Source: a virus. Taken from it: a stretch of DNA of 46,727 bases. Under the pieces are notes generated by a model. The model had not been told where the DNA came from, ran no database searches, and saw only the letters and a list, made by a program, of their open reading frames with translations. The number at the start of each line of letters is the position of its first letter. Within the stretch, counting starts at the first letter, position 1. This document shows positions 1 through 46,727 of this stretch, piece after piece. The stretch spans positions 1 to 46,727 of the IMG/VR virus record IMGVR_UViG_3300031251_000038. One strand, written 5' to 3'. The position numbers were made by a program, and so were the translations under genes.

Positions 1-47
1 TTACGCACTCTTACTTCTTGGTTAAGCTCAAATGTGAAGCTTTCCAT
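1..47 (-). CDS. Partial hypothetical protein (N-terminus only)
   Basis: A leftward reading frame starts at the ATG at 47-45 and runs off the window edge. Only 15 residues are visible (MESFTFELNQEVRVR). The start overlaps the stop of the DUF669-type gene as TAATG, and GGAAC lies a few bases upstream, so it is probably the next gene of the leftward operon. Too little is visible to name it. Confidence 0.45.
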   Translation of the reverse strand, partial: MESFTFELNQEVRVR

Positions 48-613
48 TACTTAGTTCCCCAAGGCGCGGCGGAGGCAAGCGCGGTCGCGCTAGTAGGGGC
101 CGCACCCCAAGGCGCGGCGGCAGGCGGGGCGGCAGGCGCACCCCAAGGAGCGCCAGCGGCAGGAGCGGCGGCAGGCGGCGCGGCTTGCTGCGGCGCGGGT
201 GCCTTGCCCGGTTCGTTACCGTTCATATCCAAGATAAGCTTAATTTCAGTATAACCCTTTTCCTTGGCTTCGTCACCGGCTTGCAGGCCAACCCTAATTT
301 TACAGCGCGCACCATGAAGCGCGGCACCATCATTACGCATGGATACATTATAAACGCCAGTAGCATGGCACAGCGCGGACAGTTCATGGTGCGCAATTTC
401 AACAGCTTTGGTATTAGGGTTCCAAAGGTTAAAGCGGCGAGTCTGCTTACCATGATCAGTAGTAAAGTTCACCTGAAATAGCCCGCCCGTTCCGTCTTTA
501 GTCGGAACAATACTCGTTTCGCTAATAGTCGCGACAAAATCGCCTACAGGATGCGGGCCGGCACCTTGGCGCGGTTCATACTGTTGCGCATTAAACTCAT
601 AATCCATAGGCAT
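47..613 (-). CDS. DUF669-like phage protein, probable ssDNA-binding recombination partner
   Basis: 188 residues. The first 135 or so resemble the phage DUF669 family: an N-terminal YEFNAQQYEPR stretch, a core on the pattern F-x-L-W-N-P-N, then a G-Y-T-E-I-K-L strand. In many phages this family sits beside a Sak4-type ATPase and is thought to work in single-strand DNA binding or annealing. The same pairing occurs here, with the ATPase gene immediately upstream in transcription. From about residue 136 the protein becomes an Ala/Pro tail in which the motif A-P-W-G occurs three times, ending in APWGTK. The tail is the most GC-rich part of the gene. The start follows AGGGA with 8-bp spacing. The family call is from pattern recognition and the function is inferred from context. 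Confidence 0.65.
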   Translation of the reverse strand: MPMDYEFNAQQYEPRQGAGPHPVGDFVATISETSIVPTKDGTGGLFQVNFTTDHGKQTRRFNLWNPNTKAVEIAHHELSALCHATGVYNVSMRNDGAALHGARCKIRVGLQAGDEAKEKGYTEIKLILDMNGNEPGKAPAPQQAAPPAAAPAAGAPWGAPAAPPAAAPWGAAPTSATALASAAPWGTK

Positions 614-676
614 TTGTTTAGTCCCTTAGTTTAGCGCTTTGCGCTGTTTATCCCTTAGCGGTAGCTTCGGGAATTA

Positions 677-1357
677 TTATGCTAGTATCTTGGCGAATAA
701 TTTGCCTAAGTGTGGTTCCTCGTAGATATTTAAGGAACCGGACCTATCACCAGCCGTTACACTAGCATCGGCCTTGCATTGCAAGGCTAGATAATTTTGA
801 CCGTCAGCGGGCCGCATATTAGCAAGTCGTGCTACAATGTCATAAAAGTATGGAGCGGCCATACCTAGCTGCTTACCCGGAAAGCTAGGCATATACCATA
901 GCCCGCCATTGATAGTGTCTTTGTCGTATTCCTCTTTCGCGATGAAGTAAACATGCGGGCCGATAAAATCTCTAAATTTTCTAAATCGCGCGAAGACTGT
1001 TTTTGCCATCTCGCCATAAGCGGCGCGAGGGTCTTTAGTCTTGCCTAATTCATTAGCAAGCACCATTTCAGCAATCTCACTAATACTATCTAAGCAGAAA
1101 GTTTGAAACTTCCGCGCTTCCGCGCTTTTAGTCATCCAATCGTAAGCATCGTCAATGTCTTTAAGAGTATTAATAAGCGTAAAGGCGACGCGCTCGCGGC
1201 GCAATGACAATAGCCCTTGCTCCGCACTAAAAATAAACGGATTAGGTGCGGTCGCACTAAGACGTGTCTTACCGAGCTTCGCTTGTCCATAGACAAGTAT
1301 TTTGATACCTTGTATCTTTATCTTATCTGTGTATTGTATTTGCATTTGGTTACCCAC
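677..1357 (-). CDS. Sak4-like RecA-fold ATPase (phage single-strand annealing/recombination)
   Basis: 226 residues beginning with a GTG codon. A Walker A motif GQAKLGKT lies at residues 24-31 and a hydrophobic strand ending in acidic CLDSISE at 88-94 fits Walker B. A run EEYDKDT follows near 140-150, as in AAA_24/Sak4 phage ATPases, which share the RecA core but are shorter than host RecA. Proteins of this kind promote homologous pairing or annealing during phage recombination and usually work with a single-strand binding protein. The DUF669-type gene directly downstream is the likely partner. TGTGGGTAA, a motif repeated along the genome, covers the start codon. An internal ATG at residue 5 is a possible alternative start. 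Confidence 0.75.
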   Translation of the reverse strand: MGNQMQIQYTDKIKIQGIKILVYGQAKLGKTRLSATAPNPFIFSAEQGLLSLRRERVAFTLINTLKDIDDAYDWMTKSAEARKFQTFCLDSISEIAEMVLANELGKTKDPRAAYGEMAKTVFARFRKFRDFIGPHVYFIAKEEYDKDTINGGLWYMPSFPGKQLGMAAPYFYDIVARLANMRPADGQNYLALQCKADASVTAGDRSGSLNIYEEPHLGKLFAKILA

Positions 1358-1430
1358 AGTAAGCGTTGCCGGTTACGCTAAATAGCTACCGGCTCTATTG
1401 TATGGCTCTTGAATGATACAACAGGTGGTC

Positions 1431-1472
1431 TTTTAGTATAAGCACTCGCACTAGCGTTATGCTTATACTAAA
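1431..1472. repeat. 12-bp inverted repeat with nested stem, carrying TTTAGTATAAG on both strands
   Basis: TTTAGTATAAGC at 1432-1443 is exactly complementary to GCTTATACTAAA at 1461-1472. The 17-nt loop contains a nested CGC-ACTA-GCG stem. It sits in the gap between the 75-residue gene and the Sak4-like gene, and its right arm includes the TAG stop of the former. There is no T-tract in the leftward direction, so a simple Rho-independent terminator is not supported. An operator, promoter or RNA-processing site is possible. The TTTAGTATAAG core recurs at 6766 and 15090. Confidence 0.6.
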
Positions 1473-1695
1473 CCTTTAGTGACGCAGTATAAACCGTAGC
1501 ACGAGGGATAGTGGTAAATCCTTGGTAGCCTTCGTATTTTTCTTTAGGTTGCTTAACCCTTACGACTTCATGTTGCATAAGCTGACTAAGTAGTAGTGTT
1601 CGTTCAATTCCACAACGTAGTGCAGCTTGTGTAAGAAAACCTGTATAAACAAGTTTTCCATCGGCGTGAATATTAACAATAGGCTCATTAGGCAT
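1468..1695 (-). CDS. Hypothetical small phage protein
   Basis: About 75 residues from the ATG at 1695, preferred over an upstream ATG at 1722 because AAGGA lies 8 bases before it. The start overlaps the end of the next upstream gene by 8 bases, as expected for coupled phage genes. The sequence (NIHADGKLVYTGFLTQAALR near the N-terminus, then KQPKEKYEGYQGF) has no motif I recognise. It lies in the leftward early operon upstream of the recombination genes. Confidence 0.55.
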   Translation of the reverse strand: MPNEPIVNIHADGKLVYTGFLTQAALRCGIERTLLLSQLMQHEVVRVKQPKEKYEGYQGFTTIPRATVYTASLKV

Positions 1696-1909
1696 CCGCT
1701 GCATCCTTAATAAGAGATACATCAGATAGATTATAGGTGAAAAGTGTTTGCCATCTAGGGTCTTTTGTTACTCGCATCCAACCGAGCCCATACGACGCCG
1801 CTTCCTCATTAGTCTTAAATGGACCAATAATTGTTAGCGGTAGTTCATGATAAAGCAGACAGTAGTATCCCTCTACTTGCGGCGTTTCTATGTTAGTAGA
1901 TTTTACCAT
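1688..1909 (-). CDS. Hypothetical small phage protein
   Basis: 73 residues, starting ATG after AGGAG. Its composition is soluble and mixed, with an aromatic N-terminal half (EGYYCLLYHELPL) and a GLGWMRVTKDPRW segment. This loosely resembles small phage proteins that may adopt a beta fold, but no family is recognised. The 3' end overlaps the downstream gene, suggesting translational coupling in the leftward operon. Confidence 0.55.
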   Translation of the reverse strand: MVKSTNIETPQVEGYYCLLYHELPLTIIGPFKTNEEAASYGLGWMRVTKDPRWQTLFTYNLSDVSLIKDAADA

Positions 1910-1912
1910 GAT

Positions 1913-2212
1913 TTATACTCCTAAAGAGGCTTCAAGCCTTGCAAGGCGGTTTTCAAGCTTCGTAATTCTATCATCAATCTTATTTGGTTTCTTGTCGTTA
2001 TGTATCAGTGATCCATACTGCATTACCCTCAGCCGAGAAATGTGATCCCGTGTAACTTCCTTACCAATTTGCGCACCAAATAATTTAGCAATTGCTTTAT
2101 CTGAATAACCATCTATATATTTACAAGTGCCGTCTTCTAGTTTCTCAATTTTACCTTCAAGAAAATCCTTGAGAGCAAATTGTTCCGTAAGTTTAAGCAC
2201 CAGTCTGGTCAT
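1913..2212 (-). CDS. Hypothetical protein with C-terminal coiled coil, possible DNA-binding
   Basis: About 99 residues from the ATG at 2212, chosen because GGAGAAAACTG precedes it. A longer frame to 2254 would overlap the neighbour by 62 bases. The middle (YSDKAIAKLFGAQIGKEVTR) looks like a helix-turn-helix: a helix, a G-containing turn, then a helix followed by DHISRLR. The last 25 residues form a short coiled coil (DRITKLENRLARLEASL). This arrangement would suit a small dimeric DNA-binding regulator, but that is inference from secondary-structure impressions. It overlaps the Cys-rich gene upstream by 20 bases. Confidence 0.55.
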   Translation of the reverse strand: MTRLVLKLTEQFALKDFLEGKIEKLEDGTCKYIDGYSDKAIAKLFGAQIGKEVTRDHISRLRVMQYGSLIHNDKKPNKIDDRITKLENRLARLEASLGV

Positions 2213-2414
2213 CAGTTTTCTCCATTTCCTTCCATAAACTACATGAGTGGTCACAGCGGCAAGTGCCGATACTAGTTAATGCTAGCATTGGAGGTAGATA
2301 TATATTGCAGCTACCTAACCAATTATAATTATTACTCTGTATCCAGTAGCGGCAAGTTGCACAACTACCAGTTTCCGACTCTGCGGCAGCAAGAACTTCA
2401 TCACCCTTACTCAT
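2193..2414 (-). CDS. Small Cys-rich, probably metal-binding phage protein
   Basis: 73 residues with seven cysteines. The pattern is a CATCRYW pair near residue 18, a single Cys near 36, then CRCDHSC and CSLW in the C-terminal third. This resembles small phage and prophage proteins that open with C-x2-C-R-[FY]-W and are presumed to bind zinc. No function is established. The start overlaps the end of the upstream gene as ATGA, implying coupling. Confidence 0.55.
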   Translation of the reverse strand: MSKGDEVLAAAESETGSCATCRYWIQSNNYNWLGSCNIYLPPMLALTSIGTCRCDHSCSLWKEMEKTDDQTGA

Positions 2415-2932
2415 TTCTTTGCCTTTGGCTCTTTAATTTCGACTGTAGGCGCACCTTCCTTGATAAGCACAACTTTATTGACTTCAGCAAGTATTTTCTT
2501 ATACAATTCATTATGCTTCGCCTCAGTAACAATCTTTTTATACTCTGCATCAACAAGACCAACAGTCCATTTAAAAAGGTCTTTAGCAAGAAAACTACCT
2601 TCATTACTAATTGTAGTCATATTATCAACTACCTTGTTAACTTCGTCAACAAGTGTAGCGTCGGCATCAGCATTTGTCGGAATAACAAGACTATAGTTGT
2701 ATTTAACTACCGCCTTCAAAGCATATCCTTGCCCAAGTGCTTTAGTATTAGTGCCCTCGTGCTTGGTTTCACCAAAGCCAAGTTCTACTACTAGCTTGCG
2801 TAAGTTCATTTCAGCGGCCTTAGCCGTCTCAAGCGCTTCCTTGGCTGTTTGCCATTGCATTAGCACGTCGTCAAGCGTCGGTTTTGGCGGCGGCGCTGGC
2901 AGTGTAAAGTTCGCCCAAGGGTCGTTAGTCAT
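2411..2932 (-). CDS. Conserved phage hypothetical protein (early region)
   Basis: 173 residues. An N-terminal Pro-rich segment is followed by a helical stretch (QWQTAKEALETAKAAEMNLR), then the pattern EGTNTKALGQGYALKAVVK and NYSL. That pattern is shared by phage proteins often found beside recombination genes, and I do not know an experimentally proven function. The C-terminus is Lys-rich (IKEPKAKK). AAGGAGC precedes the start with good spacing. It heads a tight leftward run with ATGA overlaps. Confidence 0.6.
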   Translation of the reverse strand: MTNDPWANFTLPAPPPKPTLDDVLMQWQTAKEALETAKAAEMNLRKLVVELGFGETKHEGTNTKALGQGYALKAVVKYNYSLVIPTNADADATLVDEVNKVVDNMTTISNEGSFLAKDLFKWTVGLVDAEYKKIVTEAKHNELYKKILAEVNKVVLIKEGAPTVEIKEPKAKK

Positions 2933-2950
2933 GTTGTTACGCTCCTTGTA

Positions 2951-3076
2951 TTAGAATTTACCAGTATATTCGGCATAAATTGCGAATACCGTTACAATCG
3001 CAAAAAACAATCTCGGTTGTATAACTCCCATTACCAGATTACAGATAATTAACATGCGCGTATCATGATTTAACAT
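2951..3076 (-). CDS. Small putative membrane protein (41 aa)
   Basis: An ATG at 3076 preceded by GGAAGG opens a 41-codon frame with a hydrophobic stretch (RLFFAIVTVFAIYAEY) that could span a membrane once. It fills the gap between two well-supported leftward genes, and its start lies within a few bases of the upstream stop. Function unknown. Its support is position, ribosome binding site and hydrophobicity only. Confidence 0.4.
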   Translation of the reverse strand: MLNHDTRMLIICNLVMGVIQPRLFFAIVTVFAIYAEYTGKF

Positions 3077-3077
3077 T

Positions 3078-3263
3078 TCATGCACCTTCCATGAACTTGA
3101 GTGTAGGTAGAGTTACCTTTGTCTTAGCACCTTTAGTAGTAGCTACGGCTAGCTTACGCACTAATTCAGTTTTTTCAGTTCTATTCCTAAGACTTGCTCT
3201 TGTGGACTTTTTGAAACTAGGATGAACGCCAGTATTAGGTATCCCACCTTTAAAGTTTTGCAT
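3078..3263 (-). CDS. Hypothetical basic protein (61 aa)
   Basis: 61 residues, strongly basic, with many Lys, Arg and Thr residues. Segment HPSFKKSTRASLRNRTEKTE suggests a nucleic-acid-binding or disordered protein. The start shares a base with the stop of the KTSC gene, so translation is probably coupled. No family is recognised. Confidence 0.5.
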   Translation of the reverse strand: MQNFKGGIPNTGVHPSFKKSTRASLRNRTEKTELVRKLAVATTKGAKTKVTLPTLKFMEGA

Positions 3264-3490
3264 TATTCAATTCCTACAAGCTCGCATTTATGGAAAGGTT
3301 TAATATAGTGTGTAATAAAACTACCAATGCTCTCTGAAGCTAACATATCACGATAGTCACTAAGAGATACATCACTATATTTATACCGCTTACCGTTGTT
3401 GAATACAACATGAAGTTCTTGGTTATCTTCATCATGGCCGACTTTTTCGACATTAGAACTTATTACGGAAGTCATTATAGGTGTAGTCAT
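3263..3490 (-). CDS. KTSC domain protein
   Basis: 75 residues matching the KTSC fold pattern: S-S-N-V-x-x-V-G-H-D near residue 12, a strand L-H-V-V-F-N-N-G-K-R-Y-K-Y-S-D-V, a helix Y-R-D-M-L-A-S-E-S-I-G-S-F and a final H-Y-I-K-P. KTSC domains occur alone in phages and bacteria and attached to Lys-tRNA synthetases. The role of the stand-alone form is not established, though RNA binding is often suggested. The start is ATG with AGGAGT upstream. Confidence 0.7.
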   Translation of the reverse strand: MTTPIMTSVISSNVEKVGHDEDNQELHVVFNNGKRYKYSDVSLSDYRDMLASESIGSFITHYIKPFHKCELVGIE

Positions 3491-3491
3491 A

Positions 3492-3602
3492 TTAGTTAAC
3501 TCCTACTTTCCGCGCCGCGATGGTTTGCTCATGCTGCCAGATACTATACCCATACACACTAAGCATTATACTAGCAATTATAATTGATATTTTAGCACTC
3601 AT
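3492..3602 (-). CDS. Small putative membrane protein (36 aa)
   Basis: An ATG at 3602 after GGGGAG opens a 36-codon frame ending one base before the KTSC start. Residues 4-22 are hydrophobic (KISIIIASIMLSVYGYSI), followed by a basic tail, which suits a single-pass membrane miniprotein with the tail in the cytoplasm. The strong ribosome binding site and exact packing between neighbours support it. Function unknown. Confidence 0.45.
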   Translation of the reverse strand: MSAKISIIIASIMLSVYGYSIWQHEQTIAARKVGVN

Positions 3603-3666
3603 ATTACTCCCCTAAGTTTAATGAGCAGTTGTTATGCCATGCTCAGGGCTACGCATAACTGCTAAG

Positions 3667-3879
3667 TTATGATTTAGGTTCATACCAATGTTTGATATGT
3701 TTAACCTCGTTATTTAGTTTAGCAACTATGGTTGCCGCGTCCCAAAGACTGTAGGGAACACTGCTAGCACCTGAATAACCGTTCCAGTCGTCCGACCAGT
3801 GTATAAAGTATTCCACGGTAGTTGCCCTCGCCGCTTGTTTCAGTGTCACGAAGCTACCCAAGCTCCCGCCACCTGTCAA
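3667..3879 (-). CDS. Hypothetical protein, first gene of the leftward operon
   Basis: Up to 70 residues if TTG at 3879 is used. A GTG start about 10 codons further in (MTLKQAARATTVEYF if read as Met) is also possible. The core has W-S-D-D-W-N-G-Y and a helical C-terminal half (LWDAATIVAKLNNEVKHIKHW). No family is recognised. Start choice is uncertain because neither candidate has a strong ribosome binding site. Confidence 0.45.
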   Translation of the reverse strand: MTGGGSLGSFVTLKQAARATTVEYFIHWSDDWNGYSGASSVPYSLWDAATIVAKLNNEVKHIKHWYEPKS

Positions 3880-3975
3880 TGCCCTAACAGAGTTTTTCTT
3901 AAAAAATTTTGCACCTAGACAATTCTCAAACGAATGGCCTACATTCCCGTCCCTGTCACGATGGAGCCTGAAAAA
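3880..3975. promoter_or_regulatory. Divergent intergenic control region between leftward and rightward operons
   Basis: The only place where transcription diverges, so promoters for both operons should lie here or in the adjacent gene ends. It is AT-rich (TTTTTCTTAAAAAATTTTGC). On the leftward strand TTGACA at 3879-3874 could be a -35 element, but no convincing -10 follows at 17 bases. Rightward, TTGCAC at 3909 is a weak -35 candidate. The HTH protein encoded immediately to the right is the obvious candidate regulator. Confidence 0.4.
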
Positions 3976-4194
3976 ATGAGTCCCTGTTTACCCGATAACA
4001 GTTTGATTGATAAGACGCGCGACCTTTATAAGCGCCGACCAAAATACGTTACGGTCAAGCTAATAGCCGAGGAAACCGGCCTAGCTGAACCGTGGTTATA
4101 CACCTTCATTGCCGATAAGTCCGTAGACTATGGCGTAAAACGTGTTGAAAAGCTATTTAACTACCTTAATGGCACTATCAAAAACAACAAATAA
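3976..4194 (+). CDS. Small helix-turn-helix DNA-binding regulator
   Basis: 72 residues from the ATG at 3976, chosen because GGAG lies 9 bases upstream. In-frame ATGs at 3961 and 3934 would add 5 or 14 residues but lack a ribosome binding site. Residues YVTVKLIAEETGLAEPWLYT and the following helix form a classic HTH: helix, G-containing turn, recognition helix with W and Y. The end (GVKRVEKLFNYL) resembles the C-terminal helix of small phage regulators. It sits next to the divergent region and upstream of the primase gene, so control of one or both operons is the likely job. Confidence 0.65.
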   Translation: MSPCLPDNSLIDKTRDLYKRRPKYVTVKLIAEETGLAEPWLYTFIADKSVDYGVKRVEKLFNYLNGTIKNNK

Positions 4195-4220
4195 GCAGCT
4201 TTCAACACTAGGGATTTACT

Positions 4221-6737
4221 ATGTTTGACTCTATTCCTGCGGAGCTAAAAGCTGCGCGTTCATGGGTGTGTTGGAAGGCTGAGTTAGTTAATCACGTAGT
4301 TACTAAAGTTCCCTACAATCCAATTACAGGCGCTAAAGCTAGCGCAGCGAACCCTAATACGTGGAATCATTATAATGACGTGCTACCTCTTATTACTGGG
4401 TTTAATGGTCTTGGAAATGTTCTCAGTGAGCATGATCCTTATATTTGTATTGATTTGGATAATAAGCAAAATGATCCTGCAATTGCTGCTGAAAATAATC
4501 AAATTGCTCAGTGGTTGGACTCGTATACGGAAATAAGCCCTTCAGGACTCGGAATGCATGTGTGGGTAAAGTCCTCCATGCCCACAGGCTTTATTACTTT
4601 CAAAGGCACCGGCGTCGAGGTATATAGTAAACTACGTTATATGACTATGACGGGTAATTGCATACATAAGCCGGGTATTATTGAAGACCGTTATGAGAAG
4701 ATTATTGACCTAGTTGAGCACCTAGCTAAGAATCGTAAAACGAATGGCACGCCGGTTGACATTAATGCGTTTGCACAGCAACCGGAGATATTAGAGGATA
4801 AAGCTATCTTCGATATGGCAATGGGAGCGGAAAATGGTAATAAATTTAAAGCTCTCTGGTTCAATGACGGTTGGCAGGCGTATATTACTGGTAGTGATAC
4901 TAGCCAGTCTGTTGCTGATCAATCTCTTATCAACATGCTTGTCTTTTATAGTAAAAATGTTGAACAAATTGTTAGGCTGTTTCATTATTCAGCACTAGGT
5001 AAGCGCGATAAGGCTTTTCGTAAAGATTACCTTAAGCGCACGATCAAGAAAGCTTTTGATCAGACTATTACGCCTATACAATTAGATGTATCGGCTGCTG
5101 ATATTGCTGCTAGGTTTAAAATGAATGAAGCCCCCGCACCGGAGCTTCCCGTAACTACGGTAAATGCTATACAGCAAAACCAAAGCTCGGTTAGTTCGGT
5201 TGCGAGGGCTTCAACTGATGCAACTAACCACGGCAAGGCGGAAGGGGCTGCTTCAGAGGAAACAGCTAACAAGTGTGAGGTTGTTAGCGTTTCTAAAACC
5301 TCTATAGCTACGCCTAATCCGCCTGTCAATACCCCTAATCGCACGCCAGCGGCCTACGCCTTTCCCCCCGGCCTCGTAGGCGAGCTAGCCGAATATCTCT
5401 TAGCTGCCGCCCCGCACCCCGTTCACGAAGCCGCGCTAGTGGCCGCGCTTGGCCTCGTGGCGGGCATCTGTGGGCGCGTCTATCAAGTTGAGGGACTTGG
5501 GCTCAATCTCTATCTATGCCTACTTGCTAAAACAGGTGTTGGTAAGAATGCTATTTCTACTGGTATTGGTAAGTTGGTCGCTGCTGTATCGGACTATCCG
5601 TCAGCATTTCAATTTGTTGGACCTAAGAGTTTTGCATCGGCGCAAAGCTTTGACACGACATTTCAGTCTACACCGTGTATTGTATCGGTAATGACCGAGT
5701 TTGGTAAGAAGCTTAAGAAGTATACTAATGCAAACCTTAGACAGATTGATGAGGATACCAGCGCCGCATACTTAGAGGCTTTTACTGCCTCCAATAAGGA
5801 TTTTATGTGGGGTAAGACTGCACGTTCGGACTCCGCAAAAGCTTCTAAGATGGTTGTTTCTCCGGCTCTAACGATTGTAGCCGAAAGCACGCCACATAAG
5901 TTTTATGAAGCTGTGGATGAAGATAATATTGCTGAGGGTCTTGTTAGTCGTATGCTTGTTGTTGAGTATGGTGGTAATAGGGGTTATCTTTCACATAGCT
6001 TTAATGATGTAGTTGCTAATCCAATTATGTTGGATCATCTAAAAGCTATGATGATTGTTAATCAAACACGAATGATTAACAGCCGTGTAGACTATATTGA
6101 TATACAATTTACGGTAGAAGCTAAAGCTATATTTAACGCTTTTGAGCGTAATGTAACAGATCATATTAATAGCACTCAAGATGAGAATATTCGCGCACTA
6201 TGGACTAGAGCGTATGAAAAGACGGCGAAACTTGCTGGTGTTATTGCTACTGGAATTGCTTATGGGTCTAATGTTTCAATTGATATGAGACAGGCTGATT
6301 TACGACATGCTGTATCTGTGCCCACAATATGCGTCAACTGCGCTAATTGGGCGATCAATCTTGTTTCTTATGAGATTGAGAAAATGATTAAAACATATAC
6401 CAAGGGTGGCCTTGGTGCTACTAGTGATGATGCTATGTGTATGGAACATATTGAGAAAGAGTTGCGACATTATGTTAGTGTTGGACCTAAAAAATATAAG
6501 CCAGAATATGATAATAAGTTTAGGTATCAAAACCCTGTTAGAATATGTGTGTCGCGTATGTATATTGGTGTATTTTCTAAGACAAAATGCTTTAAACAGC
6601 ATAAATTAGGTATGCATAATGCTGTATCAAAAACTATTGAAACCATGTGCGCTAACGGGTCTTTGCGGAAGCTAGACGCCGCCGAAAAGGTAGCATATCA
6701 GTTTGCTGGTGAGTTGTATCAGGTGTTAGATGTATAA
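4221..6737 (+). CDS. Primase-polymerase/helicase fusion (PrimPol-like N-terminus, DUF3987 helicase)
   Basis: 838 residues. The N-terminus matches phage PrimPol-like domains: RSWVCWK at about 14-20, KVPYNPITG at 30-38, the acidic metal-binding YICIDLD at 74-80 (D78, D80) and SPSGLGMHVW at 106-115 with H113. A Ser/Ala/Thr-rich linker covers about 320-375. A DUF3987-type helicase follows from about 380, with Walker A AKTGVGKNA near 437-445, VMTEFGKK near 490-497 and an ESTPHKFYEA segment near 555. The protein should prime and unwind DNA for phage replication. It follows the HTH gene by 26 bases and ends just before the iteron block, consistent with initiation there. A GC-rich patch covers the helicase entry (5340-5480). 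Confidence 0.85.
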   Translation: MFDSIPAELKAARSWVCWKAELVNHVVTKVPYNPITGAKASAANPNTWNHYNDVLPLITGFNGLGNVLSEHDPYICIDLDNKQNDPAIAAENNQIAQWLDSYTEISPSGLGMHVWVKSSMPTGFITFKGTGVEVYSKLRYMTMTGNCIHKPGIIEDRYEKIIDLVEHLAKNRKTNGTPVDINAFAQQPEILEDKAIFDMAMGAENGNKFKALWFNDGWQAYITGSDTSQSVADQSLINMLVFYSKNVEQIVRLFHYSALGKRDKAFRKDYLKRTIKKAFDQTITPIQLDVSAADIAARFKMNEAPAPELPVTTVNAIQQNQSSVSSVARASTDATNHGKAEGAASEETANKCEVVSVSKTSIATPNPPVNTPNRTPAAYAFPPGLVGELAEYLLAAAPHPVHEAALVAALGLVAGICGRVYQVEGLGLNLYLCLLAKTGVGKNAISTGIGKLVAAVSDYPSAFQFVGPKSFASAQSFDTTFQSTPCIVSVMTEFGKKLKKYTNANLRQIDEDTSAAYLEAFTASNKDFMWGKTARSDSAKASKMVVSPALTIVAESTPHKFYEAVDEDNIAEGLVSRMLVVEYGGNRGYLSHSFNDVVANPIMLDHLKAMMIVNQTRMINSRVDYIDIQFTVEAKAIFNAFERNVTDHINSTQDENIRALWTRAYEKTAKLAGVIATGIAYGSNVSIDMRQADLRHAVSVPTICVNCANWAINLVSYEIEKMIKTYTKGGLGATSDDAMCMEHIEKELRHYVSVGPKKYKPEYDNKFRYQNPVRICVSRMYIGVFSKTKCFKQHKLGMHNAVSKTIETMCANGSLRKLDAAEKVAYQFAGELYQVLDV

Positions 6738-6743
6738 TATTTG

Positions 6744-6776
6744 GTGCGTATAAGCACATTTTTATTTTAGTATAAG
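6744..6776 (+). terminator. Weak hairpin plus T-rich run after the primase gene, followed by TTTTAGTATAAG
   Basis: GTGC-GTATAA-GCAC (6744-6757) is followed by ATTTTTATTTT. The stem is only 4 bp, so termination would be inefficient. It is followed directly by the recurring motif TTTTAGTATAAG at 6765-6776. It may be a leaky terminator or processing site at the end of the replication operon. Confidence 0.3.
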
Positions 6777-6780
6777 AAAT

Positions 6781-7146
6781 TAAGTAGTCGCAGATTTTAG
6801 TCGAGGCGACTAAAAGCTGATACTGTAGGGACTACTTAAAATAGGAAAAATGTCCGGTAGTGGCGCTAAGTCATTGATTTTATTCAGTAGTGAGGGGTCT
6901 TTTTCGTAAGTCATTGTAAATAAAGGGTGTAGTGAAAAGTAGTGAAAGTAGTGGATTTTTGGTAGTCTTAACGCGGCGAGCGAATTTGACCTCATTTTGA
7001 CGACACACGCGACTAAAAGTTGATACTATATTAACTACTATAAATAAGGGCGCTCACTAGGTCAAAAATCTACTACCTTACTACCACCCTATTTATCAAT
7101 GGGTTAGGGTTACTCCTTATTTACTACTTTTTACTACTTCTACTAC
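6781..7146. other. Repeat-rich non-coding block, candidate replication origin
   Basis: No convincing gene lies between 6738 and 7250. A 9-bp palindrome TTTTAGTCG-AGG-CGACTAAAA (6795-6815) is nested inside TAAGTAGTC/GACTACTTA (6781-6789 and 6830-6838). A direct repeat of about 40 bp beginning GCGACTAAAAG recurs at 6806 and 7009. TAAGTCATTG is repeated at 6867 and 6907. GTAGTG occurs five times from 6857 to 6953, three of them about 10 bp apart. The right side carries ACTAC at 7034, 7072, 7080, 7123, 7133 and 7142, so the two flanks face each other. Iteron-like direct repeats with inverted arms next to a primase-helicase gene are typical of origins. The call is inferred from architecture. Confidence 0.6.
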
Positions 7147-7250
7147 CTCTTTTGAAAACAGTCACTTATGGGTTTCGGTCATTTCGCTTGCCTTTGTGGG
7201 CATTGTGTGGTTTGTGAAGATCGTGGACGCCCGTATCGGGAGGGGTAGGT

Positions 7251-7625
7251 ATGAGTAAGCTAGATGACGCAATGAACGAACTAGGGGCTGGAATAACTGG
7301 TCCTGAGAGTATACTAAATACTAATACATATAATTATCTTAGTATTGACCTACCAGATAAACTACTAGGTATGCGGGTAGAGTTGACACTTAAAAGATTA
7401 AAAATATATCAAGAAGCTAATGATACTAATTATATTAGCAATAGTGACTTTCATAAGATGCTGTCTGGTTATAAATGCTTCGAGGCATTTAAAGCTAGGC
7501 GCGGTGATTATACTGTGAAAGATAATTGCCGGCATATGGCGCGCTACTTGTTATTTCGACATATTTTACGGCTACCGAATGAGCACGAGAAACGAGGTAA
7601 GGAACTTGCCTACATCATAGAGTAG
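7251..7625 (+). CDS. Hypothetical early protein (124 aa)
   Basis: First gene after the repeat block, with GGGAGGGG just before the ATG. The 124-residue product is helical and polar, with a basic middle (EAFKARRGDYTVKDNCRHMA) and a C-terminal LPNEHEKRGKELAYIIE. No family recognised. Being first behind the putative origin and promoter region, it could be an early regulator, but nothing in the sequence proves this. Confidence 0.6.
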   Translation: MSKLDDAMNELGAGITGPESILNTNTYNYLSIDLPDKLLGMRVELTLKRLKIYQEANDTNYISNSDFHKMLSGYKCFEAFKARRGDYTVKDNCRHMARYLLFRHILRLPNEHEKRGKELAYIIE

Positions 7626-7659
7626 TGCTATATGTGGGTATAACAAAGGAGCAACAGAA

Positions 7660-7953
7660 ATGAGAGTAAAAACTGTTTCACAAATGAAAGGCACAAGTCA
7701 TGAACTATCGGATGAACCGGCTGAAGGAACTTTAATACGTAAGTATTATGATAAGTTATTAATTAATCGGGGTGAATGGATATTTATTCAAATACCGGGT
7801 ATTGCACCTAAACGTCAATATAATGAATTAATAACATTACGTGATAATTTTGGATTAGAGATTGAGACTAAACGACATGGGTGTAAACCAAGTGAATATC
7901 GCTTACGTGGCGAGTGGTTCGGTAAAATATATGTGTCCTATCTGAAGGACTAA
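7660..7953 (+). CDS. Hypothetical protein (97 aa)
   Basis: 97 residues, start ATG after AAGGAGCAACAGAA. The middle predicts short strands with IQIPGIAPKR and a later GLEIETKRHGCKP, suggesting a small alpha/beta fold. No motif is recognised. The copy of TGTGGGTAT in the 34-base gap before it (7633) is one of the few fully intergenic copies of that motif. Confidence 0.55.
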   Translation: MRVKTVSQMKGTSHELSDEPAEGTLIRKYYDKLLINRGEWIFIQIPGIAPKRQYNELITLRDNFGLEIETKRHGCKPSEYRLRGEWFGKIYVSYLKD

Positions 7954-7969
7954 AATAGGAGCAACGGTA

Positions 7970-8164
7970 ATGGAAAATACAATCATACAACTACGTGTCG
8001 CAAATATAGTAGCCGAGGAAGCTGCTACTGCCGCAAAGATTGCATTCGAGAAAGCTGAAATTACTGCATACCAAACTAAGAGTGCATATGAGACTGCAAT
8101 TAGAGAAAAAGCTGAGATTGATAAAATAATACAAGCTGAAAGTTCTTTCGGTAAGCAAAAATAA
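7970..8164 (+). CDS. Hypothetical helical protein (64 aa)
   Basis: 64 residues, almost entirely helical and Ala/Glu/Lys-rich (VAEEAATAAKIAFEKAEITA), so probably a short coiled coil. TAGGAGCAACGGTA precedes the ATG. It belongs to a row of small early genes spaced by 10-35 bases. Function unknown. Confidence 0.5.
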   Translation: MENTIIQLRVANIVAEEAATAAKIAFEKAEITAYQTKSAYETAIREKAEIDKIIQAESSFGKQK

Positions 8165-8174
8165 GGGTCGCGCG

Positions 8175-8393
8175 ATGGCTTGCCAACTCACAGCCGATGA
8201 GCTACAGGTGTATTTCAAACTGATTTGGGACGGTCCTATTATTAATATAAATCATTATAACTGGTTTGAAACTATATCGGACTCCGCAATTAAAAATCAT
8301 GCGTATAGGTATACTGCTTTAGAAAAGCAATTTAGGATACGTATTTACCGTGGTAGAAAGGTGCGGCTTAAAGCTAACCCCAAACGGAGATAA
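8175..8393 (+). CDS. Hypothetical basic protein (72 aa)
   Basis: 72 residues with an aromatic N-terminal half (YFKLIWDGPIININHYNWF) and a strongly basic C-terminus (RIRIYRGRKVRLKANPKRR), which might bind nucleic acid. No family recognised. AAGGG lies upstream of the ATG. Confidence 0.5.
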   Translation: MACQLTADELQVYFKLIWDGPIININHYNWFETISDSAIKNHAYRYTALEKQFRIRIYRGRKVRLKANPKRR

Positions 8394-8395
8394 GA

Positions 8396-8566
8396 ATGTT
8401 CCGATTATTCCCCACAGAGCTATACATGAGTAAGGATCAGGCTAACATTGCTGCTGAGTACGAACAAGACGTATTTCAAAACTTAAGGTTCTATGTTGAA
8501 CCTTGGGGAAATATGTGGTGCGTCTCTACTTATAATGAGGATGGGAAGCTTAAGGGGTATCTCTAA
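8396..8566 (+). CDS. Hypothetical protein (56 aa)
   Basis: A 56-codon frame from the ATG at 8396, preceded by CGGAGATAAG. It ends TAATG, sharing a base with the next start. Residues include MFRLFPTELYMSKDQ and FYVEPWGNMWCVSTYNEDG. The latter reads like a small beta hairpin. Frame, ribosome binding site and packing support a real gene. Function unknown. Confidence 0.5.
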   Translation: MFRLFPTELYMSKDQANIAAEYEQDVFQNLRFYVEPWGNMWCVSTYNEDGKLKGYL

Positions 8567-8901
8567 TGAGTCGAAACAAGCCTGTCCTATATTGGACACT
8601 AAAAGCCGAGTTTATGCATCGCTGTAGTGTCTTTGCTGTTACACAAGTCGGATTGCACCAGATTTATGGTCGCAATGAAAATAATCAATCGTCGCATTGC
8701 GCTAAACGTGATCTTTACGGTAAATTTGATACTAAAGAAGCTGCTGAAGCTGCTATTGATCAATATATGAATATTAAGGATAAACACAGGCCAGATATTG
8801 AAGCGGCTGCACTTGCGTATCGCAAGACAACTGAAGCCGAAGCCAAAGAGCTTGATAAATACCTCAATCAGATAGGTGACTTATGCTTAAGTGGTTCGTA
8901 G
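8566..8901 (+). CDS. Hypothetical protein (111 aa)
   Basis: 111 residues. The N-terminal half looks like a small beta domain (VLYWTLKAEFMHRCSVFAVT) and the C-terminal half is helical (EAAEAAIDQYMNIKDKHRPD, then YRKTTEAEAKELDKYLNQIG). No family recognised. The start is coupled to the upstream stop (TAATG) and the end overlaps the next miniprotein. Confidence 0.55.
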   Translation: MSRNKPVLYWTLKAEFMHRCSVFAVTQVGLHQIYGRNENNQSSHCAKRDLYGKFDTKEAAEAAIDQYMNIKDKHRPDIEAAALAYRKTTEAEAKELDKYLNQIGDLCLSGS

Positions 8902-8966
8902 CATGGATACTAGTTAACACAATCGTTCTATGCATGGCATGTCTACATCCAAGAAAGGTAAAGTAA
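8883..8966 (+). CDS. Membrane miniprotein (27 aa)
   Basis: An ATG inside the end of the upstream gene opens a 27-codon frame with a hydrophobic stretch WFVAWILVNTIVLCMACL followed by a basic tail HPRKVK. This fits a single-pass membrane peptide. It is short and supported only by position, coupling and hydrophobicity. Confidence 0.35.
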   Translation: MLKWFVAWILVNTIVLCMACLHPRKVK

Positions 8967-8967
8967 A

Positions 8968-9075
8968 ATGTGGTGGCGCTTCTGTCAAACATATAGGTTA
9001 TGTCGTATAATGGGCGATAGCAGGCTGATGGCATTTGTGCGTACTATTAATGCTATGAATGGAGCGAGGAAATGA
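8968..9075 (+). CDS. Hypothetical basic miniprotein (35 aa)
   Basis: A 35-codon frame begins one base after the previous stop and ends in an ATGA overlap with the next gene. It starts MWWRFCQTYRLCRIMG and is rich in Arg. The tight overlaps on both sides favour translation. Function unknown. Confidence 0.35.
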   Translation: MWWRFCQTYRLCRIMGDSRLMAFVRTINAMNGARK

Positions 9076-9719
9076 GTTACGCAATTAAAGGTGTGCCTCT
9101 TAAGGATTGCACGCTTAAGGAACTAACACAAGAGTATAATGGAACATGGTACCACGTAATTTGGACTGAAGCGCGCGATAAAGCAATTGCTGCTGAAATT
9201 AAATTGCGTGAAGCTACAATACATAAACAAAAGCCTGCAACTGAGGTTGTTTGGACTGGCAACCACTACCCGGAACAAGCTGATTTAAGTAGTGGTTTTG
9301 TGCCACAATACCACGGTTATAAAGCTACTAAGATTGCTGAATTAGAGAAAATGATTAAAGGTAATAAAGTAATTATTAATAACCTAAATAGAATGGTAGA
9401 ATTACGTGATGATGTAATTACAGCACTAAATGCTGATAATAAGGCTACTATTACAGCGCGTGATAAGAGGATCAAGTATTTAGAAGCTACTGTTGATATT
9501 ACTAAGGGAACTATGAATCGACTTATGGCGGAAAATGCTATTATTGTAGAATATAAAGCGTCAATCGAACAATATAAAGCGGCAATTACAGCACATCAAG
9601 AGACAATTGATCGTGCTAAAAAGGCTATAGATATATTAACTGCGGACGCAATTGACCGTAATGTAAAGATTTTTGCATTACAGCAACAAATAAAGCTAGC
9701 TAGAGAGGCATTAAAATGA
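9072..9719 (+). CDS. Coiled-coil hypothetical protein (215 aa)
   Basis: 215 residues. A short N-terminal domain (YAIKGVPLKDCTLKELTQEY) is followed from about residue 90 by an almost continuous coiled coil with regularly spaced hydrophobic residues and many Lys/Glu (IAELEKMIKGNKVIINNLNR). It is the first of four genes (9072-10571) joined by ATGA overlaps, which suggests coordinated translation with the VRR-NUC nuclease gene. It may be a scaffold or DNA-associated protein, but no family is recognised. Confidence 0.6.
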   Translation: MSYAIKGVPLKDCTLKELTQEYNGTWYHVIWTEARDKAIAAEIKLREATIHKQKPATEVVWTGNHYPEQADLSSGFVPQYHGYKATKIAELEKMIKGNKVIINNLNRMVELRDDVITALNADNKATITARDKRIKYLEATVDITKGTMNRLMAENAIIVEYKASIEQYKAAITAHQETIDRAKKAIDILTADAIDRNVKIFALQQQIKLAREALK

Positions 9720-9910
9720 AACCATATCAGGAACGTGTTAAAAACGAACAGCTTGAACTGAAAGATAAGATTGATAAGCTGACTGCTTTTCGTAACTGTG
9801 ACATACATCGGTCATTACATATTTATGACCAGAAGCTACTAAGTGAGCAACTACGTTACATGAATAGCTATAACCTTGTGCTACTCGAACGTATGGAGCG
9901 GTTTACATGA
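9716..9910 (+). CDS. Hypothetical coiled-coil protein (64 aa)
   Basis: 64 residues, helical, start ATG within the ATGA overlap. The N-terminal segment QERVKNEQLELKDKIDKLTA is a probable coiled coil that could pair with the preceding coiled-coil protein. Pattern DKIDKLTAF-x8-HRSLHIYDQKLL-x2-QLRYM resembles small phage proteins often described as structural or regulatory helices, with no known role. Confidence 0.55.
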   Translation: MKPYQERVKNEQLELKDKIDKLTAFRNCDIHRSLHIYDQKLLSEQLRYMNSYNLVLLERMERFT

Positions 9911-10110
9911 AGGTAATCGCAATTGATATGTTTGGACGCGAATCGGTTGCGGATAAACTAATCTATCTGCATGTCCATCCTTGGTTAGCTAATTATTATG
10001 TTGCTAATCTTAATTATACTACATCTATCTGGTATCCGTGGTCAGAGGATCACTATGTAGTAGTGAAAGATAATTATCCACTGTGGCGAGGTATGGAGGA
10101 ACTTATATGA
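9907..10110 (+). CDS. Hypothetical protein (67 aa)
   Basis: 67 residues, coupled by ATGA overlaps to both neighbours. It is aromatic-rich (NYYVANLNYTTSIWYPWSED), suggesting a small beta domain. No family recognised. Confidence 0.5.
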   Translation: MKVIAIDMFGRESVADKLIYLHVHPWLANYYVANLNYTTSIWYPWSEDHYVVVKDNYPLWRGMEELI

Positions 10111-10571
10111 TAACTCCTGAACAACTAGCCGAACCTAATACCGAAGATGCGCACCAGACAGCTTTATTCTGTAAGTTTCAGACTAAGTATGAAAAGTATC
10201 CTCAACTCAAACTAGCCTATGCAATACCTAATGGGGGTAAACGTGACAGCATTACTGCGAGCAAGCTTAAGGCTGCTGGTGTTAGATCGGGTGTTCCAGA
10301 TGTTTGCATACCTGTGTCTCGTTGTGGGTATAATGCTTTATACATCGAAATGAAACGACCTAAGACAGCTACACAAGCTGCTGGTGTACTTAGTGATCCA
10401 CAAAAGAAACTAATACCTATGCTGGAAGATGAAGGAAACTACGTGCGTATCGCCTTTACATGGAACGAAGCATGGGTTATTGTCGAGGCTTACCTTGACG
10501 GGCTCATTTCGCATCGTCAGAGCGCGTCGCCCATGAGTTTAATCGGGCACGCTGGTATGAGGGTAGCCTAA
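10107..10571 (+). CDS. VRR-NUC domain nuclease
   Basis: 154 residues from the ATG at 10107, preferred because GGAGG precedes it and ATGA overlaps the upstream stop. An upstream start at 10083 has no such support. The VRR-NUC signature is clear: AIPNGGKR at 39-46, the KLKAAGVRSGVPDV turn with D65, then YIEMK at 79-83 with E81 and K83 as the metal-binding pair, and LSDPQKKL at 95-102. VRR-NUC enzymes belong to the PD-(D/E)xK superfamily and in phages are thought to resolve branched DNA or act in recombination and packaging. TGTGGGTATAAT lies inside this gene at 10323. Confidence 0.85.
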   Translation: MITPEQLAEPNTEDAHQTALFCKFQTKYEKYPQLKLAYAIPNGGKRDSITASKLKAAGVRSGVPDVCIPVSRCGYNALYIEMKRPKTATQAAGVLSDPQKKLIPMLEDEGNYVRIAFTWNEAWVIVEAYLDGLISHRQSASPMSLIGHAGMRVA

Positions 10572-10611
10572 CCGCATTTCGTCAATCCACGGCCTTCGCA
10601 GGAGATTTGTC

Positions 10612-10710
10612 ATGATTGAACATATCGACTTAGTTTGGCTTCAGCTAATTGCTGTTATGACGTTAGGTATTACGACAGGCGGTATTGCTGAATGGGTTAA
10701 AGTTAACTAG
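10612..10710 (+). CDS. Membrane miniprotein (32 aa)
   Basis: A 32-codon frame preceded by GGAGATTTGTC. Residues 7-25 (LVWLQLIAVMTLGITTGGI) are hydrophobic, followed by AEWVKVN. A single-pass membrane peptide is likely. It fills a gap between two supported genes and is followed closely by the next ribosome binding site (GGAGG). Confidence 0.4.
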   Translation: MIEHIDLVWLQLIAVMTLGITTGGIAEWVKVN

Positions 10711-10719
10711 GAGGCTACT

Positions 10720-10887
10720 ATGAGTATTATTGAGACTGTTGACCGACTTAATAAAGAAGTTATTGAGTTAAATAAAGAGATTGCTGAATTATCTGCTCTT
10801 GTTAATAAAAAGGATAAACGTATTAATGAGCTATTAATTAGTAATAATGAGTTGTTAGAACGTGCAAGAAAAGCCGAAGTGGTATAA
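10720..10887 (+). CDS. Coiled-coil small protein (55 aa)
   Basis: A 55-codon frame with GGAGG 5 bases before the ATG. The protein is a single amphipathic coiled coil with regular Leu/Ile spacing (VDRLNKEVIELNKEIAELSA). It ends 17 bases before the DnaA-domain gene. Function unknown. Confidence 0.5.
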   Translation: MSIIETVDRLNKEVIELNKEIAELSALVNKKDKRINELLISNNELLERARKAEVV

Positions 10888-10903
10888 ACTCGTGGAGTTA
10901 GTA

Positions 10904-11272
10904 ATGACTTGTATGCGTATAATTACTGAGGAAGCGCACAAGAATGGGTTTTTGGTATCAGAATTATTATCATATAATAAGAAATTCAAGCTTATGCGTA
11001 CTAGAGCGAAAGCTATGTATCGCTGTCGGCATGAATTAAAAGCTGGTGATGGTGAAATTGCTTACGCATTTAAGCGCGATAGAACTTCTATAAGGTCTAC
11101 TATTTATAATTATGCATTAAAAAATGAATTACCAGTTAAACCGCCACAGGTAAAGTTACTTGTGACGGATAAGATGCTTACGGCTGCTGCTGAGGCGCTT
11201 GGGTTTAACAAACCACCTAGACGACTTATATATGCTATTGATGCTGCAATCAGAGTAAAGGAGAATGCGTGA
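10904..11272 (+). CDS. Stand-alone DnaA domain IV-like DNA-binding protein
   Basis: 122 residues from ATG 10904, chosen because GGAG lies 6 bases upstream. The longer GTG frame from 10862 would overlap the neighbour. Residues up to about 65 match the C-terminal DNA-binding domain of DnaA: a first helix ending in NGFLVSELLS, a basic KKFKLMRTRAKAMYRCRHEL block equivalent to the v-x-x-A-R-x-x-a-M-Y-L motif, then IAYAFKRDRTSIRSTI, matching the DnaA signature around R-D-H-T-T-V. There is no AAA+ domain. Such solo DnaA-C proteins occur in alphaproteobacterial phages. The likely role is origin recognition or modulation of host DnaA, and the repeat block at 6781-7146 is a candidate target. That link is inference. 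Confidence 0.7.
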   Translation: MTCMRIITEEAHKNGFLVSELLSYNKKFKLMRTRAKAMYRCRHELKAGDGEIAYAFKRDRTSIRSTIYNYALKNELPVKPPQVKLLVTDKMLTAAAEALGFNKPPRRLIYAIDAAIRVKENA

Positions 11273-11850
11273 TGACTGTAACGGAAAAGATTGCTGAGTA
11301 TAATGCGTATAGAGAGTTTGCACTTAAGTATGATGCAGTTCCTCCGCTTAGTATTGAAGAATGGTCAGAAAACTATGGGGAAAAAGACGATGTAGACGAC
11401 GTTAAACTAATGGCTGCACAAGCCGAGTTAGCTAAAGCTATTAAAGACAATAAATTAGATAATATGTATTTACATATGCAGCGTAAAGATACTAAAGGTG
11501 ATGTAATGGTTTCTGATAAGAAGTATTATTCCCATAAGCAATGGAATCGACTTCTTGATGAAACTATATCTAATATTAATAAGCTATCGAAACTTAAAGG
11601 CGGTGAATATGCTGGCGACGATGATCGTCTTGCAAACTTCCGTCGTAATGCCGAAGCATATGGCGTAACTAAAGAACTTATTTGGGGAGTATACGCGGGT
11701 AAACATTGGGATGCTATTCAACAGTATGTCAAGGATAAGCAAACAGGTAAAGAGCGCGAGCGCGGCGAGCCTATTAGTGGCCGTCTTGATGACTTAATCG
11801 TATACTGTATCCTGATGAAAGCTATGGTTGAGGAAGATGGAGTAAAGTAA
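11272..11850 (+). CDS. DUF1599/nucleotide-modification-associated-like phage protein
   Basis: 192 residues from the ATG at 11272, which overlaps the DnaA-like stop as ATGA and has GGAG 8 bases upstream. The C-terminal half carries a pattern I associate with DUF1599-type phage proteins: LKGGEYAGDDDRLANFRR, then LIWGVYAGKHWDAIQQYV, then EPISGRLDDLIVYCILM. Members are predicted helical and have been linked by gene context to nucleotide metabolism, but the biochemical role is unproven. The N-terminal 80 residues are acidic and poorly conserved. The dCTP deaminase-type gene 400 bp downstream is consistent with a nucleotide theme. Confidence 0.55.
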   Translation: MTVTEKIAEYNAYREFALKYDAVPPLSIEEWSENYGEKDDVDDVKLMAAQAELAKAIKDNKLDNMYLHMQRKDTKGDVMVSDKKYYSHKQWNRLLDETISNINKLSKLKGGEYAGDDDRLANFRRNAEAYGVTKELIWGVYAGKHWDAIQQYVKDKQTGKERERGEPISGRLDDLIVYCILMKAMVEEDGVK

Positions 11851-12123
11851 GTGCCTCGAAACTATACACTGTGGACTACAGAAGATGAGAAAGTTCTGCG
11901 TGATTTGTGGCCGAATTACATACAGGCTGCGGAACAACTGAATCGACATGCAAAATCAGTTCATGGTAAAGCAATGCGTATGGGATTAGATAAAACACGA
12001 GATGGTACATACGTAAAACCTAGTAACTGGAAAAATTATATACCAAAACCTAAATTAAAACCTAAACCAATGATATTAGGCTCGCGGCCCGGTAGAATTA
12101 TGGCAATGGCGGGCAAGTGGTAA
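11851..12123 (+). CDS. Myb/SANT-like helix-turn-helix protein
   Basis: 90 residues beginning GTG, with GGAG upstream. The N-terminal 45 residues (LWTTEDEKVLRDLWPNYIQA, then AEQLNRHAKSVHGKAMRMGL) follow the Myb/SANT and GcrA-like pattern: a Trp near the start, an acidic E-D-E helix, a central helix and a recognition helix with R-H-x-x-x-S-V-x-x-K-A. The rest is basic and Pro/Lys-rich (KPKLKPKP). It should bind DNA and might regulate phage or host transcription. The target is unknown. Confidence 0.6.
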   Translation: MPRNYTLWTTEDEKVLRDLWPNYIQAAEQLNRHAKSVHGKAMRMGLDKTRDGTYVKPSNWKNYIPKPKLKPKPMILGSRPGRIMAMAGKW

Positions 12124-12135
12124 GGACTATGTATA

Positions 12136-12267
12136 ATGACCATAACAAATGATGACCTTTACCTAATCGAAGGTATTTTAGGTGGTTTCTGGTTTGTAGT
12201 CTTTATTAAACTAGCAATTAAAGCTGCTGACGCTGCTGATGCTATAAAGAAAGGGAAAAAGAAATGA
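12136..12267 (+). CDS. Membrane miniprotein (43 aa)
   Basis: A 43-codon frame that ends in an ATGA overlap with the dCTP deaminase-type gene. Residues 10-29 (LIEGILGGFWFVVFIKLAIK) form one membrane-spanning helix, followed by a basic tail ending KKGKKK. AGGA lies upstream of the ATG. The coupling supports translation. Function unknown. Confidence 0.45.
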   Translation: MTITNDDLYLIEGILGGFWFVVFIKLAIKAADAADAIKKGKKK

Positions 12268-12800
12268 TCTTACCGGGACAACATATACGTAGGCTATGTC
12301 AGACAGATACTCCAATGATTACGCCTTTTTGCGAGCATATGACTTTTGATGGTATGTCATTTGGACTTTCAATTGCTGGTTATGATATTAGACTTGCACA
12401 GGAATTAGAGCTTAAGCCGGGACATTTTAAGCTAGGTTCAACGGTTGAGAAATTTAATATACCTTTTAATATTCTAGCTAAAGTCGCTGATAAGTCTACA
12501 CTAGCGCGACGTGGACTTAGTGTATATAATACTGTCATTGAGCCCGGCTGGAAAGGCTTTCTGACTGTTGAGCTTGTTAATAACGGTCATCATACAATTA
12601 AGTTATGGGCGGGTTCGCCTATTGCACAGATTATCTTTCATCAGCTACTTGAACCGGCTGAAGTCGGCTATGAGGGCAAATACCAAAACCAACCCGATAA
12701 GCCAGTCGAGGCGATACATGAAGGTCAAACGGCGGAACAGCTTGAAATGGAAGACCTAGAGCAAGCTGGTTGCCTAAGATACGTTTATCCGGGGGCTTGA
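12264..12800 (+). CDS. dcd: dCTP deaminase/dUTPase-family enzyme
   Basis: 178 residues, close to the usual 170-195 of Dcd proteins. Signatures: AGYDIRL at 38-44, KSTLARRGL at 77-85 with S78 and R82 in the phosphate-binding loop, EPGWKGFLTVELVN at 93-106 with E103 at the position of the catalytic glutamate, and AGSPIAQIIF at 116-125. This family deaminates dCTP to dUTP, hydrolyses dUTP, or does both, feeding dTTP synthesis. Which activity applies cannot be settled from sequence alone. The gene closes the early operon and is followed at once by a promoter-like sequence that overlaps its stop codon. Confidence 0.8.
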   Translation: MILPGQHIRRLCQTDTPMITPFCEHMTFDGMSFGLSIAGYDIRLAQELELKPGHFKLGSTVEKFNIPFNILAKVADKSTLARRGLSVYNTVIEPGWKGFLTVELVNNGHHTIKLWAGSPIAQIIFHQLLEPAEVGYEGKYQNQPDKPVEAIHEGQTAEQLEMEDLEQAGCLRYVYPGA

Positions 12801-12826
12801 CATATCAATGTGGGTATCACTATGTT
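12797..12826 (+). promoter_or_regulatory. Sigma70-like promoter before the terminase/late genes
   Basis: TTGACA at 12797-12802 is separated by 18 bases from TATGTT at 12821-12826. The -35 overlaps the TGA stop of the upstream gene. TGTGGGTAT (12809) lies in the spacer, and the palindrome ATGTTAACAT (12822-12831) covers the -10. The position, directly before the gene leading into small and large terminase, suits a middle or late promoter. Spacing is one base longer than ideal. Confidence 0.5.
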
Positions 12827-12840
12827 AACATGGAGTCAGT

Positions 12841-13032
12841 ATGATGAAAGTTGAACTTAATGAGAAAGAATTACGTACGGCTATTGAAGATTGGGTAAGA
12901 AAGCAAATACCTGAATTACTTGCTAAAGAGAATAGTCTTAAATTATTGACTGTATCTCAATATCCAGTTGGAGCAACTGCGACTATAGAATTTGTATTAT
13001 CGGAAGTGAAAGAAAATGCCAGTCTTACCTGA
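12841..13032 (+). CDS. Hypothetical protein upstream of terminase (63 aa)
   Basis: 63 residues, first gene behind the promoter-like sequence. ATG at 12841 or 12844 with GGAG just upstream. The N-terminal half is an amphipathic helix (KELRTAIEDWVRKQIPELLA), the C-terminal half short strands (ATIEFVLSEV). It overlaps the small terminase start by 17 bases. No family recognised. Confidence 0.55.
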   Translation: MMKVELNEKELRTAIEDWVRKQIPELLAKENSLKLLTVSQYPVGATATIEFVLSEVKENASLT

Positions 13033-13543
13033 ACCTCGTTATGAAATATTTGCACAGGAGATTGCTAAGGGTGCTACACAAGTAGCTGCTGCCGAAAAGG
13101 CTAACTTTAGTAGTAGCTATGTAACTAAACTTATGGAAATGCCGATTATTAAAGAACGTATTAAAGAACTTCTGGAACATGCGGCGGAACTAGCGGAAGT
13201 TAGTATTGCTAATGTAATAGTTGAACTTAAACGTATCGCGCTTGCTAACTCGGCTGACTATTATGATTTTAGTGGCCGTCATCCGCGACTTGACCTACGT
13301 AATATTAGTCGGAAACAATCAGCGGCTATTTCAGAAATAGTTGTTGAGGAATTTACTGTTGGTCGCGGTGATGATGCACAAGAAGGTATTCGTACTAAAG
13401 TTAAGTTTCATGATAAGCGCGCGGCTCTTGTCGATCTTGGTAAGTATCTCGGAATGTTTACTGAAAAGGTTGAGGTAACTGGTAAAGACGGTAAAGACTT
13501 ACAGGCAACTGTAATTGTGCTGCCGAGTAACGGAAGGGAATAA
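13016..13543 (+). CDS. terS: Terminase small subunit
   Basis: 175 residues fitting the Terminase_2/XtmA family. The N-terminal HTH (FAQEIAKGATQVAAAEKANF, then SSSYVTKLMEMPIIKERI) is the DNA-recognition domain. A central oligomerisation region continues with VELKRIALANSADYYDF, and a DKRAALVDLGKYLGMF segment follows near 140. These proteins recognise the packaging site and load the large subunit on DNA. It lies 88 bp before the large subunit gene, separated by one membrane miniprotein frame. Confidence 0.8.
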   Translation: MPVLPEPRYEIFAQEIAKGATQVAAAEKANFSSSYVTKLMEMPIIKERIKELLEHAAELAEVSIANVIVELKRIALANSADYYDFSGRHPRLDLRNISRKQSAAISEIVVEEFTVGRGDDAQEGIRTKVKFHDKRAALVDLGKYLGMFTEKVEVTGKDGKDLQATVIVLPSNGRE

Positions 13544-13544
13544 T

Positions 13545-13634
13545 ATGTTAGCACAATGGGTAGCCGGATTAGGTATATTCGCTGTAACTACTTTTCTTAT
13601 TCTAGGTGTGTTTCTGTATCTTAGTGACCTATGA
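13545..13634 (+). CDS. Membrane miniprotein between terminase genes (29 aa)
   Basis: A 29-codon frame, almost entirely hydrophobic (AGLGIFAVTTFLILGVFLYL), beginning two bases after the small terminase stop and ending in an ATGA overlap with the large terminase start. GGAAGGGAA lies just upstream. The precise packing supports translation, perhaps partly to couple terS and terL. No function is known. Confidence 0.45.
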   Translation: MLAQWVAGLGIFAVTTFLILGVFLYLSDL

Positions 13635-15094
13635 ACTTACCAGCTAATACAATTCAGATTATGCCTCAGTCGGGGCCGCAAACCGCGTTCCTAAGTTGCA
13701 GCGCGGATATTGCTATTTATGGCGGTTCCGCTGGCGGTGGTAAAAGTTACGGCTTATTACTTGAGCCTTTACGTCACATTAATAATAAGAACTTCGGCGG
13801 TGTTATCTTTCGGCGGACTCTCGCTGACGTTAAAAAGACTGGATCGCTTCTTGATACTTCAATGAATATTTATGGAGCGATTGGTGGTAAACTACGTTCC
13901 GATACTTTTTCATGGCGTTTTCCTAAAGGTGGTAAAGTAACCTTCGGCCACCTTGAACATGAAACTACTGTGCTTGATTGGCAGGGCGCTCAGATACCAT
14001 TCATAGGTTTTGATGAACTTACGCACTTTTCACGTAAGATGTTTTTCTATATGCTATCACGTAATCGTGCTGGCGACTGTCGCAACGTAAAGCCTTATAT
14101 TAGAGCAACTACTAACCCCGATGCTGATAGTTGGGTAAGAGAGCTTATTGAGTGGTGGATTGATCCAGATACAGGATTACCTATTAAAGAGCGCTCGGGT
14201 GCTATTAGATGGTTTGCTCGAATTAATGATGAATTAGTATGGGCCGATAGTAAGGCTGCACTACAATGGGATAACCCCGGCTGTGAACCTAAATCACTTA
14301 CATTTATTCCTGCTAGGCTAGAAGATAATGCAATACTTATGCAGTCTGATCCCGGCTACCGTGCTAATCTTATGGCTCTTGATAATGTCGAGCGCGCTAG
14401 ATTACTAGGTGGTAACTGGAATATCCGCCCTGCTGCTGGTCTATACTTTCAACGTCATTGGTGTGAGATTGTTGACGCTATTCCTGTAGGCACTAACTTT
14501 TGGCGTGCATGGGATTTGGCTGCTACCGCGAAAACCGATATGAACGATCCTGACTGGACGTGCGGCACAAAAATTGGTAAGTGCCCGGACGGTCGCTTTA
14601 TCGTTGCGCACCACACTCGCTTACGTGAAGGTTCTATGGGTGTAGAACGCGCAGTAAGAAATACAGCCATTGCTGACGGGGTAGCTTGTCGCATTCGTAT
14701 ACCACAAGACCCCGGCCAAGCAGGCAAAGCGCAAGTATCACAGTATGCAAAGTTATTAGAAGATTTTAACGTGAATTTTCAGCCAGCCGGAACTGATGGG
14801 AGTAAAGTAGTTCGCTTCGGTCCTTTCTCAGCACAGGCACAAGCCGGTAATGTTTTAGTATTGCGCGGTGACTGGAATGATGTATGGTCAACGCAGCTTG
14901 AAGCTTTTCCTGACGGCAAGCACGATGATGATGTAGACTCTACTAGCGAAGCGTATAATGCGCTTACTGCGAAAGATGATACAGGTATTATTGAGTTTTA
15001 TAAACGTCAGATTGATGAAGCAAAAGCTGCTAAGGAAACTAGTAAACCCTTAAACGGACCAGCTAGCGACAATCCTACGAAGTGGTCGTTTTAG
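13631..15094 (+). CDS. terL: Terminase large subunit
   Basis: 487 residues, normal for the family. Walker A GGSAGGGKS at 31-39, Walker B IPFIGFDEL at 122-130 with D128/E129, and a coupling-motif segment RATTNPDADSW near 158-168. The nuclease domain begins with RAWDLAAT near 291-298, whose Asp binds metal, and DDDVDSTSEAYN near 431-442 supplies further acidic ligands. The enzyme powers DNA packaging into the prohead and cuts the concatemer. The stop codon is part of TTTTAGTATAAG, a motif seen at other gene ends. Confidence 0.92.
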   Translation: MNLPANTIQIMPQSGPQTAFLSCSADIAIYGGSAGGGKSYGLLLEPLRHINNKNFGGVIFRRTLADVKKTGSLLDTSMNIYGAIGGKLRSDTFSWRFPKGGKVTFGHLEHETTVLDWQGAQIPFIGFDELTHFSRKMFFYMLSRNRAGDCRNVKPYIRATTNPDADSWVRELIEWWIDPDTGLPIKERSGAIRWFARINDELVWADSKAALQWDNPGCEPKSLTFIPARLEDNAILMQSDPGYRANLMALDNVERARLLGGNWNIRPAAGLYFQRHWCEIVDAIPVGTNFWRAWDLAATAKTDMNDPDWTCGTKIGKCPDGRFIVAHHTRLREGSMGVERAVRNTAIADGVACRIRIPQDPGQAGKAQVSQYAKLLEDFNVNFQPAGTDGSKVVRFGPFSAQAQAGNVLVLRGDWNDVWSTQLEAFPDGKHDDDVDSTSEAYNALTAKDDTGIIEFYKRQIDEAKAAKETSKPLNGPASDNPTKWSF

Positions 15095-15100
15095 TATAAG
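15089..15100 (+). promoter_or_regulatory. TTTTAGTATAAG motif at the terminase stop
   Basis: The TAG stop of the large terminase gene lies inside TTTTAGTATAAG. The same 12 bases occur at 6765 after the primase gene and at 1431, and the 11-base core occurs on the other strand at 1472-1462. TATAAG could serve as a -10 element for the gene starting at 15131, but no clear -35 is visible. It is reported as a recurring regulatory candidate. Confidence 0.35.
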
Positions 15101-15130
15101 ACTTCGTATTAATCTTCTTGGAGAACTAAA

Positions 15131-15889
15131 ATGGCTACTACGTATAAATTACAGGCTCCGGTTTCATTCCCTAGTGGACAGATTAACGGTATTAGCGGTA
15201 ATACCTATACACTTGCTACTGACCGTTCGATTTCTAGTGTTGACCAGCACGATGTTGCTGCTTTATTGGCTTCGGGATTCTGCTTCTTTAATACGTTTAC
15301 CGAAAAATTCCTTGTTACAGCGCCTATCGCTGCCGACCTTACTAGCGTCGTGTCGGCAGCTAACGCTAATACTACTACTACCATGACTATTGCGGCGCAG
15401 CCGGTTCATGCGCGCAAATTGCAGTATCGTATTGTTATTGGTACGACAACTACTACGGCGATCACTGCTGGTATTCTGACGGTTGTTGGTACTGATCAAG
15501 ATGGTAATGCGCAGACTGAGGTTGTTTCCCTTATTCAGAACGCCTCTGCTACTGTCAAGTCCGCTTATGCTTGGGCGAGCGTTACTACTGCTACTATTTC
15601 CGGTATGGTCGCCAGCGGCTCCGGCACAAGCAATACTGTGGGCATTGGTGTTTCTAATGACTTCGGTATTCCTACCGGCGCTGGCGGTTATGGCGGTATT
15701 GCAGACTTCGCGTTGCTGAAGGCTACTAAGATTACCGCCGTTCTCGGAACTAGCGTTGTAGCCGCTGACGATGTTGCTTCTACTGCGACCGTTGACACTA
15801 GCGCCCGTACAGTTGCGCCGACTACCGCGCCTAGCGCGACTGGCTTACTTAATTACGAGTTTACTGTGACGTATAGCCTTTCCCATTAA
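15131..15889 (+). CDS. Putative virion structural protein (252 aa)
   Basis: 252 residues, Thr/Ala/Ser/Val-rich and predicted mostly beta. It opens ATTYKLQAPVSFPSGQINGI and ends in a strand NYEFTVTYSLSH. The composition resembles phage head-decoration or fibre-associated proteins, but no family is recognised. GGAG precedes the ATG. It is followed by a strong Rho-independent terminator, so it may be highly expressed. Codon use is unusually GC-leaning relative to neighbouring genes. Confidence 0.55.
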   Translation: MATTYKLQAPVSFPSGQINGISGNTYTLATDRSISSVDQHDVAALLASGFCFFNTFTEKFLVTAPIAADLTSVVSAANANTTTTMTIAAQPVHARKLQYRIVIGTTTTTAITAGILTVVGTDQDGNAQTEVVSLIQNASATVKSAYAWASVTTATISGMVASGSGTSNTVGIGVSNDFGIPTGAGGYGGIADFALLKATKITAVLGTSVVAADDVASTATVDTSARTVAPTTAPSATGLLNYEFTVTYSLSH

Positions 15890-15902
15890 CCCCCGCCAAC
15901 TA

Positions 15903-15930
15903 GGGCCGGTATAACAGCCGGCCCTTTTTT
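15903..15930 (+). terminator. Rho-independent terminator
   Basis: GGGCCGG (15903-15909), loop TATAACAG, CCGGCCC (15918-15924), then TTTTTT. A textbook intrinsic terminator 13 bases after the stop of the structural gene. Confidence 0.85.
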
Positions 15931-15947
15931 CAGAACTGGATAGGAAT

Positions 15948-16238
15948 ATGGGAATGCACCAGATGTTACCGCCCGCTAAGGGCGCAACTACTAAAGTTAA
16001 CGGGCGAACGTATACTTGTGCGGCTGGCGCTTCAATTCTTGTTCCTGATTTTGACGGTCTTGCCTTGCAGGCTTCCGGCTGGATTTTAGTTGCTGACGGC
16101 GGCGCGGGCACTACAGCGCAGCGGCCTACTGCTGGTTTGTTTATTGGTTTACGTTATCATGACACTACATTAGGTAAAATTATTGTTTATGACGGCCTTA
16201 ATGCGTGGCGTGATACTAATAGTGGCGCTGCTGTTTAA
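15948..16238 (+). CDS. Hypothetical structural protein (96 aa)
   Basis: 96 residues. The C-terminal half has QRPTAGLFIGLRYHDTTLGK and NAWRDTNSGAAV, a pattern common in small phage virion-associated proteins (R-P-x5-G-x3-D-T-T, later W-R-D-x-x-G). The N-terminal half reads PDFDGLALQASGW. Assigned as structural by pattern and position; the exact role is unknown. It begins 18 bases after the terminator. Confidence 0.5.
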   Translation: MGMHQMLPPAKGATTKVNGRTYTCAAGASILVPDFDGLALQASGWILVADGGAGTTAQRPTAGLFIGLRYHDTTLGKIIVYDGLNAWRDTNSGAAV

Positions 16239-16253
16239 TTGACTGGATAAGAA

Positions 16254-16655
16254 ATGGCCGATAACACAACACTTAATACTGGCGTCGGTGGCGACCTAAT
16301 TCGTGACGTTAACCGTGCTGGTGTTAAGACTCAAGTTGTAATAGTCGATCTTGGCGGACAAGGTGGACCAGAAAACTTACTTACTGGTCAATTACCGGGT
16401 TCTGTTGCAATCGCTACTGCACAGGTAGCTGTAGCGGTAACAGCTACATTAATTATTACTACGCGAACGGGACGTATTGCGGTAACGCTTTATAATCAGG
16501 GAACACAGACAGTTTACATTGGTATAACTGGTGTGACAACTGGAACAGGGCTTGCGCTTACTGCTGGTGCGTCAATAACAATTAATACGCAAGCAGCTAT
16601 TTATGGTATTTCAGCAAGTGGCACGCAAACAGTTGCCTTCTTGGAGACGTACTAA
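16254..16655 (+). CDS. Hypothetical structural protein (133 aa)
   Basis: 133 residues, rich in Thr, Val, Gly and Ala, with strands TATLIITTRTGRIAVTLYNQ and TVYIGITGVTTGTGLAL and a C-terminal TQTVAFLETY. The pattern resembles small beta-barrel proteins found beside phage capsid or fibre genes. It shares one base (TAATG) with the next gene. Function is inferred from composition and context only. Confidence 0.5.
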   Translation: MADNTTLNTGVGGDLIRDVNRAGVKTQVVIVDLGGQGGPENLLTGQLPGSVAIATAQVAVAVTATLIITTRTGRIAVTLYNQGTQTVYIGITGVTTGTGLALTAGASITINTQAAIYGISASGTQTVAFLETY

Positions 16656-17062
16656 TGCATAAAAGACTATTACTTGCTTTCGCGATTAGTTGTGCGACTT
16701 TGCCGGTGTTGTCTGATGAATTGCGTCCACCTGCGCTAGTTACTACCGCGCCCACGATCGGAACGTGCGCGGGAACTACAACTAACGGTACAATTACAGC
16801 TAGTAATGGTCCGGCTTCATTCGATATTACAATCGGAACAGGGACAATTACTAACTCATGCTCGGTAGTTTTGCCAGCTACAGCAAAGTGGTGGAACTGC
16901 ACGGCTACAAATCAAGCTGCACCCACGGCTACTGTATATATTACTAAGCAAAGTGTGTGGTCGGCAACAGGCGCTACTTTCGTGAATTATACAGATGTAG
17001 GCGCGAGTACATCACCTTGGCTTGCAAGTCAGGTGCTATCAGTTTCCTGTTTTCCTCATTAA
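16655..17062 (+). CDS. Putative secreted protein with signal peptide (135 aa)
   Basis: 135 residues. The N-terminus HKRLLLAFAISCATLPVLSD has the basic, hydrophobic and polar parts of a Sec signal peptide, with likely cleavage near residue 20. The mature part is Thr-rich with cysteines spaced to allow disulphides (GTCAG, NSCSV, NCTAT, VSCFP). A periplasmic or virion-external location would fit. Signal peptides are uncommon on phage virion proteins, and two more occur at 42172 and 44128. No family recognised. Confidence 0.55.
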   Translation: MHKRLLLAFAISCATLPVLSDELRPPALVTTAPTIGTCAGTTTNGTITASNGPASFDITIGTGTITNSCSVVLPATAKWWNCTATNQAAPTATVYITKQSVWSATGATFVNYTDVGASTSPWLASQVLSVSCFPH

Positions 17063-17142
17063 GTTTTAGTCGCATAAATTGTATCTTGTAAAAGACGCTG
17101 CATCGTGTAATTCTACCTATATTACTAAATTAGGAGATTAAA

Positions 17143-17607
17143 ATGGCTAAATATATGGTTGTCGGTAATCAGGCTACCGTTTCTTCGTCTTATAAGTCTG
17201 CTGCGGTCGTTACTGCGGGTGCTACTGCGATGCGCCGTGGTAAGGTTGCGGAAATGATTTTAGGCGCGTCGGCTAACCCGAATGCGACGGATACTTATTT
17301 GCAGTTTGACTTGTCGCGCCAGACTGCTATTGGTACTGCTACTTCCTTCACACCTAATCCAGTCGATCCGGCGGATACGGCGTGTACAGCGCTTGGTTCT
17401 GTTAATGCGACTGTTGAAGGCACTATTACTGCTAACTCTAGCTTGTTTAACGATGGCATGAACCAACGTGGAACATTGCGCTGGCAGGAACAGGACGAAA
17501 GCAAGATGCTAATTTATCCGGCTACTGCTTCGGTTGGCTTTGCGCTTCGCGTGCAGTCGTCTACTTATACAGGCTCGGTTACAGCGCAGATTGGTTTCCT
17601 CGAATAA
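17143..17607 (+). CDS. Hypothetical structural protein (154 aa)
   Basis: 154 residues, start ATG after TAGGAG. It contains a YLQFDLSRQTAIGTATSFTP segment, a GTITANSSLFNDGMNQRGTL segment and an ESKMLIYPATASVGFALRVQ strand ending SVTAQIGFLE. Phage proteins with this shape are usually virion-associated, but I cannot name the family with certainty. An 80-base gap before it has no obvious gene and could hold a promoter. Confidence 0.5.
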   Translation: MAKYMVVGNQATVSSSYKSAAVVTAGATAMRRGKVAEMILGASANPNATDTYLQFDLSRQTAIGTATSFTPNPVDPADTACTALGSVNATVEGTITANSSLFNDGMNQRGTLRWQEQDESKMLIYPATASVGFALRVQSSTYTGSVTAQIGFLE

Positions 17608-17617
17608 GAGTAGCATC

Positions 17618-17959
17618 ATGAAAACGGTTCAATTTGAAATTGGTGGTATCGCTACGACGGATAACGTGCTATCAATTTCTTATTCCGCAAAGCGCGGTGG
17701 GAAGACTTCAGCTTCCCACCAAGTATACCCTAATCAAACACTTGAGGATATTACTCAAGGTTTGGTTTTTGCTATTAATACGCATTGGTGTAAACCACTA
17801 TTTGATGCACGCAAGACTGGTGAAACTACTCTTATGGTTATTTGTTCCGATGGAGCGGATGACGTTAGTTTTAGTTGGCAATGCGAGCATATTAACGGCC
17901 CTAATCACTTGTATCTGGCCGACGGTGGCGACTTAACTGTGGGTATCAAAGAGGATTAG
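17618..17959 (+). CDS. Hypothetical structural protein (113 aa)
   Basis: 113 residues from the ATG at 17618. A longer frame to 17534 would overlap the upstream gene by 74 bases. It reads as a small beta-sandwich: KTVQFEIGGIATTDNVLSIS, later TTLMVICSDGADDVSFSWQC. It opens like small adaptors that accompany fibre modules, but no family is recognised. Confidence 0.5.
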   Translation: MKTVQFEIGGIATTDNVLSISYSAKRGGKTSASHQVYPNQTLEDITQGLVFAINTHWCKPLFDARKTGETTLMVICSDGADDVSFSWQCEHINGPNHLYLADGGDLTVGIKED

Positions 17960-17964
17960 CGTAA

Positions 17965-18237
17965 ATGGGTTATTTGATTAAAACCGACCCTGATCCGTGG
18001 CGTTCAAAGGGGCAAGTAAGCGTAGTTGAGAATGACACAATTACTTGCTCACATTGTAATAGGCTTGTTAAACTTGTACTAGGTGACGTTGCACCTGGAC
18101 GGGAAGCCTTCGAGCAAAATGCTAAAGACGTTGCTTGGTGTAGAAACTGTAATGGTTTTATTTGTAATCCTTGCCGTAAATTTTCCTGCGATCCGGTTGA
18201 AGAAAAACTAGGCCGATGGGAAAAACAAAATAGATAA
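17965..18237 (+). CDS. Zinc-ribbon-like protein (90 aa)
   Basis: 90 residues with a CSHCNR pair near residue 27 and a second cluster WCRNCNGFICNPCRKFSC near 60-77. Two or three C-x2-C pairs would bind one or two zinc ions. Such ribbons are unusual inside a virion gene cluster. It might be a structural metal-stabilised protein or a regulator. An alternating hydrophobic N-terminus (GYLIKTDPDPW) precedes the ribbon. Zinc binding is inferred from the Cys pattern. Confidence 0.55.
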   Translation: MGYLIKTDPDPWRSKGQVSVVENDTITCSHCNRLVKLVLGDVAPGREAFEQNAKDVAWCRNCNGFICNPCRKFSCDPVEEKLGRWEKQNR

Positions 18238-18258
18238 TTTATAATAGGTGAAATATAA

Positions 18259-18732
18259 ATGACAATTGTTTCATCTATTGTCTCTCAGCAATCACAACAA
18301 AAAGATGGTCGTATTTGGGTATTTGAAACCCATACAGATCAGCTTGGAGTTAGTTACTTTGTTATATGGCTTTGCCCGGTTGGAACTAGTGTTACCAGTT
18401 TACTTACAATACATGCAAATAATATTTGGAATAATTTAGTTATTAATGAGATTGCAAATAATCTTAAGCAAGTATCTACGTTAGGACTAAACGCTGTAGT
18501 TACATTTAATTATTCAACTGTTGCCGCTAATATTGCAGCGCTGCGTGCAGCTTATCTTACAGCAACACAAGATCAAGTTATTTTTACTGGAGAATATCTC
18601 AATAGTTTATCAAGCGCACAGCTTCAATCAGCATTTGGACTTACAGCCGGGCAAGTTACAACCTTACAAACTACGAAACTTCAACCCGCCGCAACAATAG
18701 CCGCTTCTATTCGCGCGTCGCAGGGAGCATAA
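18259..18732 (+). CDS. Hypothetical structural protein (157 aa)
   Basis: 157 residues. It begins MTIVSSIVSQQSQQKDGRIW, then a strand YFVIWLCPVG, and continues with helices (IANNLKQVSTLGLNAVVTFN, FGLTAGQVTTLQ). Similar proteins are found near fibre and tail genes of phages with large adhesins, but no role is proven. It precedes the 665-residue adhesin-like gene by 3 bases. Confidence 0.5.
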   Translation: MTIVSSIVSQQSQQKDGRIWVFETHTDQLGVSYFVIWLCPVGTSVTSLLTIHANNIWNNLVINEIANNLKQVSTLGLNAVVTFNYSTVAANIAALRAAYLTATQDQVIFTGEYLNSLSSAQLQSAFGLTAGQVTTLQTTKLQPAATIAASIRASQGA

Positions 18733-18735
18733 ACT

Positions 18736-20733
18736 ATGGCTGCGGTTAATTATGATAATATATGGTATGCTAATTACGGTAATGGTACATCTACGGGATA
18801 CTGGAGTGTTTCTAAATGGACGAATAATAGTGGCAGTGGTATGTCTGCATCAGTGGGGCAGCTAGTTAGACAGACTGGCATATCTACTACGGCGACGGTT
18901 ACAAGCGGCGCGGGTGCTCTAGTTACATGGAAAAATAATGCAGGAAGCGCACTTGTTCATAATTTGACATCTGGTGATGCAGTTGTTTTTACTTCTGTAG
19001 GCGCAACAGGTATAACGTCCGGGCAAGTTTACTATGTAATAGCTAGTGGTCTAACTACGACTGCGTTTGAGTTTTCGGCTACTTATAATGGCACCGCGTT
19101 CACAACTAGCGGTTCCGGCACGATAACCGCTACAGCGATACATCAAGGAAACGAGCGTGTTTATGTTTGCACGCAAGCCGGAACCGGCGCGACTAGTCTT
19201 GAGCCGATTTGGACTTTCACACGTGGAGCAATTCAACCGACTGATGGCACAATAAAGTGGCAAGAATGCACAGGTCAGCCGTCGGTGAATGGTGATAGTG
19301 TTAATACATTAACGTGGACTAATGTTAAGCAGTTATGGCCCTTATTGGGCACTATTATACAAAACGTAGCTGGAACCTACTACTTCATTTGCACGGCTAG
19401 CGCCAGCATCGCGACCAGCGGAACTGAGCCGTCTTGGACTTTAACGGCTGGTGCGACTACTGTTGACGGTGGTATTACATGGACGTGCTTAGGCTCAATT
19501 AGCACGCTAGCCTATGGCGCGTGGGCAGCGCCACACGCACGATGGATGGGTGCCGCCGCTACTAATTGGGGGCAGGCCGGTAATACCATCTTTATCGCAG
19601 ATAATCACGCCGAAGTAGGTAATAGTGGAAGTGTAATGTTCTTTGCTATGGGTTCAGCGTCTCTACCTTGCTATGTTTATAGTATTGACCATACTGCTAG
19701 TGTTCCACCTACGTTATCGAGCATAAAAGCTGGCGCTTCTATTACTGCCGGCCATGCATTGAACGCTAGTGTAACGGGATATACCTATTTCTATGGTTTA
19801 TCGGTTGTTACTACCGGCACCCTTCAAATAAGCAGTGGATCAACTATAGTAGATACTTGCACATTTTCTGTGAACTATATGTTTATGTCGGGTGGAAGCG
19901 CTAAACAAATCAATACTGTCATTAGTTGTACTTCTGTATCATATGTTTTTTCTTGTGGTGCGGCCAGTAATTTACTTTGTGAGGGGGGACCAGCATCACC
20001 ATTTTCTGGCACTATTCCGACTGCACTAGTTAATGTTTCATCAACTGGCGCTAATTACTTTTTTGAGGGGCTTGATTTGTCGTCCTTCGGATCGGGATAC
20101 ACACTAGTCGTCGCGGCAACTAGCGGATCGGGATATGTGCAGTTCAAAAACTGTAAGCTAGGAGCGGCAGTTACACCTGTCTCAGGTCTTTCAGATAACG
20201 AAATAACTGTGGACTTAATTAACTGTGACTCCGCTGGAACCAACTATCATCAGCAAAGATATATGTATTCAGGATCGCTTGTCCAAAATACAAGCGTAGT
20301 TAGAACCGGCGGCGCAACTGATGGTACTACTCCTATTAGTTGGCAAATTGTTACTACGTCTAATAGTTCTTTTATAAATCCATTTAAATGTTTTCCTATT
20401 GCTATTTGGAATACAGTTACAGGTTCAACCGTAAACGTAACAATATTTGGTATATGGGGCGGCGGTAGTGTTCCAAATAAAAACCAGATATGGATTGAGA
20501 TTGATTATCTCGGTTCGGCTGCTTCACCTCTATCAACTGTAGTAACACAGTTGGCAAATCCATTACTACTTACAGCACAGGCAACCGATACGTCATCATG
20601 GGGTGGATCGACTACGCCATTTGCGATGACTATTGCACTTACACCACAGATGCTAGGATTAATTAATATTACAGTAATGGCAGCAGCACCAAGCACAACT
20701 TTCTATATTGATCCTCAAGTTTATTTACATTAA
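18736..20733 (+). CDS. Large fibre/adhesin-like structural protein (665 aa), probable beta-helix
   Basis: 665 residues, Ser/Thr/Gly-rich. Residues about 50-135 contain a module ending GQVYYVIASGLTTTAFEFSA, a pattern recurring in phage fibre proteins. Two carbohydrate-binding-like repeats follow, centred on SLEPIWTFTRGAIQPTDGTI and GTEPSWTLTAGATTVDGGIT. From about 290 to 520 the sequence has the short-strand rhythm of a right-handed beta-helix, and the last 100 residues look like a beta-sandwich cap. A virion fibre or capsid-attached adhesin is likely. Its position between terminase and portal, rather than with the tail genes, is notable. Confidence 0.6.
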   Translation: MAAVNYDNIWYANYGNGTSTGYWSVSKWTNNSGSGMSASVGQLVRQTGISTTATVTSGAGALVTWKNNAGSALVHNLTSGDAVVFTSVGATGITSGQVYYVIASGLTTTAFEFSATYNGTAFTTSGSGTITATAIHQGNERVYVCTQAGTGATSLEPIWTFTRGAIQPTDGTIKWQECTGQPSVNGDSVNTLTWTNVKQLWPLLGTIIQNVAGTYYFICTASASIATSGTEPSWTLTAGATTVDGGITWTCLGSISTLAYGAWAAPHARWMGAAATNWGQAGNTIFIADNHAEVGNSGSVMFFAMGSASLPCYVYSIDHTASVPPTLSSIKAGASITAGHALNASVTGYTYFYGLSVVTTGTLQISSGSTIVDTCTFSVNYMFMSGGSAKQINTVISCTSVSYVFSCGAASNLLCEGGPASPFSGTIPTALVNVSSTGANYFFEGLDLSSFGSGYTLVVAATSGSGYVQFKNCKLGAAVTPVSGLSDNEITVDLINCDSAGTNYHQQRYMYSGSLVQNTSVVRTGGATDGTTPISWQIVTTSNSSFINPFKCFPIAIWNTVTGSTVNVTIFGIWGGGSVPNKNQIWIEIDYLGSAASPLSTVVTQLANPLLLTAQATDTSSWGGSTTPFAMTIALTPQMLGLINITVMAAAPSTTFYIDPQVYLH

Positions 20734-20736
20734 CAC

Positions 20737-22671
20737 ATGACAAGCTTTATCCTTACAGGAAGAACACCTATTTACGTAGTCGCGGTCGCGGCTAACGATC
20801 AAATTCTTGCGGCTCCTATTTATTTTGTTCAAGCAACCTCTACACCGATACCCTTCACATGGGTTCAAAGTGACTTTGAACCGCAAGCGCGGCCTCGTTA
20901 CGTACTACCTATTCGGCAACTACAAGACTTTAGTTTTGCCGTACAGCCTTTAGGTAATGTTCCGTCAGTATTTATCCCCGATGGGCGTGGTTACTATTTT
21001 GATAATTTGCCACTACCTAAAAGACAAACATATTTAACGATTGACTCGCCACTAACTAAACAGATAGCGATAACAGCACAACCTTACTGGGCTGATGAGC
21101 GTCCTAATGCTATATTAACAAGGAAATTAAGTGTTGACTTTACATCAGCACCGATAACGTATGCTATTTCTATACCACTTATAAATAATGAATGGTTTAG
21201 TAGACTATTACCGTATAGAATTGATAAGTCGATAGGCTTTGAATATGCACCGCGCGGCAATACGCCGTCGCCATTTGTGCCTGTCGGCTGGTCGGAATAT
21301 CCGCCCAATCCGCGATGGTTAGGACCGAACCACGGAATTACGCTTGAATACCAGCCGCTAGGTAATACGCCCACAACATTTGTGGGTATGGAGTGGAGTA
21401 GGGTATTTGATCAAACTCAAAAACCTAAAACATCATGGAGAGAAGTATCATTTTTAACGATACCTCAGTTGCCTACTGTATTTATAAGTATGCAATGGAA
21501 GCAATCATTTGATGAAGTAAAACCACCTAAATATCAAAACTGGCCTACATGGGACGCACCATTATTTCCGCTAATTCCCGGCGCTGCAACGTCCGCTGTT
21601 CCTTGGGGCTTGTCTGAGCATTGGCAAACGCAGAAGCCTAAGAAGTCTTGGCAAGAGTATGCCTTTAGCGTTATGCGGCAAGTTCCTACGCAGTTTATAT
21701 CAAATAACTGGCAACAGGCATTTGAGCAAACATTACCGTTAAAAAGGCAAGCCTTACTTACTATTGACAATCCACAATCGCCCACAGTTATTATAAATAA
21801 GCCTTGGGGATTGGATGAATTTAGTCGTCTACAGTATAAAACTATTAATACTACAACATACATAGATTTACCGTTAACACCTGCAACGGTTATTCGCTAC
21901 AGTTGGGATGCACAATTTAATCAACCTAATAAAGTAATTCGTAACATTAAGGAAGATAATACGTTATTAGCGAAAGCGGCTGCTACAGTTTATATGGAGT
22001 GGAGCAACGCTTTTAATAATATTATTACAAAAAGTCGTAAATATCCTAGTGATAATATACAGGCGTTACGGCAACCCGTTGCGCTGCCTAATACACAGCC
22101 ATTTGGTTTCGCTGATTTTGAGCAATCATGGTTACAGCGCAAAGCCCCCTTACGTCTCGCGCCCGAAGCGTTTACATTCTTTTCCTATTCCTTCTTTTCG
22201 CCGCTTGTGTTATTGCAGCTACTCGCGTCTGTTAGGCCAAATCCTGTAATAATGCGTGCGTCAACTACAAACTATTCGATAGTATTAAAAGGAACGCGCG
22301 GAATGGTCGTTGCTAATCAAACACAAACGGTTAGTGCTGGCGATGTATTTTCGTTGCAGTTTCCAATTCTTAATACTAATGGGACACCTGCGGTTTATAC
22401 GTCGCCTGTTGCTGAGTTTTCGTTATCATTCGATGCCTACCCGCTTAATGGTGCTACACCATTACTACTTAAAAGTTCTAGCGGTAGTAGTGCGACACTT
22501 AATCAGCAAATTATTAATGGTGCATTAACTTGGGTATTTACTGTTAACTTTACGCGCGCAGATACACTTTATATAACTTCAGGTAAACATTATTTTGAGG
22601 TTTATGTTATAGGTGATGAAACTGTAGCTACGGGTATATTAACTATTAATCCCACTATTACACGTCCATAA
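20737..22671 (+). CDS. Trp-motif repeat protein with C-terminal beta-sandwich domain (644 aa)
   Basis: 644 residues. Residues about 45-500 are a series of roughly ten diverged repeats of about 40-55 residues, each with P-x-x-F-[IV]-x3-W-x3-F-[DEN]-x4-K. Examples are PTTFVGMEWSRVFDQTQKPK, PTVFISMQWKQSFDEVKPPK and PTQFISNNWQQAFEQTLPLK. The last 120 residues form a beta domain (TQTVSAGDVFSLQFPILNTN to YITSGKHYFEVYVIGDE) resembling N-terminal domains of some phage baseplate or fibre proteins. The repeat family is unfamiliar to me. Position next to the adhesin-like gene suggests a virion surface or neck-fibre protein. Confidence 0.55.
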   Translation: MTSFILTGRTPIYVVAVAANDQILAAPIYFVQATSTPIPFTWVQSDFEPQARPRYVLPIRQLQDFSFAVQPLGNVPSVFIPDGRGYYFDNLPLPKRQTYLTIDSPLTKQIAITAQPYWADERPNAILTRKLSVDFTSAPITYAISIPLINNEWFSRLLPYRIDKSIGFEYAPRGNTPSPFVPVGWSEYPPNPRWLGPNHGITLEYQPLGNTPTTFVGMEWSRVFDQTQKPKTSWREVSFLTIPQLPTVFISMQWKQSFDEVKPPKYQNWPTWDAPLFPLIPGAATSAVPWGLSEHWQTQKPKKSWQEYAFSVMRQVPTQFISNNWQQAFEQTLPLKRQALLTIDNPQSPTVIINKPWGLDEFSRLQYKTINTTTYIDLPLTPATVIRYSWDAQFNQPNKVIRNIKEDNTLLAKAAATVYMEWSNAFNNIITKSRKYPSDNIQALRQPVALPNTQPFGFADFEQSWLQRKAPLRLAPEAFTFFSYSFFSPLVLLQLLASVRPNPVIMRASTTNYSIVLKGTRGMVVANQTQTVSAGDVFSLQFPILNTNGTPAVYTSPVAEFSLSFDAYPLNGATPLLLKSSSGSSATLNQQIINGALTWVFTVNFTRADTLYITSGKHYFEVYVIGDETVATGILTINPTITRP

Positions 22672-22686
22672 TAAAGGTATAATTAA

Positions 22687-25600
22687 GTGGCTGAACGTGG
22701 CGCTGGTCAACCGAAGACACTATTAACACCGTCACAGGTAGAAGTTGGCTATGGTCAAACTCTATCTTCGAGGGGTAATGGTAATAATAATCAAGCAGGT
22801 TGGTTCGGGCCACTAACACCGCTCGCGCCTATTGCTCCTAAACAGGTTACTGGTCGTCAGTGGGATTTTATTTCCGGTTATAATATTGTTGTTAAACCGC
22901 GAACATATGAGCCTATTAGCTTTGAGCAACTCCGTGCTCTTGCTTATTCCTATGACTTATTACGCCTAGTCATTGAAACCCGAAAGGATCAGATTGAGCG
23001 TATTAAGTGGACTTTTCGCGCGAAAGAGGGAAAGAAAGTCTCGGATGCGCGCCTTCAGAAAATTACTAATTTTTTTCATAAGCCTGATGGTGAGCATGAA
23101 TTTACTGTATGGCTTCGTGCTATTATTAATGATTTACTTATTCTTGATGCACCTACTTTATGGAAAGAACGTAATCGTGGTGGTCAATTAATCGGCTTAC
23201 ATTGGATGGACGGTGCTACTATTAAGCCGGTCATTGATGATTGGGGTCGTACACCTAAACCATATACCGAGAACGGTCAGCTTATTATTCCGCCTGCTTA
23301 TCAGCAAGTAATTAAAGGCTATCCTGCTATTGATTACACGGCTGACGAACTTATTTACAAACCGCGTAATTTACAGACTACAGGGCCGTATGGTCTTGGT
23401 CCTGTAGAACAAATCGTTATGACGGTTAACATCGCGTTACGTCGTCAGCTTGGTACACTTGATTACTATACTGAAGGCAATATTCCTTCGGCTTTAATTG
23501 GTGTTCCTGAGACATGGACTCCTGATCAAATTAAGAACTTTCAAGACTACTGGGATGCTTATTTTGAGGGTGATTTAGCTACTCGTCGTAGAGCCAAGTT
23601 TGTTCCCGGCGGTGTTGCTAAAACCTTCATTGCTACAAAAGAACCTGAGTTAAAGAATGTTTTTGACGAATGGTTGGCGCGCATAGTTTGCTATGCATTT
23701 AACGTATCCCCACAGGCGCTAGTATCGCAACAGAATAGAGCAACGGCAAATACACAAAAGGAACTTGCTGAGGAAGAGGGGCTGCACCCACTATTAATGT
23801 GGGTAACACGTCTTATTAATGGTGTTATTGAAGACGATTTAGACGAACAGGATGTAGAACTTGCAATTGGTGATGATACGCAGATTGCGCCTACAGATGA
23901 AGCTACCATTTTAGTTGCTTATTCCGGTGCTGCTATTCTTACGAAGAACGAAGTTCGTCAGCGACTCGGAGAGGAACCTGTAGCTACACCGGAAGCCGAC
24001 CAACTTGGTTACACTACCGCTACCGGCTTTGTGCCGCTTGATAATACGTTGAAACCGCCGCCATTGCCGCCGCTTGCACCTGTAGGGCCGGACGGTAAAC
24101 CTGTGCAACCTAAGTTACCTAATGCGCCGGTTAAAACCGCTAAAGAGGGTAATGATAAACCCGCTAAGAATCCTGATAGCAATAAAGATGCTGAGAAGTT
24201 AGCTAAGGATATTGATGCTAGCGGACATAATCATGGTGCTGGTGGACGCTTCGCACCTAAGAACGATGGTATGACTGCTGCCGAGCGCCGTAAAGCTAAA
24301 CGTCGTGCTAAGAATGGTGTTACTGAAACAGCTAGTGGTCATCTTCGTGATAAGGCTGGTAACTTACGTAGTTCTGACGGTACATTCGTACAAGGTCAAG
24401 CAACGTCAACTAAAGATTTTCGTGAGAAATTAGCTAGTGCTGCTAAGAAAGCTATCTCTGGTGCTGCTATACTTGGTGGTGGTGCGGCTATTGCTGCGGT
24501 ATTAGCCCCGTCAGCAATTGGTTTGCCGGCTGTAGCTCTTACTCTTGCGGCGGCCGGTAAAATTGGTGGACATTTACTTTGGTCGGCTGCTGAAGAAGCT
24601 TTGGGTGCTGTATTAGATGAAATGGGCGTTGATAAAGCTATTGCTGGTACAGTAATTGATCCTATTGTGCATACGGTAAAAGAGAGCGTTGCTACTCAGT
24701 TTGGAAAGGTTAATAAAGCTTCACCTGTTCATGAAGCTAATCAAGCTGAGTATGACTATGCTATGGATATTGCTCAAAAGTTTCTACCCATATTCTTTGA
24801 GCAATTCTTTGATAAACTAGAAGAAGCTATTGATAATGAAGCGCCAGATATGGATACTGATACGCGCGATAGCTTATCGGATATGTTTGGTGAGATGGAG
24901 CAAACTGCGCTGGATGCTATAGCTACTACTAACACAGAAAAGGTGAGTAAGAGTGACGATTTTTTTCCGCTAGGGACTACACTAGACGCACTCTTTAATA
25001 AAGCCGCGCGCCGCATCGCGCCGCTGCCCTTTGATCGTCCGGCGACGCGCAAGGCGCACAAAGCCGTGCGAGCGCGCGTCGCTGGCGCGCTTAAGGCCGC
25101 TTGGAGCAAGGTGAGGCCGGTGCTACAAAAGAGGCTTGCCAGCGAGGCGGAAAAGCTCGCCAAGGCCGATAATTACGATCTATCAGCGATTGACAGTATT
25201 GATATTAGTGATGATATTTCGCCATTAGCATCTGATAGTGCTACGTCAGCATTAGCGCAAGTCGGTCCCGATGTTGAGGGTAGCATAGTTAATCAAGTTA
25301 ACAGCCGCGCCGTTACATGGGCACAAAAACAAGCAGCCGCACTTGTGGGTAAAAGGGTGTTAGCTGATGGAACAGTAATTGATAATCCTAATTCTGAGTA
25401 TTCAATTACAGATACCACTAGAGATTTAATTAGAGATAAGATTGCAAATGGATTAGCAGATAATATAGGCACACAAGCTATTATAGATAGTATTGAGGAA
25501 GAAGGTTTTAGTGAGGATAGAGCTGAGTTAATAGCACAAACCGAGATTGGTAATGCTAATTCAGCCGGAGCACTTATAGGCTATCAAGGCGCTGCCGAGT

Positions 25601-25785
25601 CTGGTATACGGGTAAAAAAGGCTTGGCTTACAACTGGCGACGCTAAGGTAGACAGTGACATTTGTAAGGCTAATGAGGATCAGGGGCCGATTGACTTAGA
25701 TGATAATTTTCAAAGTGGTCATAGTAAGCCTCTTGGGCATCCTCGCTGCCGCTGTAGTCTCATACCTGTCGTAGTTGAGGATTAA
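22687..25785 (+). CDS. Portal protein fused to a MuF-like C-terminal domain (1032 aa)
   Basis: 1032 residues with a GTG start; typical portals are 400-550. Residues about 75-440 are a portal of the HK97/SPP1-like type: YDLLRLVIETRKDQIERIKW near 89-108, the FNVSPQALV segment near 338-346 and an EEEGLHPLLMWVTRLI helix near 360-375. A Pro-rich linker follows, then a basic stretch, then a hydrophobic Gly/Ala-rich segment at about 588-630 (AILGGGAAIAAVLAPSAIGL). The C-terminal 60 residues end GHPRCRCSLIPV with an upstream DICKANEDQG, the MuF minor-head signature. The fusion would place a MuF domain on each portal subunit. A GC-rich island covers residues about 771-826. Confidence 0.85.
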   Translation: MAERGAGQPKTLLTPSQVEVGYGQTLSSRGNGNNNQAGWFGPLTPLAPIAPKQVTGRQWDFISGYNIVVKPRTYEPISFEQLRALAYSYDLLRLVIETRKDQIERIKWTFRAKEGKKVSDARLQKITNFFHKPDGEHEFTVWLRAIINDLLILDAPTLWKERNRGGQLIGLHWMDGATIKPVIDDWGRTPKPYTENGQLIIPPAYQQVIKGYPAIDYTADELIYKPRNLQTTGPYGLGPVEQIVMTVNIALRRQLGTLDYYTEGNIPSALIGVPETWTPDQIKNFQDYWDAYFEGDLATRRRAKFVPGGVAKTFIATKEPELKNVFDEWLARIVCYAFNVSPQALVSQQNRATANTQKELAEEEGLHPLLMWVTRLINGVIEDDLDEQDVELAIGDDTQIAPTDEATILVAYSGAAILTKNEVRQRLGEEPVATPEADQLGYTTATGFVPLDNTLKPPPLPPLAPVGPDGKPVQPKLPNAPVKTAKEGNDKPAKNPDSNKDAEKLAKDIDASGHNHGAGGRFAPKNDGMTAAERRKAKRRAKNGVTETASGHLRDKAGNLRSSDGTFVQGQATSTKDFREKLASAAKKAISGAAILGGGAAIAAVLAPSAIGLPAVALTLAAAGKIGGHLLWSAAEEALGAVLDEMGVDKAIAGTVIDPIVHTVKESVATQFGKVNKASPVHEANQAEYDYAMDIAQKFLPIFFEQFFDKLEEAIDNEAPDMDTDTRDSLSDMFGEMEQTALDAIATTNTEKVSKSDDFFPLGTTLDALFNKAARRIAPLPFDRPATRKAHKAVRARVAGALKAAWSKVRPVLQKRLASEAEKLAKADNYDLSAIDSIDISDDISPLASDSATSALAQVGPDVEGSIVNQVNSRAVTWAQKQAAALVGKRVLADGTVIDNPNSEYSITDTTRDLIRDKIANGLADNIGTQAIIDSIEEEGFSEDRAELIAQTEIGNANSAGALIGYQGAAESGIRVKKAWLTTGDAKVDSDICKANEDQGPIDLDDNFQSGHSKPLGHPRCRCSLIPVVVED

Positions 25786-25786
25786 A

Positions 25787-26002
25787 ATGACTATATCATA
25801 TGTTCTAGTTAAACTAGTTGACAACAAAGATATGGTTGTAAACGGCGTCTTTAGCTCTTTAGAAGCAGCTATGATCTACTGCTTAGATGAATATGAAGCG
25901 GTAGTAGAGTTTGTAACAGATAAGAGCTACGAGAATACTACTGAATTTAAAGTATATACGGTAAATAATCCGCAAGGTATCTTAGCTCAAGGAATAAAAT
26001 AA
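25787..26002 (+). CDS. Hypothetical protein between portal and protease (71 aa)
   Basis: 71 residues from the ATG at 25787, with GAGG upstream. An ATG at 25775 lies inside the portal gene. A small alpha/beta protein (TISYVLVKLVDNKDMVVNGV, then SLEAAMIYCLDEYEAVVEFV). It shares its last base with the start of the protease gene. No family recognised. Confidence 0.5.
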   Translation: MTISYVLVKLVDNKDMVVNGVFSSLEAAMIYCLDEYEAVVEFVTDKSYENTTEFKVYTVNNPQGILAQGIK

Positions 26003-27987
26003 TGACTAATCTTAACCTTTTTATTCCTCTCACTAAGATTGATGAGGAAAAGCGTTTAGTTTATGGTGTTGCTACTGCCGAAGTTAAAGATCGTACTGGC
26101 GAAATTTGTGATTATGCGACTACCAAGCCGTATTATGAGGCGTGGTCTACTGACGTGCATAAAGCTAGTGGCGGTAAAAGTGTCGGCAATTTACGCGCTA
26201 TGCACGGTAAGATTGCAGCCGGTAAGATTACTGATATTGCATTTGATGATACTAATAAGAAGATTGAAATTTGTGCTAAGGTTGTTGACGATCAAGAATG
26301 GAAGAAAGTTCTTGAAGGCGTTTATACTGGATTTTCGCAGGGTGGTGCTTACGTTAAGAGATGGGATGACCCCACAGACTCTACAATTAAGCGATATACT
26401 GCCGATCCTACTGAAGTCTCTTTGGTTGACGTACCATGCCTAAAGACTGCTACTTTTGAAGTCATTAAGGCTGATGGTCAAACAGAAATGAGAAAGTTTC
26501 ATACTAAGGAAGAAACTGTGTCACAGCCTACTAATGATGAAGTTGCCGCTAAGGCCGTGGAACTCGCTAAGGTTGCGGGCGATGAGACTAAGTGGGCTGG
26601 TTTTATTGACGCGGCGAGAGAAGAATTAGTTAAGGTTACTGAGCCTGCTACACCGCCTATTATTGCTACTACCGCTGAAACCATTGTTGAAAAGACTACT
26701 GAAGTTGCTATCGACAATGATGTTAAGCAGGTTTGGCAAGCTCGCGACGGTAAGACCTTCGCTAAAAAAGCGGAAGTTATCGCTTATCATAAGCAACTTG
26801 ATACGGAAGCCTTAGTTAAAAATACTTCAGCACCGGCGTTAGCCGCGCTTGAAAAGATTACTGCATTATTAGCTACTGATACAGCTACTACTACCGAAGT
26901 TACCGAAGTCGCTAAAGTTGACGAACCGGCGGCGGATGGAGATAATGCTGATCATACAGCATTAAGTACACAACATCGTGCAGCGTCAAAGGATTTCACT
27001 AAGAAAGCCAATGATCATGCGACCGATGGAAACGCGAAACAAGCCGGTGCGCAGCGAGACAATGCCCGTGCTCATGACGATGCTGCTGATTTACACGATC
27101 ACGCTAATGCTTTGCAGACTGCTAATCATCCCGATGCTGCGAAGGCTACTAAAGATGCATATTCGGCAACTGATAAAGCTAATCAGAAAACTGGGACAGC
27201 CATTAAGTGTAGTAAAGTTGCAGAGCATAGCGATTTGCAAAAAGGCTTACCTACGGTTGCGGAACTGGCATATCTTATCGAGCGATTAAAGTATATTGGT
27301 TCGGCTGTTCATATGGAAGCGAAGCAGGAAGGCGACGACTCGCCCCTGCCGGGAAAGCTTCATACGAATGTTGCCGATCTTTGCGATACGCTTAATGCAA
27401 TGTGCCTTGAGGAAACAGCGGAACTTATTGCCGGTCAAAATGTTGACGATATTAATAATGTCCCTAATGTTTTCAATATGGCCGCCGGCATGGCTGAAGG
27501 GCGCTTTGACGCGCTTGTGAAGTATGTGGGTATTACAGACTCACTTGAGAAACTTCGTCCTACGCTTGAAAAAGTTGGAGCTGCTATTAGTGCAGCCAAT
27601 CATACTAAGATCCAACAGGCTCATGACGCACTTCTTGAATTAGGAGCGATTTGCGGCGGTAAAGATGCGACAGAGCATGTAACAGAAAAGCATGTTCACG
27701 CAGATGAACTTACTAAAGCGCTTGAGAAGTCTGATGCACTACAAAAAGCGTTTAATGAAGTTACCGATAAACTTCAGACCATCACCGTTGACATTGAAAA
27801 GTTAAAAACGCAGCCGGTGCCGCGTCCTAATTTGCGCGTGGTAAATAAGGGCGACGATTTAGGCTTGCCGTCTCGCGATGATGCTGATATTATCAAAGCG
27901 TATAATGCTTTAAGTCCCGAAGAAAAGAGCTTAATGCTTATTAAAGTTGCGCAGTCACTTCCTCAGAATGCGTTGTCTAGGGGCTAA
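26002..27987 (+). CDS. Prohead protease-scaffold fusion (661 aa)
   Basis: 661 residues. The first 155 look like a phage maturation protease: GVATAEVKDRTGE at 22-34, a candidate catalytic His in AMHGK (H68), GVYTGFSQGGAY with S112, and the DPTEVSLVDVPC segment (135-146) that follows the catalytic Ser in HK97-type proteases. Residues about 160-430 are acidic and Ala-rich, including a His/Ala/Asp-rich low-complexity stretch near 330-395 (FTKKANDHATDGNAKQAG). The C-terminal third is helical, with a coiled coil near 580-610. This fits a protease with an internal scaffold. Protease identity is inferred from spacing of the His and Ser motifs. Confidence 0.65.
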   Translation: MTNLNLFIPLTKIDEEKRLVYGVATAEVKDRTGEICDYATTKPYYEAWSTDVHKASGGKSVGNLRAMHGKIAAGKITDIAFDDTNKKIEICAKVVDDQEWKKVLEGVYTGFSQGGAYVKRWDDPTDSTIKRYTADPTEVSLVDVPCLKTATFEVIKADGQTEMRKFHTKEETVSQPTNDEVAAKAVELAKVAGDETKWAGFIDAAREELVKVTEPATPPIIATTAETIVEKTTEVAIDNDVKQVWQARDGKTFAKKAEVIAYHKQLDTEALVKNTSAPALAALEKITALLATDTATTTEVTEVAKVDEPAADGDNADHTALSTQHRAASKDFTKKANDHATDGNAKQAGAQRDNARAHDDAADLHDHANALQTANHPDAAKATKDAYSATDKANQKTGTAIKCSKVAEHSDLQKGLPTVAELAYLIERLKYIGSAVHMEAKQEGDDSPLPGKLHTNVADLCDTLNAMCLEETAELIAGQNVDDINNVPNVFNMAAGMAEGRFDALVKYVGITDSLEKLRPTLEKVGAAISAANHTKIQQAHDALLELGAICGGKDATEHVTEKHVHADELTKALEKSDALQKAFNEVTDKLQTITVDIEKLKTQPVPRPNLRVVNKGDDLGLPSRDDADIIKAYNALSPEEKSLMLIKVAQSLPQNALSRG

Positions 27988-27993
27988 TAACTA

Positions 27994-28152
27994 AGACGCT
28001 ACGGCGTCTAGGGGCTACCATACCGGAGACGGAAAAACGGTAGTCCCGCAACTAATTCCGCTAGATCGGAGACGATCTAAACTATTAACAGACTAAGCCC
28101 GGCTGGTTACTTGGAAAGTAAACGCCGCGCGCCGGAGACGGTAGCGAAAGCC
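27994..28152 (+). ncRNA. Structured RNA leader before the major capsid gene
   Basis: The 184 bases between protease and capsid genes hold successive hairpins. AGACGC-TACG-GCGTCT (27994-28009) has a UNCG-type loop. GGGCTACC (28012-28019) pairs with GGTAGTCCC (28039-28047) with one bulge, enclosing CCG-GAGA-CGG. TAGATCG-GAGA-CGATCTA (28062-28079) is a perfect 7-bp stem with a GNRA loop. GTTACTT-GGA-AAGTAAAC (28106-28123) has one bulged A. A third CCG-GAGA-CGG is at 28132-28141. The 8-mer CGGAGACG thus occurs three times, each time forming a GNRA tetraloop. GTCTAGGGGCTA is repeated at 27975 and 28006. A cis-acting leader or processed RNA is inferred. No known riboswitch class is recognised. Confidence 0.6.
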
Positions 28153-28171
28153 ACTCTCAAGGAATAAAACA

Positions 28172-29689
28172 ATGCCTAATATTCAGTCTACTACTCAGGA
28201 AATTATTGACGCTATTCGTAAGTCGCAGGCTTCGCGTATTAATGATCCCTACTTACAGTCTATTGGACTTGAAAAGTCCACCTTTAATCAGCCGGGTTCG
28301 GCTGTTTCAGGTCTTAACTTCTATGATCTTGAAGCCGGTGCTAAGTTCCTTGTGCCGGTGCTTACGCCGTTGCGCAATGAAATTCCGCGCGTTTCTGGTA
28401 AGGGCGGTATTCAGGCTAACTGGCGCGCTATTACTGCTATTAATACAACTGGACTTCGCATTGGCGTGTCTGGCGGTAATCGTGGCGGCGTGATGGCGAT
28501 TAGCACGACCGACTATACTGCGGCTTATAAGGGCATTGGTCTTGAATCCAGTGTTGACTTTGAAGCGCAGTATGCTGGTATGGGCTTCGATGATATTCGC
28601 GCGCAGGCTGCTTTACGCGGTATGCAGGCGACTATGATTGGTGAAGAACAAGTCCTGCTTGGTGGTAATGGTAGTCTTGCTCTTGGCACGACTCCTACTC
28701 CATCGCTTACTGCGGGCGCGGCTGGCACGATTGTCGGAACTGTTACAGTTTCGGTTATTTGCGTGGCTCTTACGCTTGACGGTTTCGCTAACGGCTCTGT
28801 TGCTGGCGGTATTCAAGCTCAGATTACACGTACGAATGCTGATGGTTCTAGCGATACATTTGGCGGTGGTTCGGCTCAAAAGTCAGTTGCGGCTTCTGTG
28901 TCCGTTACTAGCTCCACGGGTTCGGTTGCGGCTACTGTCGCGGCTGTTACCGGCGCTTTCGGCTATGCGTGGTTTTGGGGTCCGGTTGGTAGCGAAGTGC
29001 TTGGTGCGCTTACTACTATTAACTCCATTGTTATTACTACCGCTGCTGGAACTGGTACGCAGACTGCGGCTTCTATGCCTACTACTGACTGGTCGGTTAA
29101 CAATCTTGTGTTTAACGGCTTGTTGACTATTTCGGCGCAAAACCTTGGTGCTTACTACGCTACTCAGGCTACTGGTACTGCTGGAACTGGTACGCCTCTT
29201 ACTGCCGATGGTGCCGGCGGTATTGTTGAAATTGATACAGCGCTTAAATCGTTTTGGGATAACCGTCGCTTGTCGCCTGATACAATTTGGGTTAATAGTC
29301 AGGAAGCCCTTAATATCTCTAAGAAGATTCTGGCTGGCAATTCTACTGCCGCGCAGCGCTTCGTCTTTGATAGTAAGCAGGACTTCTTGGGCGGCGGTGT
29401 TATGGTTCGTACTTACCTTAACCGCTTCTCTATGGCTGGCGCGGCTACACTCGATATTAGAGTGCATCCGAATATGCCTGCTGGCACGATCCTGTTCGAC
29501 TCTAAGACTATTCCATACCCGCTGTCTGGTGTGGGTAACGTCCGTCAGGTTCGCACACGTCAGGACTACTATCAGATCGAATGGCCGTTGCGCGCCCGTC
29601 GCTATGAGTATGGTGTTTATGCTGACGAAGTGTTGCAGCATTACTTCCCGCCTGCGATGGGTGTTATTACTAACATCGCTAACGGTTAA
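28172..29689 (+). CDS. Major capsid protein
   Basis: 505 residues, long for an HK97-fold capsid. AAGGAAT precedes the ATG. The N-terminal 170 residues include RNEIPRVSGKGGIQANWRAI and an E-loop-like SGGNRGGVMAISTTDYT. The C-terminal third (FWDNRRLSPDTIWVNSQEAL, then ending LRARRYEYGVYADEVLQHYF) matches capsid proteins of other phages with this architecture. A Thr/Ser/Ala/Gly-rich insertion at about 175-330 looks like an added beta domain displayed on the shell. Strong GC-leaning codons, a structured leader and a good terminator after it all suit the most abundant virion protein. Confidence 0.75.
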   Translation: MPNIQSTTQEIIDAIRKSQASRINDPYLQSIGLEKSTFNQPGSAVSGLNFYDLEAGAKFLVPVLTPLRNEIPRVSGKGGIQANWRAITAINTTGLRIGVSGGNRGGVMAISTTDYTAAYKGIGLESSVDFEAQYAGMGFDDIRAQAALRGMQATMIGEEQVLLGGNGSLALGTTPTPSLTAGAAGTIVGTVTVSVICVALTLDGFANGSVAGGIQAQITRTNADGSSDTFGGGSAQKSVAASVSVTSSTGSVAATVAAVTGAFGYAWFWGPVGSEVLGALTTINSIVITTAAGTGTQTAASMPTTDWSVNNLVFNGLLTISAQNLGAYYATQATGTAGTGTPLTADGAGGIVEIDTALKSFWDNRRLSPDTIWVNSQEALNISKKILAGNSTAAQRFVFDSKQDFLGGGVMVRTYLNRFSMAGAATLDIRVHPNMPAGTILFDSKTIPYPLSGVGNVRQVRTRQDYYQIEWPLRARRYEYGVYADEVLQHYFPPAMGVITNIANG

Positions 29690-29694
29690 TCATT

Positions 29695-29721
29695 ATGGGG
29701 GAGTGAATGCTCCCCCATTTT
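29695..29721 (+). terminator. Rho-independent terminator after the capsid gene
   Basis: ATGGGGGAG (29695-29703), loop TGAATG, CTCCCCCAT (29710-29718), followed by TTT. A perfect 9-bp stem starts six bases after the capsid stop codon. The T run is short, so read-through to the following genes is plausible. Confidence 0.75.
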
Positions 29722-29742
29722 ACTTCTTATTAGGGGATTAAC

Positions 29743-30060
29743 ATGACTAATTCCGTCGTAACATTCGATGCAATTGGGCCGACGGCTGTACAAGTTAAAA
29801 CTTCCGCCGGTACTTTATTTGGTTATGATATTGCTAGTAGTGATACAAATAGTATGCTAATTTACTTTTACGATAAAGCTACTACACCTGTATTAAATGT
29901 TGATACCCCGTTACTTAAATTATTAATTCCAGCAAAAGCAAATACGTCGCGTACTTCAACTACTGGTATGACATTAGCCAATGGACTATTTATCATCGTT
30001 ACGGGATTGTCTGGTGTTACTCAATCTGGACATATCACAGGTTATATCGAATACGCCTAA
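29743..30060 (+). CDS. Small head-associated protein, possible capsid decoration (105 aa)
   Basis: 105 residues, beta-rich (FDAIGPTAVQVKTSAGTLFG, ending QSGHITGYIEYA), start ATG after AGGGG. Size and position between capsid gene and connector genes are typical for a head-decoration or head-stabilising protein. It resembles the 133-residue gene at 16254 in shape (TVYIG and TGYIE endings). No definite family. Confidence 0.5.
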   Translation: MTNSVVTFDAIGPTAVQVKTSAGTLFGYDIASSDTNSMLIYFYDKATTPVLNVDTPLLKLLIPAKANTSRTSTTGMTLANGLFIIVTGLSGVTQSGHITGYIEYA

Positions 30061-30156
30061 TACTAGCTTTATAGCTAGTTAACTAGTTGCGTTAGGAGAA
30101 TTTACTCCTTTCGCTTCTAACGCGACACGGGGGATACTATGCAGCTAGTATCCCCC
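30061..30156 (+). other. Three-hairpin intergenic RNA structure
   Basis: Between 30060 and 30183 there is no gene. ACTAGC-TTTATA-GCTAGT comes first. GCGTTAG pairs with CTAACGC around an inner GGAG-AATTTA-CTCC. GGGGGATACTA (30129-30139), loop TGCAGC and TAGTATCCCCC (30146-30156) form a perfect 11-bp stem without a T-tract. The last hairpin may stabilise or help process mRNA rather than terminate it. Confidence 0.6.
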
Positions 30157-30182
30157 AACAACAAATAAAGGAGAGTAGTGTT

Positions 30183-30539
30183 ATGGTTAAGATTGTTGCG
30201 CCTAAAGGAACTACTAGTTTCTCTGTTAATGGTATGGAAATTAAAATTGGCAAAGATGGAATTGTTGACGTTCCTGAAAATATTGCTAACGAATTACGTT
30301 CACATGGCTTTGAGCGACTCGAAGGTGATGCTAAAGTGCTGGCCGGTAATCGTTCGGCATTAATTACACGCTTTATTAAGTATGCGCGTGAGACTGCTGA
30401 AAAGATGACCGATGATCAGCTTTATAAAATTGCAGAACTTCCGCCGGAAGTTGCAGATAAAGTTTGGGGAACCTTTGGCAAGGCTTTGGAAGCTTTTAAG
30501 GGTGAAACTGCTGCTACTAATTCTACTGACTGGAAGTAA
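30183..30539 (+). CDS. Hypothetical head-tail region protein (118 aa)
   Basis: 118 residues, start ATG after AAGGAG. The first 45 residues form a small beta domain (APKGTTSFSVNGMEIKIGKD, then GIVDVPENIANELRSHGFER), a pattern common in small phage proteins encoded between capsid and connectors. The C-terminal 60 residues are helical. The role is unknown. Confidence 0.55.
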   Translation: MVKIVAPKGTTSFSVNGMEIKIGKDGIVDVPENIANELRSHGFERLEGDAKVLAGNRSALITRFIKYARETAEKMTDDQLYKIAELPPEVADKVWGTFGKALEAFKGETAATNSTDWK

Positions 30540-30550
30540 GGGAGCGTATT

Positions 30551-30811
30551 ATGATTTCTGAAATGGAAATGGATAGTGACCCTGTCGCCAAACTTACTTA
30601 CGGTCAGAAAGCTGTTGGCTTAACTTTTAATCCGTCCGGTGACCAGGATGTTAGATTAATCAAAGAACAGTTTGCTACTATCATTGATACAATGAATAAT
30701 ATGCGTAATGCTGCTACAATTCCTGAAGTAAAGCGCATGTTTTCTGTCGCAATTACCGAGGCACAAACCGCGCAAATGTGGGCAGTTAAAGCTATCACTT
30801 GGCGCGATTAA
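30551..30811 (+). CDS. Acb2/Tad1-hairpin-like protein, candidate anti-CBASS/anti-Thoeris sponge
   Basis: 86 residues. The pattern YGQKAVGLTFNPSGD (17-31), a helix VRLIKEQFATIIDTMNNMRN and a second helix ending AQMWAVKAITWRD (74-86) match small helical phage proteins that I associate with the Acb2/Tad1 hairpin family. Acb2 and Tad1 bind cyclic nucleotide signals of the CBASS and Thoeris defences. Whether this branch binds any signal is unproven, since many phages carry such proteins as hypotheticals next to capsid genes, as here. Start has AAGGGAG upstream. Confidence 0.55.
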   Translation: MISEMEMDSDPVAKLTYGQKAVGLTFNPSGDQDVRLIKEQFATIIDTMNNMRNAATIPEVKRMFSVAITEAQTAQMWAVKAITWRD

Positions 30812-30822
30812 GGAGACTAATC

Positions 30823-31038
30823 ATGGCGTTTACAGACAATGTTGCGACACTAAAGGCAGAAGTTATCTCTACGGTTAAGTCTTATACTGATGCGGCCACT
30901 ACAACACTTGCAGCGCTTCAGGCTGATGATGCTGCACTTGCTGACCTTCAGGCGACTATTCTTACACAAAGAATGGCGATTGAAGCGCAAATTAAGGCTT
31001 ATCAGTCTATTACGCCTGCACCTGCTACAGTCGCTTAA
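30823..31038 (+). CDS. Small helical hypothetical protein (71 aa)
   Basis: 71 residues from ATG 30823, chosen because AAGGAG lies upstream. The frame extends to 30799 inside the previous gene. Almost entirely helical and Ala-rich (YTDAATTTLAALQADDAALA), probably a coiled coil. It lies between the Acb2-like gene and the connector. Function unknown. Confidence 0.5.
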   Translation: MAFTDNVATLKAEVISTVKSYTDAATTTLAALQADDAALADLQATILTQRMAIEAQIKAYQSITPAPATVA

Positions 31039-31049
31039 GGATAACGTAA

Positions 31050-31892
31050 ATGGCAACGGGTGATCTTGTTAGTCTTGCATCTGTCAAAGCTTGGTTGAAC
31101 ATTTCAACTAGCAATGATGATAATTTACTTTCGACATTGATAACACAGATCAGCCGTGCTATTTACAACTATACTAATAGAACATTCTTTCTTCCTAGAG
31201 TTGTAACTGAAGCCTATGATGGTATGGGTAAAACAAAGTTACTACTTAGGAATTGGCCGGTAAATAATGTATCGGCTGTTTCAATTAATGGAAACGTAAT
31301 TCCGCCATCTCCGCAATGGGGGCCGGGGGTTTCCATGACAGCCGGCTATGTGCTTGAGGAAGGCGACGACGATCCGCCCGGCGCGATGCAAGCCATACAC
31401 CTTCGCGGGGGCTATTGCTTCGCCAAGGGCGTTGAAAACATCGTCGTGACCTATCTCGCGGGCTACCTCGTATCGGCTGAAGCGCAAACCGTTCCGAATA
31501 ATCCATCCTATCAATTACAGTATCAAACGGCTTACGGAACATGGGCGTCCGATGTAGCCGTAGTTTATGAAAGTACAAATATAGCACTTACAGCGGTCCC
31601 TTATTCCCCGTCAACGGCATTATCTGTAGGGCAGTATAGTGTAGTTAATGGACAATATACATTCTCTGTCGCTGATGCAGGCGCGGCGGTGTTACTATCT
31701 TACGGTTATATACCCTCAGACTTAGAACAATGTGCAATCGAGTGGATTGCTGATAGATATAAGCAACGTGAGCACATTGGTCAGTCAAGTAAGTCACTTG
31801 GCGGTCAAGAAACCGTAGCTTACATAAATCAGAATATGCCGCTATTCGTGAAGGAAACTTTACGTAGTCTCACACGTATTATAGCGAATTAG
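31050..31892 (+). CDS. Head-tail connector protein (HK97 gp6-like, extended)
   Basis: 280 residues. The N-terminus MATGDLVSLASVKAWLNIST followed by DDNLLSTLITQISRAIYNYT is the typical start of gp6-like adaptors that sit under the portal. The middle contains an inserted beta region (QYQTAYGTWASDVAVVYEST). The C-terminus (SDLEQCAIEWIADRYKQREH) resembles the final helices of the family. Usual members have 100-200 residues, so this is a long version. A GC-rich island covers about 31310-31480. Confidence 0.7.
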   Translation: MATGDLVSLASVKAWLNISTSNDDNLLSTLITQISRAIYNYTNRTFFLPRVVTEAYDGMGKTKLLLRNWPVNNVSAVSINGNVIPPSPQWGPGVSMTAGYVLEEGDDDPPGAMQAIHLRGGYCFAKGVENIVVTYLAGYLVSAEAQTVPNNPSYQLQYQTAYGTWASDVAVVYESTNIALTAVPYSPSTALSVGQYSVVNGQYTFSVADAGAAVLLSYGYIPSDLEQCAIEWIADRYKQREHIGQSSKSLGGQETVAYINQNMPLFVKETLRSLTRIIAN

Positions 31893-31899
31893 GTGTAAT

Positions 31900-32169
31900 A
31901 TGGCAACTAGAGTTATTCAACTTGAACCACAGTTTTATTTACAGGGCGTTGAGATAGCGCGCAAACTTGGCGCAACTAAGATTACACTTACTTGTGGCAA
32001 TATAATGAATTTCGGTAGTGAGTGGTTAATGGAAATTGAAGGTGATAATATTCCTGCCGGATTTAACCCAACTACGCTTGAAATTCATCAGCAACAATTT
32101 GATAATGGTACATTTAGCGAAAGCTATTCAATTGGTGCAGGTTTAGCGCATGTAGGCGGGGCTAACTAA
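31900..32169 (+). CDS. Hypothetical protein of the connector region (89 aa)
   Basis: 89 residues, beta-rich (ITLTCGNIMNFGSEWLMEIE), placed exactly between the connector and HK97 gp10-like genes with 7-base and 0-base spacing. The position is often taken by a head-closure (stopper) protein, but the sequence is shorter than those and not diagnostic. Confidence 0.45.
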   Translation: MATRVIQLEPQFYLQGVEIARKLGATKITLTCGNIMNFGSEWLMEIEGDNIPAGFNPTTLEIHQQQFDNGTFSESYSIGAGLAHVGGAN

Positions 32170-32655
32170 ATGCTTAGTATTGAAATAGTCGGTGATGAAG
32201 CTCTACAGAAACGATTTGCTAATATGCCCACAGAAGTACGTAAGGCATTAAAAAATAAGATTACAGCATTAACTTTAAAATTAGAAGCGCATGTTAAAAA
32301 TGATAAATTATCTGGTCAAGTTTTAAAGGTTCAAAGCGGTGCATTGCGCCGTTCGATTACATCCGAGGTAGTCGATAATGGTGTTAATATTACTGGGCGT
32401 GTTTACTCAGCCGGTGATGTAAAGTATGCAGCTATTCATGAATTTGGTGGTAAGACGGCTGCACATGAGATTTTACCTACAAAAGCAAAAGCCTTGCATT
32501 TTATGATGGGCGGTAAAGACGTATTTGCGAAACGTGTTAATCATCCGGGGTCTGTTATTCCAATGCGTAGCTACTTAAGATCGGCCTTAGCTGATATGCG
32601 AGTTGAGATAGCTACGCAAATGGAACAAGCAGTTAGACAGGCGGTGCGAGAGTGA
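32170..32655 (+). CDS. HK97 gp10-like tail-completion/neck protein
   Basis: 161 residues. The family pattern is visible: a first helix (ALQKRFANMPTEVRKALKNK), QSGALRRSITSEV at about 55-67, KYAAIHEFGGKTAAHEI at about 85-102 and a C-terminal MRSYLRSALADM followed by an amphipathic helix. These neck proteins act in tail completion at the head-tail junction. It overlaps the next gene by 4 bases (GTGA). Confidence 0.8.
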   Translation: MLSIEIVGDEALQKRFANMPTEVRKALKNKITALTLKLEAHVKNDKLSGQVLKVQSGALRRSITSEVVDNGVNITGRVYSAGDVKYAAIHEFGGKTAAHEILPTKAKALHFMMGGKDVFAKRVNHPGSVIPMRSYLRSALADMRVEIATQMEQAVRQAVRE

Positions 32656-33110
32656 TTAATTCACGCGAAGCAATAATGACCGCATTATTTACTAAACTAC
32701 AAGCGGCTGTATTTAGCAGTCCTATTAATGGCAGTAGCACATGGGTAACTACAAGTCGGCGTTTACAATTATGGGCAGATGTTGCAGCATCAAGTCGCCC
32801 GTATATGTGCATGACAGAGCATCATGAACAACAGGTGTACAAGTCTGAGAATGTGCCGGCCTATGTAACAATTATGATTGATGTTTTCGTGTATATTGAC
32901 TCTAAAGACCAAGGTACTACGCCAAGTATAATACTTAATATAATACTAGACGCATTAGACGCTGCAATAGCTCCCGGTCCCGGCGAACAGCGTCAAACAT
33001 TAGGTGGCTTGGTTTCACATTGCCGAGTTGACGGCCCTGTGCTAAAAGACCCCGGCGATATAGATGGTGATGGGCTTATTATTTATCCTATCAAGATTAC
33101 AACTACATAG
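32652..33110 (+). CDS. Putative tail terminator protein
   Basis: 152 residues with a GTG start overlapping the gp10-like stop. The layout matches tail terminators: an N-terminal helix (REAIMTALFTKLQAAVFSSP), a middle YVTIMIDVFVYID strand, an IILNIILDALDAAIAPGPGE helix, and a C-terminal TLGGLVSHCRVDG with final strand GLIIYPIKITTT. Tail terminators cap the tail tube before head joining. Position just before the tail tube gene supports it. Confidence 0.65.
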   Translation: MINSREAIMTALFTKLQAAVFSSPINGSSTWVTTSRRLQLWADVAASSRPYMCMTEHHEQQVYKSENVPAYVTIMIDVFVYIDSKDQGTTPSIILNIILDALDAAIAPGPGEQRQTLGGLVSHCRVDGPVLKDPGDIDGDGLIIYPIKITTT

Positions 33111-33146
33111 TAAGTAAATAAATATACTCTTACGGAGATAAATAAA

Positions 33147-34130
33147 ATGACTACTCCTTTGGACGCATTCGGCCCAGGTATCATCATCGTTACTCGTACT
33201 GATATTCCTAATCAGACTCCGGTTAATATCGGGTATGCGCAGGAATTTACGCCTGAGTTTTCCGGTAGTATCAAAGAACTATACGGGCAAAATCAGTTGC
33301 CACTTGATGCAGCGCGCGGAACTATTAAAGTTACCGGCAAGATCAAGGCGGCGGTGCTTTCTGGTATTGCATGGAATAATACGTTTTTTGGCGATAGCTT
33401 TACGCCCGGCGGTATTGTTTGGAATACTGGCGAAGTTCATACCGTGCCGACTACGCCATATAAGTTTTATGGTAATGTTGCTGGCTTTGACGCTGACCTT
33501 GGTATGGTGTATACGACTAGCAACCTCCCGCTAACTAAAGTTACGGCGCTTACGGCTGCTGGCCAGTATATTGCGGCTAGCGTTACTGATCCCGGTACAT
33601 GGTCGCTTACTGCTGGCGTGGTTGTAGCCGGTGTCGGTACGATTACCGCTACTAATATGCCAATATATCCGGTTGGTACAGTTGTTACGGTTACAGGTGC
33701 GTCGCCTAGCACGCTTAACGCTACGTATACCGTCACAACGTCGGCTGCGGGAACATTTACGGGTACAACAACTGCTACAGGCACGTGGACTAGTGGCGGA
33801 ACCGCGGGCAGCACACTTAGTATGGTTCAATATACGTTTTTCTCTACTGACGCTGCGGCGAGCGTCACTATTAACTATAGCTCCACAACTACTGCCGGTC
33901 AATCCTTGCTGATTAATAATCAGTTGCTTGGTTATGCGCCCACATTCCAACTTGACTACTTTACGTCACGTAGTAATAAGGCTTTTGTGGCACGCTACTA
34001 TCAATGTCAGGCTTCTAAACTTTCGATGGCTTCAAAGCTTGAGGACTTTACTATGCCTGAGTTTGACTTTTCCATGTTTACTAACGCTGCCGGTCAGCTT
34101 GGAAAGTTCGTATTCCCTGAGATTAGCTAA
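33147..34130 (+). CDS. Major tail tube protein with inserted Ig-like region
   Basis: 327 residues. It starts TTPLDAFGPGIIIVTRTDIP, continues with TVKVTG-like KVTGKIKAAV near 65-75 and ends SMFTNAAGQLGKFVFPEIS. The MSKLE-like C-terminal segment (ASKLSMASKLEDFTMPEFDF) is common at the end of tube proteins. A Thr/Ala/Val-rich middle (about 125-245) looks like an inserted Ig-like domain. Location between the terminator and chaperone genes is standard. Codon use is GC-leaning as in the capsid gene, consistent with high expression. Confidence 0.75.
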   Translation: MTTPLDAFGPGIIIVTRTDIPNQTPVNIGYAQEFTPEFSGSIKELYGQNQLPLDAARGTIKVTGKIKAAVLSGIAWNNTFFGDSFTPGGIVWNTGEVHTVPTTPYKFYGNVAGFDADLGMVYTTSNLPLTKVTALTAAGQYIAASVTDPGTWSLTAGVVVAGVGTITATNMPIYPVGTVVTVTGASPSTLNATYTVTTSAAGTFTGTTTATGTWTSGGTAGSTLSMVQYTFFSTDAAASVTINYSSTTTAGQSLLINNQLLGYAPTFQLDYFTSRSNKAFVARYYQCQASKLSMASKLEDFTMPEFDFSMFTNAAGQLGKFVFPEIS

Positions 34131-34181
34131 CATCTGTGGGTATAGCTGCGAGCCCTTACGACAAAACGAAAGGAGACTATT

Positions 34182-34499
34182 ATGCGTCCTGAGAGTAAGA
34201 AAATTACACTTGGTAGTAGTGAATTTACTATTAATCCACTAACACTAAGGCAGCTTCAGGCAATTCTTCCGATTACGGATGAAATTAATGAGTTAAATAA
34301 AGATAATAAAGTTACTACTACTATCATGATTGAGGAAGCAATAAAAGTTATTAAGATTGCGCTTGGACGTGATTATCATGAAGTCGCTGTTGACGATCTT
34401 GAAATGACGCCTGCGGATATTAATAAAGCGTTTCGTATTATTCTTGTTCAAGGAGGCTTGGCGGAAGCCGCGCCGGGGGAAACAGTAGCGGCCCTATAG
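34182..34499 (+). CDS. Tail assembly chaperone, short form (gpG-like)
   Basis: 105 residues, start ATG after AAAGGAG. It reads KITLGSSEFTINPLTLRQLQ near the N-terminus, then helices and a DINKAFRIILVQGG segment. Such proteins coat the tape measure during tail assembly. The frame ends at TAG (34497), while the -1 frame stays open into the next gene with no start codon nearby, so a fraction of ribosomes probably shifts to make a longer gpGT-like form. A TGTGGGTAT copy lies in the 51-base gap upstream (34135). Confidence 0.75.
   Translation: MRPESKKITLGSSEFTINPLTLRQLQAILPITDEINELNKDNKVTTTIMIEEAIKVIKIALGRDYHEVAVDDLEMTPADINKAFRIILVQGGLAEAAPGETVAAL
34475..34483 (+). other. Candidate -1 frameshift site between chaperone genes
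   Basis: GGGGGAAAC, within codons CCG-GGG-GAA-ACA of the short chaperone. A -1 slip on the G run gives GGG-GGA-AAC-AGT and continues open to 34804. The classical heptamer GGGAAAC is in the wrong phase for a tandem slip, so a P-site slip on GGGG is more likely. The exact site is inferred. Confidence 0.5.
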
Positions 34500-34561
34500 A
34501 ATGGGGCCGCATATATGGGCGACTACTTGCTTATGGTCGCACATATGAGCAAATTGATGAT

Positions 34562-34804
34562 ATGACTATGTTCGACGTTAATTTGCTTTTTGACTACTGG
34601 AAAGATAATCCTCCACTTGATGTAATAGTAAAAACTATAGCAGTATGGGCTGGTGCCTATAAGCCGACTGAAACTACAGCTAAACAAATACACGCACCAG
34701 TAAGTAATAATACTACAAAAGAAGATTTAACGGCGTTATTCAAGGGAATGAATTTAGAGGCGGTATCAAAACAGTTAATGAACATGCCCGGTATGGCAAT
34801 ATAA
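34562..34804 (+). CDS. Tail assembly chaperone, frameshift extension (gpT-like)
   Basis: The open -1 frame runs from the slip region at 34475 to 34804. In it, an EWGRIYGRLLAYGRTYEQID stretch precedes the first ATG (34562), which has no convincing ribosome binding site. The pattern W-G-x-I-x4-L-x-Y-G-x-T-x-E-x-I followed by MTMFDVNLLFDYW is what is expected for the T part of a gpGT chaperone. The C-terminus (NTTKEDLTALFKGMNLEAVS) is helical. The product is therefore most likely made as a fusion with the upstream chaperone. Confidence 0.65.
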   Translation: MTMFDVNLLFDYWKDNPPLDVIVKTIAVWAGAYKPTETTAKQIHAPVSNNTTKEDLTALFKGMNLEAVSKQLMNMPGMAI

Positions 34805-34816
34805 GGATGATACGCC

Positions 34817-37606
34817 TTGACTGACAATAATTTTGATATTAAATTTGGCGGCGATGCTTCTGGTATCGCGCGCGCTGCTGCGACGGCTAGTAATCAGATT
34901 GCGAATTTTACTACTAATACAAAAAATAATACGGCTATTGCAGGCACAGAACTTAATAAATTAACTGATACACTAAAGCAGCTTTCAGAAAATACTAAAA
35001 TAGCCGCTGATTCTGCTGCTGGTTTAAAGTCGTATGCCGATTGGGGATTTGCAATAAGTGTTGCAAGTATAGCTGTTACTGGTATAAGTGCGGCAGTTAC
35101 TACGGCAGGCACAGCGATTAAATTAACTGCGACTACTATAGGCGACTCAGCATTATGGATTTTAAGTAAATTTAGAGAGTCACTTGGTGGTATTGACATA
35201 CTATTGGGGCAAGGTGTCGGTGCGTGGATTAAATACGCCGAGAGTGTTGCGTATGTCGCATCAATGGATAATCTTGTTCGTGCAAGTAATGATGGATTAA
35301 TTGCCTCTTTTGGTAGATTAGCGTTAAAAGTTGAAGAAGCTTGGCGTGCGCAAGATATATATAGTACTGGACTCGTAAAGAGCGCTGCATTAGCAATTGC
35401 TAGCGCCGGCGCTATGGACAAATTTACAGACTCTATTTCAGGTAGTAAATTTGGGTCCGCTAATTTAGCAATCGAAAAATTAGCAGCGCAGTTAACTAGT
35501 ATTCCGCATATGACAAATGAAGCTGCGGCTACTATTGAGGCGCGGTTTGCATCATTACCAAATAGTACAGTTCAATTAAATGAAGCATTAATTGATATAA
35601 CTACTAAAATGACTAATACTAAGGAAGGTGCCGAAGCACTTTCTATTGCGTTATCGGATGCAATGTCTAACCCTATAGGTAAGGGTGAAGAATTTTTAAC
35701 TGGTTTAAAAAACGTAAGTGCTGAATTACTTAAGCAATTTGATATAGATAAACGCGCAAATGACCTAAACGCGATGCGTTCGGTTATACTACAAGCCGTT
35801 GCCGCGAAGCAAGCTGAAACCGGCGCGGAAATGTCGCGCGAATTAGATAGATTAGTTAAATCTAATGAAGATTTAGGTACATATGGTAAAATCTATAACT
35901 GGTTCTTAAATGATGATGTTGCTAAGTTACAAGCAGCTAAAACTGAATTAACTACACAAGTAGCGTCTCTTAATGCGCTAGCGCTTAAAACTCGTGAAAT
36001 GGCGAATGGATTTGATGAAATAACAAATAGCGCTAGGGGGATAGTTAACGCTGTTAATCCACTGACTAATCAGTTAGATAGTGCAGTAGGGAAATGGAAT
36101 ACACTTAATGCGGCCATAGCTAATTCTAAAAATGTAACACAGGATATGCGAGAGGCCGTTAAGGAAGTTGGTACACAAGTTATTGACTTACGTGCAAAAG
36201 AGGCTGGTGGAACCAATTTACAAAAACAAAAGAATGAAGATTTAAAGGAAACAATCAGACTTAATCAAGAGGGTCTTGAGGCCGCTAAGACATTAGTGCA
36301 GCAAAAACAAAAAGAGCATCAAGCTGCGGAAGATGACCTAGACGCCGCTGAAAAATTGAAAGACGCTGAAGGTAATTCAGTTCTTACTCAGACTAAAAAA
36401 ATGGAGATGATGAATGTAATTTTTGGTCTTGAGAAAGAAATGAATGATGCACAGGCTATTGTAGATAAAAAACAATTAGATGCTGCAAAAGCTAAATTAG
36501 AGTTAAAATTAGAAGCGGCACAGACACCTAAAGAAAAAGAAGCTGCTAGTGTTGCAATAGCTACTCATGAAAAAGAAAATGCGGTTGACCCTGCGGATGA
36601 AATTCGCGCTCAGGGTAAAATAGAAGCTGCCCATAGAGCAAGTTTAGCGGCTGAATTAGAAGATGACAAAGCGGCTGCTACTGAAAGGTATCAGATTGGT
36701 ATAAAGGAAATAGCTGATCAGAAAGAAATAGATTTAGCTGCTGTTGATGGTTCCTTTAATGCTGACGAAAAGAAAGTTGAAATAGCAAAAGCTGCTGCAA
36801 TTAAAAGATATGATCTTGAACAAGATTATTACCAAGATTTAGCTGCATTAGAAATTGAAGGAACTAAGCAATACGACGCCAACTTGCGCAAGATGGAGGT
36901 TGCTACTGCAACGTATACTAGTAGTATAACAAAAATAAATGTCGAAGCAAATAAAAAAATAGCTAGTGATTTTAAGTCAACCTTTGAACAAATTGGTAGT
37001 AACTTATCTAGTTCTATTATGGGAATGCTTGAGGGAACGAGCAAACTTAGAAATTTATTCCAGTCACTAGCAAAAGAACTTGTTAGCATGATGCTTAATG
37101 CTGGCATGAAAATGGTTGCCGATTGGGCCGCGTCGCAAGCGACAATGGCCGCGCTCGCCGCCGCGAACGCGGTCAAGGCCATTACAACCGATGCGGCGGT
37201 CGCGGGCGCTGGCGCGGCGGCGGAAGTCGCCCCTGTGGCCGGTCCTGCCGCGCTCGGTATAGGCGCGAGCATTGCGGCGGGTGTCGCGGGCATGGCGAGC
37301 ATGATAGGCTTCGACATAGGCGCGTGGAACCTGCCCGGCGATACGCCCGCGATGGTGCATAAAGGCGAACTGGTCATGCCTGCCGCCGAAGCCGGTGCAT
37401 TTCGTAGTATGCTAACGGGTGCCGCATCTGGTAAAGGTGGACAAGGCGGAAATGTTAATGCTAGCGCTTCATTCAATATTAATACTATGGACGCGCGCAG
37501 CTTATCGCGATTTTTAAGTAGCAATAATAAAACTGTAATGAAAGCTATGTCACAGGCTGTTAAACAAGGCGCGCATTTAGGTATGAAAGGTTTAGCCCCG
37601 TTATGA
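34817..37606 (+). CDS. Tail tape measure protein
   Basis: 929 residues, apparently starting at TTG with AAGGA upstream. It is overwhelmingly helical, with a hydrophobic region at about 76-125 (FAISVASIAVTGISAAVTTA). Long coiled coils at about 470-720 contain EAAKTLVQQKQKEHQAAEDD, and a Gly/Ala-rich segment lies near 790-840. The C-terminal FDIGAWNLPGDTPAMVHKGE followed by LVMPA is typical of tape measure tails. By the usual 1.5 angstrom per residue, the tail would be about 140 nm. A GC-rich island (37120-37400) covers the Gly/Ala-rich part. Confidence 0.9.
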   Translation: MTDNNFDIKFGGDASGIARAAATASNQIANFTTNTKNNTAIAGTELNKLTDTLKQLSENTKIAADSAAGLKSYADWGFAISVASIAVTGISAAVTTAGTAIKLTATTIGDSALWILSKFRESLGGIDILLGQGVGAWIKYAESVAYVASMDNLVRASNDGLIASFGRLALKVEEAWRAQDIYSTGLVKSAALAIASAGAMDKFTDSISGSKFGSANLAIEKLAAQLTSIPHMTNEAAATIEARFASLPNSTVQLNEALIDITTKMTNTKEGAEALSIALSDAMSNPIGKGEEFLTGLKNVSAELLKQFDIDKRANDLNAMRSVILQAVAAKQAETGAEMSRELDRLVKSNEDLGTYGKIYNWFLNDDVAKLQAAKTELTTQVASLNALALKTREMANGFDEITNSARGIVNAVNPLTNQLDSAVGKWNTLNAAIANSKNVTQDMREAVKEVGTQVIDLRAKEAGGTNLQKQKNEDLKETIRLNQEGLEAAKTLVQQKQKEHQAAEDDLDAAEKLKDAEGNSVLTQTKKMEMMNVIFGLEKEMNDAQAIVDKKQLDAAKAKLELKLEAAQTPKEKEAASVAIATHEKENAVDPADEIRAQGKIEAAHRASLAAELEDDKAAATERYQIGIKEIADQKEIDLAAVDGSFNADEKKVEIAKAAAIKRYDLEQDYYQDLAALEIEGTKQYDANLRKMEVATATYTSSITKINVEANKKIASDFKSTFEQIGSNLSSSIMGMLEGTSKLRNLFQSLAKELVSMMLNAGMKMVADWAASQATMAALAAANAVKAITTDAAVAGAGAAAEVAPVAGPAALGIGASIAAGVAGMASMIGFDIGAWNLPGDTPAMVHKGELVMPAAEAGAFRSMLTGAASGKGGQGGNVNASASFNINTMDARSLSRFLSSNNKTVMKAMSQAVKQGAHLGMKGLAPL

Positions 37607-37640
37607 ATAATTTACATACTTATTACGGGGGGTATTACTA

Positions 37641-38312
37641 ATGCTATTAATATATAGCACGCTACTAACACCAACTACGCCGATAGTTACGCCTGTAGTT
37701 GCACCTATTCAATTTCCTGTGTTAGGTGGGCAAAAGTTTCCTAAGAAAACATCAGTATGGCAAGGCACTAGGCTTATTACATCTACATCTGGCCGCGAGG
37801 TTCGCGGTCAAAACTGGCGCTATAAACGCTATATGTTTGAACTAAGTTATGATGTATTATGCTCTGATACGAGGTTTCCCGGAGGGACAGCACATTCACT
37901 TCAAATTCTTACAGATTTCTATGATCGCTGCGGCGGCCAAGCCATTGCGTTTTTATATGCCGATCCCATTGATACATTAGCTATCGGGCAACCTGTTGCT
38001 GTGGGTAATGGTGCTACTACTAGTTTTACGATTATGCGGCAATTTGTCAATTACGTAGAACCAGCGGGTTGGGTGCTCAATGTTTCAGCGGTATACTTAA
38101 ATAGCGTATTACAATTAACGTCATCATGGGCATTGCAGCAACCTAATACAATTATATTTAGCGTACCACCGCCTAACGGTATTCTTATAACTATTGACTA
38201 TACATATGCTTATGTATGTCGCTTTGAAACCGATACTGTAGAATTTGCGCAGTTTGCAGATGGCCGATGGGAAAATGCATCGTTAAAGTTCTTAAGCGTG
38301 AGACAGTCATGA
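37641..38312 (+). CDS. DUF2460-like tail protein (GTA ORFG12-like)
   Basis: 223 residues, preceded by a G run (GGGGGG). QFPVLGGQKFPKKTSVWQGT followed by STSGREVRGQNWRYKRYMFE matches the DUF2460 start, in which the protein contacts the distal tail. The middle has FYDRCGGQAIAFLYADPID and AVGNGATTSFTIMRQF. In the Rhodobacter GTA and relatives this protein lies before the DUF2163-type gene, as here. Confidence 0.75.
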   Translation: MLLIYSTLLTPTTPIVTPVVAPIQFPVLGGQKFPKKTSVWQGTRLITSTSGREVRGQNWRYKRYMFELSYDVLCSDTRFPGGTAHSLQILTDFYDRCGGQAIAFLYADPIDTLAIGQPVAVGNGATTSFTIMRQFVNYVEPAGWVLNVSAVYLNSVLQLTSSWALQQPNTIIFSVPPPNGILITIDYTYAYVCRFETDTVEFAQFADGRWENASLKFLSVRQS

Positions 38313-39181
38313 AAACAGTGTCTACAGCCTTATCAAACTACTTATTTGCTGCTCAAAATGATCCAGATGTATTACTGTATTTTGCAGAGTGTTACACACT
38401 TACTCTATTTAATGGTACAACTCTTTATTATACTAGCGCGGATGTAGACATAAATTGGGGCGGTGTTGTTTTTTCATCAAGCGGTCCAATAATTTCAGGT
38501 CTTAAATATAATTCTACTATTGGATTTAATGTCGATCAACAAGAAATAACAATAGCTGCACTACCAACTGTTACTGTTAATGGTGCACCGTTTATGTCCG
38601 CATTAGCGAATGGTGCTTTTGACCTATGTGTAATCGAACGCGATAGAGTATTTTTCTCTGATCATGTTGGTGGCACTATTATTGACGGTGTAACGCTATT
38701 TTATGGGCGCTTTTTACGTATTGACGAATGTGGGCGTTTTTCCGCTAAAGTCACCGTTGCTGATAGTATGGTTGTATTAAACAATAACATGCCGCGTAAT
38801 ACATGGAGTGCGACGTGTAATCACGTATTGTATGACGCGGGTTGTACTATGATTGCTACTAATTTTCAAATTACTGCAACTGTAGGCATAGGTTCAACAC
38901 CATCAAACCTAGTTACACCTTACGCAGCGATAAATCAAGTTGGCGGTTATATATCCTACATAAGCGGACCCAATGCTGGTGTACAAGGAACTATTAAAAA
39001 TGTCAATGTAGGTAGTGACATAACCTTAGCATTTCCATTACCTGAAGTGCCCATAATAGGCGATACTTTTTACGTTTACTTAGGTTGCGATCACTCAGCG
39101 GCTACTTGTCTATCGGTTTTTAATAATCTGCAAAACTTTAAAGGATTCCCTTACGTTCCCCCTCCGCAATGGGCACAGTAA
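38309..39181 (+). CDS. DUF2163-like tail tip protein (GTA ORFG13-like)
   Basis: 290 residues from the ATG at 38309, which overlaps the upstream stop as ATGA. A frame extending to 38267 would overlap by 46 bases. Residues about 28-125 (YTLTLFNGTTLYYTSADVDI, later YGRFLRIDECGRF) match the DUF2163 N-terminal domain, and the end carries the GCDHSAATCLSVFNNLQNFK-GFP signature of this family. It is a hub or distal tail protein. TAATG links it to the peptidase gene. Confidence 0.75.
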   Translation: MKTVSTALSNYLFAAQNDPDVLLYFAECYTLTLFNGTTLYYTSADVDINWGGVVFSSSGPIISGLKYNSTIGFNVDQQEITIAALPTVTVNGAPFMSALANGAFDLCVIERDRVFFSDHVGGTIIDGVTLFYGRFLRIDECGRFSAKVTVADSMVVLNNNMPRNTWSATCNHVLYDAGCTMIATNFQITATVGIGSTPSNLVTPYAAINQVGGYISYISGPNAGVQGTIKNVNVGSDITLAFPLPEVPIIGDTFYVYLGCDHSAATCLSVFNNLQNFKGFPYVPPPQWAQ

Positions 39182-39615
39182 TGACTATACGAGAAGATAT
39201 TGTAGCTGAAGCACGATCTTGGGCTAGAACACCATATCATCATATGGCTGCTGTTAAGGGTGTGGGTGTTGACTGCGGAATGCTTCTTGTAAGCGTTTAT
39301 ACCGCTCTAGGGCTAGTTGAACCATTTGACCCTAGACCTTATACGCACGACTGGATGTTACACAGAAGTGAAGAATGGTTCTTAGAAACCATGCTTAAAA
39401 GAGCGATTATAGTAGAATCCCCACAATTGGGGGATATGGTGCTATTTAAATATGGGCGCTGTTATTCGCACGGCGCGATTGTGACAAATACTAAGCCATT
39501 AACTGTTATTCATGCTTTTTTAAGATATGAGTTTGTAATTGAGGAAACTATTTCAACTAATACGGAACTTATGGATAGGTTTGCTACAGCGAAAATTGGG
39601 AGTCTTGTTAAATGA
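39181..39615 (+). CDS. NlpC/P60 peptidase, tail tip (GTA ORFG14-like)
   Basis: 144 residues from ATG 39181, with an in-frame ATG at 39169 as alternative. Catalytic Cys lies in GVDCGML (C32), His in CYSHGAIV (H97), and a further His in VIHAF (H111). The family cleaves peptidoglycan stem peptides. As a tail-tip component it probably opens a path through the cell wall during DNA entry. The gene order with neighbours mirrors the GTA tail-tip cluster. Confidence 0.8.
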   Translation: MTIREDIVAEARSWARTPYHHMAAVKGVGVDCGMLLVSVYTALGLVEPFDPRPYTHDWMLHRSEEWFLETMLKRAIIVESPQLGDMVLFKYGRCYSHGAIVTNTKPLTVIHAFLRYEFVIEETISTNTELMDRFATAKIGSLVK

Positions 39616-42158
39616 GTGGCTTATTAAGATCGTCAACGCAATCGCAAGCGTCCGCTGCTGTTCTACCTATGTATACTGGATTGCAGTTACAAACTGCAAC
39701 TAATACATTACCTATTCCTATTGTTTATGGTATGAATAAGTTAGGATCGAATGTTATATACTATAATAATTTTAAAGCAACACCTGTATACTCTGCGCAG
39801 AGACAATCAGGGGGTAAAGGTGGTATATTTGGAAGTAGCAGTACTAGTAGCGTTACATATCAGATAGTTGGTTGGAATTATAGCGCTGATATATTATTAG
39901 GATTATGTGAAGGTGAAATTCTTACTATCGGGCAAGTTTGGAGTGGACAGGCAACTAGCTTATTTTCAAATACATCACCTAATCCCAATGGTTTTGCTTT
40001 AAATGCTAATAATTATGGCTTAGGTTTAATTTCAGGAACACAAACACAACTACCGTGGGGCTATTTACCTGTGCCTTCATCGGGAGTCGGTTACAATTTA
40101 TCATACTCAGGAACAGCGTATTTAACTGGCGCGGGTTTTAACTTAGGTAGTAGCGCGAGCATCGGAACACTTACATTTGAAGTGTGTGGTGTATTTTATG
40201 CGAGTGGTTGGAACGGCATGGATGCTGACCCTGCTTCGGTTATTTATGACTTTTTAACTAATCCTCAGTATGGTATAGGCTATGAAGCCGGCTTAATTGA
40301 TGGCGGATGGTTATTTAATGGAACAGGATCATCTAGTGTACAAAATTACTGTTGGGCGCTTGGCCTGGCTTTTTCGCCTGTCTTGACGCAAATAGAGTCG
40401 GCTTCAAGTATTCTAACTAGATGGTGCCAAATACTAAATGTAGGTGCTGTTCGTTCGGGTGGCTTATTACGTTTTATCCCATACGGGGATACGACTATCG
40501 AAGGTAATGGCGTTGTGTGGGTGCCACCTATTACACCTGTATATAATCTTACAGATGATAGTTTTGTGCATCATGATGGTGAAGATCCTATTTATGTAAC
40601 TAGAGTTGATCCTTTATCATTATATACTGTTCAATGTGTAGAGGTTCTTAATCGTGCGGGAGTTAATGTTAATGCAGCGCTTGTAGTGCAGCAAATGGAT
40701 GCGACTTTATCAATAATGGAAACTATCGCTACGAGGGGTTTATCATCTGGCGGCGGTACGCTACCACAACCGCAAGGGCAACCGCAATACCAAGCTGTTC
40801 CTGTGTTTGCACGTGATTTATCTGCTATTCAGTCTGGCATAGGACTACGAGTAGCGCCCACAATTACATTGCATGAGATTTGTGATATTAATATCGCGGC
40901 TACTGTTGCGCAAATAATACTACAGCGCGGGTTATACATTAGAACGACTTATGAGTTTACTTTACCGTGGACTTACTGTCTACTTGATCCTATGGATATA
41001 GTAACAATTAATGATGCTAACTTAGGATTAGCAAATAAGACTGTTAGGATAACTGAAATAGCCGAGCAACCTGACGGCACACTAAACATTACCGCTGAAG
41101 ATTTAACTATAGGTGTGTCAACTCCTGCACCTAATATTTCTACTGGTTCGACTGGATCAGCTATTAATTCGGGAGCGACACCTGCTCCGATAGATACATA
41201 TTTTGTATGGGAACCGCCAATCTTACTTACTAATGGTACTCCTACAATTGCATTTGGTGCATCGGGCGGTGTAGCCGGTGTTCCTGATCCTAATTGGGGC
41301 GGATGCAATGTATGGGTTTCATTTGACGGCGGCACTACTTATAGTCAAATTGGAAGTATAAATGCCCCGATAGGGCAAGGCACATTAACGGCAGATTATG
41401 CATCTAATGTAGGCTATGATACGACTGATGTATTATCTGTAAATATGGCAGAAACGGGTACAGTTTTAACGTCAACGACAGCTATTAATGCGCAGTCAGG
41501 CTTAGTAAATGTATGTTTGATTGGTAGTGAGATTATTTCGTTTAGTACGGCAACTTTAACAAGTACGGGTATGTATGACTTAACTGGTATTCAGCGTGGG
41601 TGTTATGGATCGACGCCAGCTTTACACACAACAGGAACTATTTTTACAGACTTAGATAATGTCATTGTTATTCCATTATTTCCTCAAACAATTGGTGCGA
41701 CGGTATATTTTAAATTCCAAAGCTTTAATATCTATGGTAGTACTGTTCAAGATATATCAACATGCCTTCCGTATGGTTATACGATTAGTGGTAGTGGTTA
41801 TAATGGATCAAATCAGCTAGGTAATAATATTCAGACTGTTACTATGACGGGTGCATCTGTTACTACCCCGGCAGTGATACCAGTAGGCGCTTGGGTAACG
41901 ACTATTGCCGTTGAAGTAATGGTAGCTATTACAGGCACAACATCTTTTAATGTTGATCCTCAGTATAACTCAGATGGCACGCCGGGCGGCACAGGTGGCG
42001 CTCTAGGTAATTGTAATATAACACTAGGTAGTGCAATTAGTTTTGATACAGCATGGTCACTATGGACCGTTACTTCGGGAATAGTGCTAACTCCGGTAGG
42101 CGGAAGCTTTACGGCAGGATCAGTCAGGGTTACAGTTACTTATATCACCGCTGCATAA
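39612..42158 (+). CDS. Tail tip/host-specificity hub (GTA ORFG15-like, J-like)
   Basis: 848 residues overlapping the peptidase stop. The N-terminus has LPIPIVYGMNKLGSNVIYYN followed by a loop (SGGKGGIFGSSSTSS) and VGWNYSADILLGLCEGEI, as in J-like hub proteins. ASVIYDFLTNPQYGIGYEAG near 205-224 is another recognisable J-like segment. The last 330 residues are Thr/Gly-rich beta modules, likely FN3-like or receptor-facing. It should close the tail tip and contact the host surface. Confidence 0.8.
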   Translation: MSGLLRSSTQSQASAAVLPMYTGLQLQTATNTLPIPIVYGMNKLGSNVIYYNNFKATPVYSAQRQSGGKGGIFGSSSTSSVTYQIVGWNYSADILLGLCEGEILTIGQVWSGQATSLFSNTSPNPNGFALNANNYGLGLISGTQTQLPWGYLPVPSSGVGYNLSYSGTAYLTGAGFNLGSSASIGTLTFEVCGVFYASGWNGMDADPASVIYDFLTNPQYGIGYEAGLIDGGWLFNGTGSSSVQNYCWALGLAFSPVLTQIESASSILTRWCQILNVGAVRSGGLLRFIPYGDTTIEGNGVVWVPPITPVYNLTDDSFVHHDGEDPIYVTRVDPLSLYTVQCVEVLNRAGVNVNAALVVQQMDATLSIMETIATRGLSSGGGTLPQPQGQPQYQAVPVFARDLSAIQSGIGLRVAPTITLHEICDINIAATVAQIILQRGLYIRTTYEFTLPWTYCLLDPMDIVTINDANLGLANKTVRITEIAEQPDGTLNITAEDLTIGVSTPAPNISTGSTGSAINSGATPAPIDTYFVWEPPILLTNGTPTIAFGASGGVAGVPDPNWGGCNVWVSFDGGTTYSQIGSINAPIGQGTLTADYASNVGYDTTDVLSVNMAETGTVLTSTTAINAQSGLVNVCLIGSEIISFSTATLTSTGMYDLTGIQRGCYGSTPALHTTGTIFTDLDNVIVIPLFPQTIGATVYFKFQSFNIYGSTVQDISTCLPYGYTISGSGYNGSNQLGNNIQTVTMTGASVTTPAVIPVGAWVTTIAVEVMVAITGTTSFNVDPQYNSDGTPGGTGGALGNCNITLGSAISFDTAWSLWTVTSGIVLTPVGGSFTAGSVRVTVTYITAA

Positions 42159-42171
42159 TAGGGGCTATATA

Positions 42172-44115
42172 ATGACTACTTTTGTTAAGTGGCATATGCA
42201 ATTACTTATTGCTATGTTCATGCTTATTTTTACGTATTCTCCTGCATATTGCGCCTTACAGCAATATCAGTTTCAACAGCCTGCAATTAGTGGCACATCT
42301 TTTATACTTTTACCCGGTGCATCTGTTACCGTGTATCTTAATGGTACTGCAACTAAAGCATCAATTTATGATCGCGTAACAGGATCACCTATACCAAATC
42401 CAACTACCGCTGATGCTTATGGAGTGGTAGCATTTCAAGCCGATGCTAACTATTCATATCAACTAGTGTGGCAAAGTGGTAATTACACATCACTAGCTAC
42501 TCCTTATGGCGGCACAACAACTACGGGCACCCTCTTAGGGCTCGGTAATAATGTTGCAATCTCACTTACGTATCCATCAGAAGATTTACGTGGTATTTTT
42601 ATATCTGGCGGAACAGATAATGCTTCAGCATTTGCAACATGGTTAGCAACAAATCCAGTCGGAACTTACTCGTTAAATTCACCAACAACTACAAATTTCG
42701 TAGAGTATTACTTTTCTTCTTCCTTCGATTTAACTATTGCCGGTTTAAATATTAACTGTGGCGGCGGCGGTTATCGCGCGGACAATGTGCATTTAATTTT
42801 CGCGGCTGGTATTGATGGTGTTATTCAAGACGTAGGTTCGGCTACATCCAATATGGAGGGTTGTGGTCTACATTCGCTCGGTGTATTTGCTACAGGTGGC
42901 CCAATTGCGGCAGGTAATACTATTATTAGCGGCATAGGGTCCATCGCTCAAACTAATATGCCTGTTCCGTTTTTTGGCGTAGGCGACGGCGTTATAATGA
43001 TTCAAGGGTATACACTTGATCCACCACTAGAAACTGCTCCCGGTGCTTATATTTCTGCGACTAATGGTGTTGATACAATTACACTAGCATCACCGTTTAC
43101 TATTACCGCAACACCATACTATGGTAGTGCATATTTATTTCGACTTCCAGCCGCGCTATCGACAACTGTAGTAACAACTCTTGGTAGTGCTAGCGTAACT
43201 GTTACAGGCGGTAACTATTTATGGAAGTCCGGCGATTTAATGTGGAACGCTGCATTTCCCTACGGCTCTACTGTCTACACGGCGACGGGAACTGTGGGCG
43301 CGCAATCACTTGTAATGCGTTCTATTCCTATGGATGGCGGAATACTTGCTACCGCTAGTGGAACCAGTAAGGCATGGATGATACCGGCTGCATTTAAACG
43401 TCGCGCATCCGGCCAAAGCCATAATATTTATACTTTTGGTTGGCCTACTGGTATGCAAATGTCTTGCGCTAGTGGCGGAGGCATTAACTGCGATAATAGT
43501 CGTGACTACAATTTTGGTAACGAAATTTCAATAATCGGTCGATGGGTTGGTGGAAACAACACTGGTTCATCTCTCTCTGTAGGAGGATTTTATAATACTG
43601 GTTTACGATACGATGTAATGGAAGAAGGAAGTGTTGGTAGTACTTATGTCGGTGAAACGCACGAGGGAACTGAAAACTCTACAGCTTTTACCAATATTGT
43701 AGTCAACTGTTATGATGCTAATTATTCAACATTTATAGGTATATATCAAACTAGTGGTAGTGGGACTTGTGGTGATCAATTTGATCCTTTTGATACTGAC
43801 CCAACAGCACCACTTGGGATAAGTAAATCACTTGGTATTGGTATGATAGCTAGTCCGCTTGAAGGCATAGGAAACATAAAGGGTAGCACATTAATCAATG
43901 CTGGTTTTGGATTTACCGAAATAAATTCGGCAGAAGTAGACTATACCCCTGTAGCGAGTACTGCCTTACCATCTGTAACGGGTAATGCCGGTTCTACTGC
44001 GACTATTAATGACGGTGTTGCCTCGCCAACCTTTCATCAAGTAGTAACAATACCGGCAGGTGGAGCTACCATGCAAAAAGTATTCTGTAATGGGGCTAAC
44101 TGGCTTTATGATTAA
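42172..44115 (+). CDS. Tail fibre/spike with N-terminal signal-like sequence and probable beta-helix
   Basis: 647 residues. The first 30 (KWHMQLLIAMFMLIFTYSPA) form a hydrophobic, signal-peptide-like segment ending YCALQQ. Then FILLPGASVTVYLNGTATKA and DAYGVVAFQADANYSYQLVW are the usual N-terminal domain of phage fibre proteins. From about 135 (YPSEDLRGIFISGGTDNASA) the rhythm is that of a pectate-lyase-like beta-helix, followed by a C-terminal cap. The protein should bind or degrade surface polysaccharide. A Sec signal on a virion fibre is odd. Either the segment is a membrane-active anchor or the protein is exported. No catalytic residues can be assigned. Confidence 0.65.
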   Translation: MTTFVKWHMQLLIAMFMLIFTYSPAYCALQQYQFQQPAISGTSFILLPGASVTVYLNGTATKASIYDRVTGSPIPNPTTADAYGVVAFQADANYSYQLVWQSGNYTSLATPYGGTTTTGTLLGLGNNVAISLTYPSEDLRGIFISGGTDNASAFATWLATNPVGTYSLNSPTTTNFVEYYFSSSFDLTIAGLNINCGGGGYRADNVHLIFAAGIDGVIQDVGSATSNMEGCGLHSLGVFATGGPIAAGNTIISGIGSIAQTNMPVPFFGVGDGVIMIQGYTLDPPLETAPGAYISATNGVDTITLASPFTITATPYYGSAYLFRLPAALSTTVVTTLGSASVTVTGGNYLWKSGDLMWNAAFPYGSTVYTATGTVGAQSLVMRSIPMDGGILATASGTSKAWMIPAAFKRRASGQSHNIYTFGWPTGMQMSCASGGGINCDNSRDYNFGNEISIIGRWVGGNNTGSSLSVGGFYNTGLRYDVMEEGSVGSTYVGETHEGTENSTAFTNIVVNCYDANYSTFIGIYQTSGSGTCGDQFDPFDTDPTAPLGISKSLGIGMIASPLEGIGNIKGSTLINAGFGFTEINSAEVDYTPVASTALPSVTGNAGSTATINDGVASPTFHQVVTIPAGGATMQKVFCNGANWLYD

Positions 44116-44127
44116 TAGGAGAAAATA

Positions 44128-44565
44128 ATGAAACACTATCTTACTGTAATAACGCTATTCATCCTTGGCACTACTATAGCTATCGGACAAACAGCCGCGC
44201 CTGTAGTAAGTGATACGATTACAATTACGTTTGTCGATAACTCACAATCACCGCCTGTAGTAACGACTAGTTCCCCTATCAGAATTAGCCATACTGGAAT
44301 GCAGCAGTTAACAGCGTGGGCTACAGCAACTTTGCTACCAAATGGTGTAGCAATTCCGATAACACCTAGTAATGCAAAAGCTACTGCTTTACTTCCGGCT
44401 GATCAATCGGTTACATATAATCCGGTAACAGCTCAGGATATTGCTGATGCTATTGCTAAAAAAACAATTACGCAGCATATTAACAATGCTACAAATTGGT
44501 ATAGAAAGAAAGCAATTGATGCTGCTACCAATGCAGCTAATACCAATATAGCACCTATTCAATAA
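44128..44565 (+). CDS. Putative secreted protein downstream of the fibre (145 aa)
   Basis: 145 residues. The N-terminus MKHYLTVITLFILGTTIAIG is a typical Sec signal peptide with likely cleavage near GQTAAP. The mature part has a Pro/Thr-rich beta start and a helical C-terminal region (ADAIAKKTITQHINNATNWY). It follows the fibre gene by 12 bases, so a fibre chaperone, accessory adhesin or periplasmic factor is possible. No family recognised. Confidence 0.55.
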   Translation: MKHYLTVITLFILGTTIAIGQTAAPVVSDTITITFVDNSQSPPVVTTSSPIRISHTGMQQLTAWATATLLPNGVAIPITPSNAKATALLPADQSVTYNPVTAQDIADAIAKKTITQHINNATNWYRKKAIDAATNAANTNIAPIQ

Positions 44566-44576
44566 GAGGAATCTTA

Positions 44577-45107
44577 ATGGCTGACTGGAAAAAAGTTCTA
44601 CAAACCATATGCCCACATGGTAACGCGGCTATTATCTCCGGCATGGCTGATTCTATGCCTGCTGTTATTACTAAGGCTGATTTGACAACTACGCGGCGGC
44701 AGGCGCATTTTCTGGCGCAATGTGCCGAGGAAAGCGCCGGATTTACCGCGTGGCGCGAGATTGCGAGCGGCAGGGTCTATGAAAATCGCCACGATCTTGG
44801 TAATGTGCGCCCCGGCGACGGGCCGCGCTACAAGGGGGCGGGTGACATTGAGATGACAGGCCGCTACAACTTTCGAGTTGTGGGTAAAGAGCTTGGTATT
44901 GATCTTGAAAATCATCCTGATCTAGCCCTTACGTTTCCGACTTGGGCTCTTATTGGTGCAATATACTGGCGTGATCATCACATTAATAATCATGCCGATG
45001 CTGATGATTACAAAGCTTGCACTAAAGCCGTTAATGGCGGTTATAACGGGTTAAGTATGAGATATGCTTACTTACTTAAATGTAAGAGAGCACTAGGAGT
45101 AAGCTAA
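44577..45107 (+). CDS. Endolysin, GH19 chitinase/muramidase-like
   Basis: 176 residues. HFLAQCAEESAGF at 44-56 places a catalytic-type Glu (E51 or E52) in the GH19 helix. SGRVYENRHDLGN follows at 64-76, GPRYKGAGDIEMTGRYNF at 82-99 and a GAIYWRDHHIN segment near 133-143. GH19 enzymes in phages cleave the glycan strand of peptidoglycan. No signal peptide is visible, so holin-dependent export is expected. The GC-rich island 44690-44850 coincides with the catalytic core. Confidence 0.8.
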   Translation: MADWKKVLQTICPHGNAAIISGMADSMPAVITKADLTTTRRQAHFLAQCAEESAGFTAWREIASGRVYENRHDLGNVRPGDGPRYKGAGDIEMTGRYNFRVVGKELGIDLENHPDLALTFPTWALIGAIYWRDHHINNHADADDYKACTKAVNGGYNGLSMRYAYLLKCKRALGVS

Positions 45108-45250
45108 TGTGGACTAAAGGAGAAATTAAGGCATTTCTAACTTATGTAGTGATATACACTACTCTATTAGGAATACCACTAGGCATTGGCTTTACGCTAA
45201 CAGGATGTGCGGTGGTCCGTTGTGCTGCGCATTCAACAAATTGTAACTAA
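45107..45250 (+). CDS. Small lipobox protein, candidate spanin-type lysis protein (47 aa)
   Basis: A 47-codon frame overlapping the endolysin stop as TAATG. A hydrophobic helix (FLTYVVIYTTLLGIPLGIGF) ends in LTGC, a possible lipobox, followed by a short tail with two further Cys. A membrane-anchored outer-membrane lipoprotein of the o-spanin type would suit this site. It is short, and a simple membrane protein is also possible. No i-spanin partner is evident nearby. Confidence 0.45.
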   Translation: MWTKGEIKAFLTYVVIYTTLLGIPLGIGFTLTGCAVVRCAAHSTNCN

Positions 45251-45261
45251 AGGAGATAAAT

Positions 45262-45504
45262 ATGTCGAATATTATCAGTAGTCCGGTTACTACTACTTTT
45301 GGCCTTACTGCTATCTTGCAGTCTGGCTCTGCTATTTTAGCTGATCTTGCTAGCGGTGTTAGCTGGAAGCAGGAACTATTTAGTGCTCATGTGGGCACCT
45401 TAATTGCGGGTATTATTGGACTATTTGCTAAGGATTGGGACGTTACAGGTGGTAGTGTGGCACAGGATACTGTCGCTAATCCGCCTGTTCTTCCTACTAA
45501 ATAA
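45262..45504 (+). CDS. Holin-like small membrane protein (80 aa)
   Basis: 80 residues, start ATG after AAGGAGATAAAT. A hydrophobic helix (HVGTLIAGIIGLFAKDWDVT) sits at about 43-62. The G-L-F-A-K-D-x-x-V-T-G-G motif is common in small phage proteins called putative holins. One helix only, so a pinholin-type or accessory role is possible. It lies two genes after the endolysin. Confidence 0.55.
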   Translation: MSNIISSPVTTTFGLTAILQSGSAILADLASGVSWKQELFSAHVGTLIAGIIGLFAKDWDVTGGSVAQDTVANPPVLPTK

Positions 45505-45529
45505 CCTAAATACTAAAAAGGAGACTATA

Positions 45530-45943
45530 ATGAGTGCTAATCCTCTTACATGGTTTCAGCCTAAAGTTATCGAGGCCGATGTTGTCGCGATTGCTATTAG
45601 AGTTAAGAATGATATTAAGGTTGCTATTGCGGACCTTGAAAAGATTAATAAATGGGTTGTCGCTGAAGCGCCTGCCCTTAGCGCTGGCGCTCAAGAATTA
45701 GTGTATATCGCTAGCTCGGTTGGGCTAATGAGCAATCCCGGTATTGCTATCGCGGCGGCGTCTGTTACTGCGGCTTCAACTGCTCTAAATGCTTATGCAG
45801 CGGCGTCTAATTCTGGTGCTAATCCCGCGCTATTAGCGGTGACGGCTTATACGGCGACAAAGCAAGCTACAGCGGATATTGCGGCCGCAAAGGCCGCTCT
45901 ATTGGCTCCCGCGCCGACGCCCGCGCCCGTGAAAGCTGCTTAA
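45530..45943 (+). CDS. Hypothetical Ala-rich helical protein (137 aa)
   Basis: 137 residues from the ATG at 45530, with AAAGGAG upstream. The frame reaches back to 45404 inside the holin-like gene, but that part is not used. An N-terminal helix (NDIKVAIADLEKINKWVVAE) is followed by Ala-rich amphipathic stretches (GIAIAAASVTAASTALNAYA) and a C-terminal Ala/Pro tail. It could be membrane-associated. No family recognised. Confidence 0.5.
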   Translation: MSANPLTWFQPKVIEADVVAIAIRVKNDIKVAIADLEKINKWVVAEAPALSAGAQELVYIASSVGLMSNPGIAIAAASVTAASTALNAYAAASNSGANPALLAVTAYTATKQATADIAAAKAALLAPAPTPAPVKAA

Positions 45944-46147
45944 GTGAAGTGGCTTCAAATTGGCGGGACACTGCTTAAAACAGCTAGTGACTTGCACCTG
46001 AAAAGCGGCGGCAACGGGCCGTCGTTTTTTCAGCAACTATCTCAATGGCTGCACTCGCAAGATGGGCAAAACATCATTGTAGATATAAATAGTCTATTAG
46101 AGGAAGCCGGTATTCCTCTATTCATCGCAATTCGTAGGAAGATTTAA
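45944..46147 (+). CDS. Hypothetical protein (67 aa)
   Basis: 67 residues with a GTG start directly abutting the previous stop. Helical, with a short hydrophobic C-terminal helix (EEAGIPLFIAIRRKI). Tight packing supports translation. No family recognised. Confidence 0.45.
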   Translation: MKWLQIGGTLLKTASDLHLKSGGNGPSFFQQLSQWLHSQDGQNIIVDINSLLEEAGIPLFIAIRRKI

Positions 46148-46149
46148 CA

Positions 46150-46470
46150 ATGAGTAGCGTCGCTATTCCTGTAGTCATAGTCTCAATCCTACAATACGCA
46201 GGTCCGACTGTTCTACAGAAAATACCGATGCTACTTTCTTATGTGCAAGAGCAACCAGACTTTGCGTTAGCTAACGAATTAGATTTTTACTATATCGCCT
46301 ATATGTCTAATAATGTTACTGAAAAGACTCGGATACAGCATCTAATACTACAGAAATTACCAGAATATAAAGCAAGCGTGCGCGATCTATTACCTACGTT
46401 ATGGGCATCTAAGACTGCGTATCAAATTACCTTGAGTATTTCATTAATTAAGGCTGAGATAGATAGATAG
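46150..46470 (+). CDS. Hypothetical protein (106 aa)
   Basis: 106 residues, start ATG 2 bases after the previous stop. The N-terminus SSVAIPVVIVSILQYAGPTV is hydrophobic and could insert in a membrane. The rest is a helical soluble domain (TEKTRIQHLILQKLPEYKAS). The role is unknown, and the lysis neighbourhood suggests a membrane-linked function. Confidence 0.45.
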   Translation: MSSVAIPVVIVSILQYAGPTVLQKIPMLLSYVQEQPDFALANELDFYYIAYMSNNVTEKTRIQHLILQKLPEYKASVRDLLPTLWASKTAYQITLSISLIKAEIDR

Positions 46471-46483
46471 AGGATAATTTATC

Positions 46484-46727
46484 ATGCCCACAGAAGAAGC
46501 TTGTATGACCATGCAGAGACAACTAGATACAATTGCAAATAAACAAGAATATTACGCCGAACAGTCCAGAAAACGAGTTGAACAGCTATGCGATGATACC
46601 AGAGAACGATTTGATAAACTAGAAGAAAAAGTAGATCGACTTAAATTGCAAGCTGCTAGAGATGAAGCAAAGGATGAAGCTACTACTAAACTATATGCTA
46701 AAATGGGTGCCATTTTTATGGCCTGTG
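46484..46727 (+). CDS. Partial coiled-coil protein with C-terminal hydrophobic segment, cut by window end
   Basis: 81 codons are visible from ATG 46484 to the window edge. Residues about 10-65 form a coiled coil (RKRVEQLCDDTRERFDKLEE), and the last residues KMGAIFMAC begin a hydrophobic segment. Coiled coil plus a membrane helix next to lysis genes recalls small phage lysis or tail-associated proteins. AGAGGATAATTT precedes the start. The C-terminus is missing. Confidence 0.5.
   Translation, partial: MPTEEACMTMQRQLDTIANKQEYYAEQSRKRVEQLCDDTRERFDKLEEKVDRLKLQAARDEAKDEATTKLYAKMGAIFMAC

What the first reader, a model, noticed from the sequence alone, without database searches (positions are those of the whole stretch)
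27975..28171. Multi-hairpin RNA leader with repeated CGGAGACG tetraloops ahead of the major capsid gene
The gap before the capsid gene contains at least four hairpins in 160 bases. Three use the same core CGGAGACG, which folds as a GAGA (GNRA) loop closed by C-G (28023-28032, 28062-28079, 28132-28141), and one uses a TACG (UNCG-type) loop (27994-28009). A bulged 8-bp stem encloses one of the GNRA hairpins. GTCTAGGGGCTA is repeated on either side of the first hairpin. GNRA and UNCG loops are signs of selected RNA structure, and the only adjacent gene is the most highly expressed one. It could be a capsid autoregulation site, a translational enhancer, a processed or stable RNA, or an RNA assembly factor. 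I recognise no described class.
Basis: seen in the sequence. Interest (0 to 1): 0.78.

Follow-up and report, generated by a model that had tools for sequence, protein, structure and literature searches.

The report
Capsid-gene RNA hairpins paired with protein finger
Just ahead of the shell-protein gene, many phages of alphaproteobacteria carry one to three copies of one RNA hairpin, almost only when the neighbouring shell-assembly protein carries a small finger-like domain, which suggests an undescribed RNA-protein switch controlling how the viral shell is made.

Summary
The gap before the HK97-like major capsid protein (MCP) gene holds three CCG[GAGA]CGG-type hairpins. The same hairpin, with loop GGGA, GAGA or rarely GGAA closed by invariant C-G/G-C pairs, recurs 1-3 times in sense orientation before the MCP in dozens of divergent phages of alphaproteobacteria. 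It is almost absent elsewhere in their genomes. The stems covary, the hairpins of a phage nearly always share one loop type, and Rfam has no match. So it is a real, undescribed RNA element.

The new link is to a protein. The protease-scaffold gene upstream carries, in these phages, an extra module of about 33 aa (invariant Q-x-W and K), predicted as a beta-beta-alpha finger resembling a C2H2 zinc finger without metal ligands. Across 106 relatives, module and hairpins co-occur: 31 both, 71 neither, 4 hairpin only (3 truncated contigs), 0 module only. Searching from the module side, 41 of 49 loci had hairpins. Where other sequence is inserted after the module gene, the hairpin stays beside the MCP.

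Best reading: the protease-scaffold binds these hairpins and controls MCP expression or assembly. Binding and its direction are inferred, not shown.

The parts
28011..28047 (+). GRRA hairpin 1: 9-bp lower stem, internal loop, CCG[GAGA]CGG tip
   Evidence: core conserved in relatives
28062..28079 (+). GRRA hairpin 2: 7-bp continuous stem TAGATCG[GAGA]CGATCTA; its stem differs from the usual CCG tip but still pairs
28126..28146 (+). GRRA hairpin 3: GCCG[GAGA]CGGT tip on a CGC/GCG stem with bulged A (as in L005 and L013)
27994..28009 (+). UNCG-type hairpin AGACGC[TACG]GCGTCT, peculiar to this phage as far as seen
27975..28017 (+). 12-nt direct repeat GTCTAGGGGCTA (27975-27986, 28006-28017); the first copy encodes the C-terminal end of the protease-scaffold
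26002..27987 (+). protease-scaffold gene (661 aa): N-terminal head maturation protease (aa ~1-170), extra middle region, conserved C-terminal part (aa ~413-657; scaffold role inferred)
   Evidence: (PHROG head maturation protease)
26719..26817 (+). beta-beta-alpha finger module (aa ~240-272; Q243, W245 and K256 invariant in relatives); candidate RNA-binding domain
28172..29689 (+). major capsid protein gene (505 aa, phrog_13692, HK97-like fold)
   Evidence: 32% identical to the annotated MCP of Arthrobacter phage Sonali over 155 aa

Best explanation
The leader is a cis-acting RNA operator in the polycistronic head-gene mRNA. Its unit is a short hairpin with a GRRA tetraloop on an invariant 5'-CG/CG-3' tip, present once to three times. 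The trans-acting partner is most likely the protein encoded just upstream, the head protease-scaffold, through a ~33-aa beta-beta-alpha finger that lacks zinc ligands. Proposed mechanism: unassembled protease-scaffold binds the hairpins 5' of the MCP ribosome-binding site and thereby ties MCP output (translation or stability of the MCP part of the mRNA) to the supply of free scaffold; assembly and self-proteolysis of the protease end the signal. I favour activation or stabilisation over repression, because the hairpins rarely overlap the Shine-Dalgarno region and because more MCP is what excess free scaffold calls for. Shown: conserved, covarying, sense-specific hairpins located at the MCP; near-perfect co-occurrence with the module. 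Inferred: physical binding, regulation, and its sign.
For: (1) Location: 43 sense against 1 antisense hairpins in the 350 nt before the MCP in 80 relatives, against 20/9 in the rest of 640 kb. Several ~60-67 kb phages have exactly two CCGGRGACGG in the whole genome, both in the MCP leader. Searches not based on the MCP still land there: 17 of 18 hits of one hairpin pattern lie before the MCP and the other is near a contig end; 30 hairpin pairs lie before this MCP, and few of the rest are non-coding. (2) RNA level: in all 87 distinct instances, pairing at flank positions 1-5 exceeds every one of 300 partner shuffles; compensatory changes among orthologues, 12 double-change cells against 2.1 shuffled; loop sequence strand-specific. 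(3) Loop specificity: only GGGA, GAGA and rarely GGAA; other GNRA loops not enriched. Hairpins of one phage share loop type in 45 of 50 phages (shuffled mean 26, max 37 of 20,000), as expected for one recogniser per phage. (4) Partner: module against hairpin 31 both, 71 neither, 0 module only, 4 hairpin only, of which 3 are truncated contigs; 93 of 94 complete rows agree, with 8 and 7 changes on the MCP tree. The neighbouring module i does not track hairpins (L001 has it without hairpins, L006 and L139 lack it with hairpins). (5) Reverse search from the module: 39 of 49, 41 after inspection. Where extra sequence separates module ORF and MCP (L405, L411, L417, L384, L388), a hairpin stays ~55-65 nt before the MCP. 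(6) Fold: beta-hairpin plus helix, core pLDDT ~93; most Foldseek hits are C2H2 fingers, one an RNA complex (weak E-values).
Against: No binding or expression data. Module and hairpins lie ~1.2 kb apart, so inheritance as one block could mimic functional linkage; on well-supported branches only 3 independent contrasts exist (3 of 3 agree, p 0.25). L003 has one hairpin without the module; 8 of 49 module loci lack the hairpin, mostly with diverged MCPs. L001, nearest to the window, has lost both hairpins and an intact module but kept the capsid operon, so the system is dispensable. The finger similarity to C2H2 rests on weak E-values and its metal ligands are missing. In L139 a hairpin pair lies after, not before, the MCP.
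Confidence: 0.58

Rival explanations
1. RNA as assembly factor: the hairpins tether the protease-scaffold to MCP mRNA so that procapsid assembly nucleates where MCP is being translated; control of expression level is not the point.
For: Same binding evidence as the best explanation. The partner is an assembly protein, not a dedicated regulator; hairpins vary in distance to the start codon (about 40-250 nt), which tethering would tolerate; one phage has the pair after the MCP.
Against: Most copies are upstream and near the MCP start, and stay there when other sequence is inserted, which fits initiation control better.
Confidence: 0.17
2. The hairpins are a host-factor site or an mRNA stability/processing element, and the finger module is linked only by block inheritance of the head-gene cassette.
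For: Module and hairpins are only ~1.2 kb apart; few independent contrasts; GNRA hairpins can stabilise mRNA (general knowledge); window and motif-positive relatives share few genes beyond structural ones.
Against: The C-terminal segment between module and hairpins is kept in phages that lost both, so a single deletion cannot explain co-loss; the hairpin follows the MCP when distance changes; coordinated loop switching; module i in the same region does not track.
Confidence: 0.17
3. Transcriptional element: partial intrinsic terminator or antitermination (nut/put-like) site between protease and MCP genes.
For: In L005, L013 and L018 the first GRRA hairpin is capped on a long stem followed by a T-run; other relatives have plain terminators in this gap.
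Against: No T-run after the hairpins in the window or in most leaders; no boxA-like partner recognised by eye; not at an operon start; loop restricted to GRRA.
Confidence: 0.05
4. Chance, or mobile repeats of REP type.
For: GC-rich hairpins and REP-like repeats do occur in gaps of some prophage relatives (L054, L074); the motif count alone is not significant in the window.
Against: One orientation, one locus per genome, covariation, and presence in a 43% GC phage as well as in 65% GC ones.
Confidence: 0.02

Closest known systems
RNA phage coat-protein operators (MS2, PP7, Q-beta)
   Same: Short hairpin with a specified tetraloop, often with a bulge or internal loop, next to a head gene; candidate ligand is a virion-assembly protein (own knowledge)
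   Different: dsDNA tailed phage; loop GRRA, not AUUA; candidate ligand is a protease-scaffold finger, not a levivirus-fold coat; site lies upstream of the capsid gene in 1-3 copies and does not overlap a replicase start
Autoregulation of the P22 scaffolding protein (Wyckoff and Casjens 1985, seen as a reference in PMC5744158)
   Same: Scaffold supply feeds back on late-gene expression after transcription (own knowledge)
   Different: P22 scaffold controls its own synthesis; I know of no defined hairpin there; the protein is unrelated
Lambda N / boxB antitermination hairpin
   Same: GNRA-like loop on a short stem bound by a phage protein (own knowledge)
   Different: boxB has a GNRA-fold pentaloop, works with boxA at early operons and binds an arginine-rich peptide; here a tetraloop, a late head gene, 1-3 copies
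CsrA/RsmA GGA hairpins
   Same: Multiple G/A-rich hairpin loops in a 5' leader
   Different: CsrA needs ANGGA in the loop; here GGA falls in different registers in GAGA, GGGA and GGAA loops
C2H2 zinc fingers that bind RNA (WT1, TFIIIA)
   Same: Predicted beta-beta-alpha fold and aromatic/basic pattern
   Different: No Cys/His metal ligands; single finger inside a phage protease-scaffold; homology not shown

Membership tests
Any Rfam 15 family | covariance-model match | tested here: not met
   none at gathering score in the window; none with E up to 10 at 27950-28200
Levivirus coat operator | AUUA-type loop with 5' bulged A, overlapping the replicase start | tested here: not met
   loops GGGA/GAGA/GGAA only, upstream of MCP
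Lambda-type nut/boxB | GNRA-like pentaloop hairpin next to boxA in an early leader | tested here: not met
   tetraloop, late head-gene position
CsrA/RsmA site | ANGGA in the loop | tested here: not met
   GGA register differs among loop types; GAGA has no GGA in the loop
Intrinsic terminator | GC-rich hairpin followed by U-run | tested here: not met
   no U-run in the window or most leaders; met only in L005, L013, L018
Protein-responsive translational operator (works like) | conserved cis RNA structure beside a target gene, with covariation | tested here: met
Protein-responsive translational operator (works like) | trans-acting protein binds and changes expression | not testable with these tools
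   only co-occurrence and loop concordance available
C2H2 zinc finger | beta-beta-alpha fold | tested here: inconclusive
   predicted beta-hairpin plus helix, core pLDDT ~93; best Foldseek hits are C2H2 fingers but E above 1
C2H2 zinc finger | Cys2His2 metal ligands | tested here: not met
   alignments of module ii; Pfam zf-C2H2 below cut-off
HK97-fold major capsid protein (gene downstream) | HK97 fold | tested here: met
   Foldseek hits to SU10 and HK97 capsids, probability up to 0.99, E 1.6e-3 at best, model pLDDT only 58

The most novel reading that the evidence does not exclude
A previously unknown RNA-protein pair in tailed dsDNA phages: a metal-free beta-beta-alpha finger embedded in the head protease-scaffold reads GRRA hairpins on capsid mRNA, so that procapsid assembly state directly controls capsid synthesis (or nucleates assembly on the mRNA) and the signal ends when the protease digests itself.
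Probability: 0.5. Interest if true: 0.9.

Novelty: new variant of a known kind. Interest (0 to 1): 0.82.

Why it matters
How tailed phages balance scaffold, protease and capsid protein from one mRNA is mostly explained by ribosome-binding-site strength. This would be an RNA operator class for a dsDNA phage head gene, with a named candidate binding domain and a cultured phage (Brevundimonas phage Polewnik) in which to test it. A compact finger that reads a specific tetraloop could also serve as a tethering tool.

Tried and rejected
Rfam at gathering and permissive thresholds: nothing. Direct DNA similarity of the leader to phage records: none. Literature searches for phage capsid leaders, GNRA hairpins or an RNA-binding prohead protease: nothing relevant. 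Accessory gene shared with motif-positive relatives as ligand: the window shares mainly structural genes. Helical module i of the same protein as partner: does not track hairpins. DNA-operator reading (direct repeats for a transcription factor): spacings 19-84 nt without helical phasing, and flanks covary as stems. Many CCGGRGACGG pairs found in viral contigs lie at in-frame spacing and are probably coding repeats; excluded. A3 was built from instances chosen for continuous stems, so its pairing percentage is biased; the unselected test is. In A5 some module sequences lacked gap-rich columns; A6 is the exact version. Module residues that differ between GAGA and GGGA phages: no clear determinant.

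Full report
What is in the window. Between the head protease-scaffold gene (26002-27987) and the MCP gene (28172-29689) lies a 184-nt gap with three CGGAGACG cores, all on the + strand, the only copies in 46.7 kb. They fold as GAGA tetraloops on stems of 3 bp inside a 9-bp outer stem (28011-28047), 7 bp (28062-28079), and 4 bp on a bulged extension (28126-28146). The UNCG hairpin (27994-28009) and the 12-nt direct repeat are also real. The region folds better than shuffles (z -3.4). By count alone three copies are not significant, so the case rests on relatives.

The hairpin is conserved. The MCP (phrog_13692, unnamed) is HK97-like by predicted fold and has hundreds of relatives in IMG/VR; 80 were fetched. 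In the 350 nt before their MCP starts, CG[GRGA]CG hairpins with stems of at least 3 bp occur 43 times in sense and once in antisense, against 20 and 9 in the rest of 640 kb. In a de-duplicated set of 79 upstream regions, the commonest tetraloop hairpins of all were cgGGGAcg (40) and cgGAGAcg (16). GGAA occurs in Methylobacterium prophages. Most positive leaders have two copies, often 28-31 nt apart. Named hosts of the family are mainly Alphaproteobacteria, with hairpins in prophages of Methylobacterium and Bradyrhizobium sp. Tv2a-2 and in the cultured Brevundimonas phage Polewnik. Whole-record scans show the motif concentrated at the MCP leader; several 60-67 kb phages have exactly two copies, both there.

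Searches that did not start from the MCP agree. IMG/VR scans for pairs of CCGGRGACGG gave in-frame pairs (probably coding repeats) and 30 clusters before this MCP; of 29 others, most fall inside long reading frames or unrelated GC-rich repeats. A single-hairpin pattern gave 18 hits, 17 before the MCP and one near a contig end.

It is RNA. In 87 distinct, unselected instances, complementarity at flank positions 1 to 5 (95, 71, 62, 68 and 67%) exceeds the maximum of 300 partner shuffles at each position, while the same core elsewhere pairs at about chance. In orthologous tandem leaders, 12 cells show compensatory double changes against 2.1 shuffled, and sliding the partners lowers the paired cells from 94% to at most 53%. 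Examples: CCTTGCCG/CGGTAAGG, CCATGCCG/CGGTATGG, CCTCATCG/CGATGAGG. A covariance model from that clade finds an independent copy in L139 (E 7.5e-6). Spacing is irregular, which argues against a helically phased DNA operator.

Loop types move together. In 45 of 50 phages with at least two hairpins all loops are the same type; shuffling gives 26 on average and never more than 37. Within the clade of phage Polewnik, several lineages have GAGA in both hairpins while neighbours have GGGA in both. Common descent contributes, but the pattern is that expected when one factor reads all copies.

The protein correlate. The gene upstream of the MCP is long (about 580-830 aa) in hairpin phages and short (about 300-470 aa) in most others. 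Short forms keep the protease (window aa 1-170) and a C-terminal part (aa 413/516-657) and lack the middle. Within the middle, one ~33-aa module, V-x-Q-V-W-x-x-x-D-G-x-x-F-x-K-K-A-D-A-x-x-H-x-x-x-L, tracks the hairpins: 31 loci with both, 71 with neither, none with module alone, 4 with hairpin alone, three of which are contigs cut before the module (L058, L188, L249) and one a true exception (L003). Diverged modules are found in L252, L318 and L313. A helical neighbour (module i) dissociates: L001 has it without hairpins, L006 and L139 have hairpins without it. L001, in the sister group of the window, has lost the hairpins and has only a degenerate module.

Reverse test. Searching IMG/VR with the module alone gave 62 loci; of 49 distinct ones with sequence to judge, 39 have the hairpin automatically and 41 on inspection. 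The exceptions mostly have diverged MCPs. In L405, L411, L417, L384 and L388, hundreds of bases or more separate the module reading frame from the MCP, yet a hairpin remains about 55-65 nt before the MCP. So the hairpin belongs to the MCP start, and simple physical linkage to the module gene is not enough to explain the association.

What the module may be. AlphaFold2 gives a beta-hairpin followed by a long helix with core pLDDT about 93. Foldseek's hits are mostly C2H2 zinc fingers, one of them an RNA complex of WT1, all with weak E-values as expected for so small a domain. Zinc ligands are absent. Q, W and a helix-start K are invariant in 59 sequences. A nucleic-acid-binding role is therefore plausible but unproven.

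How it most likely works (inferred). The protease-scaffold, made just before the MCP from the same mRNA, binds the hairpins in the intercistronic leader and adjusts MCP expression to scaffold supply. I favour activation or stabilisation, because hairpins usually end tens of bases or more before the start codon and excess free scaffold calls for more MCP. A tethering or nucleation role on the MCP mRNA is the main alternative and uses the same interaction.

Limits. There are no experiments. The co-occurrence has few phylogenetically independent contrasts on well-supported branches (3 of 3 in agreement, p 0.25), although 93 of 94 rows agree. Function can be lost, since several prophage clades lack both parts. 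The MCP structure model is of low confidence overall.

Noticed in passing
L139:8794-8858: In a phage with a diverged MCP the tandem GAGA hairpins lie between the MCP and the head-tail connector gene; the finger module is present.
   Followed up: partly
L410, L422, L431, L436: Phages with diverged MCPs carry a diverged finger module but no GRRA hairpin; they may use another RNA element.
   Followed up: partly
L088, L099, L057, L253 and kin (clade of phage Polewnik), leader and MCP codons ~10-20: Leader GCAACGAGGC is complementary to MCP codons GCCTCGTTGC/GCCTCGCTGC, a possible long-range stem enclosing the hairpins and ribosome-binding site; not tested statistically.
   Followed up: no
L005, L013, L018 leaders: The first GRRA hairpin caps a long stem followed by a T-run and looks like an intrinsic terminator.
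   Followed up: no
window 27975-28017: GTCTAGGGGCTA, the last codons of the protease-scaffold, is duplicated after the UNCG hairpin; origin unclear.
   Followed up: no
window 28172-29689: phrog_13692, listed as unknown function, is an HK97-like major capsid protein of phages and prophages of mainly Alphaproteobacteria.
   Followed up: yes
window 22687-25785: Portal protein fused to a C-terminal Mu gpF-like head morphogenesis domain (1032 aa).
   Followed up: no
window 26002-27987 aa ~175-225: A conserved helical segment (PTNDEVAAKAxELAKAAG...) precedes the finger in most hairpin phages but does not track the hairpins.
   Followed up: yes
L054, L067, L074: REP-like long inverted repeats fill the same gap in prophages that lack the GRRA hairpins.
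   Followed up: no
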